38,855 nucleotides of DNA, taken from positions 1-38,855 of the IMG/VR virus record IMGVR_UViG_3300009285_004916, one strand, 5' to 3'. Source of the DNA: a virus. Below the pieces are notes generated by a model. The model was not told the DNA's origin. It saw only the letters and a list, made by a program, of their open reading frames with translations, and made no database searches. Positions within the stretch are counted from its first letter, which is position 1. Every line of letters starts with the position of its first letter. The translations under genes and the position numbers were made by a program. Below, piece by piece: positions 1 through 38,855 of the stretch.

Positions 1-876
1 GAGCACCTTCCCGCGAATGGCGGCGGAGGTTTCCGCTTCCTGCATCTGAGCGGTCTTGAGCCGTTTCTCCACGGTCGCGGCGTCCACATCGGCGACAATC
101 TGATGTTGGCTCAAGAGCTCTTTGTCTTTGAGCAGTTCTGCAAACGCGGCGTTCATCAATCCTTGCTTTGTGGTATGCCGACCGAGGAACGATTTGACGA
201 CGGGATGCTCTAAGAGTAGGGAGGCGGGAAGCGGTTGGCCAACGCGTGACGGATCGGTTTGTTCAATCGCCCGTCGTAACCGGGGAAGGTCTTGGAGCAT
301 GGCGTTCTTGAGCTCGGTGACATTGGCCGCGCGGAACTTGTCCGCTTGGGCACCGATCTGCGCGGGTTCCAACTGGCCGAGGAACTGTAATTGCACGGGG
401 TCCAGATCCGTGTAAAGCGCCTGGAGATTGCCCGTTCGTCCCTGGAGAAACGCATCCACGATTTTTGAGGCGCCTTCAGGAGTGAGCGACCGAGCTTTCG
501 GATCGCTTGAAAGTCCCTGGAGAAGTGCCGGACCGAGAATATCTCCATACTCCTTCCGTTCCTCGGGGGTGAAATTCTCCGCACGTTTGCCGAGCAGATC
601 AAGAATGGAGAACGCGCCTTTCGCTGTTTCCATCCGAGACTGTTGAATCTGTGCATTGTGCATCCGCGTGGATTCCGCCAACGTCGCCTCGAACTGCGTC
701 TGCTGCTGCGCGGCTCGTCGGTCCTCCTGCGCCATGCGTTCGCGGGCGAGGTCCTGCTCCATGAATGGCGGGGTGCGACCTTGCATTCCGTAGCCGAATC
801 CCTGGAGCGCACGTCCGAACGTTTCGAGGGTGCTGCGGGGCTTCTCGGACGCGCTTCCGCCGATGATGTCAGCCAT
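1..876 (-). CDS. Helical virion-associated protein, partial (C-terminus beyond left edge)
   Basis: An open frame of 292 codons runs from an ATG at 876 to the left edge without a stop. The protein is glutamine- and alanine-rich and looks mostly helical; residues about 30-80 resemble a coiled coil. No catalytic motif was seen. Its start overlaps the end of the S74-domain gene by 8 bases, so it belongs to the structural operon. Long helical proteins next to tail genes of short-tailed phages are often internal (ejected) proteins; that role is inferred from context only. Several longer frames on the same stretch are shadows: this frame is the one coupled to its neighbour. Confidence 0.8.
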   Translation of the reverse strand, partial: MADIIGGSASEKPRSTLETFGRALQGFGYGMQGRTPPFMEQDLARERMAQEDRRAAQQQTQFEATLAESTRMHNAQIQQSRMETAKGAFSILDLLGKRAENFTPEERKEYGDILGPALLQGLSSDPKARSLTPEGASKIVDAFLQGRTGNLQALYTDLDPVQLQFLGQLEPAQIGAQADKFRAANVTELKNAMLQDLPRLRRAIEQTDPSRVGQPLPASLLLEHPVVKSFLGRHTTKQGLMNAAFAELLKDKELLSQHQIVADVDAATVEKRLKTAQMQEAETSAAIRGKVL

Positions 877-1918
877 TGACTTTTCGATCCAGTGCGATCA
901 GCGCGGCATGGAGGAGCCCGAGATAGTCCAAGAGATTCACATGGACGCCATCATCGGTGAGTAGGGCGGGGCTGGTTTCAAGAATGGGACCGATGTGTGG
1001 CACCCGGTCGGCATCGGTCTCCCACCGATAGCGATAGCGCACGATGGGGGTTTGTCGCACCGTCCGAAGCGCCTCTGCATGGTCGTGGACGGTCAAAGGG
1101 GTGATCGCACGCTTGACGCGAGCGGTGCTGGCTCCGAGCATGGCGCCGCCGACGGCCCCGGCGAGTTGCCCGCCAAGTTGGGTGTATCCCTGCGCCAGTT
1201 GCAACGTGCTCGGGAACTGTTGCATGGTTTGCGACCGTGGGGCGGACGCTAAGCGTTGCGCGAACAGATTCTGGGCCATCATCCCGGCTTGAGGGGCGAA
1301 CGTTCCGCCCGCCAGCGCGAGCCGGTTCATAAATGCCTGCTGCTGCAACCGCGACTGGAAGTCGGCGAGGGACTGGCTAAACAACGCCTCCGTCTGCCCG
1401 ACGTCCAGTTCCGCTTGGGCGCGGGTGCCTTCAAGCCCCTGAATGAACCGTCCGCTTTCTTGGAGGAACGGGGCTGCGACCGGGGAATCCGCCCGCGTCA
1501 TGCCGCGCATGGCTGCGGTCTCGTTGGCGAGACGGGTCAAGTCTTCCAGGCCGCGCGTCTTGGCCGCGCCAAAGGCCGTACCCACGCGAGCTTCGGCTTC
1601 CGGTGGAAGGACCGGTGAACGCCCCTCCAGGCGTGCCAACAGGTTCTCGGTCGCTAACGCTTGCACGCGCTTTTGGGCGGCGGCTTCGGGGGACGCCGCA
1701 AAAGCCTCGCGCTCTGTTTTGGCGCCCTCTAGTTCTTCGAGTTGAAGCTGGGAGATCCGCCCGACGCGCGCCTCTTGCTCGGCTTCAAGCGCGGATTGCG
1801 CGGGCAACTGCGGTGCGGGCACCTTGATCGTGGTTTTCGGCCCGCCAAAGAGATCCGCCAACGCAATCGGGAGCCACGCGCCCACCAGCGCCACGGCACT
1901 CAGCGTGTCGATGATCAT
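869..1918 (-). CDS. Virion protein with C-terminal S74-type intramolecular chaperone domain
   Basis: 349 residues. An N-terminal hydrophobic stretch (about 5-24) is followed by a long, charged, alanine/glutamine-rich helical region (40-235). Residues 264-349 match the peptidase S74 (endosialidase-type intramolecular chaperone) pattern: a Ser-x-x-Arg-x-Lys start (S264, R267, K269), a basic/aromatic strand near 294-299, an I-G-P-I motif near 309-312 and a closing helix. S74 domains trimerise the upstream protein and then cut themselves off at the conserved serine. The usual Asp after that Ser is Thr here. S74 domains normally end tail fibres or spikes; here the partner is helical. Start ATG overlaps nothing upstream; the stop gives an ATGA overlap with the acetyltransferase gene at 1915-1918. 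Function is well supported for the domain, not for the whole protein. Confidence 0.82.
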   Translation of the reverse strand: MIIDTLSAVALVGAWLPIALADLFGGPKTTIKVPAPQLPAQSALEAEQEARVGRISQLQLEELEGAKTEREAFAASPEAAAQKRVQALATENLLARLEGRSPVLPPEAEARVGTAFGAAKTRGLEDLTRLANETAAMRGMTRADSPVAAPFLQESGRFIQGLEGTRAQAELDVGQTEALFSQSLADFQSRLQQQAFMNRLALAGGTFAPQAGMMAQNLFAQRLASAPRSQTMQQFPSTLQLAQGYTQLGGQLAGAVGGAMLGASTARVKRAITPLTVHDHAEALRTVRQTPIVRYRYRWETDADRVPHIGPILETSPALLTDDGVHVNLLDYLGLLHAALIALDRKVNG

Positions 1919-2304
1919 ACGAACCTCCTCAAATACACCTGGGCGTCTCCCACGTAGGAGAGCCCGAACCGGCTCAGTTGCGTGTGCATCCGTGTGTTAT
2001 CCGGCGCTACGTGTGCGACGTAGGCGTGGACTCCGGACGCCCGCAGAAGCGTTTCGAGGTGCTGCGCCAACCGTACGCCCACCCCGCGTCGTTGGTGCGC
2101 CCGTGCGACGGCCAGTTCTGTCACGATGCTGACGGGAGAGGAGAGCGCCGCTTGGATCAAGCCGACCACCTCACCGTCCCGCACCGCCACCAGCGTCGGG
2201 TGGGACCAGACGGTGGTGTCGAGCCCGTCGTGGCCCAAGCCGTTCTCCCGGAGAAGCGCCTGAAGCGCGGGGACGTCGGGCTCGACGGCGGGACGGATAA
2301 TCAT
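1915..2304 (-). CDS. GNAT-family N-acetyltransferase
   Basis: 129 residues, starting with the typical N-terminal strand of GNATs (M-I-I-R-P-A). The acetyl-CoA pyrophosphate-binding motif A is visible as V-A-R-A-H-Q-R-R-G-V-G followed by a helix, preceded by the strand I-V-T-E-L. The ATG at 2304 is chosen because it overlaps the upstream stop as ATGA; the frame extends further upstream only by chance. It would transfer an acetyl group from acetyl-CoA to an amine; the substrate cannot be told. It lies among tail genes, so acetylation of a virion or host surface component is possible but unproven. A second, unrelated GNAT is at 31477-31905. Confidence 0.88.
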   Translation of the reverse strand: MIIRPAVEPDVPALQALLRENGLGHDGLDTTVWSHPTLVAVRDGEVVGLIQAALSSPVSIVTELAVARAHQRRGVGVRLAQHLETLLRASGVHAYVAHVAPDNTRMHTQLSRFGLSYVGDAQVYLRRFV

Positions 2305-2642
2305 GGACCGCCCACTAATTTGAGCAAGAGCGCCTTCAGGTCCGCGACGGTGGTCGCGGCGACGATCTCCGTGCGCAGCGCTTGGCGTCCCTCCACGAAG
2401 TCTGGCACGCTTGCTCTCACGACCACTTGCCCGCCCTGCATCCGCCACTTCCACCGGTCGGCCCGCGCGGGGGGCCAGGAGGGCAGCAGGGAGGTATCGG
2501 TATCAATGAACGTGGAGGCCGGATGCACAAACCGAGCGAGAGATTTCCGGCAGGCTTCGGCTCGTTGCCCCGGTGTCAGACCGGAAGGAAACGTCGTGAT
2601 GCGGACTCCGCCTCCGGGTTCTTCCCACACACGACAGTCCAT
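2301..2642 (-). CDS. Hypothetical tail-region protein
   Basis: 113 residues; family not recognised. It is a mixed alpha/beta sequence with a tryptophan-rich middle (near W-K-W-R) and a C-terminal helix. The ATG at 2642 is one base after the TAA of the fibre gene, and its own stop overlaps the acetyltransferase start. A position directly after a fibre gene would suit a fibre assembly chaperone or adhesin cap, but nothing in the sequence shows that. Confidence 0.75.
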   Translation of the reverse strand: MDCRVWEEPGGGVRITTFPSGLTPGQRAEACRKSLARFVHPASTFIDTDTSLLPSWPPARADRWKWRMQGGQVVVRASVPDFVEGRQALRTEIVAATTVADLKALLLKLVGGP

Positions 2643-2643
2643 G

Positions 2644-3714
2644 TTATTGCGCTCCAAAGAACGCCAGATAACCGCTGGCGTCGATCGGGGTGTTGGCCAT
2701 GTCGGTGATTCGCAAACGCACGCCGCCCACGGTGACATCCGAAGAGGACATATGAATGGTCGAGCCTGACGTCACACCGTTGCCCACGAGCATTGCGTAG
2801 TTCACGGCGAGGAAATCTCGGTCGAACGTGAGTGTGACGTCTCCCGATCCGGCTTCGTCGGTGAGCGAAGAAATGTTGTACGAGTCCAGGAGCGTCGGTG
2901 TCGTCGTGAAACTGACCCACGCTTTCGGGACGTTCTTCGTGTAGAGCGCGTTGCGGTCTGGGGTTCCGGCGGGAATGCTGGCGGGGAGGAAGTACGTGGC
3001 GGCGACGATCCCGCCCGTATCCGCCGATCCCAGGAGCAGCGTCCCGGCGGCCTGGGTGTCCAGGTGGAGTCCCACGTTGGTATCGGCGCCGACGGCTTGG
3101 AGGTAGGGGGTGGCGCCGGTCTGCGCGTTGGAGATCTGAATGTAATTGGTGGCGTTGAGATACCCCGATGCGCGAAGCACTTGGCGCGACTGCGCGATGA
3201 TGTCGAGGGTGCCCGAGACCACCTGCACGAGCCCGGTGTCGAAGTCCTGGAACGCGAGCCCCGGTACGTAGTCGGCGTTGACGATCCCGCCCGCTGTCGC
3301 GATCTGGACGTACCCCGTGCCCTTGGGAACGAGGCGAAGGGAAATGTTGGTATCCGTGCCAGCGGCTTGATACTCCGGCGCATTCCCGGCGGATTGCGAC
3401 CGGAGATCGTGGTAGTTGACGCCGCCCGTCGTGCCCACAGTGCGGAGGACATCAACCCCCGCGCCCGCGACGGCGACCGTATCCGCCGCCGGGAAATAGA
3501 CGCCCGTGTTGGTGTCGCCCGTGGGTTGGAGCGTGGGGCTTCCGACGGTGCCCGCCCCCAACGTGATGAGGCGGAAGCCGCCCGCATCCATGTTCGCGGT
3601 CCACGGGGAGATGAGCGAGAGCGCGTTATCGAGAATGTTCGTGTTGAGTGCATTCAGATCGGCCGCCAGGAGCACTTCGTTTGCGATGAACGTCTTGACC
3701 GCGGCAAGCGCCAT
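2644..3714 (-). CDS. Tail fibre-like protein
   Basis: 356 residues. The N-terminus (start ATG 3714, in a TGATG junction with the upstream gene) is followed by repeated short beta segments rich in G, T, A and N. Phrases such as M-D-A-G-G-F-R-L near 40 and D-T-N-T-G-V-Y-F near 70, with later D-T-N-I-S-L and D-T-N-V-G-L repeats, are typical of phage fibre/spike shafts. The C-terminal 90 residues form a separate beta-rich domain ending in F-F-G-A. Likely a host-recognition fibre or trimeric appendage. The alternative GTG/ATG six codons upstream is less likely because it breaks the tight junction. Confidence 0.8.
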   Translation of the reverse strand: MALAAVKTFIANEVLLAADLNALNTNILDNALSLISPWTANMDAGGFRLITLGAGTVGSPTLQPTGDTNTGVYFPAADTVAVAGAGVDVLRTVGTTGGVNYHDLRSQSAGNAPEYQAAGTDTNISLRLVPKGTGYVQIATAGGIVNADYVPGLAFQDFDTGLVQVVSGTLDIIAQSRQVLRASGYLNATNYIQISNAQTGATPYLQAVGADTNVGLHLDTQAAGTLLLGSADTGGIVAATYFLPASIPAGTPDRNALYTKNVPKAWVSFTTTPTLLDSYNISSLTDEAGSGDVTLTFDRDFLAVNYAMLVGNGVTSGSTIHMSSSDVTVGGVRLRITDMANTPIDASGYLAFFGAQ

Positions 3715-4022
3715 CAGCGCAACTCCGCCCACGTCTGGGCCGGGGTCAGATCACGGCCGAGGATCATGGCGTCTACGTCGCCCAACCACTGCAATCGAAG
3801 GAGCCGCTCGGGCGTCCAGTCATGCTCGCTACACGACCGGCAGAACGAGGCGACGAGGAGGGAGCCGGTCCGGAGCGTGAAATGGAGTCGTCGATATTCC
3901 GGGTTATCGCGGTCGGGGTCTGTGCGCACCGCCCCGCACGTCTCACAGAGCGCCACGATTTGGAGTCCGCAGCACGCACACGTGCCAGGTTTCCGTGGGT
4001 AGGGCCACTCGCCGCACGCCAT
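3714..4022 (-). CDS. Small cysteine-rich (zinc-ribbon-like) protein
   Basis: 102 residues with three C-x-x-C pairs: C-A-C-C near 15-18, C-E-T-C near 26-29 and C-R-S-C near 61-64, a pattern expected for a zinc-binding mini-domain. No known family recognised. TAATG and TGATG overlaps at its two ends couple it to neighbours in the tail operon. It may be a structural or assembly factor; no enzyme motif is seen. Confidence 0.75.
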   Translation of the reverse strand: MACGEWPYPRKPGTCACCGLQIVALCETCGAVRTDPDRDNPEYRRLHFTLRTGSLLVASFCRSCSEHDWTPERLLRLQWLGDVDAMILGRDLTPAQTWAELR

Positions 4023-4210
4023 TACCGGTCCTCCATGCTAACGCCGAGCACATCGTAGTGGAACTCAAAGGCGTGCAGTTCAAGATCTTGATTGGCGACG
4101 CTTTGCGTCCAATGGAACTGGATCTCCCGAAAGTCGCCGTTCATGTCGTGCGGCGCGGTTTTGAATTGTCCGCCGCCGAGCGTGGAAACATCCAAGGTGA
4201 ATGTGGCCAT
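4022..4210 (-). CDS. Hypothetical small protein
   Basis: 62 residues from the ATG at 4210, chosen over an ATG two codons earlier because it forms a TGATG junction with the tiny membrane-protein gene just upstream. The sequence is predicted mainly beta-strand (T-F-T-L-D-V..., Q-F-H-W, L-H-A-F-E-F-H-Y), like small virion components. No family recognised. Confidence 0.7.
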   Translation of the reverse strand: MATFTLDVSTLGGGQFKTAPHDMNGDFREIQFHWTQSVANQDLELHAFEFHYDVLGVSMEDR

Positions 4211-4320
4211 CAGCACTGCTCAGGAGCGCCGCGGGCGATCCGCCAGGCGATCCATGATGTTACTCCGATTCCCAAGATGATCAGACCTCCCAGAACGCTC
4301 AGAACGCTCCAAAGGCTCAT
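4210..4320 (-). CDS. 36-residue single-pass membrane protein
   Basis: A short gene between the tail hub gene and the next small gene. ATG at 4320 lies five bases after the hub gene stop codon, and its TGA overlaps the next ATG as TGATG. The peptide has a hydrophobic helix covering roughly residues 5-28 and then a basic tail (W-R-I-A-R). Holin, antiholin, signal-anchor or host-membrane modulator roles are all possible. The exact fit between neighbours is the main reason to accept it. Confidence 0.72.
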   Translation of the reverse strand: MSLWSVLSVLGGLIILGIGVTSWIAWRIARGAPEQC

Positions 4321-4324
4321 CGCG

Positions 4325-5734
4325 CTACCCTAACACGTCCCCGCCCCCTTGACTGAGGCTCGCCGTGTCTTCCGCAAACGTATCACGGGTCCACCCAAAC
4401 GCGAAGTTATACGCTCCCTTGGGCAGGATGGAGTGAAACCCGGCGTTCGCGTTTTTGAGATGCGCCGACGAGCCGAAGTTCAGAAAAGGCATTTTAACGT
4501 CCATCGTGTAGGCGCCGCTCGACGGGAGGCTCCGGTCGGCCACATCCGCGATCCGCTGGACGAAGCCCGTGGTGAGCCCCGCATACAGCCGATGCACGCG
4601 GTTGAGTTGGAGGATGGCCAGTGAATGGCCATTGACATAGGCGCTATTCCGTCCCCAGGAGAACCACCGGCCGGGCACGAAGCGGTAGTCGTAGCCCAAG
4701 ACGACGTTCTTCGTGGTCCCGCCAGCTTTGGCGAAGGTCCAGAGGCAGACGCCCTTGGTGAAATAGTTCGCCGCCCAGGTCTGGTTCAGGACTGTGTGGT
4801 TGAGTTCATTCTGGTAGTAGGTCAAAATGGGCCGCGCGAGGAACGCTTCCACATAGTCCCCGTAGGCAGCGGTGGCGGCGAGAGAGTGGATACCCCGCGG
4901 GGAGGCGAATACCACGTCGTCCCCGATGGTCGTGAGCCCATTGTGGTTGAGGCTTCCCACTCCGCGCACGTAGGGCACCCGAGCGAAGGCATCGGTCCCC
5001 GAGGGGGATGACCCCGTGATCCGGTGGATGGACCCCGTGTTGGGACCCTTAAAGACCAGGAGCTCATTCTTGTGGCTCCGGAGGCCCGTGATGCGATCTC
5101 CGTCGTCGGGGTCGATGTCGATGGACCCGGCATCCCCGGCGGTGGTCCAGTCCGTGTTCGGCTTGAGCGAGGCGCAGTAGTAGAGCCGGGAGGGATTGGC
5201 CACGACCCCTGCGGCCCACGCTCGGTTCTTGTGCCACGCCCCGAAGGCGAAATTGGGCGGAGAGCCTCCGAGGTTGGCAGCGGCGGGCGTCACGGACAGC
5301 GCTTGGGGGACGTCCACGGTCGAGGTGGATGACCAGATGCTGACGTCCCCTGCCATAAAGAAGCCCGGTTCCTTGGAGTCTTCCAACCCCGTGAGGCGGC
5401 TGTCCCACGTGCCGTCCATAGCGTCCATGGAGTAGATCCGAGTGCCCACGTTCGCCCACTCGATCTGGGTCTCCGTGCCCGCCGTGCCTTGATACCAGGC
5501 GTCAAAGAATCCATGCACCGTATTGGTTCCGTCGCTGATGGCCGTCCCATTGAGCCGGGTCGAGCCCCCGACCTTGTGCGGTCCCCCGTCGAGCTCGTAG
5601 AGCAGGTTATCGGCGGACAGGAGGAACGGAATCGGCAACACGCCATTCTGCGGTGCGGCGGTAAACGAGGGGCCGAAATCCACCGACCACCCGCCCGCGA
5701 ACGCGAGGATCGCTTTCTGCGCTCGGTCAGGCAT
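4325..5734 (-). CDS. Tail hub / tube-associated beta-rich structural protein
   Basis: 469 residues, almost all predicted beta-strand, with recurring aromatic/glycine turns and short blade-like segments (for example G-N-I/V...W, D-D-V-V-F-A-S-P-R-G-I-H-S-L near 273-287). This resembles the propeller-like proteins that seal the tail tube in short-tailed phages (the position held by P22 gp10-type or T7 gp12-type nozzle proteins). TAATG overlap with the upstream small gene. It lies two genes after the adaptor candidate, which supports a tail-knob role. The family assignment is by fold impression and context, not by a diagnostic motif. Confidence 0.7.
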   Translation of the reverse strand: MPDRAQKAILAFAGGWSVDFGPSFTAAPQNGVLPIPFLLSADNLLYELDGGPHKVGGSTRLNGTAISDGTNTVHGFFDAWYQGTAGTETQIEWANVGTRIYSMDAMDGTWDSRLTGLEDSKEPGFFMAGDVSIWSSTSTVDVPQALSVTPAAANLGGSPPNFAFGAWHKNRAWAAGVVANPSRLYYCASLKPNTDWTTAGDAGSIDIDPDDGDRITGLRSHKNELLVFKGPNTGSIHRITGSSPSGTDAFARVPYVRGVGSLNHNGLTTIGDDVVFASPRGIHSLAATAAYGDYVEAFLARPILTYYQNELNHTVLNQTWAANYFTKGVCLWTFAKAGGTTKNVVLGYDYRFVPGRWFSWGRNSAYVNGHSLAILQLNRVHRLYAGLTTGFVQRIADVADRSLPSSGAYTMDVKMPFLNFGSSAHLKNANAGFHSILPKGAYNFAFGWTRDTFAEDTASLSQGGGDVLG

Positions 5735-5979
5735 TATCCGCCATCCGGTTCCGCGTCATCGTTTTCTAACTCGCCCTGCGCCCACTGCATGGTACGGTCC
5801 AACCCCCAGGCGGTCACTTTCTCCTCCCAGAACGCATCATTGGCGTCCAGCACGGCCTCAATCACCCGCCGAGGGAGGTCCGTGTGTTCCAGGAGGAACG
5901 CCATGTAGGCGTCGAGTTCCCCTGGTGGCGCCTCTTCCCGGCGGGTGAATCCGTCTTCCTCGCACTCTTCGCAGGCCAT
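5734..5979 (-). CDS. Hypothetical acidic small protein
   Basis: 81 residues; start ATG at 5979, five bases after the adaptor stop. An N-terminal C-x-x-C pair (residues 3 and 6) precedes a helical, very acidic body. Unknown function; possibly a chaperone or accessory of the adaptor or hub between which it sits. Confidence 0.72.
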   Translation of the reverse strand: MACEECEEDGFTRREEAPPGELDAYMAFLLEHTDLPRRVIEAVLDANDAFWEEKVTAWGLDRTMQWAQGELENDDAEPDGG

Positions 5980-5983
5980 CGTC

Positions 5984-7051
5984 CTACTCACGCAATTCGT
6001 CCCATGCGGTTCCGGTCGTCCACCGCCCCCGACCGCCACGTCCGAAACGTCCATGTGGTCCTGCCGTGCCCAGCACATAGGGCGCTCGCCGGGGAACTAA
6101 CCGGGGATGGTCTCGCTGGGGGAACGTGTCGTTGGCCATGCGTTTGACGAGATCCACGTACGCGGCGTCCGCTTCCTGGCTCCGGGTGTCGTCCCGAAGG
6201 TCCCGATACCAGATCTTGAGCGCGTACTCGACCAGCACGTGCCGGTAGCGCAGGGGCACAATGGGCTCATCGGTATCAGCCGACAGATTGAACGCGGTCG
6301 TCCCATCGGATGCCACGGCGAGATTGGCCGTGATGTACCGATAGGGCACCTGGTAGTAATTGTCGGGACGCGGAGAGAAGACCACGCGGGGGCGCGGCAG
6401 GACGTTCCCCGACGGCCCGCGTTCGATCACGGTGCATACGCGGGGCTTGCCCTGGTGGGTCGAGTTTTTGGGATAGAGGCGGTAGAACTCCATGGTTGGG
6501 ATCACGGGAATGTCCAACTCCGCTGAGAAGATGCGGAGGTCCACCAGCCGGAAGAAATCGCCCGCTAGCGTGTATTCATCCTCGTAGTACGTGTAGACGC
6601 TGTTGGCGACCGGATAGGCGGAGGCGACGTTGAACCCGCCCACGTACCGAGTCAGCAGCGTCGCGGCCGTGTCGGACGTCACGGATGCCACCACGTAGAC
6701 TTCGTTCTCGCCGGACACCACCAGTTTCCCGCCCGCCCGAAGGTAGGTCGTCGCGAACCCGGGGATCGTGGTGTTCCAGGTCGTCCCGCTCCCTTCCAAG
6801 GTCGTCCGAGCGGTGGACGCAATGGAGACGTGTCCGGTCGTGTACGCGCCATGGGTGATCAGCACGTCATGGCGCTCAGCCCACGGCCAGTTCTGTTGAA
6901 TGTGAAGGTCGTGGTTCGCTTGATTGATGTACCGTTTCGCGTAATTGGAGTTTGTCGTCGACGGCGTTCCAGACCCCAACGTGTTGCGGACACGATTCAA
7001 CGTGTCGCTGTAGAGATCGGCAAACGTGATGGGGGTGGTGGTCGCGCTCAT
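5984..7051 (-). CDS. Head-tail adaptor candidate (SU10-adaptor-like)
   Basis: 355 residues. Residues 8-60 contain the layout seen in phage adaptor/connector proteins: a helix (F-A-D-L-Y-S-D-T-L-N-R-V), a loop, then a second helix with Y-I-N-Q-A-N and a W-P-W motif leading into a beta domain. The middle is a beta-sandwich, and the C-terminal helix (about 275-310) is followed by a basic, glycine-rich tail. Such proteins form the ring under the portal of short-tailed phages. Its place upstream of the hub gene fits. ATGA overlap with the lipoprotein gene. Confidence 0.68.
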   Translation of the reverse strand: MSATTTPITFADLYSDTLNRVRNTLGSGTPSTTNSNYAKRYINQANHDLHIQQNWPWAERHDVLITHGAYTTGHVSIASTARTTLEGSGTTWNTTIPGFATTYLRAGGKLVVSGENEVYVVASVTSDTAATLLTRYVGGFNVASAYPVANSVYTYYEDEYTLAGDFFRLVDLRIFSAELDIPVIPTMEFYRLYPKNSTHQGKPRVCTVIERGPSGNVLPRPRVVFSPRPDNYYQVPYRYITANLAVASDGTTAFNLSADTDEPIVPLRYRHVLVEYALKIWYRDLRDDTRSQEADAAYVDLVKRMANDTFPQRDHPRLVPRRAPYVLGTAGPHGRFGRGGRGRWTTGTAWDELRE

Positions 7052-7383
7052 GGCGTGAACCCCGCGATCAGTTCAAGGATGCGCGCCACGGCCGACCAGT
7101 TGGTCTCCGCTTTCGGGTTCTCCAATCCCCGCCGGATCTCGAAGTCCAATCGCTGAAACTCCCGGTGCGCCACCGCCAGGGCGGCGCACTCTTCCACGGG
7201 AAGCGTGCGGGCGGCGCACTTGGCGTCCTGCCGTGCCTTCCAGTCTCCATAGTAGGTCCGAAGCGTGGCGTACACGTTCCGCGCTTGCTGGAGCGGCACC
7301 GCCACCGTGTTGGGCTCTTGTTGGAGCCCCGCACACCCTCCTACTAGACTCCAGCATAAGACCCACACGCTGAATCGTCTCAT
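7048..7383 (-). CDS. Predicted lipoprotein
   Basis: 111 residues. The N-terminus is a classic lipoprotein signal: two arginines, a hydrophobic stretch and a lipobox ending V-G-G-C with the lipidated Cys at 17. The rest is helical. A good ribosome site (AGAGGCG) precedes the ATG at 7383. Phage lipoproteins are usually outer-membrane spanins (Rz1 type) or superinfection-exclusion proteins; the mature length of about 95 residues is long for Rz1 and no proline-rich stretch is seen, so exclusion or an unknown envelope role is as likely. Confidence 0.8.
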   Translation of the reverse strand: MRRFSVWVLCWSLVGGCAGLQQEPNTVAVPLQQARNVYATLRTYYGDWKARQDAKCAARTLPVEECAALAVAHREFQRLDFEIRRGLENPKAETNWSAVARILELIAGFTP

Positions 7384-7392
7384 TCTGCGCCT

Positions 7393-9402
7393 CTAACAAG
7401 GCCGCCGACGGCGAGGCGTCGGTTTCCGAGGGAAGAGCGGCCGGGGGAAGCCCGGTTCCGCCATGTGCTCGGATTCCCGGGGCATTCCGGCCCGTTGGCG
7501 GAGCCAATCGCCCAGCACCGACCACGGGAAGACCGCCGGATCGAAGGGTGGTGGAGGCGGGATGTTCTCGAAGATCCACGCCGGGAGTGGCTCATCGGTC
7601 GGAAGCCAGATCCGCCGGGCACGGGCTCGGTAGGAGGCCCACAGGGCGTCCAGAGCCGCCGTAATGAACCGGGGATCGAAGGCGAAGTCAAACTGGGTCC
7701 ATGAGGGTTGGTCGGTGGGGAGCCAGACTCGGCGCCGGAGGTCGAGAGACACCCAGCGAGGCTCGATAGCCGGCCAAAGGGCCGGGTTGAACGGGGAAGC
7801 CAGCCAAGCGTCGCTCGACGGCTCCGTAACCCGCCAGGTTGGTCGGGGCTTCGCGCGATAGGTGTCCAGTTGGCTCTGAAAGGCCGCCCAGAGGAGTCTG
7901 GGATCGCTTTGCCAGGTCCATGCGGTATCGGCCACGTCGCCTTCGCGCCAGTCCGGTCGAGCCTCCGCTCGGTAGGATTCGACCAGGAATCGGATGGCGG
8001 AGAGAAATGACAACTCGAAGGTGCTCGGAACGGAGAACATCCAGGCATCGGCCGGCGTATCCCAGACGCGCCACGAGGGCCGTGGGGCGGATCGGAAGGA
8101 CGCCCGGAGTCCCTGCGTGGACGCCACAGTAAACATCGGGTCAAACGGGAAGTCTCGGAGAAAGAGATAGGGCTCGCTAATGAGTCGTTGGAACCGTTTT
8201 CGGCTCTGAAACGCCTCCAAGAGAAACCGGATGGCGGGCATGACCACCCGGGCGTCCAAGAGGCCAAACGGAAACTTGTAATCCTTGACACGCGCATCGG
8301 GACGCTTGCCTGTTCGATAGGACCCGGCCAAGAAGTCATACGCGGCCCATGCCGTGGTCGGATCAAACGCGGGTTGCGCGGCCGATTCTGGTCCTCCCGC
8401 CAGTTTTCGACCAGGAAATCGTCGCGCATCCCAGACATGCGAGATGCGGATCTGGCGCTCCCACTGGAGGAGTTGTGCAATCGCGGGCCAGAACGTGGCA
8501 TCGAACGTGGAGACAATATTCTGGCTCCACATCGGGAGGTCGGCCACGCGCCAGGACGGACGAGGCCCCATTCGGAAAGAGGCCGTGAGACCATCAAACG
8601 CCGCACGGGCCGCCCGAGCGATGAAGACCTGGTGTATCCAGGCATCGTGGGGCCACCCGGCCACGAACCATGAGGGACGAGCGCCCACTCGATAGGACGT
8701 GGCCAACTCGTGAAGACTCGCCGTTGTGAATTGTGCATCGAAGGAGAAATCCTGGGTGAAGGTGGGTTGATCCACCACGCGCCAGCGTGGCCGAGCGTCC
8801 ACACGAAAGGACGCGACCAAGAGATCCAACGCGCCCCGAGCGGTAATCGGGTCGAACGCCCCCAGGATCGGAAAGATCCATCCCACGTCGATGGGGTCCA
8901 CAATCCATCGGCTGGAACGCGCAGGAGTTCGGACCGCGCGTTGCTCCACGCCCGGCCAAAGTTCGTGGCTATAGGTCGCGCCGAACCGGAACCCGGAAAC
9001 CGGTTGGTCCAATCGGAGCCGAGTCGGTGGAGCCGGTGGTCGGAAACTCCCGCCCCGAGTGTCCACGGCGGGCCAGAGCTCATGGGTGAAGACCGCACCG
9101 AAGGGAATGCGCTGAGGTTGATCCAGTGGAAAGACCCCGAGTCTGCGCGAAGCGCGAAACGAGCGAGCCAAAGCTTCAGCAGGCACTCGGAGATCGGGCG
9201 GGAGCGTTTTGAAGATCCACGCGGCTTGTGGCTGGTCCAGAAGCGCATAGACGGTCGGGCGTCGGCGTTCTCTGGCACGCTCAGATCGGCCCAGGCGGTC
9301 GATGCCCGGCCAGACCACCGCGTTGAAGACAGTGACTTCAAAGGCGCCGAAGCGACCCGTTGTGCCGCGCGGATGGAGGCGGCGAAGCACCCGGGTCTGC
9401 AT
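7393..9402 (-). CDS. Protein of about 15 degenerate 42-residue repeats
   Basis: 669 residues. The sequence is a chain of about 15 units of about 42 residues. Each has an F-D-P-x-F-like opening, a helix-like segment ending in S-Y/F-R, then R-P-x-W-R-V, a D-x-P turn and a closing aromatic (W-I/W-L/F). Good copies lie at residues about 160-205, 265-310, 420-460 and 590-640; copies near 330-400 are worn. I do not recognise the family. An overlapping 686-codon frame on the same strand lacks this repeat logic and is rejected. Position among fibre genes suggests an extended fibre or a decoration rod. The ATG at 9402 directly follows the stop of the 45-residue gene. Confidence 0.85.
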   Translation of the reverse strand: MQTRVLRRLHPRGTTGRFGAFEVTVFNAVVWPGIDRLGRSERARERRRPTVYALLDQPQAAWIFKTLPPDLRVPAEALARSFRASRRLGVFPLDQPQRIPFGAVFTHELWPAVDTRGGSFRPPAPPTRLRLDQPVSGFRFGATYSHELWPGVEQRAVRTPARSSRWIVDPIDVGWIFPILGAFDPITARGALDLLVASFRVDARPRWRVVDQPTFTQDFSFDAQFTTASLHELATSYRVGARPSWFVAGWPHDAWIHQVFIARAARAAFDGLTASFRMGPRPSWRVADLPMWSQNIVSTFDATFWPAIAQLLQWERQIRISHVWDARRFPGRKLAGGPESAAQPAFDPTTAWAAYDFLAGSYRTGKRPDARVKDYKFPFGLLDARVVMPAIRFLLEAFQSRKRFQRLISEPYLFLRDFPFDPMFTVASTQGLRASFRSAPRPSWRVWDTPADAWMFSVPSTFELSFLSAIRFLVESYRAEARPDWREGDVADTAWTWQSDPRLLWAAFQSQLDTYRAKPRPTWRVTEPSSDAWLASPFNPALWPAIEPRWVSLDLRRRVWLPTDQPSWTQFDFAFDPRFITAALDALWASYRARARRIWLPTDEPLPAWIFENIPPPPPFDPAVFPWSVLGDWLRQRAGMPRESEHMAEPGFPRPLFPRKPTPRRRRPC

Positions 9403-9540
9403 TTAGCCAATCCCCACTCCCATGACTTCTGTCCGCTCACACCACGTCTCGGTGACGGCGCTTTCCACGACCAAGGTCTCGCTGGCTTCCGTGGTCAACT
9501 CCTCGCTGGCTTCCGTGAGGATGGCATAGGAGTCTGGCAT
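9403..9540 (-). CDS. 45-residue acidic protein with internal duplication
   Basis: ATG at 9540 is one base after the fibre-tip gene stop, and the TAA abuts the ATG of the repeat protein. The peptide is strongly acidic and has a near-duplicated segment (L-T-E-A-S-E followed by T-T-E-A-S-E), visible in DNA as two copies of GGAAGCCAGCGAG. No homolog recognised. Its exact fit between neighbours supports it being translated; it may be a linker peptide or a translational coupler. Confidence 0.62.
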   Translation of the reverse strand: MPDSYAILTEASEELTTEASETLVVESAVTETWCERTEVMGVGIG

Positions 9541-9541
9541 G

Positions 9542-10165
9542 TTACGCCGTCCGCTTCCAGAGATAGACCACGACATACGGCTGGACGTTGGCGTGCGCGC
9601 CGCCGCCGCCGGTGTTCTGGTTCGTCGCCGTCGCGTTCTGGTTGGTCGCCGTCGCGTTTTGGTTGACAGCGGTGGCGTTCTCCGTATTGACGGCCGTGTC
9701 CACGGTGGACGAGGTGTCAGAGGTTCGTGCGATCAGCGTGGTCGCGCCCCCCGTCGTGGCGCTTCGTTCTCTTAGCGTTTGATGGAGGTGCGCGTTCTGC
9801 GTATGGGTGTGGGCATCCTGGGTGTGCGTGTGCGCATCTTGCGTGTGGGTGTGCGAAGGCATCTCCGCCGTAGTCAGCGTGACGGTCTTGGCCCCGCCGG
9901 TCTCCTCCACCACGTCGAAATCCGGGTCGCCCGTGTCGATCCCCACGAGCGTCCGCCCGGTGCCGAAGGCACTCCACGTTCCAAACCCCAGGAGCGTATT
10001 CGGGTTGGTCGCCACCACGGCGATGAACACCGACCCCACGGGCCACGCGAGGGAGAGGGTATCCGCGACCGTGAACTGCTTCGTCGTGCTTGATTGGACT
10101 CCCGGGAAGACGTCCGTTGCCGCCACGGTGCCGCTCGGGAGCGCGGAGATCTTGACGACGGCCAT
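9542..10165 (-). CDS. Receptor-binding fibre tip with histidine (H-x-H) repeats
   Basis: 207 residues. The N-terminal 45 residues carry a short adaptor segment, followed by the well-known fibre-tip core V-G-S-V-F-I..., G-T-W-x-A-F-G-x-G-R and T-G-D-P-D-F-D. Then come repeated H-T-H-T-Q-D-A units (about 123-150), a threonine/asparagine repeat (N-A-T-A-x-N-Q, three copies) and a closing N-V-Q-P-Y-V-V-V-Y-L-W-K-R-T-A. The H-x-H repeats resemble those that bind iron along the trimer axis in T4 gp37-like tips. The start is the ATG at 10165 in a TGATG junction. Likely recognises the host surface. Confidence 0.85.
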   Translation of the reverse strand: MAVVKISALPSGTVAATDVFPGVQSSTTKQFTVADTLSLAWPVGSVFIAVVATNPNTLLGFGTWSAFGTGRTLVGIDTGDPDFDVVEETGGAKTVTLTTAEMPSHTHTQDAHTHTQDAHTHTQNAHLHQTLRERSATTGGATTLIARTSDTSSTVDTAVNTENATAVNQNATATNQNATATNQNTGGGGAHANVQPYVVVYLWKRTA

Positions 10166-10923
10166 CAGATATCCTGCCGCCCGATCATGCCGCCGGTACT
10201 GGTTTGAAACCGTACCGCCATGATTTGCGCGGTGCTGGGACCCGCCGCCGACAGCCGGGTCGTGTTCTCGATGCCCAGCGGAACGGTGTCGATCGTGCCT
10301 ACGGCTCGACTGGTCTTGAGCGTTGCCGAGAATTGACCGCTCGTCAGGTATAACTTCGAGGCCTGAATCCCCACCCACGGCGTATTAGTCTGATCCCAAC
10401 TGATTCCCTGGACTTCATTGTCTATGAGGCTCATAGATCGGCTGGTCTTCATCGTGGCGGAAAACTGGCCAGATTGGAGATAGAGCTTCGCGGACGTATA
10501 CCCACAATGGGGCGTATTGGTGCCGTCCCAACTGATCCCCGAGTGTTCGTCCTCCGTCACGGCGCGGCTCGTTTTAATCGTCGCCGAGAATTGGCCCGAT
10601 TGGAGCAAGAGCTTCTCACTCGTGGGGAGATCAGAGTAGGTGATCCAGGGGGTATTTGTGCCGTCCCAACTCAGATCGCTGATCTCCGTATAGGCCGCGG
10701 CGCGACTGGTCTTCAATGTGGCCGAGAACTGGCCCGATTGAAGGTAAAACTTGTTGTCGGTATCTCCCGACCACGGGCTATTCGTCCCGGTCCAGGCGAT
10801 GCCGCTGGGGGACGTATCCACGGCCCCAACGGCTTGACTGTCTTTCATGGTGGCCGAGAATTGTCCGGACTGCAGGTACAGCTTGTCATCGTTCGCGCCG
10901 CACCACGGGGTGTTACCGGGCAT
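10165..10923 (-). CDS. Five-repeat propeller-like protein
   Basis: 252 residues containing five copies of a 42-46 residue unit with the core L-Q-S-G-Q-F-S-A-T-x-K-T-S-R-A followed by G-I-S-W-D-G-T-N-T-P-W. The SGQF cores start at residues 19, 63, 109, 151 and 195. WD-like strand patterns suggest a five-bladed propeller. The protein begins in the middle of a unit (N-T-P-W at 4-7), so blade 1 lacks its first strands unless the C-terminus closes the ring. The final 30 residues are unrelated to the repeat. Probable carbohydrate-binding virion part. It overlaps the glycosyltransferase end by 11 bases. Confidence 0.83.
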   Translation of the reverse strand: MPGNTPWCGANDDKLYLQSGQFSATMKDSQAVGAVDTSPSGIAWTGTNSPWSGDTDNKFYLQSGQFSATLKTSRAAAYTEISDLSWDGTNTPWITYSDLPTSEKLLLQSGQFSATIKTSRAVTEDEHSGISWDGTNTPHCGYTSAKLYLQSGQFSATMKTSRSMSLIDNEVQGISWDQTNTPWVGIQASKLYLTSGQFSATLKTSRAVGTIDTVPLGIENTTRLSAAGPSTAQIMAVRFQTSTGGMIGRQDI

Positions 10924-11569
10924 TGGCGGGCTCGATCAGGCCCTTGAGCGCGAGGGCCACATCATGGAGATCGATTTCTTGGTAGTGACGGCACGGGTAG
11001 TCGTAATGACACCAAATGGCGAACCCGGCCCGCCGCACCCGCTCGCAGAAAGACAGGTCGTTGCCCTTATTCACCGTGCCATCGGGATAGAGAGTTCGCA
11101 GAAACGCCCCCGCCCGCATCTCCGGGGGATTGAAGACGCGGCGGGCCACGAGGAAGCATCCCGTCCCAATGGCGTCCACGCGCTGCAGCCCCTCGCGGGG
11201 GACGTGCTCTCGGTAGGCGTCCGTCGAGGCGTCGTAATCGTATCCGTTCCAATACAGTGGCCGTTCGCCGGGCAGACCTGTCCAATGCCAGATGGGCGTC
11301 GGCAACCCGACCAGATCGAGGTCAAGGTCAACCAAATCAAGCGGGTTCTGCGTCGGCGGGTTATCCGCGTCGATAGAGAGCCAGGCGTCCCATGGGCCGT
11401 TCCAAAACTTCTGCACGATATGATGCTGATTGTTCTCGTAGGGCCGCTGCGCGGGGAAATCGAAGGTGAGCGCATACCGCCGGTCTGCTTGAAGCATGAG
11501 CAATCGCTGAGCTACGTGGGCGTGGACCCAATGCTCGTTGGGCACGGTGACGAGAACGCTAGAGCGCAA
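10913..11569 (-). CDS. GT-A-type glycosyltransferase-like protein
   Basis: 218 residues from a TTG at 11569, preceded by GGAGTGGAG; no ATG lies near the expected N-terminus (V-L-V-T-V-P-N). A nucleotide-sugar-binding D-x-D pair occurs in S-I-D-A-D-N-P (D67, D69), and a later G-N-D-L-S-F-C-E-R-V-R helix matches the acceptor-side motif of family-2-like transferases. It would move a sugar from a nucleotide-sugar to an unknown acceptor in the cytoplasm. Its place inside the fibre gene set suggests modification of a virion protein or a host glycan. Overlaps the upstream gene stop by 11 bases. Confidence 0.78.
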   Translation of the reverse strand: MRSSVLVTVPNEHWVHAHVAQRLLMLQADRRYALTFDFPAQRPYENNQHHIVQKFWNGPWDAWLSIDADNPPTQNPLDLVDLDLDLVGLPTPIWHWTGLPGERPLYWNGYDYDASTDAYREHVPREGLQRVDAIGTGCFLVARRVFNPPEMRAGAFLRTLYPDGTVNKGNDLSFCERVRRAGFAIWCHYDYPCRHYQEIDLHDVALALKGLIEPANAR

Positions 11570-12137
11570 ACTCCACTCCCATTCGCCCCTTGGCCGTCGC
11601 CCATCGCCGCAGAGGGTTCCGTCTGACGCCGGGCTCAGGATCATCGGGATCAAGCGCTTTCACGATCTTGCTATCGAGGGCCGCAAGCCGAGCCGCATCC
11701 AGCGGACGAACGTCTTTCGTGAGTTGTCGCTCTGTGAGGAGCGCCTGGAGCACGCGCTCGTCGCGCCGCTCATCGCTCACGTTGATCATCGCCCGGTTGT
11801 CGTAAAAGTCTTCCGCTTCCGCCGCCGTCAGAATGGTCACGAGACTAGGAAATGTCGCCACGGCCTCCGCCGCGAATTGCGCCGTGACCAATCGCATCCC
11901 CCACTGCATCCCCACGGGGCTGTCGGGCGTGTCGTCATCATGGCCGGACGTCTGGTCATAGCACCAGCGCGGGTTCCCGAACGTAAATTGGTTGACCGCA
12001 TTGTCGATGTCCTGCCGAGCGGCATCAGCTGAGACGAGCGCCGCAATCATTGGGAGCCGTTCCCATGCAGGATGATCGGCATGGCCATTGGGGCGGAGCG
12101 CGATCTTCACTTTGATAGGAACCACCGGTATGGCCAT
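11559..12137 (-). CDS. Hypothetical protein
   Basis: 192 residues; family not recognised. A strong ribosome site (AAAGGAGG) lies 5 bases before the ATG at 12137. The first 80 residues look beta-rich with a D-Q-T-S-G-H-D-D-D loop; the second half is helical and acidic/basic mixed. It sits between the spike-like beta-helix gene and the glycosyltransferase. Confidence 0.75.
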   Translation of the reverse strand: MAIPVVPIKVKIALRPNGHADHPAWERLPMIAALVSADAARQDIDNAVNQFTFGNPRWCYDQTSGHDDDTPDSPVGMQWGMRLVTAQFAAEAVATFPSLVTILTAAEAEDFYDNRAMINVSDERRDERVLQALLTERQLTKDVRPLDAARLAALDSKIVKALDPDDPEPGVRRNPLRRWATAKGRMGVEFAL

Positions 12138-12150
12138 GACGCCTCCTTTG

Positions 12151-13503
12151 TTATCCGATATAGAGGACTGAAACTCCGGCTCCAGCGGGTTCAGGTTCGG
12201 GTTCCGGCTCAGGTTCAGGCGTCCCACCGCCGGGGAACGCTCCCGCATCCACCACGGCTCCGGTCGACACTCCGCCCACCCGACCGAGGTTCTTGGCGGG
12301 CGATGTCGCTTGAAGTTGAAAGCCCGCGAACGATGTCAGCGGTCCCACGAACAATGGGTCGCTCCCTTCCAGCGAGTTCTGATCGTACCCGTGCCCCGAG
12401 GCTTGCCACGCCGCAAAGGTGCTATAGGTTTGGTTACACCCGCCTGTGCCGTGCCCATAACGCGCTTCAAATCCGGTCGTCCGATTGTAGAGGTTATAAT
12501 TCCAGATGCTGATGAGAACGCTGGCCCCGGTACAGTTCGGCGTGTCGTCGTAGGTCAGCACCTCCCGCGTGGCCGTCCCAACCCGGTAGCAGATGTTGTT
12601 GTACGCCTTGAAGGTGGTGCTTCCTTGGTACTCCGGGGATTGCATGGCCACAGCGGAATAGTTGTAAAAGACGTTGTTATAGACCTCCATGTTGTTCACT
12701 TGCCCCGCATCGCCGCCGGAGTCCTGTTTGAGTCCGCTGCCGGTTGTATCGAACACATTCTCGTAAATCTTGAACGCATTGATGAGATCGCCGGGCGCGA
12801 AACTCACGCCCGCCCCATAGGACGTAAGATCGTGAAGATAGGACGTGGTAAGCGTAATGCCGTCCAGATCTCCGGTTGCTGTCTTCAGGTGAAGCCCCGC
12901 GGGCGCGTCGTAGATCTCGCAATTCTGGATCGTGACGTCGGTGCTCCCGTAGATCGTGATGCCCGTTGCGTTGGCGTCGTCCGCACTATTGTGAATGTCA
13001 TACAGGAGACAGTTTTCGATGAGCACCGCCGTGGGCGTTTCGATACGGATCGCGCTCACGTTGTCGGCCGCCGCAAGGTTCGCCCCGTGAATCACACAGT
13101 TTCGTACGATGATGTTGTTGGGACTCCCCCGAATGCCCATGAGGTTCCCCGCGCTATTCGTCACCTCGATGCCATCGAACACGATATAGTTGCTGATAAA
13201 ATCATCACTGATGCCCAAGATCGCATTCGACCCATTGGAGGAGCCATTCAAGATCGGCGTTTCATTGGGGAAACTCCGAACCGTGATTCGATTGGCCGCG
13301 GTCCCGTTCTGGCGGGTGTGGACGGTGGGCTTATTATGCGAACTCCACGTTTGGGTCACGATCACATAGGTGCCCCCACGCAGGTAGATCGTATCTCCCG
13401 GCACGAACGTCCGCGTGGCAATAGTCCACGGATTCCGCCACGGCAAATCCTCACTCCCGGGATTTGCGTCGTTTCCCGTCGTGCTGATGAAGTAATTCGC
13501 CAT
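12151..13503 (-). CDS. Right-handed parallel beta-helix protein (tailspike / depolymerase candidate)
   Basis: 450 residues. The opening Y-F-I-S-T-T-G-N-D-A-N-P-G and I-Y-L-R-G-G-T-Y match the cap of pectate-lyase-like beta-helix proteins. Regular coils follow with the N-N-I-I-V-R-N-C, V-L-I-E-N-C-L and V-T-I-Q-N-C-E series. The C-terminus has a (Pro-Glu)x5 linker and a final short strand. Phage proteins of this fold often cut or bind host polysaccharide; catalytic acids cannot be assigned from sequence. The start ATG at 13503 has only a weak ribosome site. Two beta-helix genes occur in this window (see 18432-19430). Confidence 0.85.
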   Translation of the reverse strand: MANYFISTTGNDANPGSEDLPWRNPWTIATRTFVPGDTIYLRGGTYVIVTQTWSSHNKPTVHTRQNGTAANRITVRSFPNETPILNGSSNGSNAILGISDDFISNYIVFDGIEVTNSAGNLMGIRGSPNNIIVRNCVIHGANLAAADNVSAIRIETPTAVLIENCLLYDIHNSADDANATGITIYGSTDVTIQNCEIYDAPAGLHLKTATGDLDGITLTTSYLHDLTSYGAGVSFAPGDLINAFKIYENVFDTTGSGLKQDSGGDAGQVNNMEVYNNVFYNYSAVAMQSPEYQGSTTFKAYNNICYRVGTATREVLTYDDTPNCTGASVLISIWNYNLYNRTTGFEARYGHGTGGCNQTYSTFAAWQASGHGYDQNSLEGSDPLFVGPLTSFAGFQLQATSPAKNLGRVGGVSTGAVVDAGAFPGGGTPEPEPEPEPEPAGAGVSVLYIG

Positions 13504-13568
13504 GCGTCAATGAACGGAAAGAGACGCCTCTCCCTCGACGCCCTTTCCGTCCGTCGTTCAGGAAGTGT
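13504..13568 (-). other. Short intergenic spacer with weak dyad
   Basis: 65 bases with no gene. A loose inverted repeat (GGAAAG ... CTTTCC) could form a hairpin in minus-strand RNA, but there is no U-tract, so it is not called a terminator. It is one of the few untranslated gaps in the structural operon. Confidence 0.4.
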
Positions 13569-14039
13569 TTACGGCTCCCAAAAGTGCACGGCCCCGTCCA
13601 CGGCGCCGGCGGCATCCGAGATGACGCCGAAGAAGACCGCGTTCTCGGTGTTGGCGTTGTGGATGACGAGGCCTTCGCCCCTCGGGACCGCCCACCGCAT
13701 GCCGCCGCGCTGGTTGAAGCCCCAGAGAAGCGGATACACGGTGCCCAGCGTCGCCGCCGGCTCGGCGGAGAACTCCACCGTGGCCGCGATCCGGGCCGCG
13801 TTGGAGATCTCATCGAACGGTTCCGGCGTGAAGGACGTCCCGGTCCCGTTCCCGGTCGGGTCGGATTTAGTCACCCGCGCTGTATGCTGGCGGTCGGCCG
13901 CCGCGGCGGTCCCCGAGCCCGTCATGATGAGCTCGATGATCTCGCAGGTCTCACCCGTGCCATCGGCCAGCAAGGACACCGCTGTCTTGATCGTCGCGGC
14001 GGTGGTGAAATTATCAAACGACACCCCGTACTTACCCAA
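13569..14039 (-). CDS. Hypothetical beta-rich virion-like protein
   Basis: 156 residues. The frame has no ATG at its beginning; a TTG at 14039, about ten bases after AAAGG, is the best start, with an ATT two codons upstream as an alternative. The predicted fold is beta-rich, with a T-A-A-A-A-D-R-Q-H-T-A-R loop. It resembles small decoration or tail proteins but no family is recognised. Confidence 0.68.
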   Translation of the reverse strand: MGKYGVSFDNFTTAATIKTAVSLLADGTGETCEIIELIMTGSGTAAAADRQHTARVTKSDPTGNGTGTSFTPEPFDEISNAARIAATVEFSAEPAATLGTVYPLLWGFNQRGGMRWAVPRGEGLVIHNANTENAVFFGVISDAAGAVDGAVHFWEP

Positions 14040-14087
14040 GTAAATCGCGCCTTTACGCTGTGTTGGTTAAGAGTTTACTCCTACTCT

Positions 14088-14357
14088 TCATCGCCGATCC
14101 CGTTCTGGTTTAGTCACCCACTCGAACGTCGCCGCGGGCAACGGTTGCTCAGAAAGCAGGGGTGCCCGCATCGTTCCCCACTTCAGGACACGCCCGCACC
14201 GTCGGCACGAGCGCTTGTAGACGTACACGCCCGCCCGGTGGGAGGCTTGCGTGTCCGTATCGGTTTCGCCGCAGTGTTTGCACCAATCGACGCCCATCGA
14301 CACAAATGGATTGCCTCCGTGCTGCCCGACCCGCTGCCAGGCGTTCAGAGCCGCCAT
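14088..14357 (-). CDS. Small zinc-finger-like protein
   Basis: 89 residues with C-K-H-C (26-29) and C-R-R-C (51-54) pairs spaced like a zinc ribbon, then a basic tail. Start ATG at 14357 overlaps the upstream gene by 13 bases. Function unknown; DNA or RNA binding is possible. Confidence 0.74.
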   Translation of the reverse strand: MAALNAWQRVGQHGGNPFVSMGVDWCKHCGETDTDTQASHRAGVYVYKRSCRRCGRVLKWGTMRAPLLSEQPLPAATFEWVTKPERDRR

Positions 14358-14584
14358 ACGGGCTCCACGGCGAGCAGGTGGCGCGTTCCCTGCGCCTCAC
14401 GCTGGCGCGTGATCGGATCGAAGGTGGTCGCGACAAACGCGCACAGGTCGCGCACCAGTTCGGTCGGCATCTGACCGCCGTCCCACGCGCACGTCGAGCA
14501 GGAGACCGCGCCGTCCTCCCGGTATTGGATCACCACTTCGTAGGTCAGCGGGGGACCCAAGAGCGTAGAGTGGGGAAACTTCAT
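14345..14584 (-). CDS. Hypothetical protein (L-L-G-P motif family member A)
   Basis: 79 residues from an ATG at 14584 in an ATGA junction with the coiled-coil gene. It begins M-K-F-P-H-S-T-L-L-G-P-P and then has a short beta hairpin and one C-S-T-C pair. The N-terminus resembles that of the 90-residue protein at 16961-17233 (H-T-S-R-L-L-G-P), so the two may be paralogs. No known family. Confidence 0.7.
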   Translation of the reverse strand: MKFPHSTLLGPPLTYEVVIQYREDGAVSCSTCAWDGGQMPTELVRDLCAFVATTFDPITRQREAQGTRHLLAVEPVWRL

Positions 14585-15105
14585 AGCCCAGCGTCCTTCG
14601 ACAACTGCTTCAACTTCGCCAACCGCGCCTCGTACTCCGCCTTCAACGCCTGGCCCTCGGCCCGGATACGGAGCGCGTCCGCATGCAGGGCCTGCGCCTC
14701 CTGTGTGTGGGCCGTGACGGCCGACTCCCGCGCGTGAAGCGCCGTCTGGCGCGTGGTTTCCTCTTCTTGCCACGCCCGCCGAGCTTCCTCGACCGCCGCC
14801 GCCTGCTGAGCCAACGACCGTTCCTGATCCGTCCGCTCCTGCGCCACCGTCGCCCGCAACGCCTGCGCCTCGGCTTTTGCGTTCCGCAACTCCTCCGCTG
14901 CCATGTTGCGATCGGTGGACGCGGCCACCCGCGAGCGGTCGATGTCGTTGGCATCGGCCACCACCCCGATCAAACGGAGGCACTCGGCCTGGTGCGCCTC
15001 CAACGCCTTGAGCGCCGCATCGTACGCCTCGCCATTCCGGACAAACTCCAGGAGCGACCGGAAATCTGTGACACCGGGGATCGTGGGCACCTGTGGGGCG
15101 CGCAT
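14581..15105 (-). CDS. Coiled-coil protein
   Basis: 174 residues; residues about 65-170 are one long heptad-patterned helix rich in A, E, Q and R. TAATG overlap with the lectin-fold gene sets the start at 15105. Possible roles are fibre assembly chaperone, internal protein or tail rod; nothing in the sequence chooses between them. Confidence 0.77.
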   Translation of the reverse strand: MRAPQVPTIPGVTDFRSLLEFVRNGEAYDAALKALEAHQAECLRLIGVVADANDIDRSRVAASTDRNMAAEELRNAKAEAQALRATVAQERTDQERSLAQQAAAVEEARRAWQEEETTRQTALHARESAVTAHTQEAQALHADALRIRAEGQALKAEYEARLAKLKQLSKDAGL

Positions 15106-16190
15106 TAAAGCACCTCCCCCGACCAGCTCCGGCGCACGAGCCCCAACCGCTTCATCCCGGCCTGGGAGTGCGCGGGCGCCCGGCAGAGCTTCACCAGCGC
15201 GCGGGGGTTGGTCCCTTCGAGAATCACGTAGCACCCCTTCGCGACCGAGGCGGGCATGTCGGCCGGGTCCACGGTCTCGTTGTTCGCCGTGTTCCGGATC
15301 ATCGTGATCACCCGCGCGTTGGCTGCCAGATACCCCGTCGCCCGGTCGGTGTCGAGCACCGTAAGGCGGTTGTCGGTGGCGGCCCCGGCCAAGAGCTTCA
15401 CGTTATCAATCACGCCAGGACCCACGAACGCGAAGTCCGTCGCGACCAAGAGTTTCGTCGTTTCCCACCGTCCCAACGTCGGATAGAGTCGGGCGTCGTC
15501 GGCAATGAACTCATCCAGCAAGATCGTGCCCGTCGTCGTCGATACGGTATCCTGGGTGCCGAGCACCACTTGGCCGACAGAGGCATCCGCGCCGCCCGTC
15601 ATGATGATGTCGCGGGTCGCGACGTTCAGATTCCCGTTTACGTAGAGCGTGGCCGCCCCGTTGTCTTGGCGACCGAGCGCGTCCCCCTCGCTCGGAAGGT
15701 TCGCAGGCTTTGCGGACAACTCCAAACAATGCCACCGGTTCGTCTGGAGCTGCGTGCCCAGATACGCTGCCCCGCCCTGGTTGCCCCCCACGCCGATCTG
15801 GTAGTAGGTCGTCGCCCCTCCGGTGAAGTCCGACCGGAGGTAGATCCCTGTACGCACGGTGTTGGACGTGGGCGATTGAAGCTCCAAGATCGCAAACTCA
15901 TCGGCCGCCGTGGTGGAGAGTTCGACCACATTCAGATAGAACCGCGACCACGCTTCGGAGGCGGAGGCGATGTTCACGTCCCCTTCCGTGAGCGTATGAT
16001 CGTTGGCGTCGCCCAAGACGATACGCACGCAGTGCGCCCCCTGCCACGGCACCGCGGAGGACTGCGGCATCCCCGCGAGTGCGGCGTAGTTCACCACATC
16101 CAAGCGCGTCCCAGTATCGGACTCCGAGTCCCACTCCTTGACCGCCTGAAAGGTCTCGAAATTGGAGTAGTATGTGTACGGGAAGGGCAC
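15105..16190 (-). CDS. Concanavalin/LamG-like beta-sandwich virion protein
   Basis: 361 residues from a GTG at 16190 with an excellent ribosome site (GAGGAGG, 4 bases away). Residues about 1-235 have the strand order of a LamG/concanavalin-like jelly roll: W-S-R-F-Y-L-N-V, F-A-I-L-E-L, T-Y-Y-Q-I-G-V, R-W-H-C-L-E-L and a closing I-L-L-D-E-F-I-A-D. The last 120 residues form a second domain. Such domains bind glycans; likely a surface-exposed adhesion or decoration protein. Confidence 0.78.
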   Translation of the reverse strand: MPFPYTYYSNFETFQAVKEWDSESDTGTRLDVVNYAALAGMPQSSAVPWQGAHCVRIVLGDANDHTLTEGDVNIASASEAWSRFYLNVVELSTTAADEFAILELQSPTSNTVRTGIYLRSDFTGGATTYYQIGVGGNQGGAAYLGTQLQTNRWHCLELSAKPANLPSEGDALGRQDNGAATLYVNGNLNVATRDIIMTGGADASVGQVVLGTQDTVSTTTGTILLDEFIADDARLYPTLGRWETTKLLVATDFAFVGPGVIDNVKLLAGAATDNRLTVLDTDRATGYLAANARVITMIRNTANNETVDPADMPASVAKGCYVILEGTNPRALVKLCRAPAHSQAGMKRLGLVRRSWSGEVL

Positions 16191-16202
16191 GAGTCCTCCT
16201 CA

Positions 16203-16218
16203 GTCGCTATCCAGCGAC
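16203..16218 (-). other. Small perfect hairpin before a strong ribosome site
   Basis: GTCGCT-GGAT-AGCGAC on the minus strand: 6-bp stem with a four-base loop, lying between the end of the lectin-fold gene ribosome site and the next gene. It has no U-tract, so it is not a terminator in the classic sense. It could stabilise or pause the mRNA between the two genes. Confidence 0.4.
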
Positions 16219-16220
16219 CA

Positions 16221-16964
16221 TCAGGATGGCGTGAGTCCCAATCGCTTCAACGTCTCCGGGTTCTTGATCTGGCCCTTGGCCGCTCGGGCACGAAGAAGAC
16301 GGTCTCCCTCTTGCTGACGCTGACCTTCGGTCATTTTCACCATATGCTTCGCCCGAGGGTCAACCGCTTTTTGATGCTCGCGCTCCTTGATTTCCCCGAC
16401 CGCGGTGCGTGCCGTCGGGTCTCCCAACGGCCAGTTCTCTTTCGCCTGCGGCGTCATGGCGAACCCGCCGGGAATCTGCGCGTCCACCCGCGAGAACCCC
16501 GCGTACCCGCCGGGCCGGTAGGGCTCCAGGTTCGCGGCATCGGGATCGGAGGGGTCGAGCGCCAGCCGGGCGCGCTTAACGGCCAGGATCGCACGCTTCA
16601 CGCCCTTGGACCCCTCCCCGCGCTGGTACGCGCGCAACGCCCCCGCCGGGTTCCGTTTCATCACATCCAGCGGCGGCATCGCAGGACGGACCACCTCTTC
16701 CAGCACCTCGTTCGCCAGCCGATGAATGTCGTCCTTTTTCTTCCCGTCCGTGATCGGCTGGGGCACTTGGGTCGCGATCATCTGGCGGAGTTCCCGCGCC
16801 CGGCGCCCAGCCCTGGCACGGTCGCCCCCCTGCCACGCCGGAGCCCCGACCATCGCGTCCAATCGCGCGATCTCCTCCTCGTGGCTCTGGCGCACCAGAG
16901 ACCGCATCGGGTTCCGAGGCTGATCGGCCGTCAGAGATTCCAGCTTCTTCAGCGCATCACTCAT
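16221..16964 (-). CDS. Hypothetical basic helical protein
   Basis: 247 residues, highly charged, K/R- and P-rich in the second half, with phrases like M-T-P-Q-A-K-E-N-W-P-L-G. ATGA overlap at 16961-16964 sets the start, with GGAGT upstream. Unknown family; it may be a virion or assembly protein. Confidence 0.72.
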   Translation of the reverse strand: MSDALKKLESLTADQPRNPMRSLVRQSHEEEIARLDAMVGAPAWQGGDRARAGRRARELRQMIATQVPQPITDGKKKDDIHRLANEVLEEVVRPAMPPLDVMKRNPAGALRAYQRGEGSKGVKRAILAVKRARLALDPSDPDAANLEPYRPGGYAGFSRVDAQIPGGFAMTPQAKENWPLGDPTARTAVGEIKEREHQKAVDPRAKHMVKMTEGQRQQEGDRLLRARAAKGQIKNPETLKRLGLTPS

Positions 16965-17233
16965 ACCGGGACTCCTTCCATGTGTGAATCTGCCAGCGAG
17001 ACCGAGGTCAGTGGCCCGCCGGGTGGCGGAGCCGTCATCGTGTCCGGCAGCGTCGAGGCCAACCGGATCAAAAGCAGCCGGATCTCCGGCGGGGTCCACT
17101 GCCGCCCCGAGAAGTTCTGAAACTGCCAGTCGATCCGCAAGTCGTCCATCAGCGTCATCGTGAATTCCAGCACCGGAGCCGGCCCCAAGAGACGGCTTGT
17201 GTGGATCTGCATGGCGCTGCCATTGGCGCTCAT
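16961..17233 (-). CDS. Hypothetical protein (L-L-G-P motif family member B)
   Basis: 90 residues from the ATG at 17233 (ATGA junction with the membrane protein gene). It has the H-T-S-R-L-L-G-P-A-P start shared in outline with the gene at 14345-14584, then beta strands and a helix. Unknown function. Confidence 0.7.
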   Translation of the reverse strand: MSANGSAMQIHTSRLLGPAPVLEFTMTLMDDLRIDWQFQNFSGRQWTPPEIRLLLIRLASTLPDTMTAPPPGGPLTSVSLADSHMEGVPV

Positions 17234-18408
17234 CGCATAAGACCGATCGCAGCCACAAGCGCCAGGGTCGCCGTGGGCGCCACCCGAAGTGGGAAGTTGA
17301 GCGTCATCGCCGTCCCCGCCGTGAGGAGCATCCCCACAAAGAGATTGCCTCCGGTGAAAGATGGCCACACGCTCCACAGCCAGAGGCCCAAAGCCACCGC
17401 ACCGACCACGCCGTATTCATAGAACGATTCCAGGTAGTCGTTGTGCGCTTCCGAATACACTTCCCGGAGCCCCGCATGCGACATCCATTTCCGAGCATCC
17501 AACTGGAACGCCCCCGCGCCGTGCCCGATCAGCCATTCGGGCCATGTCCCACACCGGGGAAGGGTCGCTCGCCACACCGCGATCCGGCCCTTCCACGGCT
17601 TCACGATTCCCGTCAGCGCATACCACCGACCCCAATGTCCCGGCCGGAGGTCTCGGTCGGCTAAGGGCGTCTGCCACCGGAGCCAGGCGCTCGGCCCAAA
17701 CCGGTACAACGCTCCTAAGAAAAAGAAGACAACCGCCCCCGTCCACAGCGAGGGGGCCATCCAGAGCACGCCCACCGTCATGGCCAACCCCGCCACCAGG
17801 GAGTTCGACAGCAACACCCCCACGCTGAGCGTGCCCACCAGCGCCCAGTGCCAGGGCCACGGCACAAGCCCCAACGCCAACGGCGCCAGCATCGCCAGAT
17901 AGATCCCATACCCAGTCCGATGGCCCAACGTGCCGTGGATCATGCCCGCGCGCGTGGCGAGCACCCATGACCGGAGCCGGGGCCACTGGCGCCACTGAAT
18001 GACCCCCATCGCCACCTGGAGCACTCCCACCCCCAGCGCAAGCCAGAGCGCCCCCTGAAAGGCCCAGGACGGTACCTGAAGCCCCATCCAGATCCCCATC
18101 GCCACCAGCGGCCAGAGCGTGCCTCCCGCCAGCCGGGGGGTCCCCCAGCGGTAGACGAGCGTTTGGCTCTCGTCTGACCTCCCTAGCGCGAACATCGCCC
18201 ACCAGAAGGCCGAGAGCCCCGCCAGGAGCCCCAACGAGGGATGCACCGCCCCCGCGAACAGCACCCCCGTCACCAGCCGGAAGCAGTCCGCCGGGACGAC
18301 GCGGGGGGACCACACCTGCCGGGTGGGCCAGATCCAGACCGCGGCGTACACCGCTAGTGGTAACAGCGCCACCAGTCCAATCCATACCCCTCCCCATGTC
18401 GCCCCCAT
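17230..18408 (-). CDS. O-antigen ligase/polymerase-like membrane protein (Wzy_C/WaaL type)
   Basis: 392 residues with about ten to twelve hydrophobic segments. The family's periplasmic loop is visible: H-G-T-L-G-H-R-T-G-Y (158-167), G-H-G-A-G-A-F (295-301) and the hallmark A-H-N-D-Y-L-E (321-327) followed by E-x-G-V-V-G (331-336). Known members join or polymerise O-antigen units in the periplasm of Gram-negative bacteria. A phage copy could change the host surface to block other phages, as the D3 phage polymerase does in Pseudomonas. Its place between structural genes would give late expression, which is odd for lysogenic conversion. It is coupled to the gene at 16961 by an ATGA overlap. Confidence 0.86.
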   Translation of the reverse strand: MGATWGGVWIGLVALLPLAVYAAVWIWPTRQVWSPRVVPADCFRLVTGVLFAGAVHPSLGLLAGLSAFWWAMFALGRSDESQTLVYRWGTPRLAGGTLWPLVAMGIWMGLQVPSWAFQGALWLALGVGVLQVAMGVIQWRQWPRLRSWVLATRAGMIHGTLGHRTGYGIYLAMLAPLALGLVPWPWHWALVGTLSVGVLLSNSLVAGLAMTVGVLWMAPSLWTGAVVFFFLGALYRFGPSAWLRWQTPLADRDLRPGHWGRWYALTGIVKPWKGRIAVWRATLPRCGTWPEWLIGHGAGAFQLDARKWMSHAGLREVYSEAHNDYLESFYEYGVVGAVALGLWLWSVWPSFTGGNLFVGMLLTAGTAMTLNFPLRVAPTATLALVAAIGLMR

Positions 18409-18431
18409 CCCGGTGCTCCCGAGTCATCACG

Positions 18432-19430
18432 TTACGTGGTGGTCGTCACCGGGACGTTGGCCTGTCCGTGCCCACCCATCACGAGGTTATCCGCGAGACC
18501 CAGCGAGATCGCCTGCGTGCCGAATCCGTCGAACACCGTCGCGAAGGTTGCCGTGTTCCGCGTGAACCGAGAGTTCGTGATGGAGAGTGAGTCTGCCGTG
18601 TCCGCCGCGTAGTTATGCTGCGGCCCCGACACGCAGACCGTCATCGTGCCCGAGGATGTCCACACGCAGGCGTCCATCAGGGACTGATCCACGCTCGTCG
18701 CCACCGCCACGGGGGTCGCCCACGTGCCCGCGTCGTTGTGGAACGTCAGATGCTGGGCGCGCACGGAACAGGTCGCCAGCAGCAGCGCCTCCCCGTTGGC
18801 CCCGTTCGACCAGAACGTGATGCGCTCCAGATAGGCGGTCGCTTCCGCCGAGATCGAGGTGCCCATCCGGGCGGTCCCGGTGCCCCCGCGCCGGTTGGCG
18901 AAGTCGATCCCTCGGTTGTCGCGGGAGATCGCGTCGTTATATCGCATGTCCACGAAGAGATCGTGGAAATGGAGATTGTCGAGCGCGCCGGCGGTCTGGA
19001 AGCTGACTGTCGAGGTCCCGCCTTCGCCCACGAGCGTGAGATACCCCAGTTCCACGTTGGACGCCGTGATATTGATGAGTTCGTCGGCGGTCCCGCTGAT
19101 CGAGAGCGTCGAGAGTGGACGCAGCCCGACGCCGCCGTAATACGCCTGCATGCCCACTACGCTCACGCCCGCGACGTCCAGATCCTGGGTCGCCGTGACC
19201 GTGTGGGTGCCCGCTAAGAGGAGAATGGTGTCCCCAGCGTTGGCCGTGCATGACGCCATCGCGCTGTTGATCGTGCGCTTGGCGCGGTTGGGCGCCAGCC
19301 CGTCGTTATCGTCGGAGGCCGAATACGTCCGTCCGTCGATCACGTAGGACGCGGCCGGAGCGACGAAGAACACCCGGCCCTGGCGGGCGGGGACGCTCCC
19401 CCACATCGTGCCGTATTTGGTCAAGAACAT
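18432..19430 (-). CDS. Right-handed beta-helix protein near the capsid genes
   Basis: 332 residues. After a 25-residue lead, the phrases Y-V-I-D-G-R-T-Y-S-A-S-D-D-N-D-G and T-I-L-L-L-A-G-T-H-T-V are the standard cap of a parallel beta-helix, followed by coils such as L-I-N-I-T-A-S-N-V-E-L. A strong ribosome site (GAGGAGAGG) precedes the ATG at 19430. The location close to the capsid genes suggests a head- or neck-attached spike, while the fold suggests polysaccharide binding or cleavage. Confidence 0.8.
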   Translation of the reverse strand: MFLTKYGTMWGSVPARQGRVFFVAPAASYVIDGRTYSASDDNDGLAPNRAKRTINSAMASCTANAGDTILLLAGTHTVTATQDLDVAGVSVVGMQAYYGGVGLRPLSTLSISGTADELINITASNVELGYLTLVGEGGTSTVSFQTAGALDNLHFHDLFVDMRYNDAISRDNRGIDFANRRGGTGTARMGTSISAEATAYLERITFWSNGANGEALLLATCSVRAQHLTFHNDAGTWATPVAVATSVDQSLMDACVWTSSGTMTVCVSGPQHNYAADTADSLSITNSRFTRNTATFATVFDGFGTQAISLGLADNLVMGGHGQANVPVTTTT

Positions 19431-19496
19431 GTGGCCCTCTCCTCATTCACGCCGGGAACAGCTCCGGTGCCCTGGAGGCCCAGCGAATTCCTGTGT
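19431..19496 (-). promoter_or_regulatory. Intergenic spacer carrying the GAGGAGAGG ribosome site
   Basis: 66 bases without a gene. Apart from the strong purine-rich ribosome site for the beta-helix gene, no promoter or hairpin is evident. Confidence 0.4.
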
Positions 19497-19712
19497 TTAC
19501 GGCAAGCCCATCTTTTTTGGATGGGAATGCAGAATGGGCGACTTCGCTTTCCGGTTCCAGCCGACTGACCCACCCGGGCCGGCGCTCGGCCAGTTCGTGG
19601 TGGTCTCCGAGACCGCGCCGCCAGACGGCTTTGACCCTTTCCGAGCCGCAGGCGGTTTCGACAGCGCCCGTGTCTTGCGCTCGCTGAACTCGCTATAGAA
19701 CCTACTTGCCAT
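19497..19712 (-). CDS. Hypothetical small basic protein
   Basis: 71 residues; ATG at 19712 with GAAAGGGAAG upstream. It overlaps the preceding gene by 11 bases. Lys/Arg/Ser/Pro-rich, probably disordered; may bind DNA or the capsid. Confidence 0.68.
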   Translation of the reverse strand: MASRFYSEFSERKTRALSKPPAARKGSKPSGGAVSETTTNWPSAGPGGSVGWNRKAKSPILHSHPKKMGLP

Positions 19713-19839
19713 ACCGCTTCCCTTTCTTCGTGGCCACTTTCTGGGCGGACCCATGCGATAACCCGGTGGCGTGGGCGTAGTTCTTGTGAACGGGCCAGCC
19801 CTTCCCGGGCGCTTTCATCTCCCCGTGTCCGTGCTTCAT
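19702..19839 (-). CDS. 45-residue basic protein
   Basis: ATG at 19839 overlaps the upstream stop as ATGA and has AAAGGA about 9 bases away. The product is rich in Lys, His and Gly with a very basic C-terminal tail (K-K-G-K-R). No family recognised. Exact junctions on both sides support it. Confidence 0.72.
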   Translation of the reverse strand: MKHGHGEMKAPGKGWPVHKNYAHATGLSHGSAQKVATKKGKRYGK

Positions 19840-20024
19840 CCTCGGTATCCTTTCTTCTTGGAGGGCCGACCGCCCCCGGCGATAAGCCCGAAGAGCCCAC
19901 GCTGCTTCTCTGTGAGCGAGTGGCCGCGCGCTTCGCCCTCGCGGAGCATCGTCTTCGCTTTCGATCGACTGAGACGGGCGGGGGAATGCGACACCACCGC
20001 CCGCCCCAGCATGACTTCGGGCAT
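19836..20024 (-). CDS. Small capsid-adjacent protein
   Basis: 62 residues starting at the ATG at 20024 in a TGATG junction with the capsid gene. The core E-G-x-A-R-G-H-S-L-T-E-K-Q-R-G-L-F-G-L-I-A-G-G recalls a common small phage protein that often lies beside capsid genes. Function unknown. Confidence 0.78.
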   Translation of the reverse strand: MPEVMLGRAVVSHSPARLSRSKAKTMLREGEARGHSLTEKQRGLFGLIAGGGRPSKKKGYRG

Positions 20025-20953
20025 CACGACACCTGTGAAGCCAGAATCCAGCGCCAGTCGCCGTAGCCCAGCGAATGCCGCCCGTAGAGACGCCATTTCC
20101 CGATAATGGTGTCGAGCTCTTCCACCATCGCGAACTCGGCGTCGATGCGCTGCACCCACTTGAGGAACCGCTTCATCAGGCTCGTGTCGTAGAGGAACCA
20201 GTTGTTGACGTCGTTGAGATAGATCCAGTCGGAGGTCTTGTAGCGCCCTCGGTTGATGTTGGCGTTGTTGTTCGCGGTGTCGGGCTTGCCCTCCGACTGC
20301 GTGATCTCGTAGGCATCGCCCTCCAGATCCGGCGGGATGAGCAACCCGTCGGGCATGAAGGAGGCGATGTTCCCGCGGTCGTCCCGGAAGTTCCGGAACT
20401 GGATGCGGGCCGCCTGGAGCGCCACCGCTGTCAGGCTGGAGGTCGTGAGGTTGTCGAACCCCGTGGCCGTCGAGACGCCCGCCGCGCGCGTGGTGTGGCT
20501 GTCCGAGCAGAGAGCAACGGCATCGCCGCCGGTTTGCCACGTGGTGTCCACAGAAAACGCGTTGTTGAAGGTCGAGGCGGCGTGCTTCTGGCGCGTGCGG
20601 GCATAGGCCTGGGCCAACCCGCGGGGCTTATCGTCGATGATCCCGAACTGGGCATCGTCGAAGAGCTTGCGCTCGATCTGGAGGCCCGAGGCGTACTCCT
20701 TATGGGTCAGCGTGGTATCGTACCCTTCGTTCACGTCGTCGAAAACGACCGAGCCCGTGAACTCCGGCACGTCGCCGAATGTCCCCATCTGAGACATCCG
20801 GTAGGTGTCCTTGGTCGGGGAATCCCCGCCCGTGACGACGGTGTAAAAGTCGCCGATCCGGTCGGGTTCCTGCGCGTACTCGTCGTTGAAGATGACCGCG
20901 AACCGGGGATCGAGGACGTCCGGGAACGCGGTCGATCGGAGAGGGACTGGCAT
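20024..20953 (-). CDS. Major capsid protein (HK97 fold, gpT-like)
   Basis: 309 residues, with an excellent ribosome site (GGAGGAG) before the ATG at 20953. The sequence has the long N-terminal arm and helix, a Y-A-S-G-L-Q-I-E-R-K E-loop-like region (about 88-97), an L-C-S-D-S-H-T-T segment near 148-155 and a P-D-G-L-L-I-P-P-D-L strand, as in Mu gpT-like HK97-fold capsid proteins. Its position right after the scaffold and decoration-like genes, and its length, support the call. Confidence 0.85.
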   Translation of the reverse strand: MPVPLRSTAFPDVLDPRFAVIFNDEYAQEPDRIGDFYTVVTGGDSPTKDTYRMSQMGTFGDVPEFTGSVVFDDVNEGYDTTLTHKEYASGLQIERKLFDDAQFGIIDDKPRGLAQAYARTRQKHAASTFNNAFSVDTTWQTGGDAVALCSDSHTTRAAGVSTATGFDNLTTSSLTAVALQAARIQFRNFRDDRGNIASFMPDGLLIPPDLEGDAYEITQSEGKPDTANNNANINRGRYKTSDWIYLNDVNNWFLYDTSLMKRFLKWVQRIDAEFAMVEELDTIIGKWRLYGRHSLGYGDWRWILASQVS

Positions 20954-20968
20954 GTGTGATCTCCTCCG

Positions 20969-21685
20969 TTACGTGGTTTCGCGCCAGATGTGGTCGTCGA
21001 ACAACGCGTACACGAATGACTGGCGTCGCGCGTGCGAGACCGACGCGGAATCGAACTCCAAGTCGAACACGCGGAGATCGGCTCCGGTGCCGACGGCAAT
21101 GTCCTGGCGGCCTTCTTGAAGGTTCGTCGTGAGGTTGATGTTGTCGCCCACGACGTCGGCGGGCGTCCACGGCACCGCAATGAACTGATCGCCGGCCGCG
21201 ATGTCGTTCAGGAACGGGACCGTCACCGTGTAGACGGTGGCCGAGGTGGTCGTGATCTTCCGGCTCTGGCCGAGGTTGGCGCCACTGACGCACGCAATCG
21301 TCCCCTCGTCCTTTTCCTCCGAGTTCGGGGCATCGTCGCCCGTCGTGATGGTGATGCCCGTCCCCGCGGTATTGGCCGCGGAGTTGGTCGTCACTTGGAG
21401 CTGCGTTCCCGCCGTCGTCGTCCGCCCCATCCGAATCCGGAGCACCGCATCGGGGTTCACGAGGAGCGATACGACCGCTTCGGCGTCGCCCTGCGTGGTG
21501 GAATAGGTGGTCGTATCCATCGAGAGCCCCACCTGGTCCGCGGCCGTCGTCGCGAGTCCCAGGACGACCCCGGCCCCGCCGTCCGCCGTGATCGTGGCGT
21601 AGCCGCCCACCGCGGCAAACGTGGACGCGGACTTGTACCGCTTGATTATCGGAGCGCCTCCGCTCAGAAGGTAGGCGAGATTCAT
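20969..21685 (-). CDS. Capsid decoration or head protein candidate
   Basis: 238 residues from the ATG at 21685 (ATGA junction). The whole protein is Thr/Ala/Gly-rich beta sequence with phrases like G-G-Y-A-T-I-T-A-D-G-G-A-G-V. It lies directly upstream of the capsid gene in the operon, where phages often encode a decoration protein or head fibre. Assigned by position and composition. Confidence 0.72.
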   Translation of the reverse strand: MNLAYLLSGGAPIIKRYKSASTFAAVGGYATITADGGAGVVLGLATTAADQVGLSMDTTTYSTTQGDAEAVVSLLVNPDAVLRIRMGRTTTAGTQLQVTTNSAANTAGTGITITTGDDAPNSEEKDEGTIACVSGANLGQSRKITTTSATVYTVTVPFLNDIAAGDQFIAVPWTPADVVGDNINLTTNLQEGRQDIAVGTGADLRVFDLEFDSASVSHARRQSFVYALFDDHIWRETT

Positions 21686-22071
21686 CGAGCATTCTCCCGG
21701 GCCAGCTCGTGGCCCCGCCCCCACCGCCCCTTGCCGGAGCGATGAGGAAAGTGGCCCACGAACGCCTGATCGGCGCCGTGGACGAAGTTGTGGCACTTCA
21801 CGTAGTTCGCGTTGCATCCTAAACAGCGAGCGATGGACCACCGATAGAACGGCTGAACCCACCGCTCGTAGCCGTATTTCTTGGGATTGAACTTGCCGAC
21901 GCAGCCGTCGCAGAGGGTGATGAATTTCTTCAGTTCCGCTTGGTCCGTGAGCCACCCGCCGGGGACGCGCCCTCCCGGGCGCCCCCGATCCTCCCAACTG
22001 CCCACCTCGCGCCGCACCGACTGACGAGGCGTCAATCCCGTCACCGGCACCAACACGAGCGGATGGCCCAT
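21682..22071 (-). CDS. Zinc-binding small protein in the head operon
   Basis: 129 residues. C-D-G-C (54-57), C-L-G-C (83-86) and a following C-H-N-F-V-H stretch suggest a zinc site. ATG at 22071 forms a TAATG junction with the scaffold gene. No enzyme motif; possibly an assembly factor. Confidence 0.74.
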   Translation of the reverse strand: MGHPLVLVPVTGLTPRQSVRREVGSWEDRGRPGGRVPGGWLTDQAELKKFITLCDGCVGKFNPKKYGYERWVQPFYRWSIARCLGCNANYVKCHNFVHGADQAFVGHFPHRSGKGRWGRGHELARENAR

Positions 22072-22874
22072 TACTTGACCTCGTAGCCCTGGTTCTGCAA
22101 CCGCAGACGCCCGGCCGCCCGAGGCGGCTTGTAGGCTTTGAACTCTGTGAGCCGCTGCTCGGGCGTGTAGTGCATCTGATCCCAGAATTCCACCAGATAC
22201 TGTGGGGCGCCCTTCAGCGGGTCCTGGGTTCCGGACGCGGCCCCACCGCCGCTCGACCGGCCTTCGATGCCCCCGCCGCTCCCCGCCGCCTGGCGGCTCG
22301 CGTCCTGCTGCCGTTGGGTGGATTCCACGCGCTCCGGGGTGCCATACACCTCTCGCAGCGCCCGGCGCGCCAACCGGGGATCGGTCCCGACCCAGCCGGT
22401 TTCCCGCTGGATCTGACGGGCCGCAGACAGCACCCGCGCGTCTCCCAGGGCATCGGGCTTGGCGGTGAGATACCGGTCCACCTCACCCTGCGCGTCCTGC
22501 GCCAGTTGACGCGACTCCCACTCCTGCGTCATCTGCTGGCGCCCTTCCTGCACCCGCTGGTAGGCCAACTGATCGGCCATCGCGGCGGGCGTGATGCGCC
22601 CCGCGTCCACCATCGCTTGCAACTGCGGTGGCGTGTAGGTGGCCGGCGGGGAGGGCGCAGTGCGCTGCTTCTGGACATCCGCCAACTGTTGCTCCAGCAA
22701 CTCGGCCCGCGCCTTCGCGGCCTTCATCTCACCGTAGACTTCATTGAACCGGACCCCGCCCTCGGCGAGCGGGTGCGTCTGGGTCTGACCACTTTCTGCG
22801 GTCGATTGACCACTTTCAGTGGTCGATCCCTCTGCGGCCGTCTGCGTCGTCTCTGTCGTGGATTCGTCAGCCAT
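22071..22874 (-). CDS. Capsid scaffolding protein candidate
   Basis: 267 residues, charged and Gln/Glu-rich, with predicted coiled coil near 45-70 and a Gly/Ser-rich linker before a conserved-looking helical C-terminus (Q-Y-L-V-E-F-W-D-Q-M). Such acidic N-terminus, coiled-coil and basic C-terminus arrangements upstream of the capsid gene are typical of scaffolds. Start ATG at 22874 follows AAGGGAG; the frame opens 58 codons further upstream but that part has no ribosome site and overlaps the terminator. Confidence 0.76.
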   Translation of the reverse strand: MADESTTETTQTAAEGSTTESGQSTAESGQTQTHPLAEGGVRFNEVYGEMKAAKARAELLEQQLADVQKQRTAPSPPATYTPPQLQAMVDAGRITPAAMADQLAYQRVQEGRQQMTQEWESRQLAQDAQGEVDRYLTAKPDALGDARVLSAARQIQRETGWVGTDPRLARRALREVYGTPERVESTQRQQDASRQAAGSGGGIEGRSSGGGAASGTQDPLKGAPQYLVEFWDQMHYTPEQRLTEFKAYKPPRAAGRLRLQNQGYEVK

Positions 22875-23093
22875 TTCTTTCTCCCTTCGCGCCTTTCTCG
22901 GTGGCGGCCCGTTGGCCACTCCAGCACGTCTTTCCGTGGTGTCACTCCCCGGCGACGGGAGACGTCTCGCCTGAGCCCAAACAAAAACGGCCCAATCCAC
23001 CGCACCGTGCACGGTGAACCGGGCCGCCTTGTCGGCGTTCGCCCCCATCCGGTGGCCGCCGGACGGGTGGGCAATCCGTGAATCGCGTTTAGT
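22875..23093 (-). promoter_or_regulatory. 219-base intergenic region between the portal-side and capsid-side genes
   Basis: The longest untranslated gap in the structural region. It holds a rho-independent terminator (22980-23027), further small inverted repeats (for example AGACGTCT near 22961-22968) and the scaffold ribosome site. No clear sigma-70 promoter was found in it on the minus strand; if capsid genes have their own promoter it is phage-specific or sigma-variant. Confidence 0.6.
22980..23027 (-). terminator. Rho-independent terminator
   Basis: Read on the minus strand: CGGCCC (23026-23021), a loop region that itself contains the palindrome ACCGTGCACGGT, then GGGCCG (22993-22988), followed by TTTTTGTTT. 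A GC-rich stem with a T-run is the expected shape. It lies about 70-115 bases after the stop of the gene at 23094 and so would end transcripts from the terminase/portal side. Confidence 0.75.
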
Positions 23094-23444
23094 CTATGGA
23101 GTCTCCTCCGGGGCTGTCAAGATCTGCGCCGCGTCCCGGATCAAGGCCAGCACCGCCTGGTAGACATGCACTTCCGCCTGGAGTCCCCGGGCGCGCATCT
23201 TCTGCTCCGTGATGGCGTCTCCCAACGCGTTCCCGTACACGATCTCCCGGGCCAACGCCTCGTGCTGGCGGGTGGCGGCTTCCAAGCGCTCGGCCACCTG
23301 CCGCCGGTACCACTCCCAGCCGGGGTGGGTGAGGAGTTCTTCCTGGTGCGCCGTCTCGATGTCGGCCTGGATCTCGCGGGCGAGACGGGCGGACGCGTTC
23401 AGTTTCTGAACACGGGAGAGATATTCGTGAACGAGTTCGGCCAT
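23094..23444 (-). CDS. Hypothetical helical protein
   Basis: 116 residues, almost all predicted helix with heptad spacing (L-N-A-S-A-R-L-A-R-E-I-Q). The ATG at 23444 is one base from the preceding stop. Lies between portal and scaffold, where phages often encode head-assembly factors; no family recognised. The rho-independent terminator follows it. Confidence 0.76.
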   Translation of the reverse strand: MAELVHEYLSRVQKLNASARLAREIQADIETAHQEELLTHPGWEWYRRQVAERLEAATRQHEALAREIVYGNALGDAITEQKMRARGLQAEVHVYQAVLALIRDAAQILTAPEETP

Positions 23445-23648
23445 TTACGTTCCCCCGCCACTCTGCCGCTTTTCCCATACCACCCGCGCGCTTCCATCCT
23501 CGTCAACTTCCACAGCAAGTTTGTCCTTGGTTAATGACGGATATCCGGCTTGTAAGAGAACGAATTGACGAATCGCATCCACGACTTCATACACGGACAA
23601 ATTCCACACATACCGTTGAATGGTTTCATGCTGAACGTTCGTTTCCAT
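23445..23648 (-). CDS. Hypothetical small protein
   Basis: 67 residues. A helical N-terminal half (Y-E-V-V-D-A-I-R-Q-F-V-L-L) is followed by a beta hairpin. ATG at 23648 abuts the upstream stop. The coding DNA is less GC-rich than neighbours. Function unknown. Confidence 0.72.
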   Translation of the reverse strand: METNVQHETIQRYVWNLSVYEVVDAIRQFVLLQAGYPSLTKDKLAVEVDEDGSARVVWEKRQSGGGT

Positions 23649-23870
23649 TTACGCGCCCTCCCCAAAGCTATCGGTCGAAGAACCCTGTCGTTGTCTGACG
23701 CGCGCTACCGCAAAACATCGACAGCACACCCCGACCGTGCGACGATCCCCGGCCAAGGAAGCCCGACAATCAGGATCACTCTGGTGATGCAAACAGTGCC
23801 CTTCCTTTTGGCACAGAGCGTCCGTGAGAGGAGATGGAAAATCTTTTCGTTCGAATACTCCCGTCTTCAT
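23649..23870 (-). CDS. Small cysteine/histidine-rich protein
   Basis: 73 residues from an ATG at 23870 (ATGA junction with the portal stop). A C-x(6)-C-L-H-H motif, a later D-C and a C-C-R-C pair suggest a zinc site, possibly an HNH-like fragment without its catalytic part. Unknown role. Confidence 0.7.
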   Translation of the reverse strand: MKTGVFERKDFPSPLTDALCQKEGHCLHHQSDPDCRASLAGDRRTVGVCCRCFAVARVRQRQGSSTDSFGEGA

Positions 23871-26281
23871 GCGTTCCCCCGCTGGCCCCCGCCGGTGGCT
23901 TCGGCCATCGTCGGGGCCTGCATCTGGGTTTCTGGCGCCTGCATGGCGGACTCCACGCCGCCTTGGCCCCCGCCTTGGCCCATTGCCTGAGAGAGTTGCG
24001 CGGCGGCCTGCATCATCTGCTGCTGCTGCATCATCTGCTGGATCTGCGCCTGGAGGAGCTGGAGGTACTGCTGGACGAGCGGGACGAACGCCGGATTCAG
24101 TAAGGCGAATTCCGGCGATTGGGTCCACTGGAGGATCTTCCGGTAGTGCTGATCCGGCGGTTCGAGCGTCGCCCCCTGCGGCAACTGCCCCTGGAGGAGG
24201 AGCCCAATCGCTTCCTCCGCTATCAAGCGCGGCCCCTCCGGCATCCCTTGGGGACGCTGGAGATAGCGCGCGGGGTCGAGGGTGTTCGCCTGGATCAGAT
24301 CCTTGCCCCAGTTATACACGTGCTCCGGTGTCACCAGCCCCAACTGGAAGAAGAGCGGCGAGACCAGGGCGCTCCCCACCGCCATCAACGCCTGGCTGAC
24401 CAAGCCCTTATTCGTGTTGAGCAAGGTCGCCTGGAAGTCGAACGCGAGCGGGATCGCGATTTCTTGAGGATCGTCGATCATCCCGTAGGCGTCCTCGTGA
24501 TCGAGCGGTTTGCCGGCGACGAGATACTCTTTCTTCCGCGGGAGATGCCGGGTGTTCAGCGCATGGATGTCCGCCCACACGGTCGCCAACCCCCGGAAGA
24601 GCCGCCGGAGCACTTGCTCGGGCATGGCCGCTCCCTGCTGGAGAATCGCCATCGTGGTCCCCACCGTGCGCAACGCGGAGGCCTTGCCCGTCGGCACCTG
24701 GCCCTGCTGGAGCGGCCCGATCTGGATCAGCCGGTCCATCATCTGGAGTCCGAACGCCACCATATTGAGCCCGAAGGACTGGTCCCGCGAAGGCCATGCG
24801 ATCGGGACCAGATCCTGCCCGGGATTATCGACGGGAATGAACTCCCCCGGGGCCAGGTGCAGGGTCTCCGGCTTGAGGCCGCTACTGGCCCGGTAGGTGC
24901 CCGCCGGGAGGTTCGTGATGGCGCCGTAATCCACCGTCTGGTTCAGCATGATGTGGATGAAGTCGTGGAGCCCCTCGCCCAGCTCCAGCACCCCGATGCC
25001 GTAGAGCTGCCCCGGCACCTCGATGTACCGCCACTCCTCCAGCGGCCGGCGCACGGGGAGCCCCGGATGCACCTGGGTCAGCGCCTTCACGCGGCAGAGC
25101 GTTTCGGATTCCAGGATCACCCACGCGACGGCTTCCTCGTCCAAGCCGTCCTCGTCGAGGTCGGTCGGGCCGTACCATTTGACCAGCGTCACCCACTCGC
25201 GGGCTTCGTCCTGGCCGGGGAACGCCGTCAGCCCCGCTTGGGCGTCGGCCTGGCGTTTCAAGAGCTCCTGCTCGCCCTCTTGGAGGTCTGTGGGCACCCG
25301 GGGGCCGCTCGTGCCCGCGATCGAGTCTAGATCCTCCTCCGTCAATTCATTGTAGAACCCGGTCTCTCTTCCGCGCCGGATCTCGTCCACGCGGACCCGA
25401 GAGAACCGCGCCACCCACGGCGCTCCGTTGGGGTTCTCTTCCGTCACGGGCTGGAGGTTCTCCGACCGCATGGGCGCCACCAGGTCCTCCAGGAGCATCG
25501 GGAGAAACACCGGGCCGTCGTAGGTGATCGCGGTCCAAGTGCGCGTCACTTCGATGCGCATGTCGTCGAGTTCCGTGATGCGGATCTTGACCTCCGTCGG
25601 GTCGTCCTTCGCGGGGTCGGTCGGGGGGAAGGTCGCCACCCACCGGTGGCCGGTCTTTTTCGTTCGTTCCAACATCGTCGGGACGCGTCCCCCGAACACG
25701 ACATCGGTCAGGAACGCGGGCATGAGCGCCGCGAAGTCCTCCTCCGGTTCTCCAGGCCGAAGATAGACGTCCGACCGCGTGACGGTCGCTTCCCGGCGCG
25801 CCCAATAGGTCTCCGCGAACGCCGTCCCATCGTCCACGCCGCCGTCGATCCATTGCCCGATCCGGCGCTCGCCGTCGGACTCCGAGAACACCTGGTGGTC
25901 GATCAAGTGGGTGGCGCGCTCCCCGCGCTCCCGGAGCTCCCGGCGGAGGGTCTTGGGGGTCATCACGGGGCGAATGCCCACCACCGCGTTAAAGAGCCCC
26001 GCTTTTACCCGAAGACTGTCGGCCGCCAGGATCGGCACGTGCTGAGAGCTCGCCCCGATCCATGGGAACGTCTTCTCTTCCCGCGCCGTCCACCCCCGGT
26101 ATTTCGCGAGGCGGTCGGCCCGCAACTGCATCCACGTCGTGCGCTCCTCCTGCGCGTGACGAACGAGACGGAGGACCTTTTGCGCAAGGTCGGCATGGGG
26201 GCGGGCGGGCGCCTCAGTCTTCTGAAGGTCCTCGCCGGGAGTCTGGGGGGTTGCGGGGAGAGAGCGAAGGTCGTCAGGCAT
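23867..26281 (-). CDS. Portal protein
   Basis: 804 residues; the largest protein here. It has the N-terminal helical entry, a clip-like region near 100-330, and a second half (about 440-640) with long helices including G-L-V-S-Q-A-L-M-A-V and the phrase F-R-G-L-A-T-V-W-A-D-I-H, as expected of large portals from short-tailed phages. The C-terminal 90 residues are Gln/Met-rich coiled coil, like the barrel of P22-type portals. Position between terminase and capsid supports it. No frameshift seen. Twelve copies would form the DNA entry ring. Confidence 0.83.
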   Translation of the reverse strand: MPDDLRSLPATPQTPGEDLQKTEAPARPHADLAQKVLRLVRHAQEERTTWMQLRADRLAKYRGWTAREEKTFPWIGASSQHVPILAADSLRVKAGLFNAVVGIRPVMTPKTLRRELRERGERATHLIDHQVFSESDGERRIGQWIDGGVDDGTAFAETYWARREATVTRSDVYLRPGEPEEDFAALMPAFLTDVVFGGRVPTMLERTKKTGHRWVATFPPTDPAKDDPTEVKIRITELDDMRIEVTRTWTAITYDGPVFLPMLLEDLVAPMRSENLQPVTEENPNGAPWVARFSRVRVDEIRRGRETGFYNELTEEDLDSIAGTSGPRVPTDLQEGEQELLKRQADAQAGLTAFPGQDEAREWVTLVKWYGPTDLDEDGLDEEAVAWVILESETLCRVKALTQVHPGLPVRRPLEEWRYIEVPGQLYGIGVLELGEGLHDFIHIMLNQTVDYGAITNLPAGTYRASSGLKPETLHLAPGEFIPVDNPGQDLVPIAWPSRDQSFGLNMVAFGLQMMDRLIQIGPLQQGQVPTGKASALRTVGTTMAILQQGAAMPEQVLRRLFRGLATVWADIHALNTRHLPRKKEYLVAGKPLDHEDAYGMIDDPQEIAIPLAFDFQATLLNTNKGLVSQALMAVGSALVSPLFFQLGLVTPEHVYNWGKDLIQANTLDPARYLQRPQGMPEGPRLIAEEAIGLLLQGQLPQGATLEPPDQHYRKILQWTQSPEFALLNPAFVPLVQQYLQLLQAQIQQMMQQQQMMQAAAQLSQAMGQGGGQGGVESAMQAPETQMQAPTMAEATGGGQRGNA

Positions 26282-26432
26282 GTTTTACTTCTCTTTCTTG
26301 ACGATATAAAAAGACCTGCATCGCAACCCACTGTCGTTTATCATACTCAGGCGATTCATGGTCGCTTCCCCAACGTGCATGAAACATACTCCAAAAGTCC
26401 TCCCAGGAGTTTAGATCATCGGGCATGGGCAT
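26274..26432 (-). CDS. 52-residue protein overlapping portal start
   Basis: ATG at 26432 (a second ATG two codons later is an alternative) after GGAAGAAAGC. The stop overlaps the portal ATG by 8 bases, as expected for translational coupling. The protein is charged and aromatic (W-E-D-F-W, H-A-R-W-G), with low GC compared with neighbours. No family recognised. Confidence 0.72.
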   Translation of the reverse strand: MPMPDDLNSWEDFWSMFHARWGSDHESPEYDKRQWVAMQVFLYRQEREVKHA

Positions 26433-26613
26433 GCTTTCTTCCGCGTCTCATTGCGGCAGTTGAACGTCGATTCCGACGAACCCGGAATTGCACACGCCCT
26501 CGGAACACACGAAAGTCCATGTTATGAACCAATCCACAATCACAACACGCCAGTTGATAATTGCGTCGGATCGGTTGCACCCACTCATTGGTTTTCGGTG
26601 TGTCATACCGCAC
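26416..26613 (-). CDS. Small zinc-finger protein
   Basis: 65 residues from a GTG at 26613 preceded by GGGGGG. The core W-V-Q-P-I-R-R-N-Y-Q-L-A-C-C-D-C-G-L-V-H and the following basic R-G-R-V-Q-F-R-V-R-R strand match a common, uncharacterised phage mini-protein. It may bind nucleic acid. It overlaps the upstream gene by 11 bases. Confidence 0.76.
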   Translation of the reverse strand: MRYDTPKTNEWVQPIRRNYQLACCDCGLVHNMDFRVFRGRVQFRVRRNRRSTAAMRRGRKHAHAR

Positions 26614-26767
26614 AAACAGCCCCCCGTTTCTTGGTCTTGGCAAAGCATCGGGCGGAGCAATACACGCGCCGAGGCGCGCCAAGCTGTCCGCGGGGCTTCG
26701 CAGGGAGGCCCCGCCCGCACATCGCGCACACGGAGCGAATCTCGCCCGGCGCCTCCGCCTCCGTCAC
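26603..26767 (-). CDS. Mini zinc-finger protein
   Basis: 54 residues from GTG at 26767. Two pairs, C-A-M-C (14-18 region) and Y-C-S-A-R-C (36-41 region), separated by a basic G-A-P-R-R-V stretch, form the typical C-x-x-C ... Y-C-S-x-x-C zinc ribbon found in many phage and bacterial small proteins. No catalytic residues. The start lies 29 bases after the membrane-protein stop; ribosome site is weak. Confidence 0.72.
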   Translation of the reverse strand: MTEAEAPGEIRSVCAMCGRGLPAKPRGQLGAPRRVYCSARCFAKTKKRGAVCAV

Positions 26768-26796
26768 GAGCAGCCCATCGAGCGTCCACGGCGCCC

Positions 26797-26931
26797 TTAT
26801 CGCACGCTCCACCAGGGTCCCCACGCGATCCAGACGCTCGCCCCGACGACGCCGACCATCACGCCCAGCCCGAACGCCGTCCACACCTCCACCCGAAGGG
26901 GGAGACGCGGGCGCACATGCTGGACGTTCAT
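26797..26931 (-). CDS. 44-residue single-pass membrane protein
   Basis: ATGA overlap with the phosphatase-like gene fixes the start at 26931. After a basic N-terminus (R-P-R-L-P-L-R), residues about 16-38 form one hydrophobic helix containing G-x-x-x-G spacing (G-L-G-V-M-V-G-V-V-G). It could be a holin-like or signalling peptide. Not long enough for the usual gene finders. Confidence 0.74.
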   Translation of the reverse strand: MNVQHVRPRLPLRVEVWTAFGLGVMVGVVGASVWIAWGPWWSVR

Positions 26932-27383
26932 GTCTTCCGCTGCTCACAGAGCAACCGATACACACGATCATTCGGAGCACAAGCCGTCCACCACCGTTCC
27001 TCATCCTCTGGACAATACGCTCGCGCGAATGCGGCGCAGACCGCCGCAGATCGACTCACCCCGGCTTCACAATAGACCGCAATCGCCTCTGGGATTCCAT
27101 CCCGGACAGAAAGACCGGACTCGTCCTCTTCAACGAAACGCCATAGGCGCGTCGCCATCTCAACGGTGAAGGGAACGAGCACGCCCGTCTCAATCGCGTC
27201 CTTTACGATGTCACAATCGCGATCTCGAAGATCGTGAAACGCGACAAAGAGGCGATCCAACCGCGTCGGATCGGCCACGAGGCGCGGCAGGGGAGATCCG
27301 GGATCGTAAATGCTGATCACGAGATGCGGCACTCCAACAGGAACCTGCTCGCTTCGTTCCCGTGAGCCATTCAAGAGCTTCAT
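26928..27383 (-). CDS. Tyrosine/dual-specificity phosphatase-like protein
   Basis: 151 residues from the ATG at 27383 (ATGA junction). Residues 105-111 form C-E-A-G-V-S-R, the C-x5-R phosphate-binding loop of cysteine-dependent phosphatases, preceded by the strand I-A-V-Y and followed by S-A-A-V helix residues. F-H-D-L-R-D (49-54) may offer the general-acid Asp, and P-N-D-R-V-Y-R-L-L closes the domain as in related bacterial proteins. It would remove phosphate from protein or small-molecule phosphoesters, or be an inactive signalling version. Phage relatives are usually uncharacterised. Confidence 0.8.
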   Translation of the reverse strand: MKLLNGSRERSEQVPVGVPHLVISIYDPGSPLPRLVADPTRLDRLFVAFHDLRDRDCDIVKDAIETGVLVPFTVEMATRLWRFVEEDESGLSVRDGIPEAIAVYCEAGVSRSAAVCAAFARAYCPEDEERWWTACAPNDRVYRLLCEQRKT

Positions 27384-27703
27384 CGTCGACTCAATCCCCG
27401 CCCGCACTCTGCGCACGGGGGCACGGAGGTGCCGGGAGGCACGACAGGCGCATCGCCGACCGGACGGAACTCGTAAAAGTAATGCCCCGAAGTCCACGCC
27501 CACTCATGGGTCCAGACTTCATACACGGTCCGCGCACAGTGGACGCAGTAGAGCACGCTCTCTCGCATGTGCAAGCCCGAGCAATGCTCCGCGCACGTCG
27601 GCCGACGGACCAGGGGCGTGTCGTGGCGCGTGCTCCGCTGACCGGAGAAGCCCTGCGCGCGGGGACCCTCCGGACCGTGGATCTCGCCCCAGGTATCAGT
27701 CAT
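27380..27703 (-). CDS. Cysteine-rich hypothetical protein
   Basis: 107 residues from ATG 27703. It has a C-V-H-C pair near 53-56 and C-A-E-C near 98-101, spaced by aromatic residues (W-T-H-E-W-A-W), which may form a split zinc site. An 8-base overlap with the upstream gene suggests coupling. No family recognised. Confidence 0.72.
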   Translation of the reverse strand: MTDTWGEIHGPEGPRAQGFSGQRSTRHDTPLVRRPTCAEHCSGLHMRESVLYCVHCARTVYEVWTHEWAWTSGHYFYEFRPVGDAPVVPPGTSVPPCAECGRGLSRR

Positions 27704-27860
27704 GGGGCTCAAGATGCGAGAGGAGTTCTTTCGTGATCCACTGCATCCACGCTTGCGTCACAACGCTCACGCACTCAGAACAAATGCCCCGTTGCACTCC
27801 GCGCACCATTACCTCGATACACGGCCATGCGTGTTGGAGGCGACAAAAATCACACCCCAT
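27696..27860 (-). CDS. ClpX-type zinc-finger mini protein
   Basis: 54 residues from the ATG at 27860. C-D-F-C at 3-6, then G-I-C-S-E-C-V at 32-38 match the treble-clef C4 zinc domain seen at the N-terminus of ClpX (C-S-F-C ... Y-I-C-D-E-C-V). The rest is helical. A GTG start farther upstream would overlap the zinc-ribbon gene in full and is rejected. As a free ClpX-like zinc domain it could act as a decoy for adaptor binding to host ClpXP; that is speculation. Confidence 0.76.
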   Translation of the reverse strand: MGCDFCRLQHAWPCIEVMVRGVQRGICSECVSVVTQAWMQWITKELLSHLEPHD

Positions 27861-27862
27861 GC

Positions 27863-27961
27863 TCACGCCTGCCTCCACCCGCACCCCGCGCAGAAGAACG
27901 TTTCCTCCTTCAGCAACTTGTAGATCGTCGATCCGCAGCGGGGACACGTGAACGTCCACAT
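27863..27961 (-). CDS. 32-residue zinc ribbon
   Basis: ATG at 27961 lies two bases after the stop of the next upstream gene; the stop is followed two bases later by the next ATG. The peptide has C-P-R-C (6-9) and C-A-G-C (24-27), forming a minimal rubredoxin-like zinc ribbon. Tiny zinc ribbons of this sort often bind RNA polymerase or ribosomes; no direct evidence here. Confidence 0.74.
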   Translation of the reverse strand: MWTFTCPRCGSTIYKLLKEETFFCAGCGWRQA

Positions 27962-27962
27962 C

Positions 27963-28070
27963 TCAGTTCAGTCCCCACAGCACCCAGCACACCCACGTCA
28001 CGGACTCGTTCTCCAGCGTGAGCACCGTCCCCCAGTACGGGCGGGCGACCTCAATCGACTTTACACTCAT
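27963..28070 (-). CDS. 35-residue small protein
   Basis: ATG at 28070, overlapping the upstream gene by 20 bases; stop two bases before the next ATG. The peptide is beta-like (V-A-R-P-Y-W-G-T-V-L-T) with a Trp-rich C-terminus (W-V-C-W-V-L-W). Accepted mainly because of position in a tightly packed gene string. Confidence 0.6.
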   Translation of the reverse strand: MSVKSIEVARPYWGTVLTLENESVTWVCWVLWGLN

Positions 28071-28227
28071 CGTCCTCTGGCGCCCAATTCCGCGGCACCC
28101 CGCAGCGGAGACAGCGGCACACGACCAACTCCCGCTCGCCGTCGGCGAACGGGTCCCACGCATGCCCAACGATCTCGCAGGCCCATTCCGCCCAGGTCCG
28201 TCCGATGAACGTTCTCGTTCCGTCCAT
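28051..28227 (-). CDS. 58-residue cysteine-containing protein
   Basis: ATG at 28227 lies two bases after the terminase stop. W-A-E-W-A-C-E-I-V-G-H-A-W and C-R-C-L-R-C-G-V-P-R-N-W suggest a zinc-binding fold of the sort frequent in small phage proteins. No known family. Overlaps the following gene by 20 bases. Confidence 0.7.
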   Translation of the reverse strand: MDGTRTFIGRTWAEWACEIVGHAWDPFADGERELVVCRCLRCGVPRNWAPEDDECKVD

Positions 28228-28229
28228 GT

Positions 28230-29957
28230 CTAGTAGCCCCCTCGCGGCGTTCCCACCCGGATGATGGCCGCGCCGCGCTTCAATCCACGGTAACTCAGGT
28301 TTCCATTCGCAAAGTACCGCAACAGATCCGGAAAATCTTTGTGTCGATCGCGGACTTTCTCTTTCGCCTCTCGGTCCCCGCCCTTGTATTCATCCCACGA
28401 CCAATGGGAGAGGCCGTAGATGAACTTCGTGCACGTGCGCATCGCCTCGAACCGCGGGCGGCGCGTGAAGGGATCAGGACGCAAGAGCTCGTTCACGTGC
28501 TGAATGCCGAGCGGGATACTGTCGTTGGCAAGATCGCACCGAAGTCCCGCGCGGTCATAGGCCATCCGGTGCGTCCACCCGCGCTCCAGGAGGTCATTGC
28601 CCTCGGTCGCGATGTTGGGGTCCATCAAGCGGAGCACCGGCGCGCAATGCGCCCGCTCCTCCCACTGATGCACCGCGCCGACACGCTCGATCACATCGCC
28701 CGCTGCTTCGAGTTCCCCGATCATCACCACCCCGTCGGAGGGCGTCAAGGCAAACCAGCCGTTGGCATCGGCCTTCCGGGGATGCGGGTCGATCACATGC
28801 ACCACGGGCCACTCCGTCGGCACGGCGAAGGACGCGATCACGTGCGAGAAGGGTTCCGTGTTGGTGCCGCCGCAGGTCGGGCACGTCGGCACGCCCGCCA
28901 CGATCTTCTTCGAGCAAGTGAAACACCACTGGGCGGGATAGGGCGCAAACAGCGGATAGACCACGCCCGAGAGGTGGAGGAACCGCCCGTAGAGCCGGGC
29001 CTCGCGCTGGGCGTCGGTCCACGTGCGCACCATCGCGGCGATCTCCTCCGCCGTGTTGATTGGGTTCTTCTCCGTCCAGAGCGTGACGGTCTCATAGCGC
29101 GGGTCGCGGTCGGGGCCGGGGAGCCCGCGCTCATACACTTGGTCGTAGAACCACGCCACGTCCGAGCCGGAGATCACGGTGTTGCCGGGCTCGACCTCAT
29201 CGGGGGGTGTGAAGCCCGTCAGGAGGCGGCCTTTCACATCGAGGGTGCGGAGTTGATTCTCCCGGTAGATCCGTTGGGGAGGCAATTCATCATGACAGGC
29301 GACATGAAGAGAACTGCCTGCGAAATCGGACGTGTCTTGGTTATAGGACATGAACTGGAGAGAGGAATAGCCGCGGATCTCACAGCGTTCCCCGTTCGCT
29401 CCCACCCACAGAGAATCCACGGCGACCTTCAACGTATCGGTCCTGGCGCTATAGGCCTTCTCCCACGTCCCGCCGGGCAGGCACCGCCGGGGAATCCATC
29501 CCCAGTGGCCCAAGCCCGTCTCGGGCTCCGCCCCCTCCCAACAATCCCACCGGAGTTTCGGCTTGATCACGGGATCGAGGGTCCGCGTCATGGAGTTACA
29601 CACGAGGCGGGCGCGGCATGGCAGGCGTCCCCGAAGTTTCTCCGTCGGATAGATGCCTTGGAGCGCGACGGGGATGTGACCCGTCAACGCGATCGCAAGT
29701 TCCGAGAGCATCGTTTCAGACTTCCCGCTTCGATTTCCGCCCACGATCGCCACTTCTTGCGCCGTGCTCTTATGCACGGCCCATGCATCGGGGTTGAGCG
29801 GCCGGTAGTGCGCGAGGGCCACCTCTTGGCGGTTCTGGAGCCACCCCGTTGTGAGCGCCTCATGGACGGCGGCGTAATAGTCAGGGGTCTCCCGTTGGAC
29901 GCGCTGGTGATCCTCCGCCGTCCAGGTCGCAATCTCGGCCAGATCAATCAGGGGCAC
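28230..29957 (-). CDS. terL: Terminase large subunit (packaging ATPase/nuclease)
   Basis: 575 residues from a GTG at 29957, just after an in-frame TGA. Walker A is G-G-N-R-S-G-K-S (73-80); Walker B ends with L-H-V-A-C-H-D-E (D223, E224). The nuclease half starts near V-H-V-I-D-P (D390) with further acids near M-D-P-N-I-A and K-D-F-P-D-L-L. Between the two halves, C345-F-T-C348 and C359-P-T-C362 form a zinc-ribbon insertion (bases 28872-28925) that is not part of the usual TerL core. It packs DNA into the head through the portal. A small-subunit gene was not recognised nearby. Confidence 0.92.
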   Translation of the reverse strand: MPLIDLAEIATWTAEDHQRVQRETPDYYAAVHEALTTGWLQNRQEVALAHYRPLNPDAWAVHKSTAQEVAIVGGNRSGKSETMLSELAIALTGHIPVALQGIYPTEKLRGRLPCRARLVCNSMTRTLDPVIKPKLRWDCWEGAEPETGLGHWGWIPRRCLPGGTWEKAYSARTDTLKVAVDSLWVGANGERCEIRGYSSLQFMSYNQDTSDFAGSSLHVACHDELPPQRIYRENQLRTLDVKGRLLTGFTPPDEVEPGNTVISGSDVAWFYDQVYERGLPGPDRDPRYETVTLWTEKNPINTAEEIAAMVRTWTDAQREARLYGRFLHLSGVVYPLFAPYPAQWCFTCSKKIVAGVPTCPTCGGTNTEPFSHVIASFAVPTEWPVVHVIDPHPRKADANGWFALTPSDGVVMIGELEAAGDVIERVGAVHQWEERAHCAPVLRLMDPNIATEGNDLLERGWTHRMAYDRAGLRCDLANDSIPLGIQHVNELLRPDPFTRRPRFEAMRTCTKFIYGLSHWSWDEYKGGDREAKEKVRDRHKDFPDLLRYFANGNLSYRGLKRGAAIIRVGTPRGGY

Positions 29958-30002
29958 GCGTCACCGCCTTCCGCCCCGACCGCAGCCGCTGCCCCGCACG
30001 CC

Positions 30003-30212
30003 TCACTCGGCGGGCGGCACGACGACGGCGGGATGGCTTCCGCATGGCGTCACGAGGTGGCGTTTGAGCCAATCCTCATCCTTGTCTCCCAGCACCGTCG
30101 CGTGAGCCATCCAGCACTCCTGGCGCGTCTCGAACTGCGCGAACTTCCCTTCCGCCATCTTCCCTGGCTCCAATGGCCCCACCACCAGAAAGAACCAAAA
30201 GAGCGCCTCCAT
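30003..30212 (-). CDS. Small protein with N-terminal hydrophobic helix
   Basis: 69 residues. ATG at 30212 is in a TGATG junction. Residues 2-13 are hydrophobic (A-L-F-W-F-F-L-V-V-G), a signal- or anchor-like sequence, and the remainder is a small domain with a Cys pair (C-W-M-A-H ... V-T-P-C). Possibly exported or membrane-attached. Unknown function. Confidence 0.74.
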   Translation of the reverse strand: MEALFWFFLVVGPLEPGKMAEGKFAQFETRQECWMAHATVLGDKDEDWLKRHLVTPCGSHPAVVVPPAE

Positions 30213-30694
30213 CACGTGACGGGTTCTCCCGCCCGCGCCCGCATCCATCGGCGCCACGCCTCCGAGCCCACGTGGCTCGGATCACCACCCCAGCGGTCCC
30301 GATAGCGTTGCCGGGCGAGCACCTGCCGACGACGCTGCACCGCGACCGTCGTCCCCCGGATCTTCGCTTGGGTGTCGTAGGGCGAGAGTCCCTGCGCGCG
30401 GTACGCCCGATAGGTCCGCCGCTGCCAGGACCGCACCCGACACGCATGCGCCCACCGCCACCGCGCCACCGCCATGCAATGGGCGTACGCGTTCGCGGCC
30501 ACTGCATCGTGACCGAGAAACAGCCGTGCGAACCAGTAACGGCTCCCAAGACGAATCTGATCGCCCAGCCCCCGGCAGAACCGGCACCCCCGGCGGGTGG
30601 ACGGCGAGGGCGCCCACGGGTGGCCGCAAATCGGGAAGCGGCGCTTAGACCGAGCAGTGATAATCCGTTCTCCAGCGTCCGTTTCGCTTTTCAA
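30212..30694 (-). CDS. Hypothetical basic protein with C-G-H-P and C-R-F-C motifs
   Basis: 160 residues if translation starts at a TTG at 30694; no ATG/GTG exists before the first motif, so the start is uncertain and overlaps the phosphoesterase gene by about 50 bases. The motif F-P-I-C-G-H-P followed by C-R-F-C-R-G recalls small zinc-binding proteins linked to HNH nucleases. The C-terminal half is extremely rich in Arg. Likely nucleic-acid binding. Lies just upstream of terminase, but shows no terS feature that I can name. Confidence 0.68.
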   Translation of the reverse strand: MKSETDAGERIITARSKRRFPICGHPWAPSPSTRRGCRFCRGLGDQIRLGSRYWFARLFLGHDAVAANAYAHCMAVARWRWAHACRVRSWQRRTYRAYRAQGLSPYDTQAKIRGTTVAVQRRRQVLARQRYRDRWGGDPSHVGSEAWRRWMRARAGEPVT

Positions 30695-31484
30695 TTTCGA
30701 TGTCTACCACCGTCACTCCCAGATCGTGCGGGATCAGCCCCCGCTGCTCGACGTACCCCGCTTCCGTCCCGTCGAGATAGGCGCGTTGGAAACTCCCGCT
30801 CCCGATGACGTACCGTTTGATGCTCCCGTGGTCGAAGTCGAGCCCGCTCCGAGGGACGGCCATCTTGGCGTTATCGTGCCCGCTGATCACCAGATGCGCC
30901 GTGGGGGCGATCTCCGCCGCCCGGATGCGACGCATCACGCGCCCCCCGTAGGTCTGGGCGCCGCCGCCCCCGTGCCAGCAGAGCACGTCCAGGTGGCAGG
31001 CGTGCGGAAAGGAGAGGCGGAGATACGCCACCCCCGTCCCCCAGTAGTGGCACCCGAGATTCGACGCAAGCCATGCGTCGGATGAGCGTCCCTGCCACGC
31101 ACCGGCCGCCGTCTGCGTGGCGAAGAGGTAGTGATGATGACCGGTGAGCAGGCCCAGGAAACAGTGCTTGATGGGGGCCAGGAGGCGGAGAAACTCGCGG
31201 AGATCCGTGAGGTGCGCCCGGTCGATCTTCACGTTGGTCGTTTCGTGGAGGGCGCCGGTGGTCATCGCCCGGCGCTCGGTCGGAGAACCAAAATCCAGAT
31301 AGTCGCCCAGACCGGGAATTCGCACAAGTTCTCCATGCTCCCGCTCACGTTCCTGCACCCACCGCACGAAGCGGATGACGCGGTCCCGGTCGCATTCGGG
31401 CGTGTCCCAATGGACGTCCCCCAGCGCCACCAGCCGGAGACGCTGGCCGACCTTCAACGGGATCGGGTAGGTCCGCTTAAACAT
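30645..31484 (-). CDS. Calcineurin-like metallophosphoesterase
   Basis: 279 residues. All metal-binding blocks are visible: G-D-V-H-W-D (D23, H25), G-L-G-D-Y-L-D (D61), G-H-H-H (115-118), W-H-G-G-G-G (H171) and S-G-H-D-N (H203). The fold is that of dinuclear metal phosphoesterases, which cleave phosphomono- or diesters, including nucleic acids. Common in phages; substrate unknown. ATG at 31484 overlaps the acetyltransferase end by 8 bases. Confidence 0.88.
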   Translation of the reverse strand: MFKRTYPIPLKVGQRLRLVALGDVHWDTPECDRDRVIRFVRWVQEREREHGELVRIPGLGDYLDFGSPTERRAMTTGALHETTNVKIDRAHLTDLREFLRLLAPIKHCFLGLLTGHHHYLFATQTAAGAWQGRSSDAWLASNLGCHYWGTGVAYLRLSFPHACHLDVLCWHGGGGAQTYGGRVMRRIRAAEIAPTAHLVISGHDNAKMAVPRSGLDFDHGSIKRYVIGSGSFQRAYLDGTEAGYVEQRGLIPHDLGVTVVDIEIEKRNGRWRTDYHCSV

Positions 31485-31905
31485 CCTCCAGGTGCTCCGC
31501 AGGCGTCAGCAGGGAGGGGGTGCGAAGATCCACGCGCACCCGATACCCCGCCTCCAGCGTGGCGCCGCCCCGCTGATAGAGCGCCGCCGCCGGCCGGTCC
31601 GCTCGCGCGAACCCCGCCAGCCCGTGCGCGCCATACGCCCGGGCGGTCCGGGCCACCGCCCGAAGCAGCCCCAGCCCTGTCCGTCCCGTTCCATGCCACT
31701 CGGGCGCGACCGCGAGGGCATGCACCCAGCATTCCGGACGCCCCCAGTCCCACCGCACGGCGCCCCGCAGGTGTCCGCTTTGGTGCTCATCCACGAGCCA
31801 CCAGCCGTCGAGATCCGGAACTCCGTACGCCCGCGGGATCTGATCGGTCGCCTCCAACAGGCGGAGTAGGGCGGGACGGTCGGATTCCACGATCCACCGG
31901 ATCAT
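31477..31905 (-). CDS. GNAT-family N-acetyltransferase
   Basis: 142 residues. The strand W-V-H-A-L-A-V-A-P-E-W followed by H-G-T-G-R-T-G-L-G-L is the acetyl-CoA-binding motif A, and the later A-A-A-L-Y-Q-R-G-G-A-T-L is motif B. ATGA overlap with the Hint-protein gene sets the start. Substrate unknown; it shares little with the other GNAT at 1915-2304 beyond the fold. Confidence 0.88.
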   Translation of the reverse strand: MIRWIVESDRPALLRLLEATDQIPRAYGVPDLDGWWLVDEHQSGHLRGAVRWDWGRPECWVHALAVAPEWHGTGRTGLGLLRAVARTARAYGAHGLAGFARADRPAAALYQRGGATLEAGYRVRVDLRTPSLLTPAEHLEDV

Positions 31906-33263
31906 TTGGCAGGACCGCCCGCGACGGCCCCAAGCGGTCCCGCCGGGCCTTGACCCGCCGACGGGGCATTCCCCGCCGAGGGAGCATTCCCGATCCCGGT
32001 CGCCGCGCCCATGAATCCGCCGAACAAGCCGCCGATCCCGATCCCAGCGCCTCCTCGCTGTCCTCCGCCGATCATGCCGCCGATCCCCGCGCCAAGCACC
32101 CCCAATCCCGGTTGTCCCATTCCCAGCCCCGCCAGGCTTCCCAGGAGCCCCCCGATCTGTCCCCCTTGGAGGGCGCGTCCCACAGAAAGATGCGCCAAGC
32201 TAGAGAGCGGGGAGGGCGGATTTCCGGCCCGTCCGGGGTCGGGGTTCGTGTCGGCCGGCGGTCCAAATCCCCCGCCGATGTCCCCCGTCTGACCCGACGA
32301 AGTGCCGCCGCCTCCCATGCCGGGAGCGCTTCCAGCGGGACTCCCCGGCGGTCCCCCCAACGCCGCGGCTTCCGAGGCCGAGATGCCCGCCGCCGCGGCA
32401 GAGGCTTCTCCCAGTCCTGCCGCTGCCGCAGCCCCGATCTCTCCTGCGGTCGCTTGCCCCACGTCTCCTGAAATGCCTGGGTCTCCCCCGCCGCCCCCGC
32501 CGTCTCCTCCCCCGCCCGCATCGTTATGCACCAGCCACGCCCGCTCCCCGTCCCAGACGTAGAAGGTGTGCGTGGGTTCGACGGAGAGGTTCCACACGGG
32601 CTCGGCCGGGAGGCCCGCCTCCACGTGCTGCACGTCATGCAGCCCGTCCGCCGTCCAGAGCGGGTCGCCCAGCTTCACGTAGATCGCCCGGACCCACCGT
32701 TTCTCGCCCGCGAGTCGATGCCAGTCCGAGACGATTAGGCCGTCGATCCGGCGCAGATCGTCCACGGGGGCCGAGGCCGTGACCTTCACCACTCGCGCCA
32801 CCGTGGGTCGAGCGCGCTCCTCGTCCCATGAGGCGACCATCTCCTCCGGGCGGACCTCGGCAATCGATTTCCTCGTCCCATCGGCCATGACCACTCGCAT
32901 CGACGCCGGGAAACACGCGGCCGCCGCAGGGCCGCCCCCGCCATCCTGTCGTCCAAGGCCCAACGCCGCCTGCTGGCTACTGAGGAGGCCTGTCAGGCTT
33001 TCGGACTGCCCCGGAGACGCTCCCACGCCAGGGCCGAAGGCGGTTTCGAGCTCCGCCAGGCGGGAGACGTTGAGGGGCGGCGTGGGGCTCTGGAAGCCCT
33101 GCGGCGCCGTGAACCCCAGCGCGGAGGTTCCCATCCCGCCCGGACCCGGGAAGGAGGTGACGCTTTGGGCGCCGCGCGATTGGAGCGCCCGGATGAACGC
33201 CGTCAAGCGCGGGTCGCCGCCTTCGAGAGGTGCACTTAATTGCAAGGGCCCATAAAATGGCAT
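31902..33263 (-). CDS. Protein with Hint/intein-like self-cleaving domain and glycine-zipper tail
   Basis: 453 residues. Residues 117-247 (bases 32523-32915) form a complete Hint domain: first Cys117 in C-F-P-A-S-M-R-V-V-M-A-D-G, block-B-like S-D-W-H (H182), W-V-R-A and G-D-P-L-W, then W-N-L-S-V, H-T-F-Y-V-W and the terminal V-H-N (H246, N247). The next residue is Asp248, not Ser/Thr/Cys, so protein splicing is unlikely; cleavage, as in bacterial intein-like (BIL) domains, fits better. No homing endonuclease is inserted. The N-part (1-116) has no known fold. The C-part is Gly-rich and ends with repeated G-x-x-x-G hydrophobic stretches (about 375-435), a glycine-zipper look suited to membranes. 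ATG 33263 abuts the endonuclease stop. Confidence 0.87.
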   Translation of the reverse strand: MPFYGPLQLSAPLEGGDPRLTAFIRALQSRGAQSVTSFPGPGGMGTSALGFTAPQGFQSPTPPLNVSRLAELETAFGPGVGASPGQSESLTGLLSSQQAALGLGRQDGGGGPAAAACFPASMRVVMADGTRKSIAEVRPEEMVASWDEERARPTVARVVKVTASAPVDDLRRIDGLIVSDWHRLAGEKRWVRAIYVKLGDPLWTADGLHDVQHVEAGLPAEPVWNLSVEPTHTFYVWDGERAWLVHNDAGGGGDGGGGGGDPGISGDVGQATAGEIGAAAAAGLGEASAAAAGISASEAAALGGPPGSPAGSAPGMGGGGTSSGQTGDIGGGFGPPADTNPDPGRAGNPPSPLSSLAHLSVGRALQGGQIGGLLGSLAGLGMGQPGLGVLGAGIGGMIGGGQRGGAGIGIGGLFGGFMGAATGIGNAPSAGNAPSAGQGPAGPLGAVAGGPAK

Positions 33264-33734
33264 TTAGTGTATCTCTACTTCTTCACGAATCCCCGTAAGA
33301 TAATCTGCCGCCCTCAAAAGTCTTCCCACATCATCCTTAAAACGTCCCAATCCATAGTTGCAATCATTGCACAAGAGCCCACGCACTTGATTCGTCCCGT
33401 GGTTGTGATCAACAACCAACAACGTTTCGGCTTTACAAATCGCACATGCGTACTGTTGATCCGCTAACGCCTGATCATAGGCTTCTTCTGTCAGACCATA
33501 TTTCCACCGAAGCCACTTATAATGACTTCGTGTGCGTTCACGATGTCGCATGCGCTGCTGTTGATCTTTTTCTGGATGTTTCCTCCGCCATCGTTGCTTA
33601 TATTCGGTCGCCTTTCCAGGACGTTTCCCAAACCATTTCGGCAGATAAATCCGAAGATAACAAGCACGGCAGAAACCCTTCGCGCAATGAGGGACATGTG
33701 GATGACAGTCGGCCATTCGCTTGGGCCTTGCCAC
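33264..33734 (-). CDS. Recombination endonuclease VII-like HNH nuclease
   Basis: 156 residues from GTG 33734, five bases after the upstream stop with an AGGGG ribosome site. The N-terminus carries a C-A-K-G-F-C-R-A-C-Y zinc knuckle. Residues 97-126 hold C-x-x-C, V-D-H-N-H, V-R-G-L-L-C-N-D-C-N, the signature of T4 endonuclease VII-type HNH enzymes (D109, H110, zinc cysteines 97, 100, 122, 125). Such enzymes cut branched DNA before packaging. The AT content of this gene is higher than in the surrounding genes. Confidence 0.9.
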   Translation of the reverse strand: MARPKRMADCHPHVPHCAKGFCRACYLRIYLPKWFGKRPGKATEYKQRWRRKHPEKDQQQRMRHRERTRSHYKWLRWKYGLTEEAYDQALADQQYACAICKAETLLVVDHNHGTNQVRGLLCNDCNYGLGRFKDDVGRLLRAADYLTGIREEVEIH

Positions 33735-33739
33735 TTTTT

Positions 33740-33892
33740 CTACCCCTCCTTATCGGCGCCGATCCATTTCACCGCCAGGAGCACCCCCCCGATCAACGCG
33801 AACATCCCCAGCCCCCACCAGCGTTCCTCCGCCGGCGCCGCCACCAGCCACACGACTACAAGCCCCAAGAACAAGGCCGCAAACGCGATCAT
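33740..33892 (-). CDS. 50-residue two-helix membrane protein (holin-like)
   Basis: ATG at 33892 in an ATGA junction, with GGTGGG upstream. Two hydrophobic segments (about 2-18 and 26-43) are joined by a short charged turn (A-E-E-R) and followed by a K-E-G tail. This shape fits a class II-like holin, but no endolysin gene was recognised nearby, so the lysis role is uncertain. Confidence 0.72.
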   Translation of the reverse strand: MIAFAALFLGLVVVWLVAAPAEERWWGLGMFALIGGVLLAVKWIGADKEG

Positions 33893-34299
33893 CGTTCCCA
33901 CCGCCCGATTGCGTCCCGCGTCCGTGCCCGGTGGATGGAGGGCGACGGCTGATCGGTCAGCTGCCCGCACCGGCAGCAGCGCGCGTGGCAGAATCCCCCG
34001 AGTTCGCAGAAGCAGTGCCGCCGACATTCCGCTTGGCGCACGTGGCGGAAGGCCAACGCCAAGGCCACGTCAATGGCGCGGGCGGTCCGGGAGATCATCC
34101 CACCACCCACCGCCGCCCGCACGCCGTCCACCACACGACCCTCGACGCCCTCATCCGCCTCCACGCAATCTCCACCCGCTCGCCCGCGCAGCAGCGATAG
34201 ATCGTCCACGCGCCGCGCCGGGATTGCGTCAATCCTCTCCTCATCGGTGTCATACTGGCACCTTAGACCGCTGAAAGACCGGGTGACACCCCTGCCCAT
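33889..34299 (-). CDS. Hypothetical protein with cysteine cluster
   Basis: 136 residues from ATG 34299 (GTG at 34305 is an alternative; neither has a good ribosome site, and a G9 run lies just upstream). The C-terminal half has a C/H cluster (C-R-R-H-C-F-C ... C-H-A-R-C-C-R-C-G-Q-L). ATGA overlap with the next gene supports this frame. Function unknown. Confidence 0.58.
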   Translation of the reverse strand: MGRGVTRSFSGLRCQYDTDEERIDAIPARRVDDLSLLRGRAGGDCVEADEGVEGRVVDGVRAAVGGGMISRTARAIDVALALAFRHVRQAECRRHCFCELGGFCHARCCRCGQLTDQPSPSIHRARTRDAIGRWER

Positions 34300-34305
34300 G
34301 CCCAC

Positions 34306-34403
34306 GTAAGGGGGGGGGCCTGCCGACGAGCCCCACCGTCACCAGGCTGACACTCGGTGCCGCGTTTGGTCGTTGACATAATGCGTGTTATCGGACATGC
34401 CCA
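34306..34403 (-). other. Gene-free spacer with a nine-base G run
   Basis: 98 bases between two minus-strand genes. It holds a run of nine G on the plus strand (34310-34318) and weak AT-rich boxes (GCATTAT) but no convincing promoter or terminator. Confidence 0.4.
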
Positions 34404-34919
34404 TTAAGTACGCGGAACATCAGTGGTATCCTGAGTGACGATCTTGGGCACCTCAGGCCAGTGATCCTTCCGCCCCTTGTAGCGCCTGGGAACCTTTACA
34501 AGCGGCCCACTTGTAAGGTCGGCTGAGGTACGGCCCAGCGCCGCCGGCGAGCGAGAGGGGTCCGAGACCGTAGAGCCATCGGGATTTCCTATACCGTCTA
34601 TCGGCATCTTCGTCAGCGCGCGCCCGGTGGTCCGTTGGAAGCGAGCGAGGATAGCGGTGAGCTGGGACTGATGCTCGGGGAGGCCGCCGAGGATCTCCGT
34701 GGGGCGCCCTTCGAGAAGCAGCACGTTCTGCTGGGCGAAGTTGCCGGTCTGGGCGTAGCGGAGGGCGTTGAGAGAGTCTTGGGACGTGAGGGCTTCTTTG
34801 ATGCGCGTATGGACCAACGCTAAGGTGGAGCGCCAGGAGTCGAGGTCGGCGTCAGAGAGAGCCGTGGGCGTCGAGACCTCCTGAGAGGTTCTTCTACACG
34901 ATCGACGAGGCGGTGTCAA
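34404..34919 (-). CDS. Hypothetical protein, start uncertain
   Basis: 171 residues if started at the TTG at 34919, which has AGGAG four bases upstream. The frame is open back to 34997 but earlier GTGs lack ribosome sites. The middle is helical (D-S-W-R-S-T-L-A-L-V-H-T-R-I-K-E-A-L) with a Gln-rich stretch, and the C-terminus is basic. No family recognised. Confidence 0.58.
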   Translation of the reverse strand: MTPPRRSCRRTSQEVSTPTALSDADLDSWRSTLALVHTRIKEALTSQDSLNALRYAQTGNFAQQNVLLLEGRPTEILGGLPEHQSQLTAILARFQRTTGRALTKMPIDGIGNPDGSTVSDPSRSPAALGRTSADLTSGPLVKVPRRYKGRKDHWPEVPKIVTQDTTDVPRT

Positions 34920-35008
34920 GTGTCTCCTGCGAGCCACACCGTGTCTCGTTTCGGCCACTACTACGGGCGGTAGGGAGTTTGAAAACACTTGGAACACGGA
35001 GAGAAGGG

Positions 35009-35293
35009 CTATCGTCTCCCTTTTCGGAGATTGCAGTTTTCATGCGTCAACTGAAAGTTCTCTACCCGATGCGCTCCCCCATTGAACGCGGGCACAATAT
35101 GGTCAATGTGAATGTTCTCGTCCAGCGGGTTTTTGCATACCCGACAAAGAGTTCCATCTCGTTCGAGAAGAAAAGAGATCATCGCTTCCCGATACTCTTT
35201 ATGGAACATTCGAGTGACGGGTCGGCGCTTCAACTCGGCAATCCTCTGTTGAGCGCGTTGTTTCCTGAGCAGATGACGACGAGCATGGGTCAT
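35009..35293 (-). CDS. HNH endonuclease
   Basis: 94 residues from ATG 35293; an in-frame ATG at 35350 would add 19 residues and cannot be excluded. C-R-V-C (50-53), H-I-D-H-I-V-P (62-68), F-N-G-G and H-E-N-C-N-L-R-K-G form a complete zinc-supported HNH site. Such small phage enzymes nick or cut DNA and can be free-standing homing enzymes or packaging partners. It sits beside the divergent control region. Confidence 0.88.
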   Translation of the reverse strand: MTHARRHLLRKQRAQQRIAELKRRPVTRMFHKEYREAMISFLLERDGTLCRVCKNPLDENIHIDHIVPAFNGGAHRVENFQLTHENCNLRKGRR

Positions 35294-35435
35294 GCTCCAA
35301 GGGGACCATTTTCTACAGGTAGTGGTCCCACTATATCTAGGGTGTGGCATGTTCACCACACAAGGAAAGTCAAAACCACTTTCCCTCGGGTCTGTTCGCG
35401 ATGCACCCACCAGCGGTTGTGGGCAGGAAAGTGGC
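35294..35435. promoter_or_regulatory. Divergent control region with paired dyads
   Basis: About 140 bases between the minus-strand HNH gene and the plus-strand operon. Two adjacent inverted repeats occur: GTGTGG-8-CCACAC (35342-35361) and GGAAAGT-7-ACTTTCC (35364-35384). The first arm units GTGGCATG and GGAAAGT recur at 35426-35438 directly at the start of the plus operon. Weak -10-like boxes (TATATC plus strand, TATAGT minus strand) lie near 35331-35337. A binding site for a phage or host regulator is likely, though no promoter can be fixed. Confidence 0.55.
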
Positions 35436-35474
35436 ATGGGAGATGCTTTGAGAGAGGGGCAGGAGGGAGCGACC

Positions 35475-35534
35475 ATGAGCCGACAAAGTGGAGATGAGGT
35501 GAAGGACGCCCGGATTGAGGGGGAGAAACCATGA
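35475..35534 (+). CDS. 19-residue leader-like peptide
   Basis: ATG at 35475 has AGGAGG at ideal distance, and the stop overlaps the next ATG as ATGA. An in-frame ATG at 35436, also with a fair ribosome site, would give 32 residues. The peptide is charged (S-G-D-E-V-K-D-A-R-I-E). It may be a real small protein or a translational coupler for the DUF2958-like gene. Confidence 0.5.
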   Translation: MSRQSGDEVKDARIEGEKP

Positions 35535-35857
35535 AGAACGATCCCGAAGCCAGCACGTTTCAACAGAGGCCCGCGTATCGCTATATCCGGGCATCCGATC
35601 ACGTCCCCACGAAGGAAGGGACGGTCGTGTTGATCAAATTGTTCAACCCCACAGGCGCTGGCACGTGGTATATCGCGGAGTATGATCCCGAGACGCGGAC
35701 GGCGTACGGGCTCGCAGACATCACCGACGCCGAACTGGGATATTTCAGCATGAAAGAACTCGTAAATTTTCGGGGACGGTTTGGCCTTCCGCTCGAACGC
35801 GATCTGTGGTGGAAGCCTTGCCCGCTGAGCGAGGTGAGAGCGCATGCCCACACATGA
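35531..35857 (+). CDS. DUF2958-like protein
   Basis: 108 residues. The core T-W-Y-I-A-E-Y-D-P-E-T-R-T-A-Y-G-L-A-D with the later E-L-G-Y-F-S-M-K-E-L, G-L-P-L-E-R-D-L-W matches the DUF2958 family found on plasmids, integrative elements and phages, often near antirestriction or early genes. Biochemical role unknown. Its start codon lies in the ATGA overlap with the leader peptide. Confidence 0.87.
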   Translation: MKNDPEASTFQQRPAYRYIRASDHVPTKEGTVVLIKLFNPTGAGTWYIAEYDPETRTAYGLADITDAELGYFSMKELVNFRGRFGLPLERDLWWKPCPLSEVRAHAHT

Positions 35858-36188
35858 AGACCGCCTGACCGTCGCCCTGCACATCCAGCGAGCGGACATT
35901 CCGGCCCTCGCGGGCGACCCCCTCGGGTTCAGCGTGGATCTCTCTGACCCCCAAGACATCCGCCGCGGGGAGAAAGCGTGGGAGCTACTCGCCTTTGTCG
36001 TCGACCATGTGCTGGAGGAGGCGCTGGTGAAGCTCGGGATCACCGCCTGTCAGCGCTGCCAGGGCACCGGGCGCTACTGGTTCGCGTGGATAACGGCCAG
36101 CGGGAGCGAGGAGGGGGAGGAAGTGCCGTGCGAAGTGTGCACGCGGGCCAGGATCAAGGACACGTTTCGAGGGATGGAAGGACAATGA
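35844..36188 (+). CDS. Zinc-finger protein with DnaJ-like C-x-x-C-x-G-x-G motif
   Basis: 114 residues. After a helical N-terminal domain, C-Q-R-C-Q-G-T-G (about 71-78) and P-C-E-V-C (about 97-101) form a DnaJ-type zinc pair. It overlaps the previous gene by 14 bases. Such proteins can bind partner proteins or nucleic acid; a role in the early operon is assumed. Confidence 0.8.
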   Translation: MPTHEDRLTVALHIQRADIPALAGDPLGFSVDLSDPQDIRRGEKAWELLAFVVDHVLEEALVKLGITACQRCQGTGRYWFAWITASGSEEGEEVPCEVCTRARIKDTFRGMEGQ

Positions 36189-36358
36189 ACCTTCTCTGTC
36201 TTGTCAATGGGCGCCATCTCCCTGGATCACAATGGGAAAAGGAGTGTCCGCTCCGAATACGTCCCAGCGGGGGCCGTCTGATACCTCAACTTTCACGATC
36301 AACACGGCTCCTAGAGGCGCCTAGGCGCTCTAGAGGGCCTTCTAGGAGGTCGCCATGA
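36185..36358 (+). CDS. 57-residue protein; 3' end overlays a ribosome-site hairpin
   Basis: ATGA overlaps at both ends (36185-36188 and 36355-36358) make translation likely. The N-terminus is hydrophobic (M-N-L-L-C-L-V); the C-terminus is Arg/Ser/Pro-rich because its codons are shared with strong palindromic DNA. It may act chiefly as a coupling frame that opens the hairpin in front of the next gene. No family recognised. Confidence 0.55.
   Translation: MNLLCLVNGRHLPGSQWEKECPLRIRPSGGRLIPQLSRSTRLLEAPRRSRGPSRRSP
36308..36349 (+). promoter_or_regulatory. Hairpin that can cover the ribosome site of the next gene
   Basis: CTCCTAGA (36308-36315) pairs with TCTAGGAG (36341-36348); the right arm includes most of the AGGAGG ribosome site (36344-36349) of the gene at 36355. 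Between the arms lie a perfect 12-base palindrome, GCGCCTAGGCGC (36317-36328), and CTCTAGAG (36328-36335). Four CTAG tetramers occur in 40 bases, which is unusual because CTAG is rare in most bacterial DNA. A translational switch or a protein-binding site is likely. Confidence 0.62.
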
Positions 36359-36546
36359 GCCGCACCATCACCGCCCGCCGCTGCCCCGATCCCGACCATT
36401 CTGCGTTCGGAAGCATAAGCGCCACCCCCGATGAGCCCTTCTGTTGGTTGTGCGGCAAGAAATTGGAGCCCGTCTACGCTTGCGCCTGCGGGCGGCCGCT
36501 CGGGGCCGCCGACCGCTACTGCCCCAAGTGCGGCAAGGGCGTTTGA
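36355..36546 (+). CDS. Double zinc-ribbon protein
   Basis: 63 residues with four cysteine pairs: C-P-D-P-D-H near 10, C-W-L-C (30-33), C-A-C-G (43-46) and C-P-K-C (56-59). The Y-A-C-A-C-G-R-P-L ... Y-C-P-K-C-G-K-G end is the common double zinc ribbon found in small proteins. Possible nucleic-acid or polymerase binding. Translation would depend on the hairpin just upstream. Confidence 0.82.
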   Translation: MSRTITARRCPDPDHSAFGSISATPDEPFCWLCGKKLEPVYACACGRPLGAADRYCPKCGKGV

Positions 36547-36599
36547 AAGGGATGGTCACCTTTCGCCAGCAAAGGAGCGCTTGTGAACGGAAGCACTTA

Positions 36600-36660
36600 A
36601 CTGGGGTGGTAACAAACCATAACAGGTTTGTTTACCTGTATAGATATTTAGTACCCCAGT
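36600..36660 (+). repeat. Nested inverted repeat (two perfect 8-bp dyads)
   Basis: Outer arms ACTGGGGT (36600-36607) and ACCCCAGT (36653-36660) enclose inner arms AACAAACC (36611-36618) and GGTTTGTT (36625-36632). The right side between the arms is AT-rich (T-A-T-A-G-A-T-A-T-T-T). The whole stretch is far more AT-rich than the flanking genes. It could be an operator, a structured leader RNA, a replication-origin element or a recombination site; there is no T-run, so it is not a simple terminator. Confidence 0.68.
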
Positions 36661-36715
36661 AGGGTTTTGGAGTGGTTGTGAATAGATGCACATGGTCACA
36701 TACGGAGGTCGAACA

Positions 36716-36955
36716 TTGAAACGTAATAAAGCCTGGTGGGCCGCTCGATCTTCACGTCAACGATGGGTAATCTGGAATTATGAACGCACACGAAATAAAT
36801 CTTACAGATCCCCTTATCTTCCCGATGATTGTTCTGAGTGCGGGGTTTGTGGACAGCCATGCCTGGGTGGCCCTTGCGGTGCGTGTATCAACGAATACAC
36901 GGCGGCACTAGAGGGAGGAGGGTTTAGGGTTCATGCGTCGCCCGCCAATGCTTGA
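36716..36955 (+). CDS. Cysteine-rich small protein (TTG start)
   Basis: 79 residues from TTG 36716, which has GGAGG seven bases upstream; an ATG at 36686 in the same frame has no ribosome site. After a basic, Trp-rich N-terminus, C-S-E-C-G-V-C-G-Q-P-C-L-G-G-P-C-G-A-C forms a dense zinc-binding cluster. The gene is AT-rich compared with the rest. Its 3' end overlaps the convergent gene by 32 bases. Confidence 0.72.
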   Translation: MKRNKAWWAARSSRQRWVIWNYERTRNKSYRSPYLPDDCSECGVCGQPCLGGPCGACINEYTAALEGGGFRVHASPANA

Positions 36956-37127
36956 TCAGGGCCGAGAGTTCAATCTGGCCCAGCTCCTCCTGGCGGATCA
37001 ACTGCTCGACCGCAACGCAAATAAGCTCATGGAAACTCGCCCCAGTCTGCTCCCGGCTCAGAGTCAGCCACCGATACAACCGCTTGGGAAGATTGGGGAT
37101 TTTGAACGTGAACGTCGGTGGGGTCAA
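36924..37127 (-). CDS. Small protein coupled to helicase-like gene (possible DNA-binding)
   Basis: 67 residues from TTG 37127, which overlaps the upstream stop (TTGA) and has a perfect AGGAGG 7 bases away. An N-terminal strand (F-T-F-K-I-P) followed by two helices (P-K-R-L-Y-R-W-L; F-H-E-L-I-C-V-A-V-E-Q-L-I) recalls ribbon-helix-helix repressors, but the match is weak. It follows the replication ATPase, so a control or loader role is possible. Confidence 0.7.
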   Translation of the reverse strand: MTPPTFTFKIPNLPKRLYRWLTLSREQTGASFHELICVAVEQLIRQEELGQIELSALIKHWRATHEP

Positions 37128-37981
37128 GGGGCGTCCTCCTCTTGCTGCTCCTTCGCTCGGCGCTCGCGGCTGGCCTTGACCAAAGGACCGAACCGTTGAG
37201 GGCTGACCGTTCGATGGCGAAGGGTCACTGGGTCGCGGATCAGATAATGAGCCCGAGGGGCATTGCCTTTATACTTACGGCGTTCCAGCCGGTAGCACCC
37301 CGGCGCCCGTTCCTCCATGTACCAGCAGGCCATCACCGAATCCTCGATGGCGCTGGCCCCGCGGGTGGCGTAGGTCGGCCGGCGGGCGTATTGGCGGGTT
37401 TCCTCATCCCGTTCAGGCTTCCCCATGTGGGAGAGGACCAGACACGCCGCCTGGGGCGCCATGCGGGCCACGTCCTCCATGGCGTTGATGAGCTGGCGCA
37501 TCAGAGCGTTATCGTTCTCGATGCTGAACCCCGTGGCGAACGCCAGCAGGGGATCGAAGGTGATCAGCCCCGCCCCCCGTCCCCAGGCGCCCAGCGTGCG
37601 GACCGCCCCGTTGGCTGGCACCCCGCGCTGAACCAGAAATTGCCGATGCTCGGGTCCGAGCAACGTAAACGCCCGCTCATCGGGTACGGGGATCTGAAGT
37701 TTCTTCCACAACTCTTTCACCGTCTCCCGATGATGTTCGCCCAGGCAATACATCGTTCTAGGGACGATGCGGGTCGGGTGGAGGCTCCCCCACAAGGGAG
37801 TGCCCGCGAGGCACGCCTGCGCGATCTCCAGCGCGACGAGGGTCTTCCCGACCTCCGTCTCCCCCGTGATGAGACAGACCCCCCACGAGGGAAGGAGACC
37901 CGGGATCAGGTCCGGCGGGTAGTTGGGGGACATGTCGGCGATCCATTGATCCGGACACGGCGGGGGGGGCGCAGACACCAT
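37124..37981 (-). CDS. RepA-like / RecA-fold hexameric ATPase (replicative helicase candidate)
   Basis: 285 residues. Walker A is G-E-T-E-V-G-K-T (40-47); Walker B lies in L-I-T-F-D-P (D143); a sensor-like L-S-H-M-G-K (H185) and the R-G-A-S-A-I-E-D-S motif near 208 match RSF1010 RepA-type helicases and related phage proteins. It would use ATP to move along or unwind DNA at replication. It has no DnaB N-terminal domain. ATG at 37981; ribosome site weak. A run of eight C in the coding strand encodes the prolines near residues 5-8. Confidence 0.85.
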   Translation of the reverse strand: MVSAPPPPCPDQWIADMSPNYPPDLIPGLLPSWGVCLITGETEVGKTLVALEIAQACLAGTPLWGSLHPTRIVPRTMYCLGEHHRETVKELWKKLQIPVPDERAFTLLGPEHRQFLVQRGVPANGAVRTLGAWGRGAGLITFDPLLAFATGFSIENDNALMRQLINAMEDVARMAPQAACLVLSHMGKPERDEETRQYARRPTYATRGASAIEDSVMACWYMEERAPGCYRLERRKYKGNAPRAHYLIRDPVTLRHRTVSPQRFGPLVKASRERRAKEQQEEDAP

Positions 37982-38078
37982 GGGAACACCGCCGACCCTA
38001 GCATGCGCGTCTGGTCACAGTCAAGTGCCATCTTTGCACTTGACATCGGGGATATAGCAAGCGCAAAGTGAGGTCACC
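37982..38078. promoter_or_regulatory. Divergent intergenic region with an operator-like palindrome
   Basis: 97 bases between the leftward helicase-like gene and the rightward zinc/HTH operon. The main structure is the 38020-38044 dyad. TTGACA (plus, 38040-38045) and TTGACT (minus strand, overlapping the left arm) sit inside the two arms, the place where divergent -35 boxes would be, but good -10 boxes at 16-18 bp are missing. Confidence 0.55.
38020..38044. promoter_or_regulatory. Operator-like inverted repeat with 9-bp arms
   Basis: GTCAAGTGC (38020-38028), a 7-base centre CATCTTT, then GCACTTGAC (38036-38044): a perfect dyad. The size and symmetry fit a dimeric HTH repressor, and an HTH gene (38243-38422) lies one gene downstream. 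TTGACA-like -35 boxes overlap both arms, so binding could control both directions. Confidence 0.72.
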
Positions 38079-38246
38079 ATGTGTTCACATCAGTGGACGA
38101 AATGGAAAGTCAAAACCCGACAAATGAGACTGGTCGGAGGACTCTTCGTCAAAAAAGAAGAACACAATCGGGAGTTCACGGAAGAGTTTCAAGAACGACG
38201 ATGCGAAAAATGCGGGAAGACTCAACGCGAGCGAGTCGGACCTTGA
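38079..38246 (+). CDS. 55-residue zinc-finger-like protein
   Basis: ATG 38079 follows GAGGT at good distance. The protein begins M-C-S-H-Q-W-T-K-W and ends with F-Q-E-R-R-C-E-K-C-G-K-T-Q-R, a layout I recognise from small phage proteins with C-x-H ... C-x-x-C zinc sites. It is in another frame from the longer GTG frame over the same bases. Its stop overlaps the HTH start as TTGA. Confidence 0.78.
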   Translation: MCSHQWTKWKVKTRQMRLVGGLFVKKEEHNREFTEEFQERRCEKCGKTQRERVGP

Positions 38247-38422
38247 CCTTTCCGTATGGCATCCCGAAGCGCACGCTCAAGCAACGCCTCAAGCAACGGG
38301 GCGTGACCCATGCGGCACTGGCGAAAGCGGCGCACGTGGATCGCACGACCGTCACCCACTGGCTCGCGGGGCGCCTCGTGTCGCGCAAGATCGAGCGGAC
38401 CGTGCGGCGAGCGGTGCGATGA
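38243..38422 (+). CDS. HTH (XRE/Cro-like) DNA-binding regulator
   Basis: 59 residues from TTG 38243 (TTGA overlap). Residues 10-50, L-K-Q-R-L-K-Q-R-G-V-T-H-A-A-L-A-K followed by A-A-H-V-D-R-T-T-V-T-H-W-L-A-G, form a helix-turn-helix of the Cro/CI type (the first helix, scaffold, recognition helix T-T-V-T-H-W). Possible ligand of the operator-like dyad at 38020-38044. The frame runs open upstream to 38081 but that part is the zinc-protein gene in another frame. ATGA overlap with the next gene. Confidence 0.84.
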   Translation: MTFPYGIPKRTLKQRLKQRGVTHAALAKAAHVDRTTVTHWLAGRLVSRKIERTVRRAVR

Positions 38423-38855
38423 TCGCCGTCTACAAGCTCACCGATCCCGAGATGCGGTCTTACGGTAGCTACCAGTGGGTGCTGGGGAAGCCGCGGACGT
38501 TCCCCGGGACCGGCGACCTCTGCGGCCCCGGATGGGCGCACGCCTACACGCACCCGCTGCTGGCCGTCCTGTTGAACCCGATCCACGCCAACTTCCCGGC
38601 CTATCGCCTCTTTGAGGCCGAGGGCGTGATCGGCCGGACCGACCACGGGCTCAAGATCGGCTGCTCCCGGCTCACCCTAACCAAGGAATTACCGCTCCCC
38701 GCCGTCACGACCGAGCAGCGCGTCCGGTTTGCGATCTTCTGTGCCCTGGCCGTGTATGCCGACCCCTCCTTTGTCGCGTGGGCCGAAGCGTGGCTGAGCG
38801 GAAAAGATCGGTCGCGGGCGGCGGCGGCGTCGGCGGCGCGGGCGGCGGAGGCGGC
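38419..38855 (+). CDS. Alanine-rich protein, partial (3' end beyond right edge)
   Basis: 145 residues visible, starting at the ATGA overlap with the HTH gene. The first 110 residues form a globular, mixed alpha/beta domain (for example A-H-A-Y-T-H-P-L-L-A-V-L-L-N-P); then begins an Ala-rich, probably helical repeat (R-S-R-A-A-A-A-S-A-A-R-A-A-E) that runs off the window. This layout is common in uncharacterised phage proteins. Confidence 0.8.
   Translation, partial: MIAVYKLTDPEMRSYGSYQWVLGKPRTFPGTGDLCGPGWAHAYTHPLLAVLLNPIHANFPAYRLFEAEGVIGRTDHGLKIGCSRLTLTKELPLPAVTTEQRVRFAIFCALAVYADPSFVAWAEAWLSGKDRSRAAAASAARAAEA

Follow-up and report, generated by a model that had tools for sequence, protein, structure and literature searches.

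The window analysed here is a virus record from IMG/VR, 38,855 bases in length. An ORF on its minus strand, correctly located in an earlier sequence-only reading of this DNA, encodes from an ATG start a 453-residue protein composed of an N-terminal module, a linker, a Hint domain and a Gly/Ala-rich tail (Table 1). The ATG abuts the stop codon of a recombination endonuclease VII (EndoVII) gene and the stop codon overlaps the start of a GNAT acetyltransferase gene, which places the Hint gene in a tightly packed cluster with the order EndoVII, Hint protein, GNAT, phosphoesterase-like protein, small ORFs, terminase large subunit (TerL), portal and capsid. The EndoVII gene is treated as context and not as an established member of a Hint system. 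The portal and adaptor of the window match the SU10 type and on this basis point to an uncultured, podovirus-like tailed phage as the source. A scan of bacterial genomes with the TerL pair gave no match, and thus no host or prophage was found.

The window contains two GNAT acetyltransferase genes, both on the minus strand, with the second (1915-2454) paired with the gene at 869-1918 (-) as the first is with the Hint gene. Each overlaps by a few bases a gene for a Gly-containing late protein, one of these proteins having a Peptidase_S74 chaperone end, and an acyltransferase gene adjoins the gene for the central tail fibre protein J likewise in several pelagiphages and in phage DSL-LC06. Elsewhere in the window, the ORF at 7393-9402 (-) encodes a 669-residue protein in which WRV/PSWR-like motifs recur and for which PHROGs and Pfam gave no match; a 686-residue ORF overlaps it in another frame.

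Table 1. Features of the Hint locus in the window
Feature	Position	Strand	Basis
Hint gene, 453-residue protein (N-module, linker, Hint, Gly/Ala-rich tail)	31902-33263	-	ORF, ATG start
N-module, conserved, residues 1-52 (MPFYGPLQLS...GGMGTSALGFT)	33108-33263	-	BLASTP to Hint-less orthologue
Linker, residues 53-116, ending GGGGPAAAA	32916-33107	-	AlphaFold2 low confidence, pLDDT mostly under 50
Hint domain, residues 117-247	32523-32915	-	Pfam, tblastn, AlphaFold2, Foldseek/VIA, motif positions
Asp248, +1 residue, no Cys/Ser/Thr nucleophile	32520-32522	-	Translation
Gly/Ala-rich tail, residues 248-453, beginning DAGGGGDGGGGGG	31905-32522	-	Composition, shuffle test
Recombination endonuclease VII (HNH) gene, directly upstream	33264-33734	-	Pfam PF02945, E=9.6e-21; PHROG 2914
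GNAT acetyltransferase gene, context only	31477-31905	-	Pfam PF00583, E=1.3e-5
Terminase large subunit gene, synteny anchor	28230-29957	-	tblastn to annotated terminases; 53% identity to L013 TerL

N-terminal module, linker and glycine-rich tail

A capsid-protein scan of IMG/VR identified four relatives. In one of these, IMGVR_UViG_3300045966_000079, the gene order is kept, with identities to the window proteins of 53% for TerL, 47% for the portal and 60% for the capsid, and the genomic position of the Hint gene upstream of TerL is occupied by a gene for a 291-residue protein without a Hint domain. The first 54 residues of this protein align with the first 52 of the window protein (44% identity over 54 columns, BLASTP E=6e-7 for the pair), a region predicted by AlphaFold2 at medium confidence to form a small beta-alpha-beta unit. 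Following the N-module, the 291-residue protein has a TSGGGSGGDS linker at a place comparable to that of the Hint domain and then a different C-terminal module, which is also found in Puniceispirillum phage HMO-2011 and in a Synechococcus phage. Two further contigs encode an identical protein, and the comparison is thus with a single orthologue carried by three near-identical contigs. The shared N-module and divergent remainder mean that, at the level of sequence, the two proteins differ in a modular way, the Hint domain and tail being set behind the conserved N-module inside a Gly-rich linker. The 116-residue N-terminal part proposed in the sequence-only reading is accordingly conserved over only its first ~52 residues. 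No whole-protein relative of the window protein was found in annotated phages or in IMG/VR, no Hint-bearing close relative was found, and the searches with the N-module gave no further relative, a scan of bacterial genomes included.

A C-terminal module of ~100 residues starting near ICT (ICTHLHARGYMSDEMYAADERFG...) is common to otherwise unrelated phage proteins and has no Pfam match; its carriers are the product of L010 2050-2376 (+), ADW08441.1 of HMO-2011 and QJT70041.1 of a Synechococcus phage.

Gly makes up 34% and Ala 17% of the 206-residue tail of the window protein, in which GxxxG motifs are concentrated around residues 365-425. The glycine-zipper character ascribed to it earlier is real in that GxxxG motifs are present, but their enrichment over shuffles of the 34%-Gly tail is modest (P 0.043, 0.015 and 0.003 under three ways of defining the motif). 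The highest 19-residue Kyte-Doolittle hydropathy is 1.38, and the AlphaFold2 prediction of the tail is mostly of low confidence with one helix (residues 273-293), the full-length model adding little. Searches with Pfam, NCBIfam, PHROGs and PADLOC identified no toxin or defence domain, the low complexity of the tail limiting this test. Given the modest enrichment, the lack of a strongly hydrophobic stretch and the mostly low-confidence tail, the membrane-inserting, pore-forming or lysis role suggested earlier for this region is weakly supported.

Sequence and predicted fold of the Hint domain

The motifs of the Hint domain are Cys-117, S179-D-W-H182 (block B), T231-HTFYV-236 (block F) and L244-V-H-N247 (block G), and no homing endonuclease is present, the 131 residues all being accounted for by the Hint fold. 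The sequence-only reading had placed every visible Hint block within residues 117-247, noted the lack of an endonuclease and identified Asp as the residue following the terminal Asn, and all three observations hold with exact motif positions. The domain departs from the consensus in having Ser for Thr in block B and HR in place of HP, as well as changed GT and GD boxes in the N-terminal half, yet the core catalytic positions are all kept in what is otherwise a very divergent sequence (end branch 3.04; best identity 32%). In a tree of Hint domains built without BIL (bacterial intein-like) reference sequences the window domain lies on a long branch and is not placed.

A profile comparison, proposed earlier as a check, aligns Pfam Vint with residues 116-192 (E=5.8e-6) and both Hint (E=0.0035) and PT-HINT (E=0.016) with residues 171-247; all three matches fall short of the curated cut-offs, and the profiles are therefore not decisive by themselves. 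In tblastn, residues 117-248 align over nearly their full length with annotated HINT domains of Streptomyces and Kitasatospora plasmids, the best alignment having an E of 1e-8 and 33% identity. The AlphaFold2 model, computed from 19 aligned Hint sequences, has a pLDDT of ~96 across the Hint core and a pTM of 0.83 and shows a horseshoe-shaped Hint fold, all beta, that brings the first Cys and the last Asn together. A BIL domain is matched by Foldseek with an E of 4e-10. The nearest structures in VIA are 6Y75 (Z 20.5, rmsd 1.5, 133 residues), 1MI8 (Z 20.2) and 2LWY (Z 19.8), and in many of the intein rows Cys-117 (model residue 13) is aligned with residue 1 of the chain and Asn-247 (model residue 143) with the chain end. 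This structural comparison, also suggested earlier, identifies BIL domains and DnaB mini-inteins as nearest, the two being tied with Z scores within 1. Profiles, tblastn and predicted structure are three independent routes, and together they confirm, on sequence and model, a real Hint domain that is more than a chance resemblance.

Hint domains in the glycine linkers of other phages

Single-sequence patterns from the window Hint domain alone found no match in IMG/VR, and the sole hit of an alignment-based Hint scan was a toxin gene of the RHS type close to the edge of a contig. A DNA pattern scan of IMG/VR for LVHN-x-x-GGG, in which the two residues after the Asn are left free, matched 63 stretches, with a Hint domain upstream in 33 of them as judged by a profile from the Hint alignment, a few of them scoring weakly or only partially. 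Many of the 33 loci are related, and we estimate that they represent about a dozen independent cases. Gly-rich followers are selected by the design of the pattern, and the +1 residue is Lys at 22 loci, Gly at 7, Ala at 2 and Gln at 2. It is never Cys, Ser or Thr although free to be so, and by this sequence feature the 33 loci are not standard splicing inteins.

The host proteins assigned with PHROGs and Pfam are the central tail fibre J (L053, L091 and L045), a hub of the GTA Rcc01698 type (L084 and L087) and, at L067, a Gly_rich_2 adhesin-like protein in which the Hint domain lies inside an otherwise continuous Gly_rich_2 domain. The J proteins of L091 (10720-13494, +) and L045 (48-2840, +) have an N-terminal Hint domain (MCC...), and in these two groups, whose further members are L038, L039, L047, L052, L054, L056, L069, L072, L074, L075, L077, L081 and L098, the Hint Cys is placed 2-4 residues past the start Met. 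Past the terminal Asn the chain reads K-GGGG-VVGKIIGGV..., the counterpart of the start of J proteins that lack a Hint domain, as in phage DSL-LC06 (MSKVLGKIFKAV..., 47% identical) and in pelagiphages (MGGVVKSVV..., MGIGSAFKK..., MGGIVEAIV...). With the Hint domain directly before the Hint-less J start, an Asn-dependent cut at its C-terminal end would leave a normal J, and for this group no other cleavage would make sense.

Other arrangements were observed among the matched loci. L066 (IMGVR_UViG_3300046003_008547) encodes at 8736-10574 (+) a 613-residue protein whose three Hint domains lie in tandem and all terminate in LVHNK; an EndoVII gene is located ~1.3 kb upstream. The proteins of L058 (3-2636, +) and L100 (10363-11967, -) have a full Hint domain, a Gly linker and then a second Hint-like half (CFAKGTMFEMGDGS... 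and CFIEGTPIDMADGSS..., respectively) without the terminal His-Asn. In L051 (7062-8291, -) and L071, baseplate-V-like by eye only, the Hint domain starts with Ser (SLLGSAEV...) and the +1 residue is Ala. Collaborative homing with the adjacent EndoVII gene was considered for the window and dropped, such a gene lying within the fetched DNA at only 1 of the 33 other loci (L066); it is also not found in the loci of the Hint-less relative, where other cargo genes are missing too.

The sequence-only reading had described such a protein beside terminase genes as not a standard phage module, but the protein is no isolated case, Hint domains recurring in Gly-rich linkers of many phage tail proteins. 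Descriptions of BIL domains have come mainly from bacterial proteins that are non-conserved and hypervariable. In the open-access PMC literature no earlier description of Hint or intein-like domains in phage virion, tail or glycine-rich proteins was found, the phage cases met there being terminase inteins. The kind of domain is known, and what is new is its placement in phage glycine linkers together with a possible pro-domain role. The sequences suggest that BIL-like Hint domains in the glycine linkers of late or tail proteins are a wider, little-described phage habit.

Proposed processing and comparison with known systems

In the Hint superfamily Cys1 forms a thioester with help from the block B Thr and His, and cyclization of the terminal Asn cuts the C-terminal bond. 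In the window protein, Cys-117 would undergo an N-S acyl shift aided by Ser-179 and His-182, and Asn-247 would cyclize aided by His-246. Asp-248 could not take over the thioester, so the usual outcome would be N- and/or C-terminal cleavage, separating the N-terminal part of ~116 residues and the Gly-rich C-terminal part from the Hint domain; occasional nucleophile-independent ligation would be possible, disfavoured by Asp-248, and the disordered Gly linker would tolerate either event. The complete, endonuclease-free Hint/BIL-type domain, the lack of a +1 nucleophile and the late cluster near the terminase make self-cleavage, as proposed in the sequence-only reading, the likely chemistry. Judged only by its late-gene position and the analogous tail proteins, the window protein is probably part of the virion. 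Overall, we consider it reasonably probable that the domain is an auto-processing unit similar to A-type BILs, which cuts, and perhaps at times joins, a late podovirus-like phage protein that is probably virion-associated.

BILs are without a +1 nucleophile and for the most part yield cleavage products (PMC7664689), and they are located in non-conserved regions (PMC2814812); those of the A type end in His-Asn (PMC7765530) and are able both to cleave and to splice (PMC5874633). The window domain correspondingly ends in His-246-Asn-247, has Asp-248 at +1, contains no homing endonuclease and, as judged from one orthologue, lies between a conserved N-module and a variable tail. The statement in the sequence-only reading that splicing needs Ser, Thr or Cys at +1 requires correction, as A-type BILs can splice without one (PMC5874633) while mainly cleaving (PMC7664689).

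This capacity bears on whether the domain is instead a selfish element, akin to a mini-intein, that excises itself by splicing, joining the N-module and linker to the Gly-rich tail, and is tolerated in the linker with no phage function. The title of a 2004 paper by Dassa, as cited in PMC7765530, likewise concerns BIL splicing without a +1 nucleophile, the presence of the Hint domain is patchy, it sits where the orthologue has a Gly linker, and the Gly_rich_2 domain of L067 is continuous but for its Hint domain. However, the +1 Asp disfavours ligation, no homing endonuclease is present and the J-group Hint domains have almost no N-extein to ligate, and we regard a splicing element as unlikely. 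The very long branch, the changed GT and GD boxes and the block B substitutions (Thr to Ser and Pro to Arg) would also suit a degenerate, inactive domain that persists or drifts as a structural insert. They count against the self-cleaving reading, and the long branch could mean relaxed constraint. With Cys-117, His-182, His-246 and Asn-247 all intact and the fold predicted at very high confidence, an inactive insert is nevertheless quite improbable. The sequence relatives of the window Hint domain are PT-HINT domains of polymorphic toxins, which together with the modest GxxxG enrichment could indicate release of a toxin-like, membrane-active C-terminal part for lysis or genome entry; the negative domain searches, the maximum hydropathy and the mostly low-confidence tail described above make such a toxin very hard to credit.

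The self-cleaving reading may be extended to the other phages. As a tentative and rather doubtful proposal, phages could use BIL-like Hint domains in glycine linkers as self-removing pro-domains, Asn-dependent C-terminal cleavage making the mature N terminus of the tail hub J and other late proteins and possibly timing assembly, with the window protein, encoded upstream of the terminase, as a member of the group. The recurrence of Hint domains in tail glycine linkers gives a directly testable role, the self-maturation of particle proteins, and could also supply protein engineering with small cleaving Hint domains.

The closest known systems are compared as follows. The window domain resembles the A-type BILs of Clostridium thermocellum (2LWY) and, structurally, Tetrahymena BUBL1 BIL2 (6Y75) in its Hint fold (VIA Z 19.8-20.5), Cys1, His-Asn end, lack of an endonuclease, absence of Cys, Ser or Thr at +1 and variable, non-conserved location. 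It differs from them in its host, a phage late protein, in having Asp at +1 and Ser in block B, and in its ~20% identity to solved BILs. The PT-HINT/Vint domains of polymorphic toxins provide the best full-length sequence matches (31-33%) and have a similar insert before LVHN, whereas the window protein has no recognizable C-terminal toxin domain and no RHS or secretion N-terminal part and is encoded in a phage late operon. Fold and catalytic motifs are shared with canonical mini-inteins such as Ssp DnaB; unlike class 1 inteins and mini-inteins, the domain is followed by Asp-248 and is inserted in a linker after the N-module, not at a conserved enzyme site. In contrast with the Hog-Hint of Hedgehog, which cleaves N-terminally with lipid transfer, a terminal Asn is present and a 206-residue Gly/Ala-rich tail follows, with no sterol-recognition region. 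With the Hint domains of the phage tail proteins of L053, L091, L045, L084, L087 and L067 it shares a Gly run immediately downstream and a non-nucleophilic +1 residue, although their hosts are J, a GTA-type hub and an adhesin and the window host is encoded upstream of TerL.
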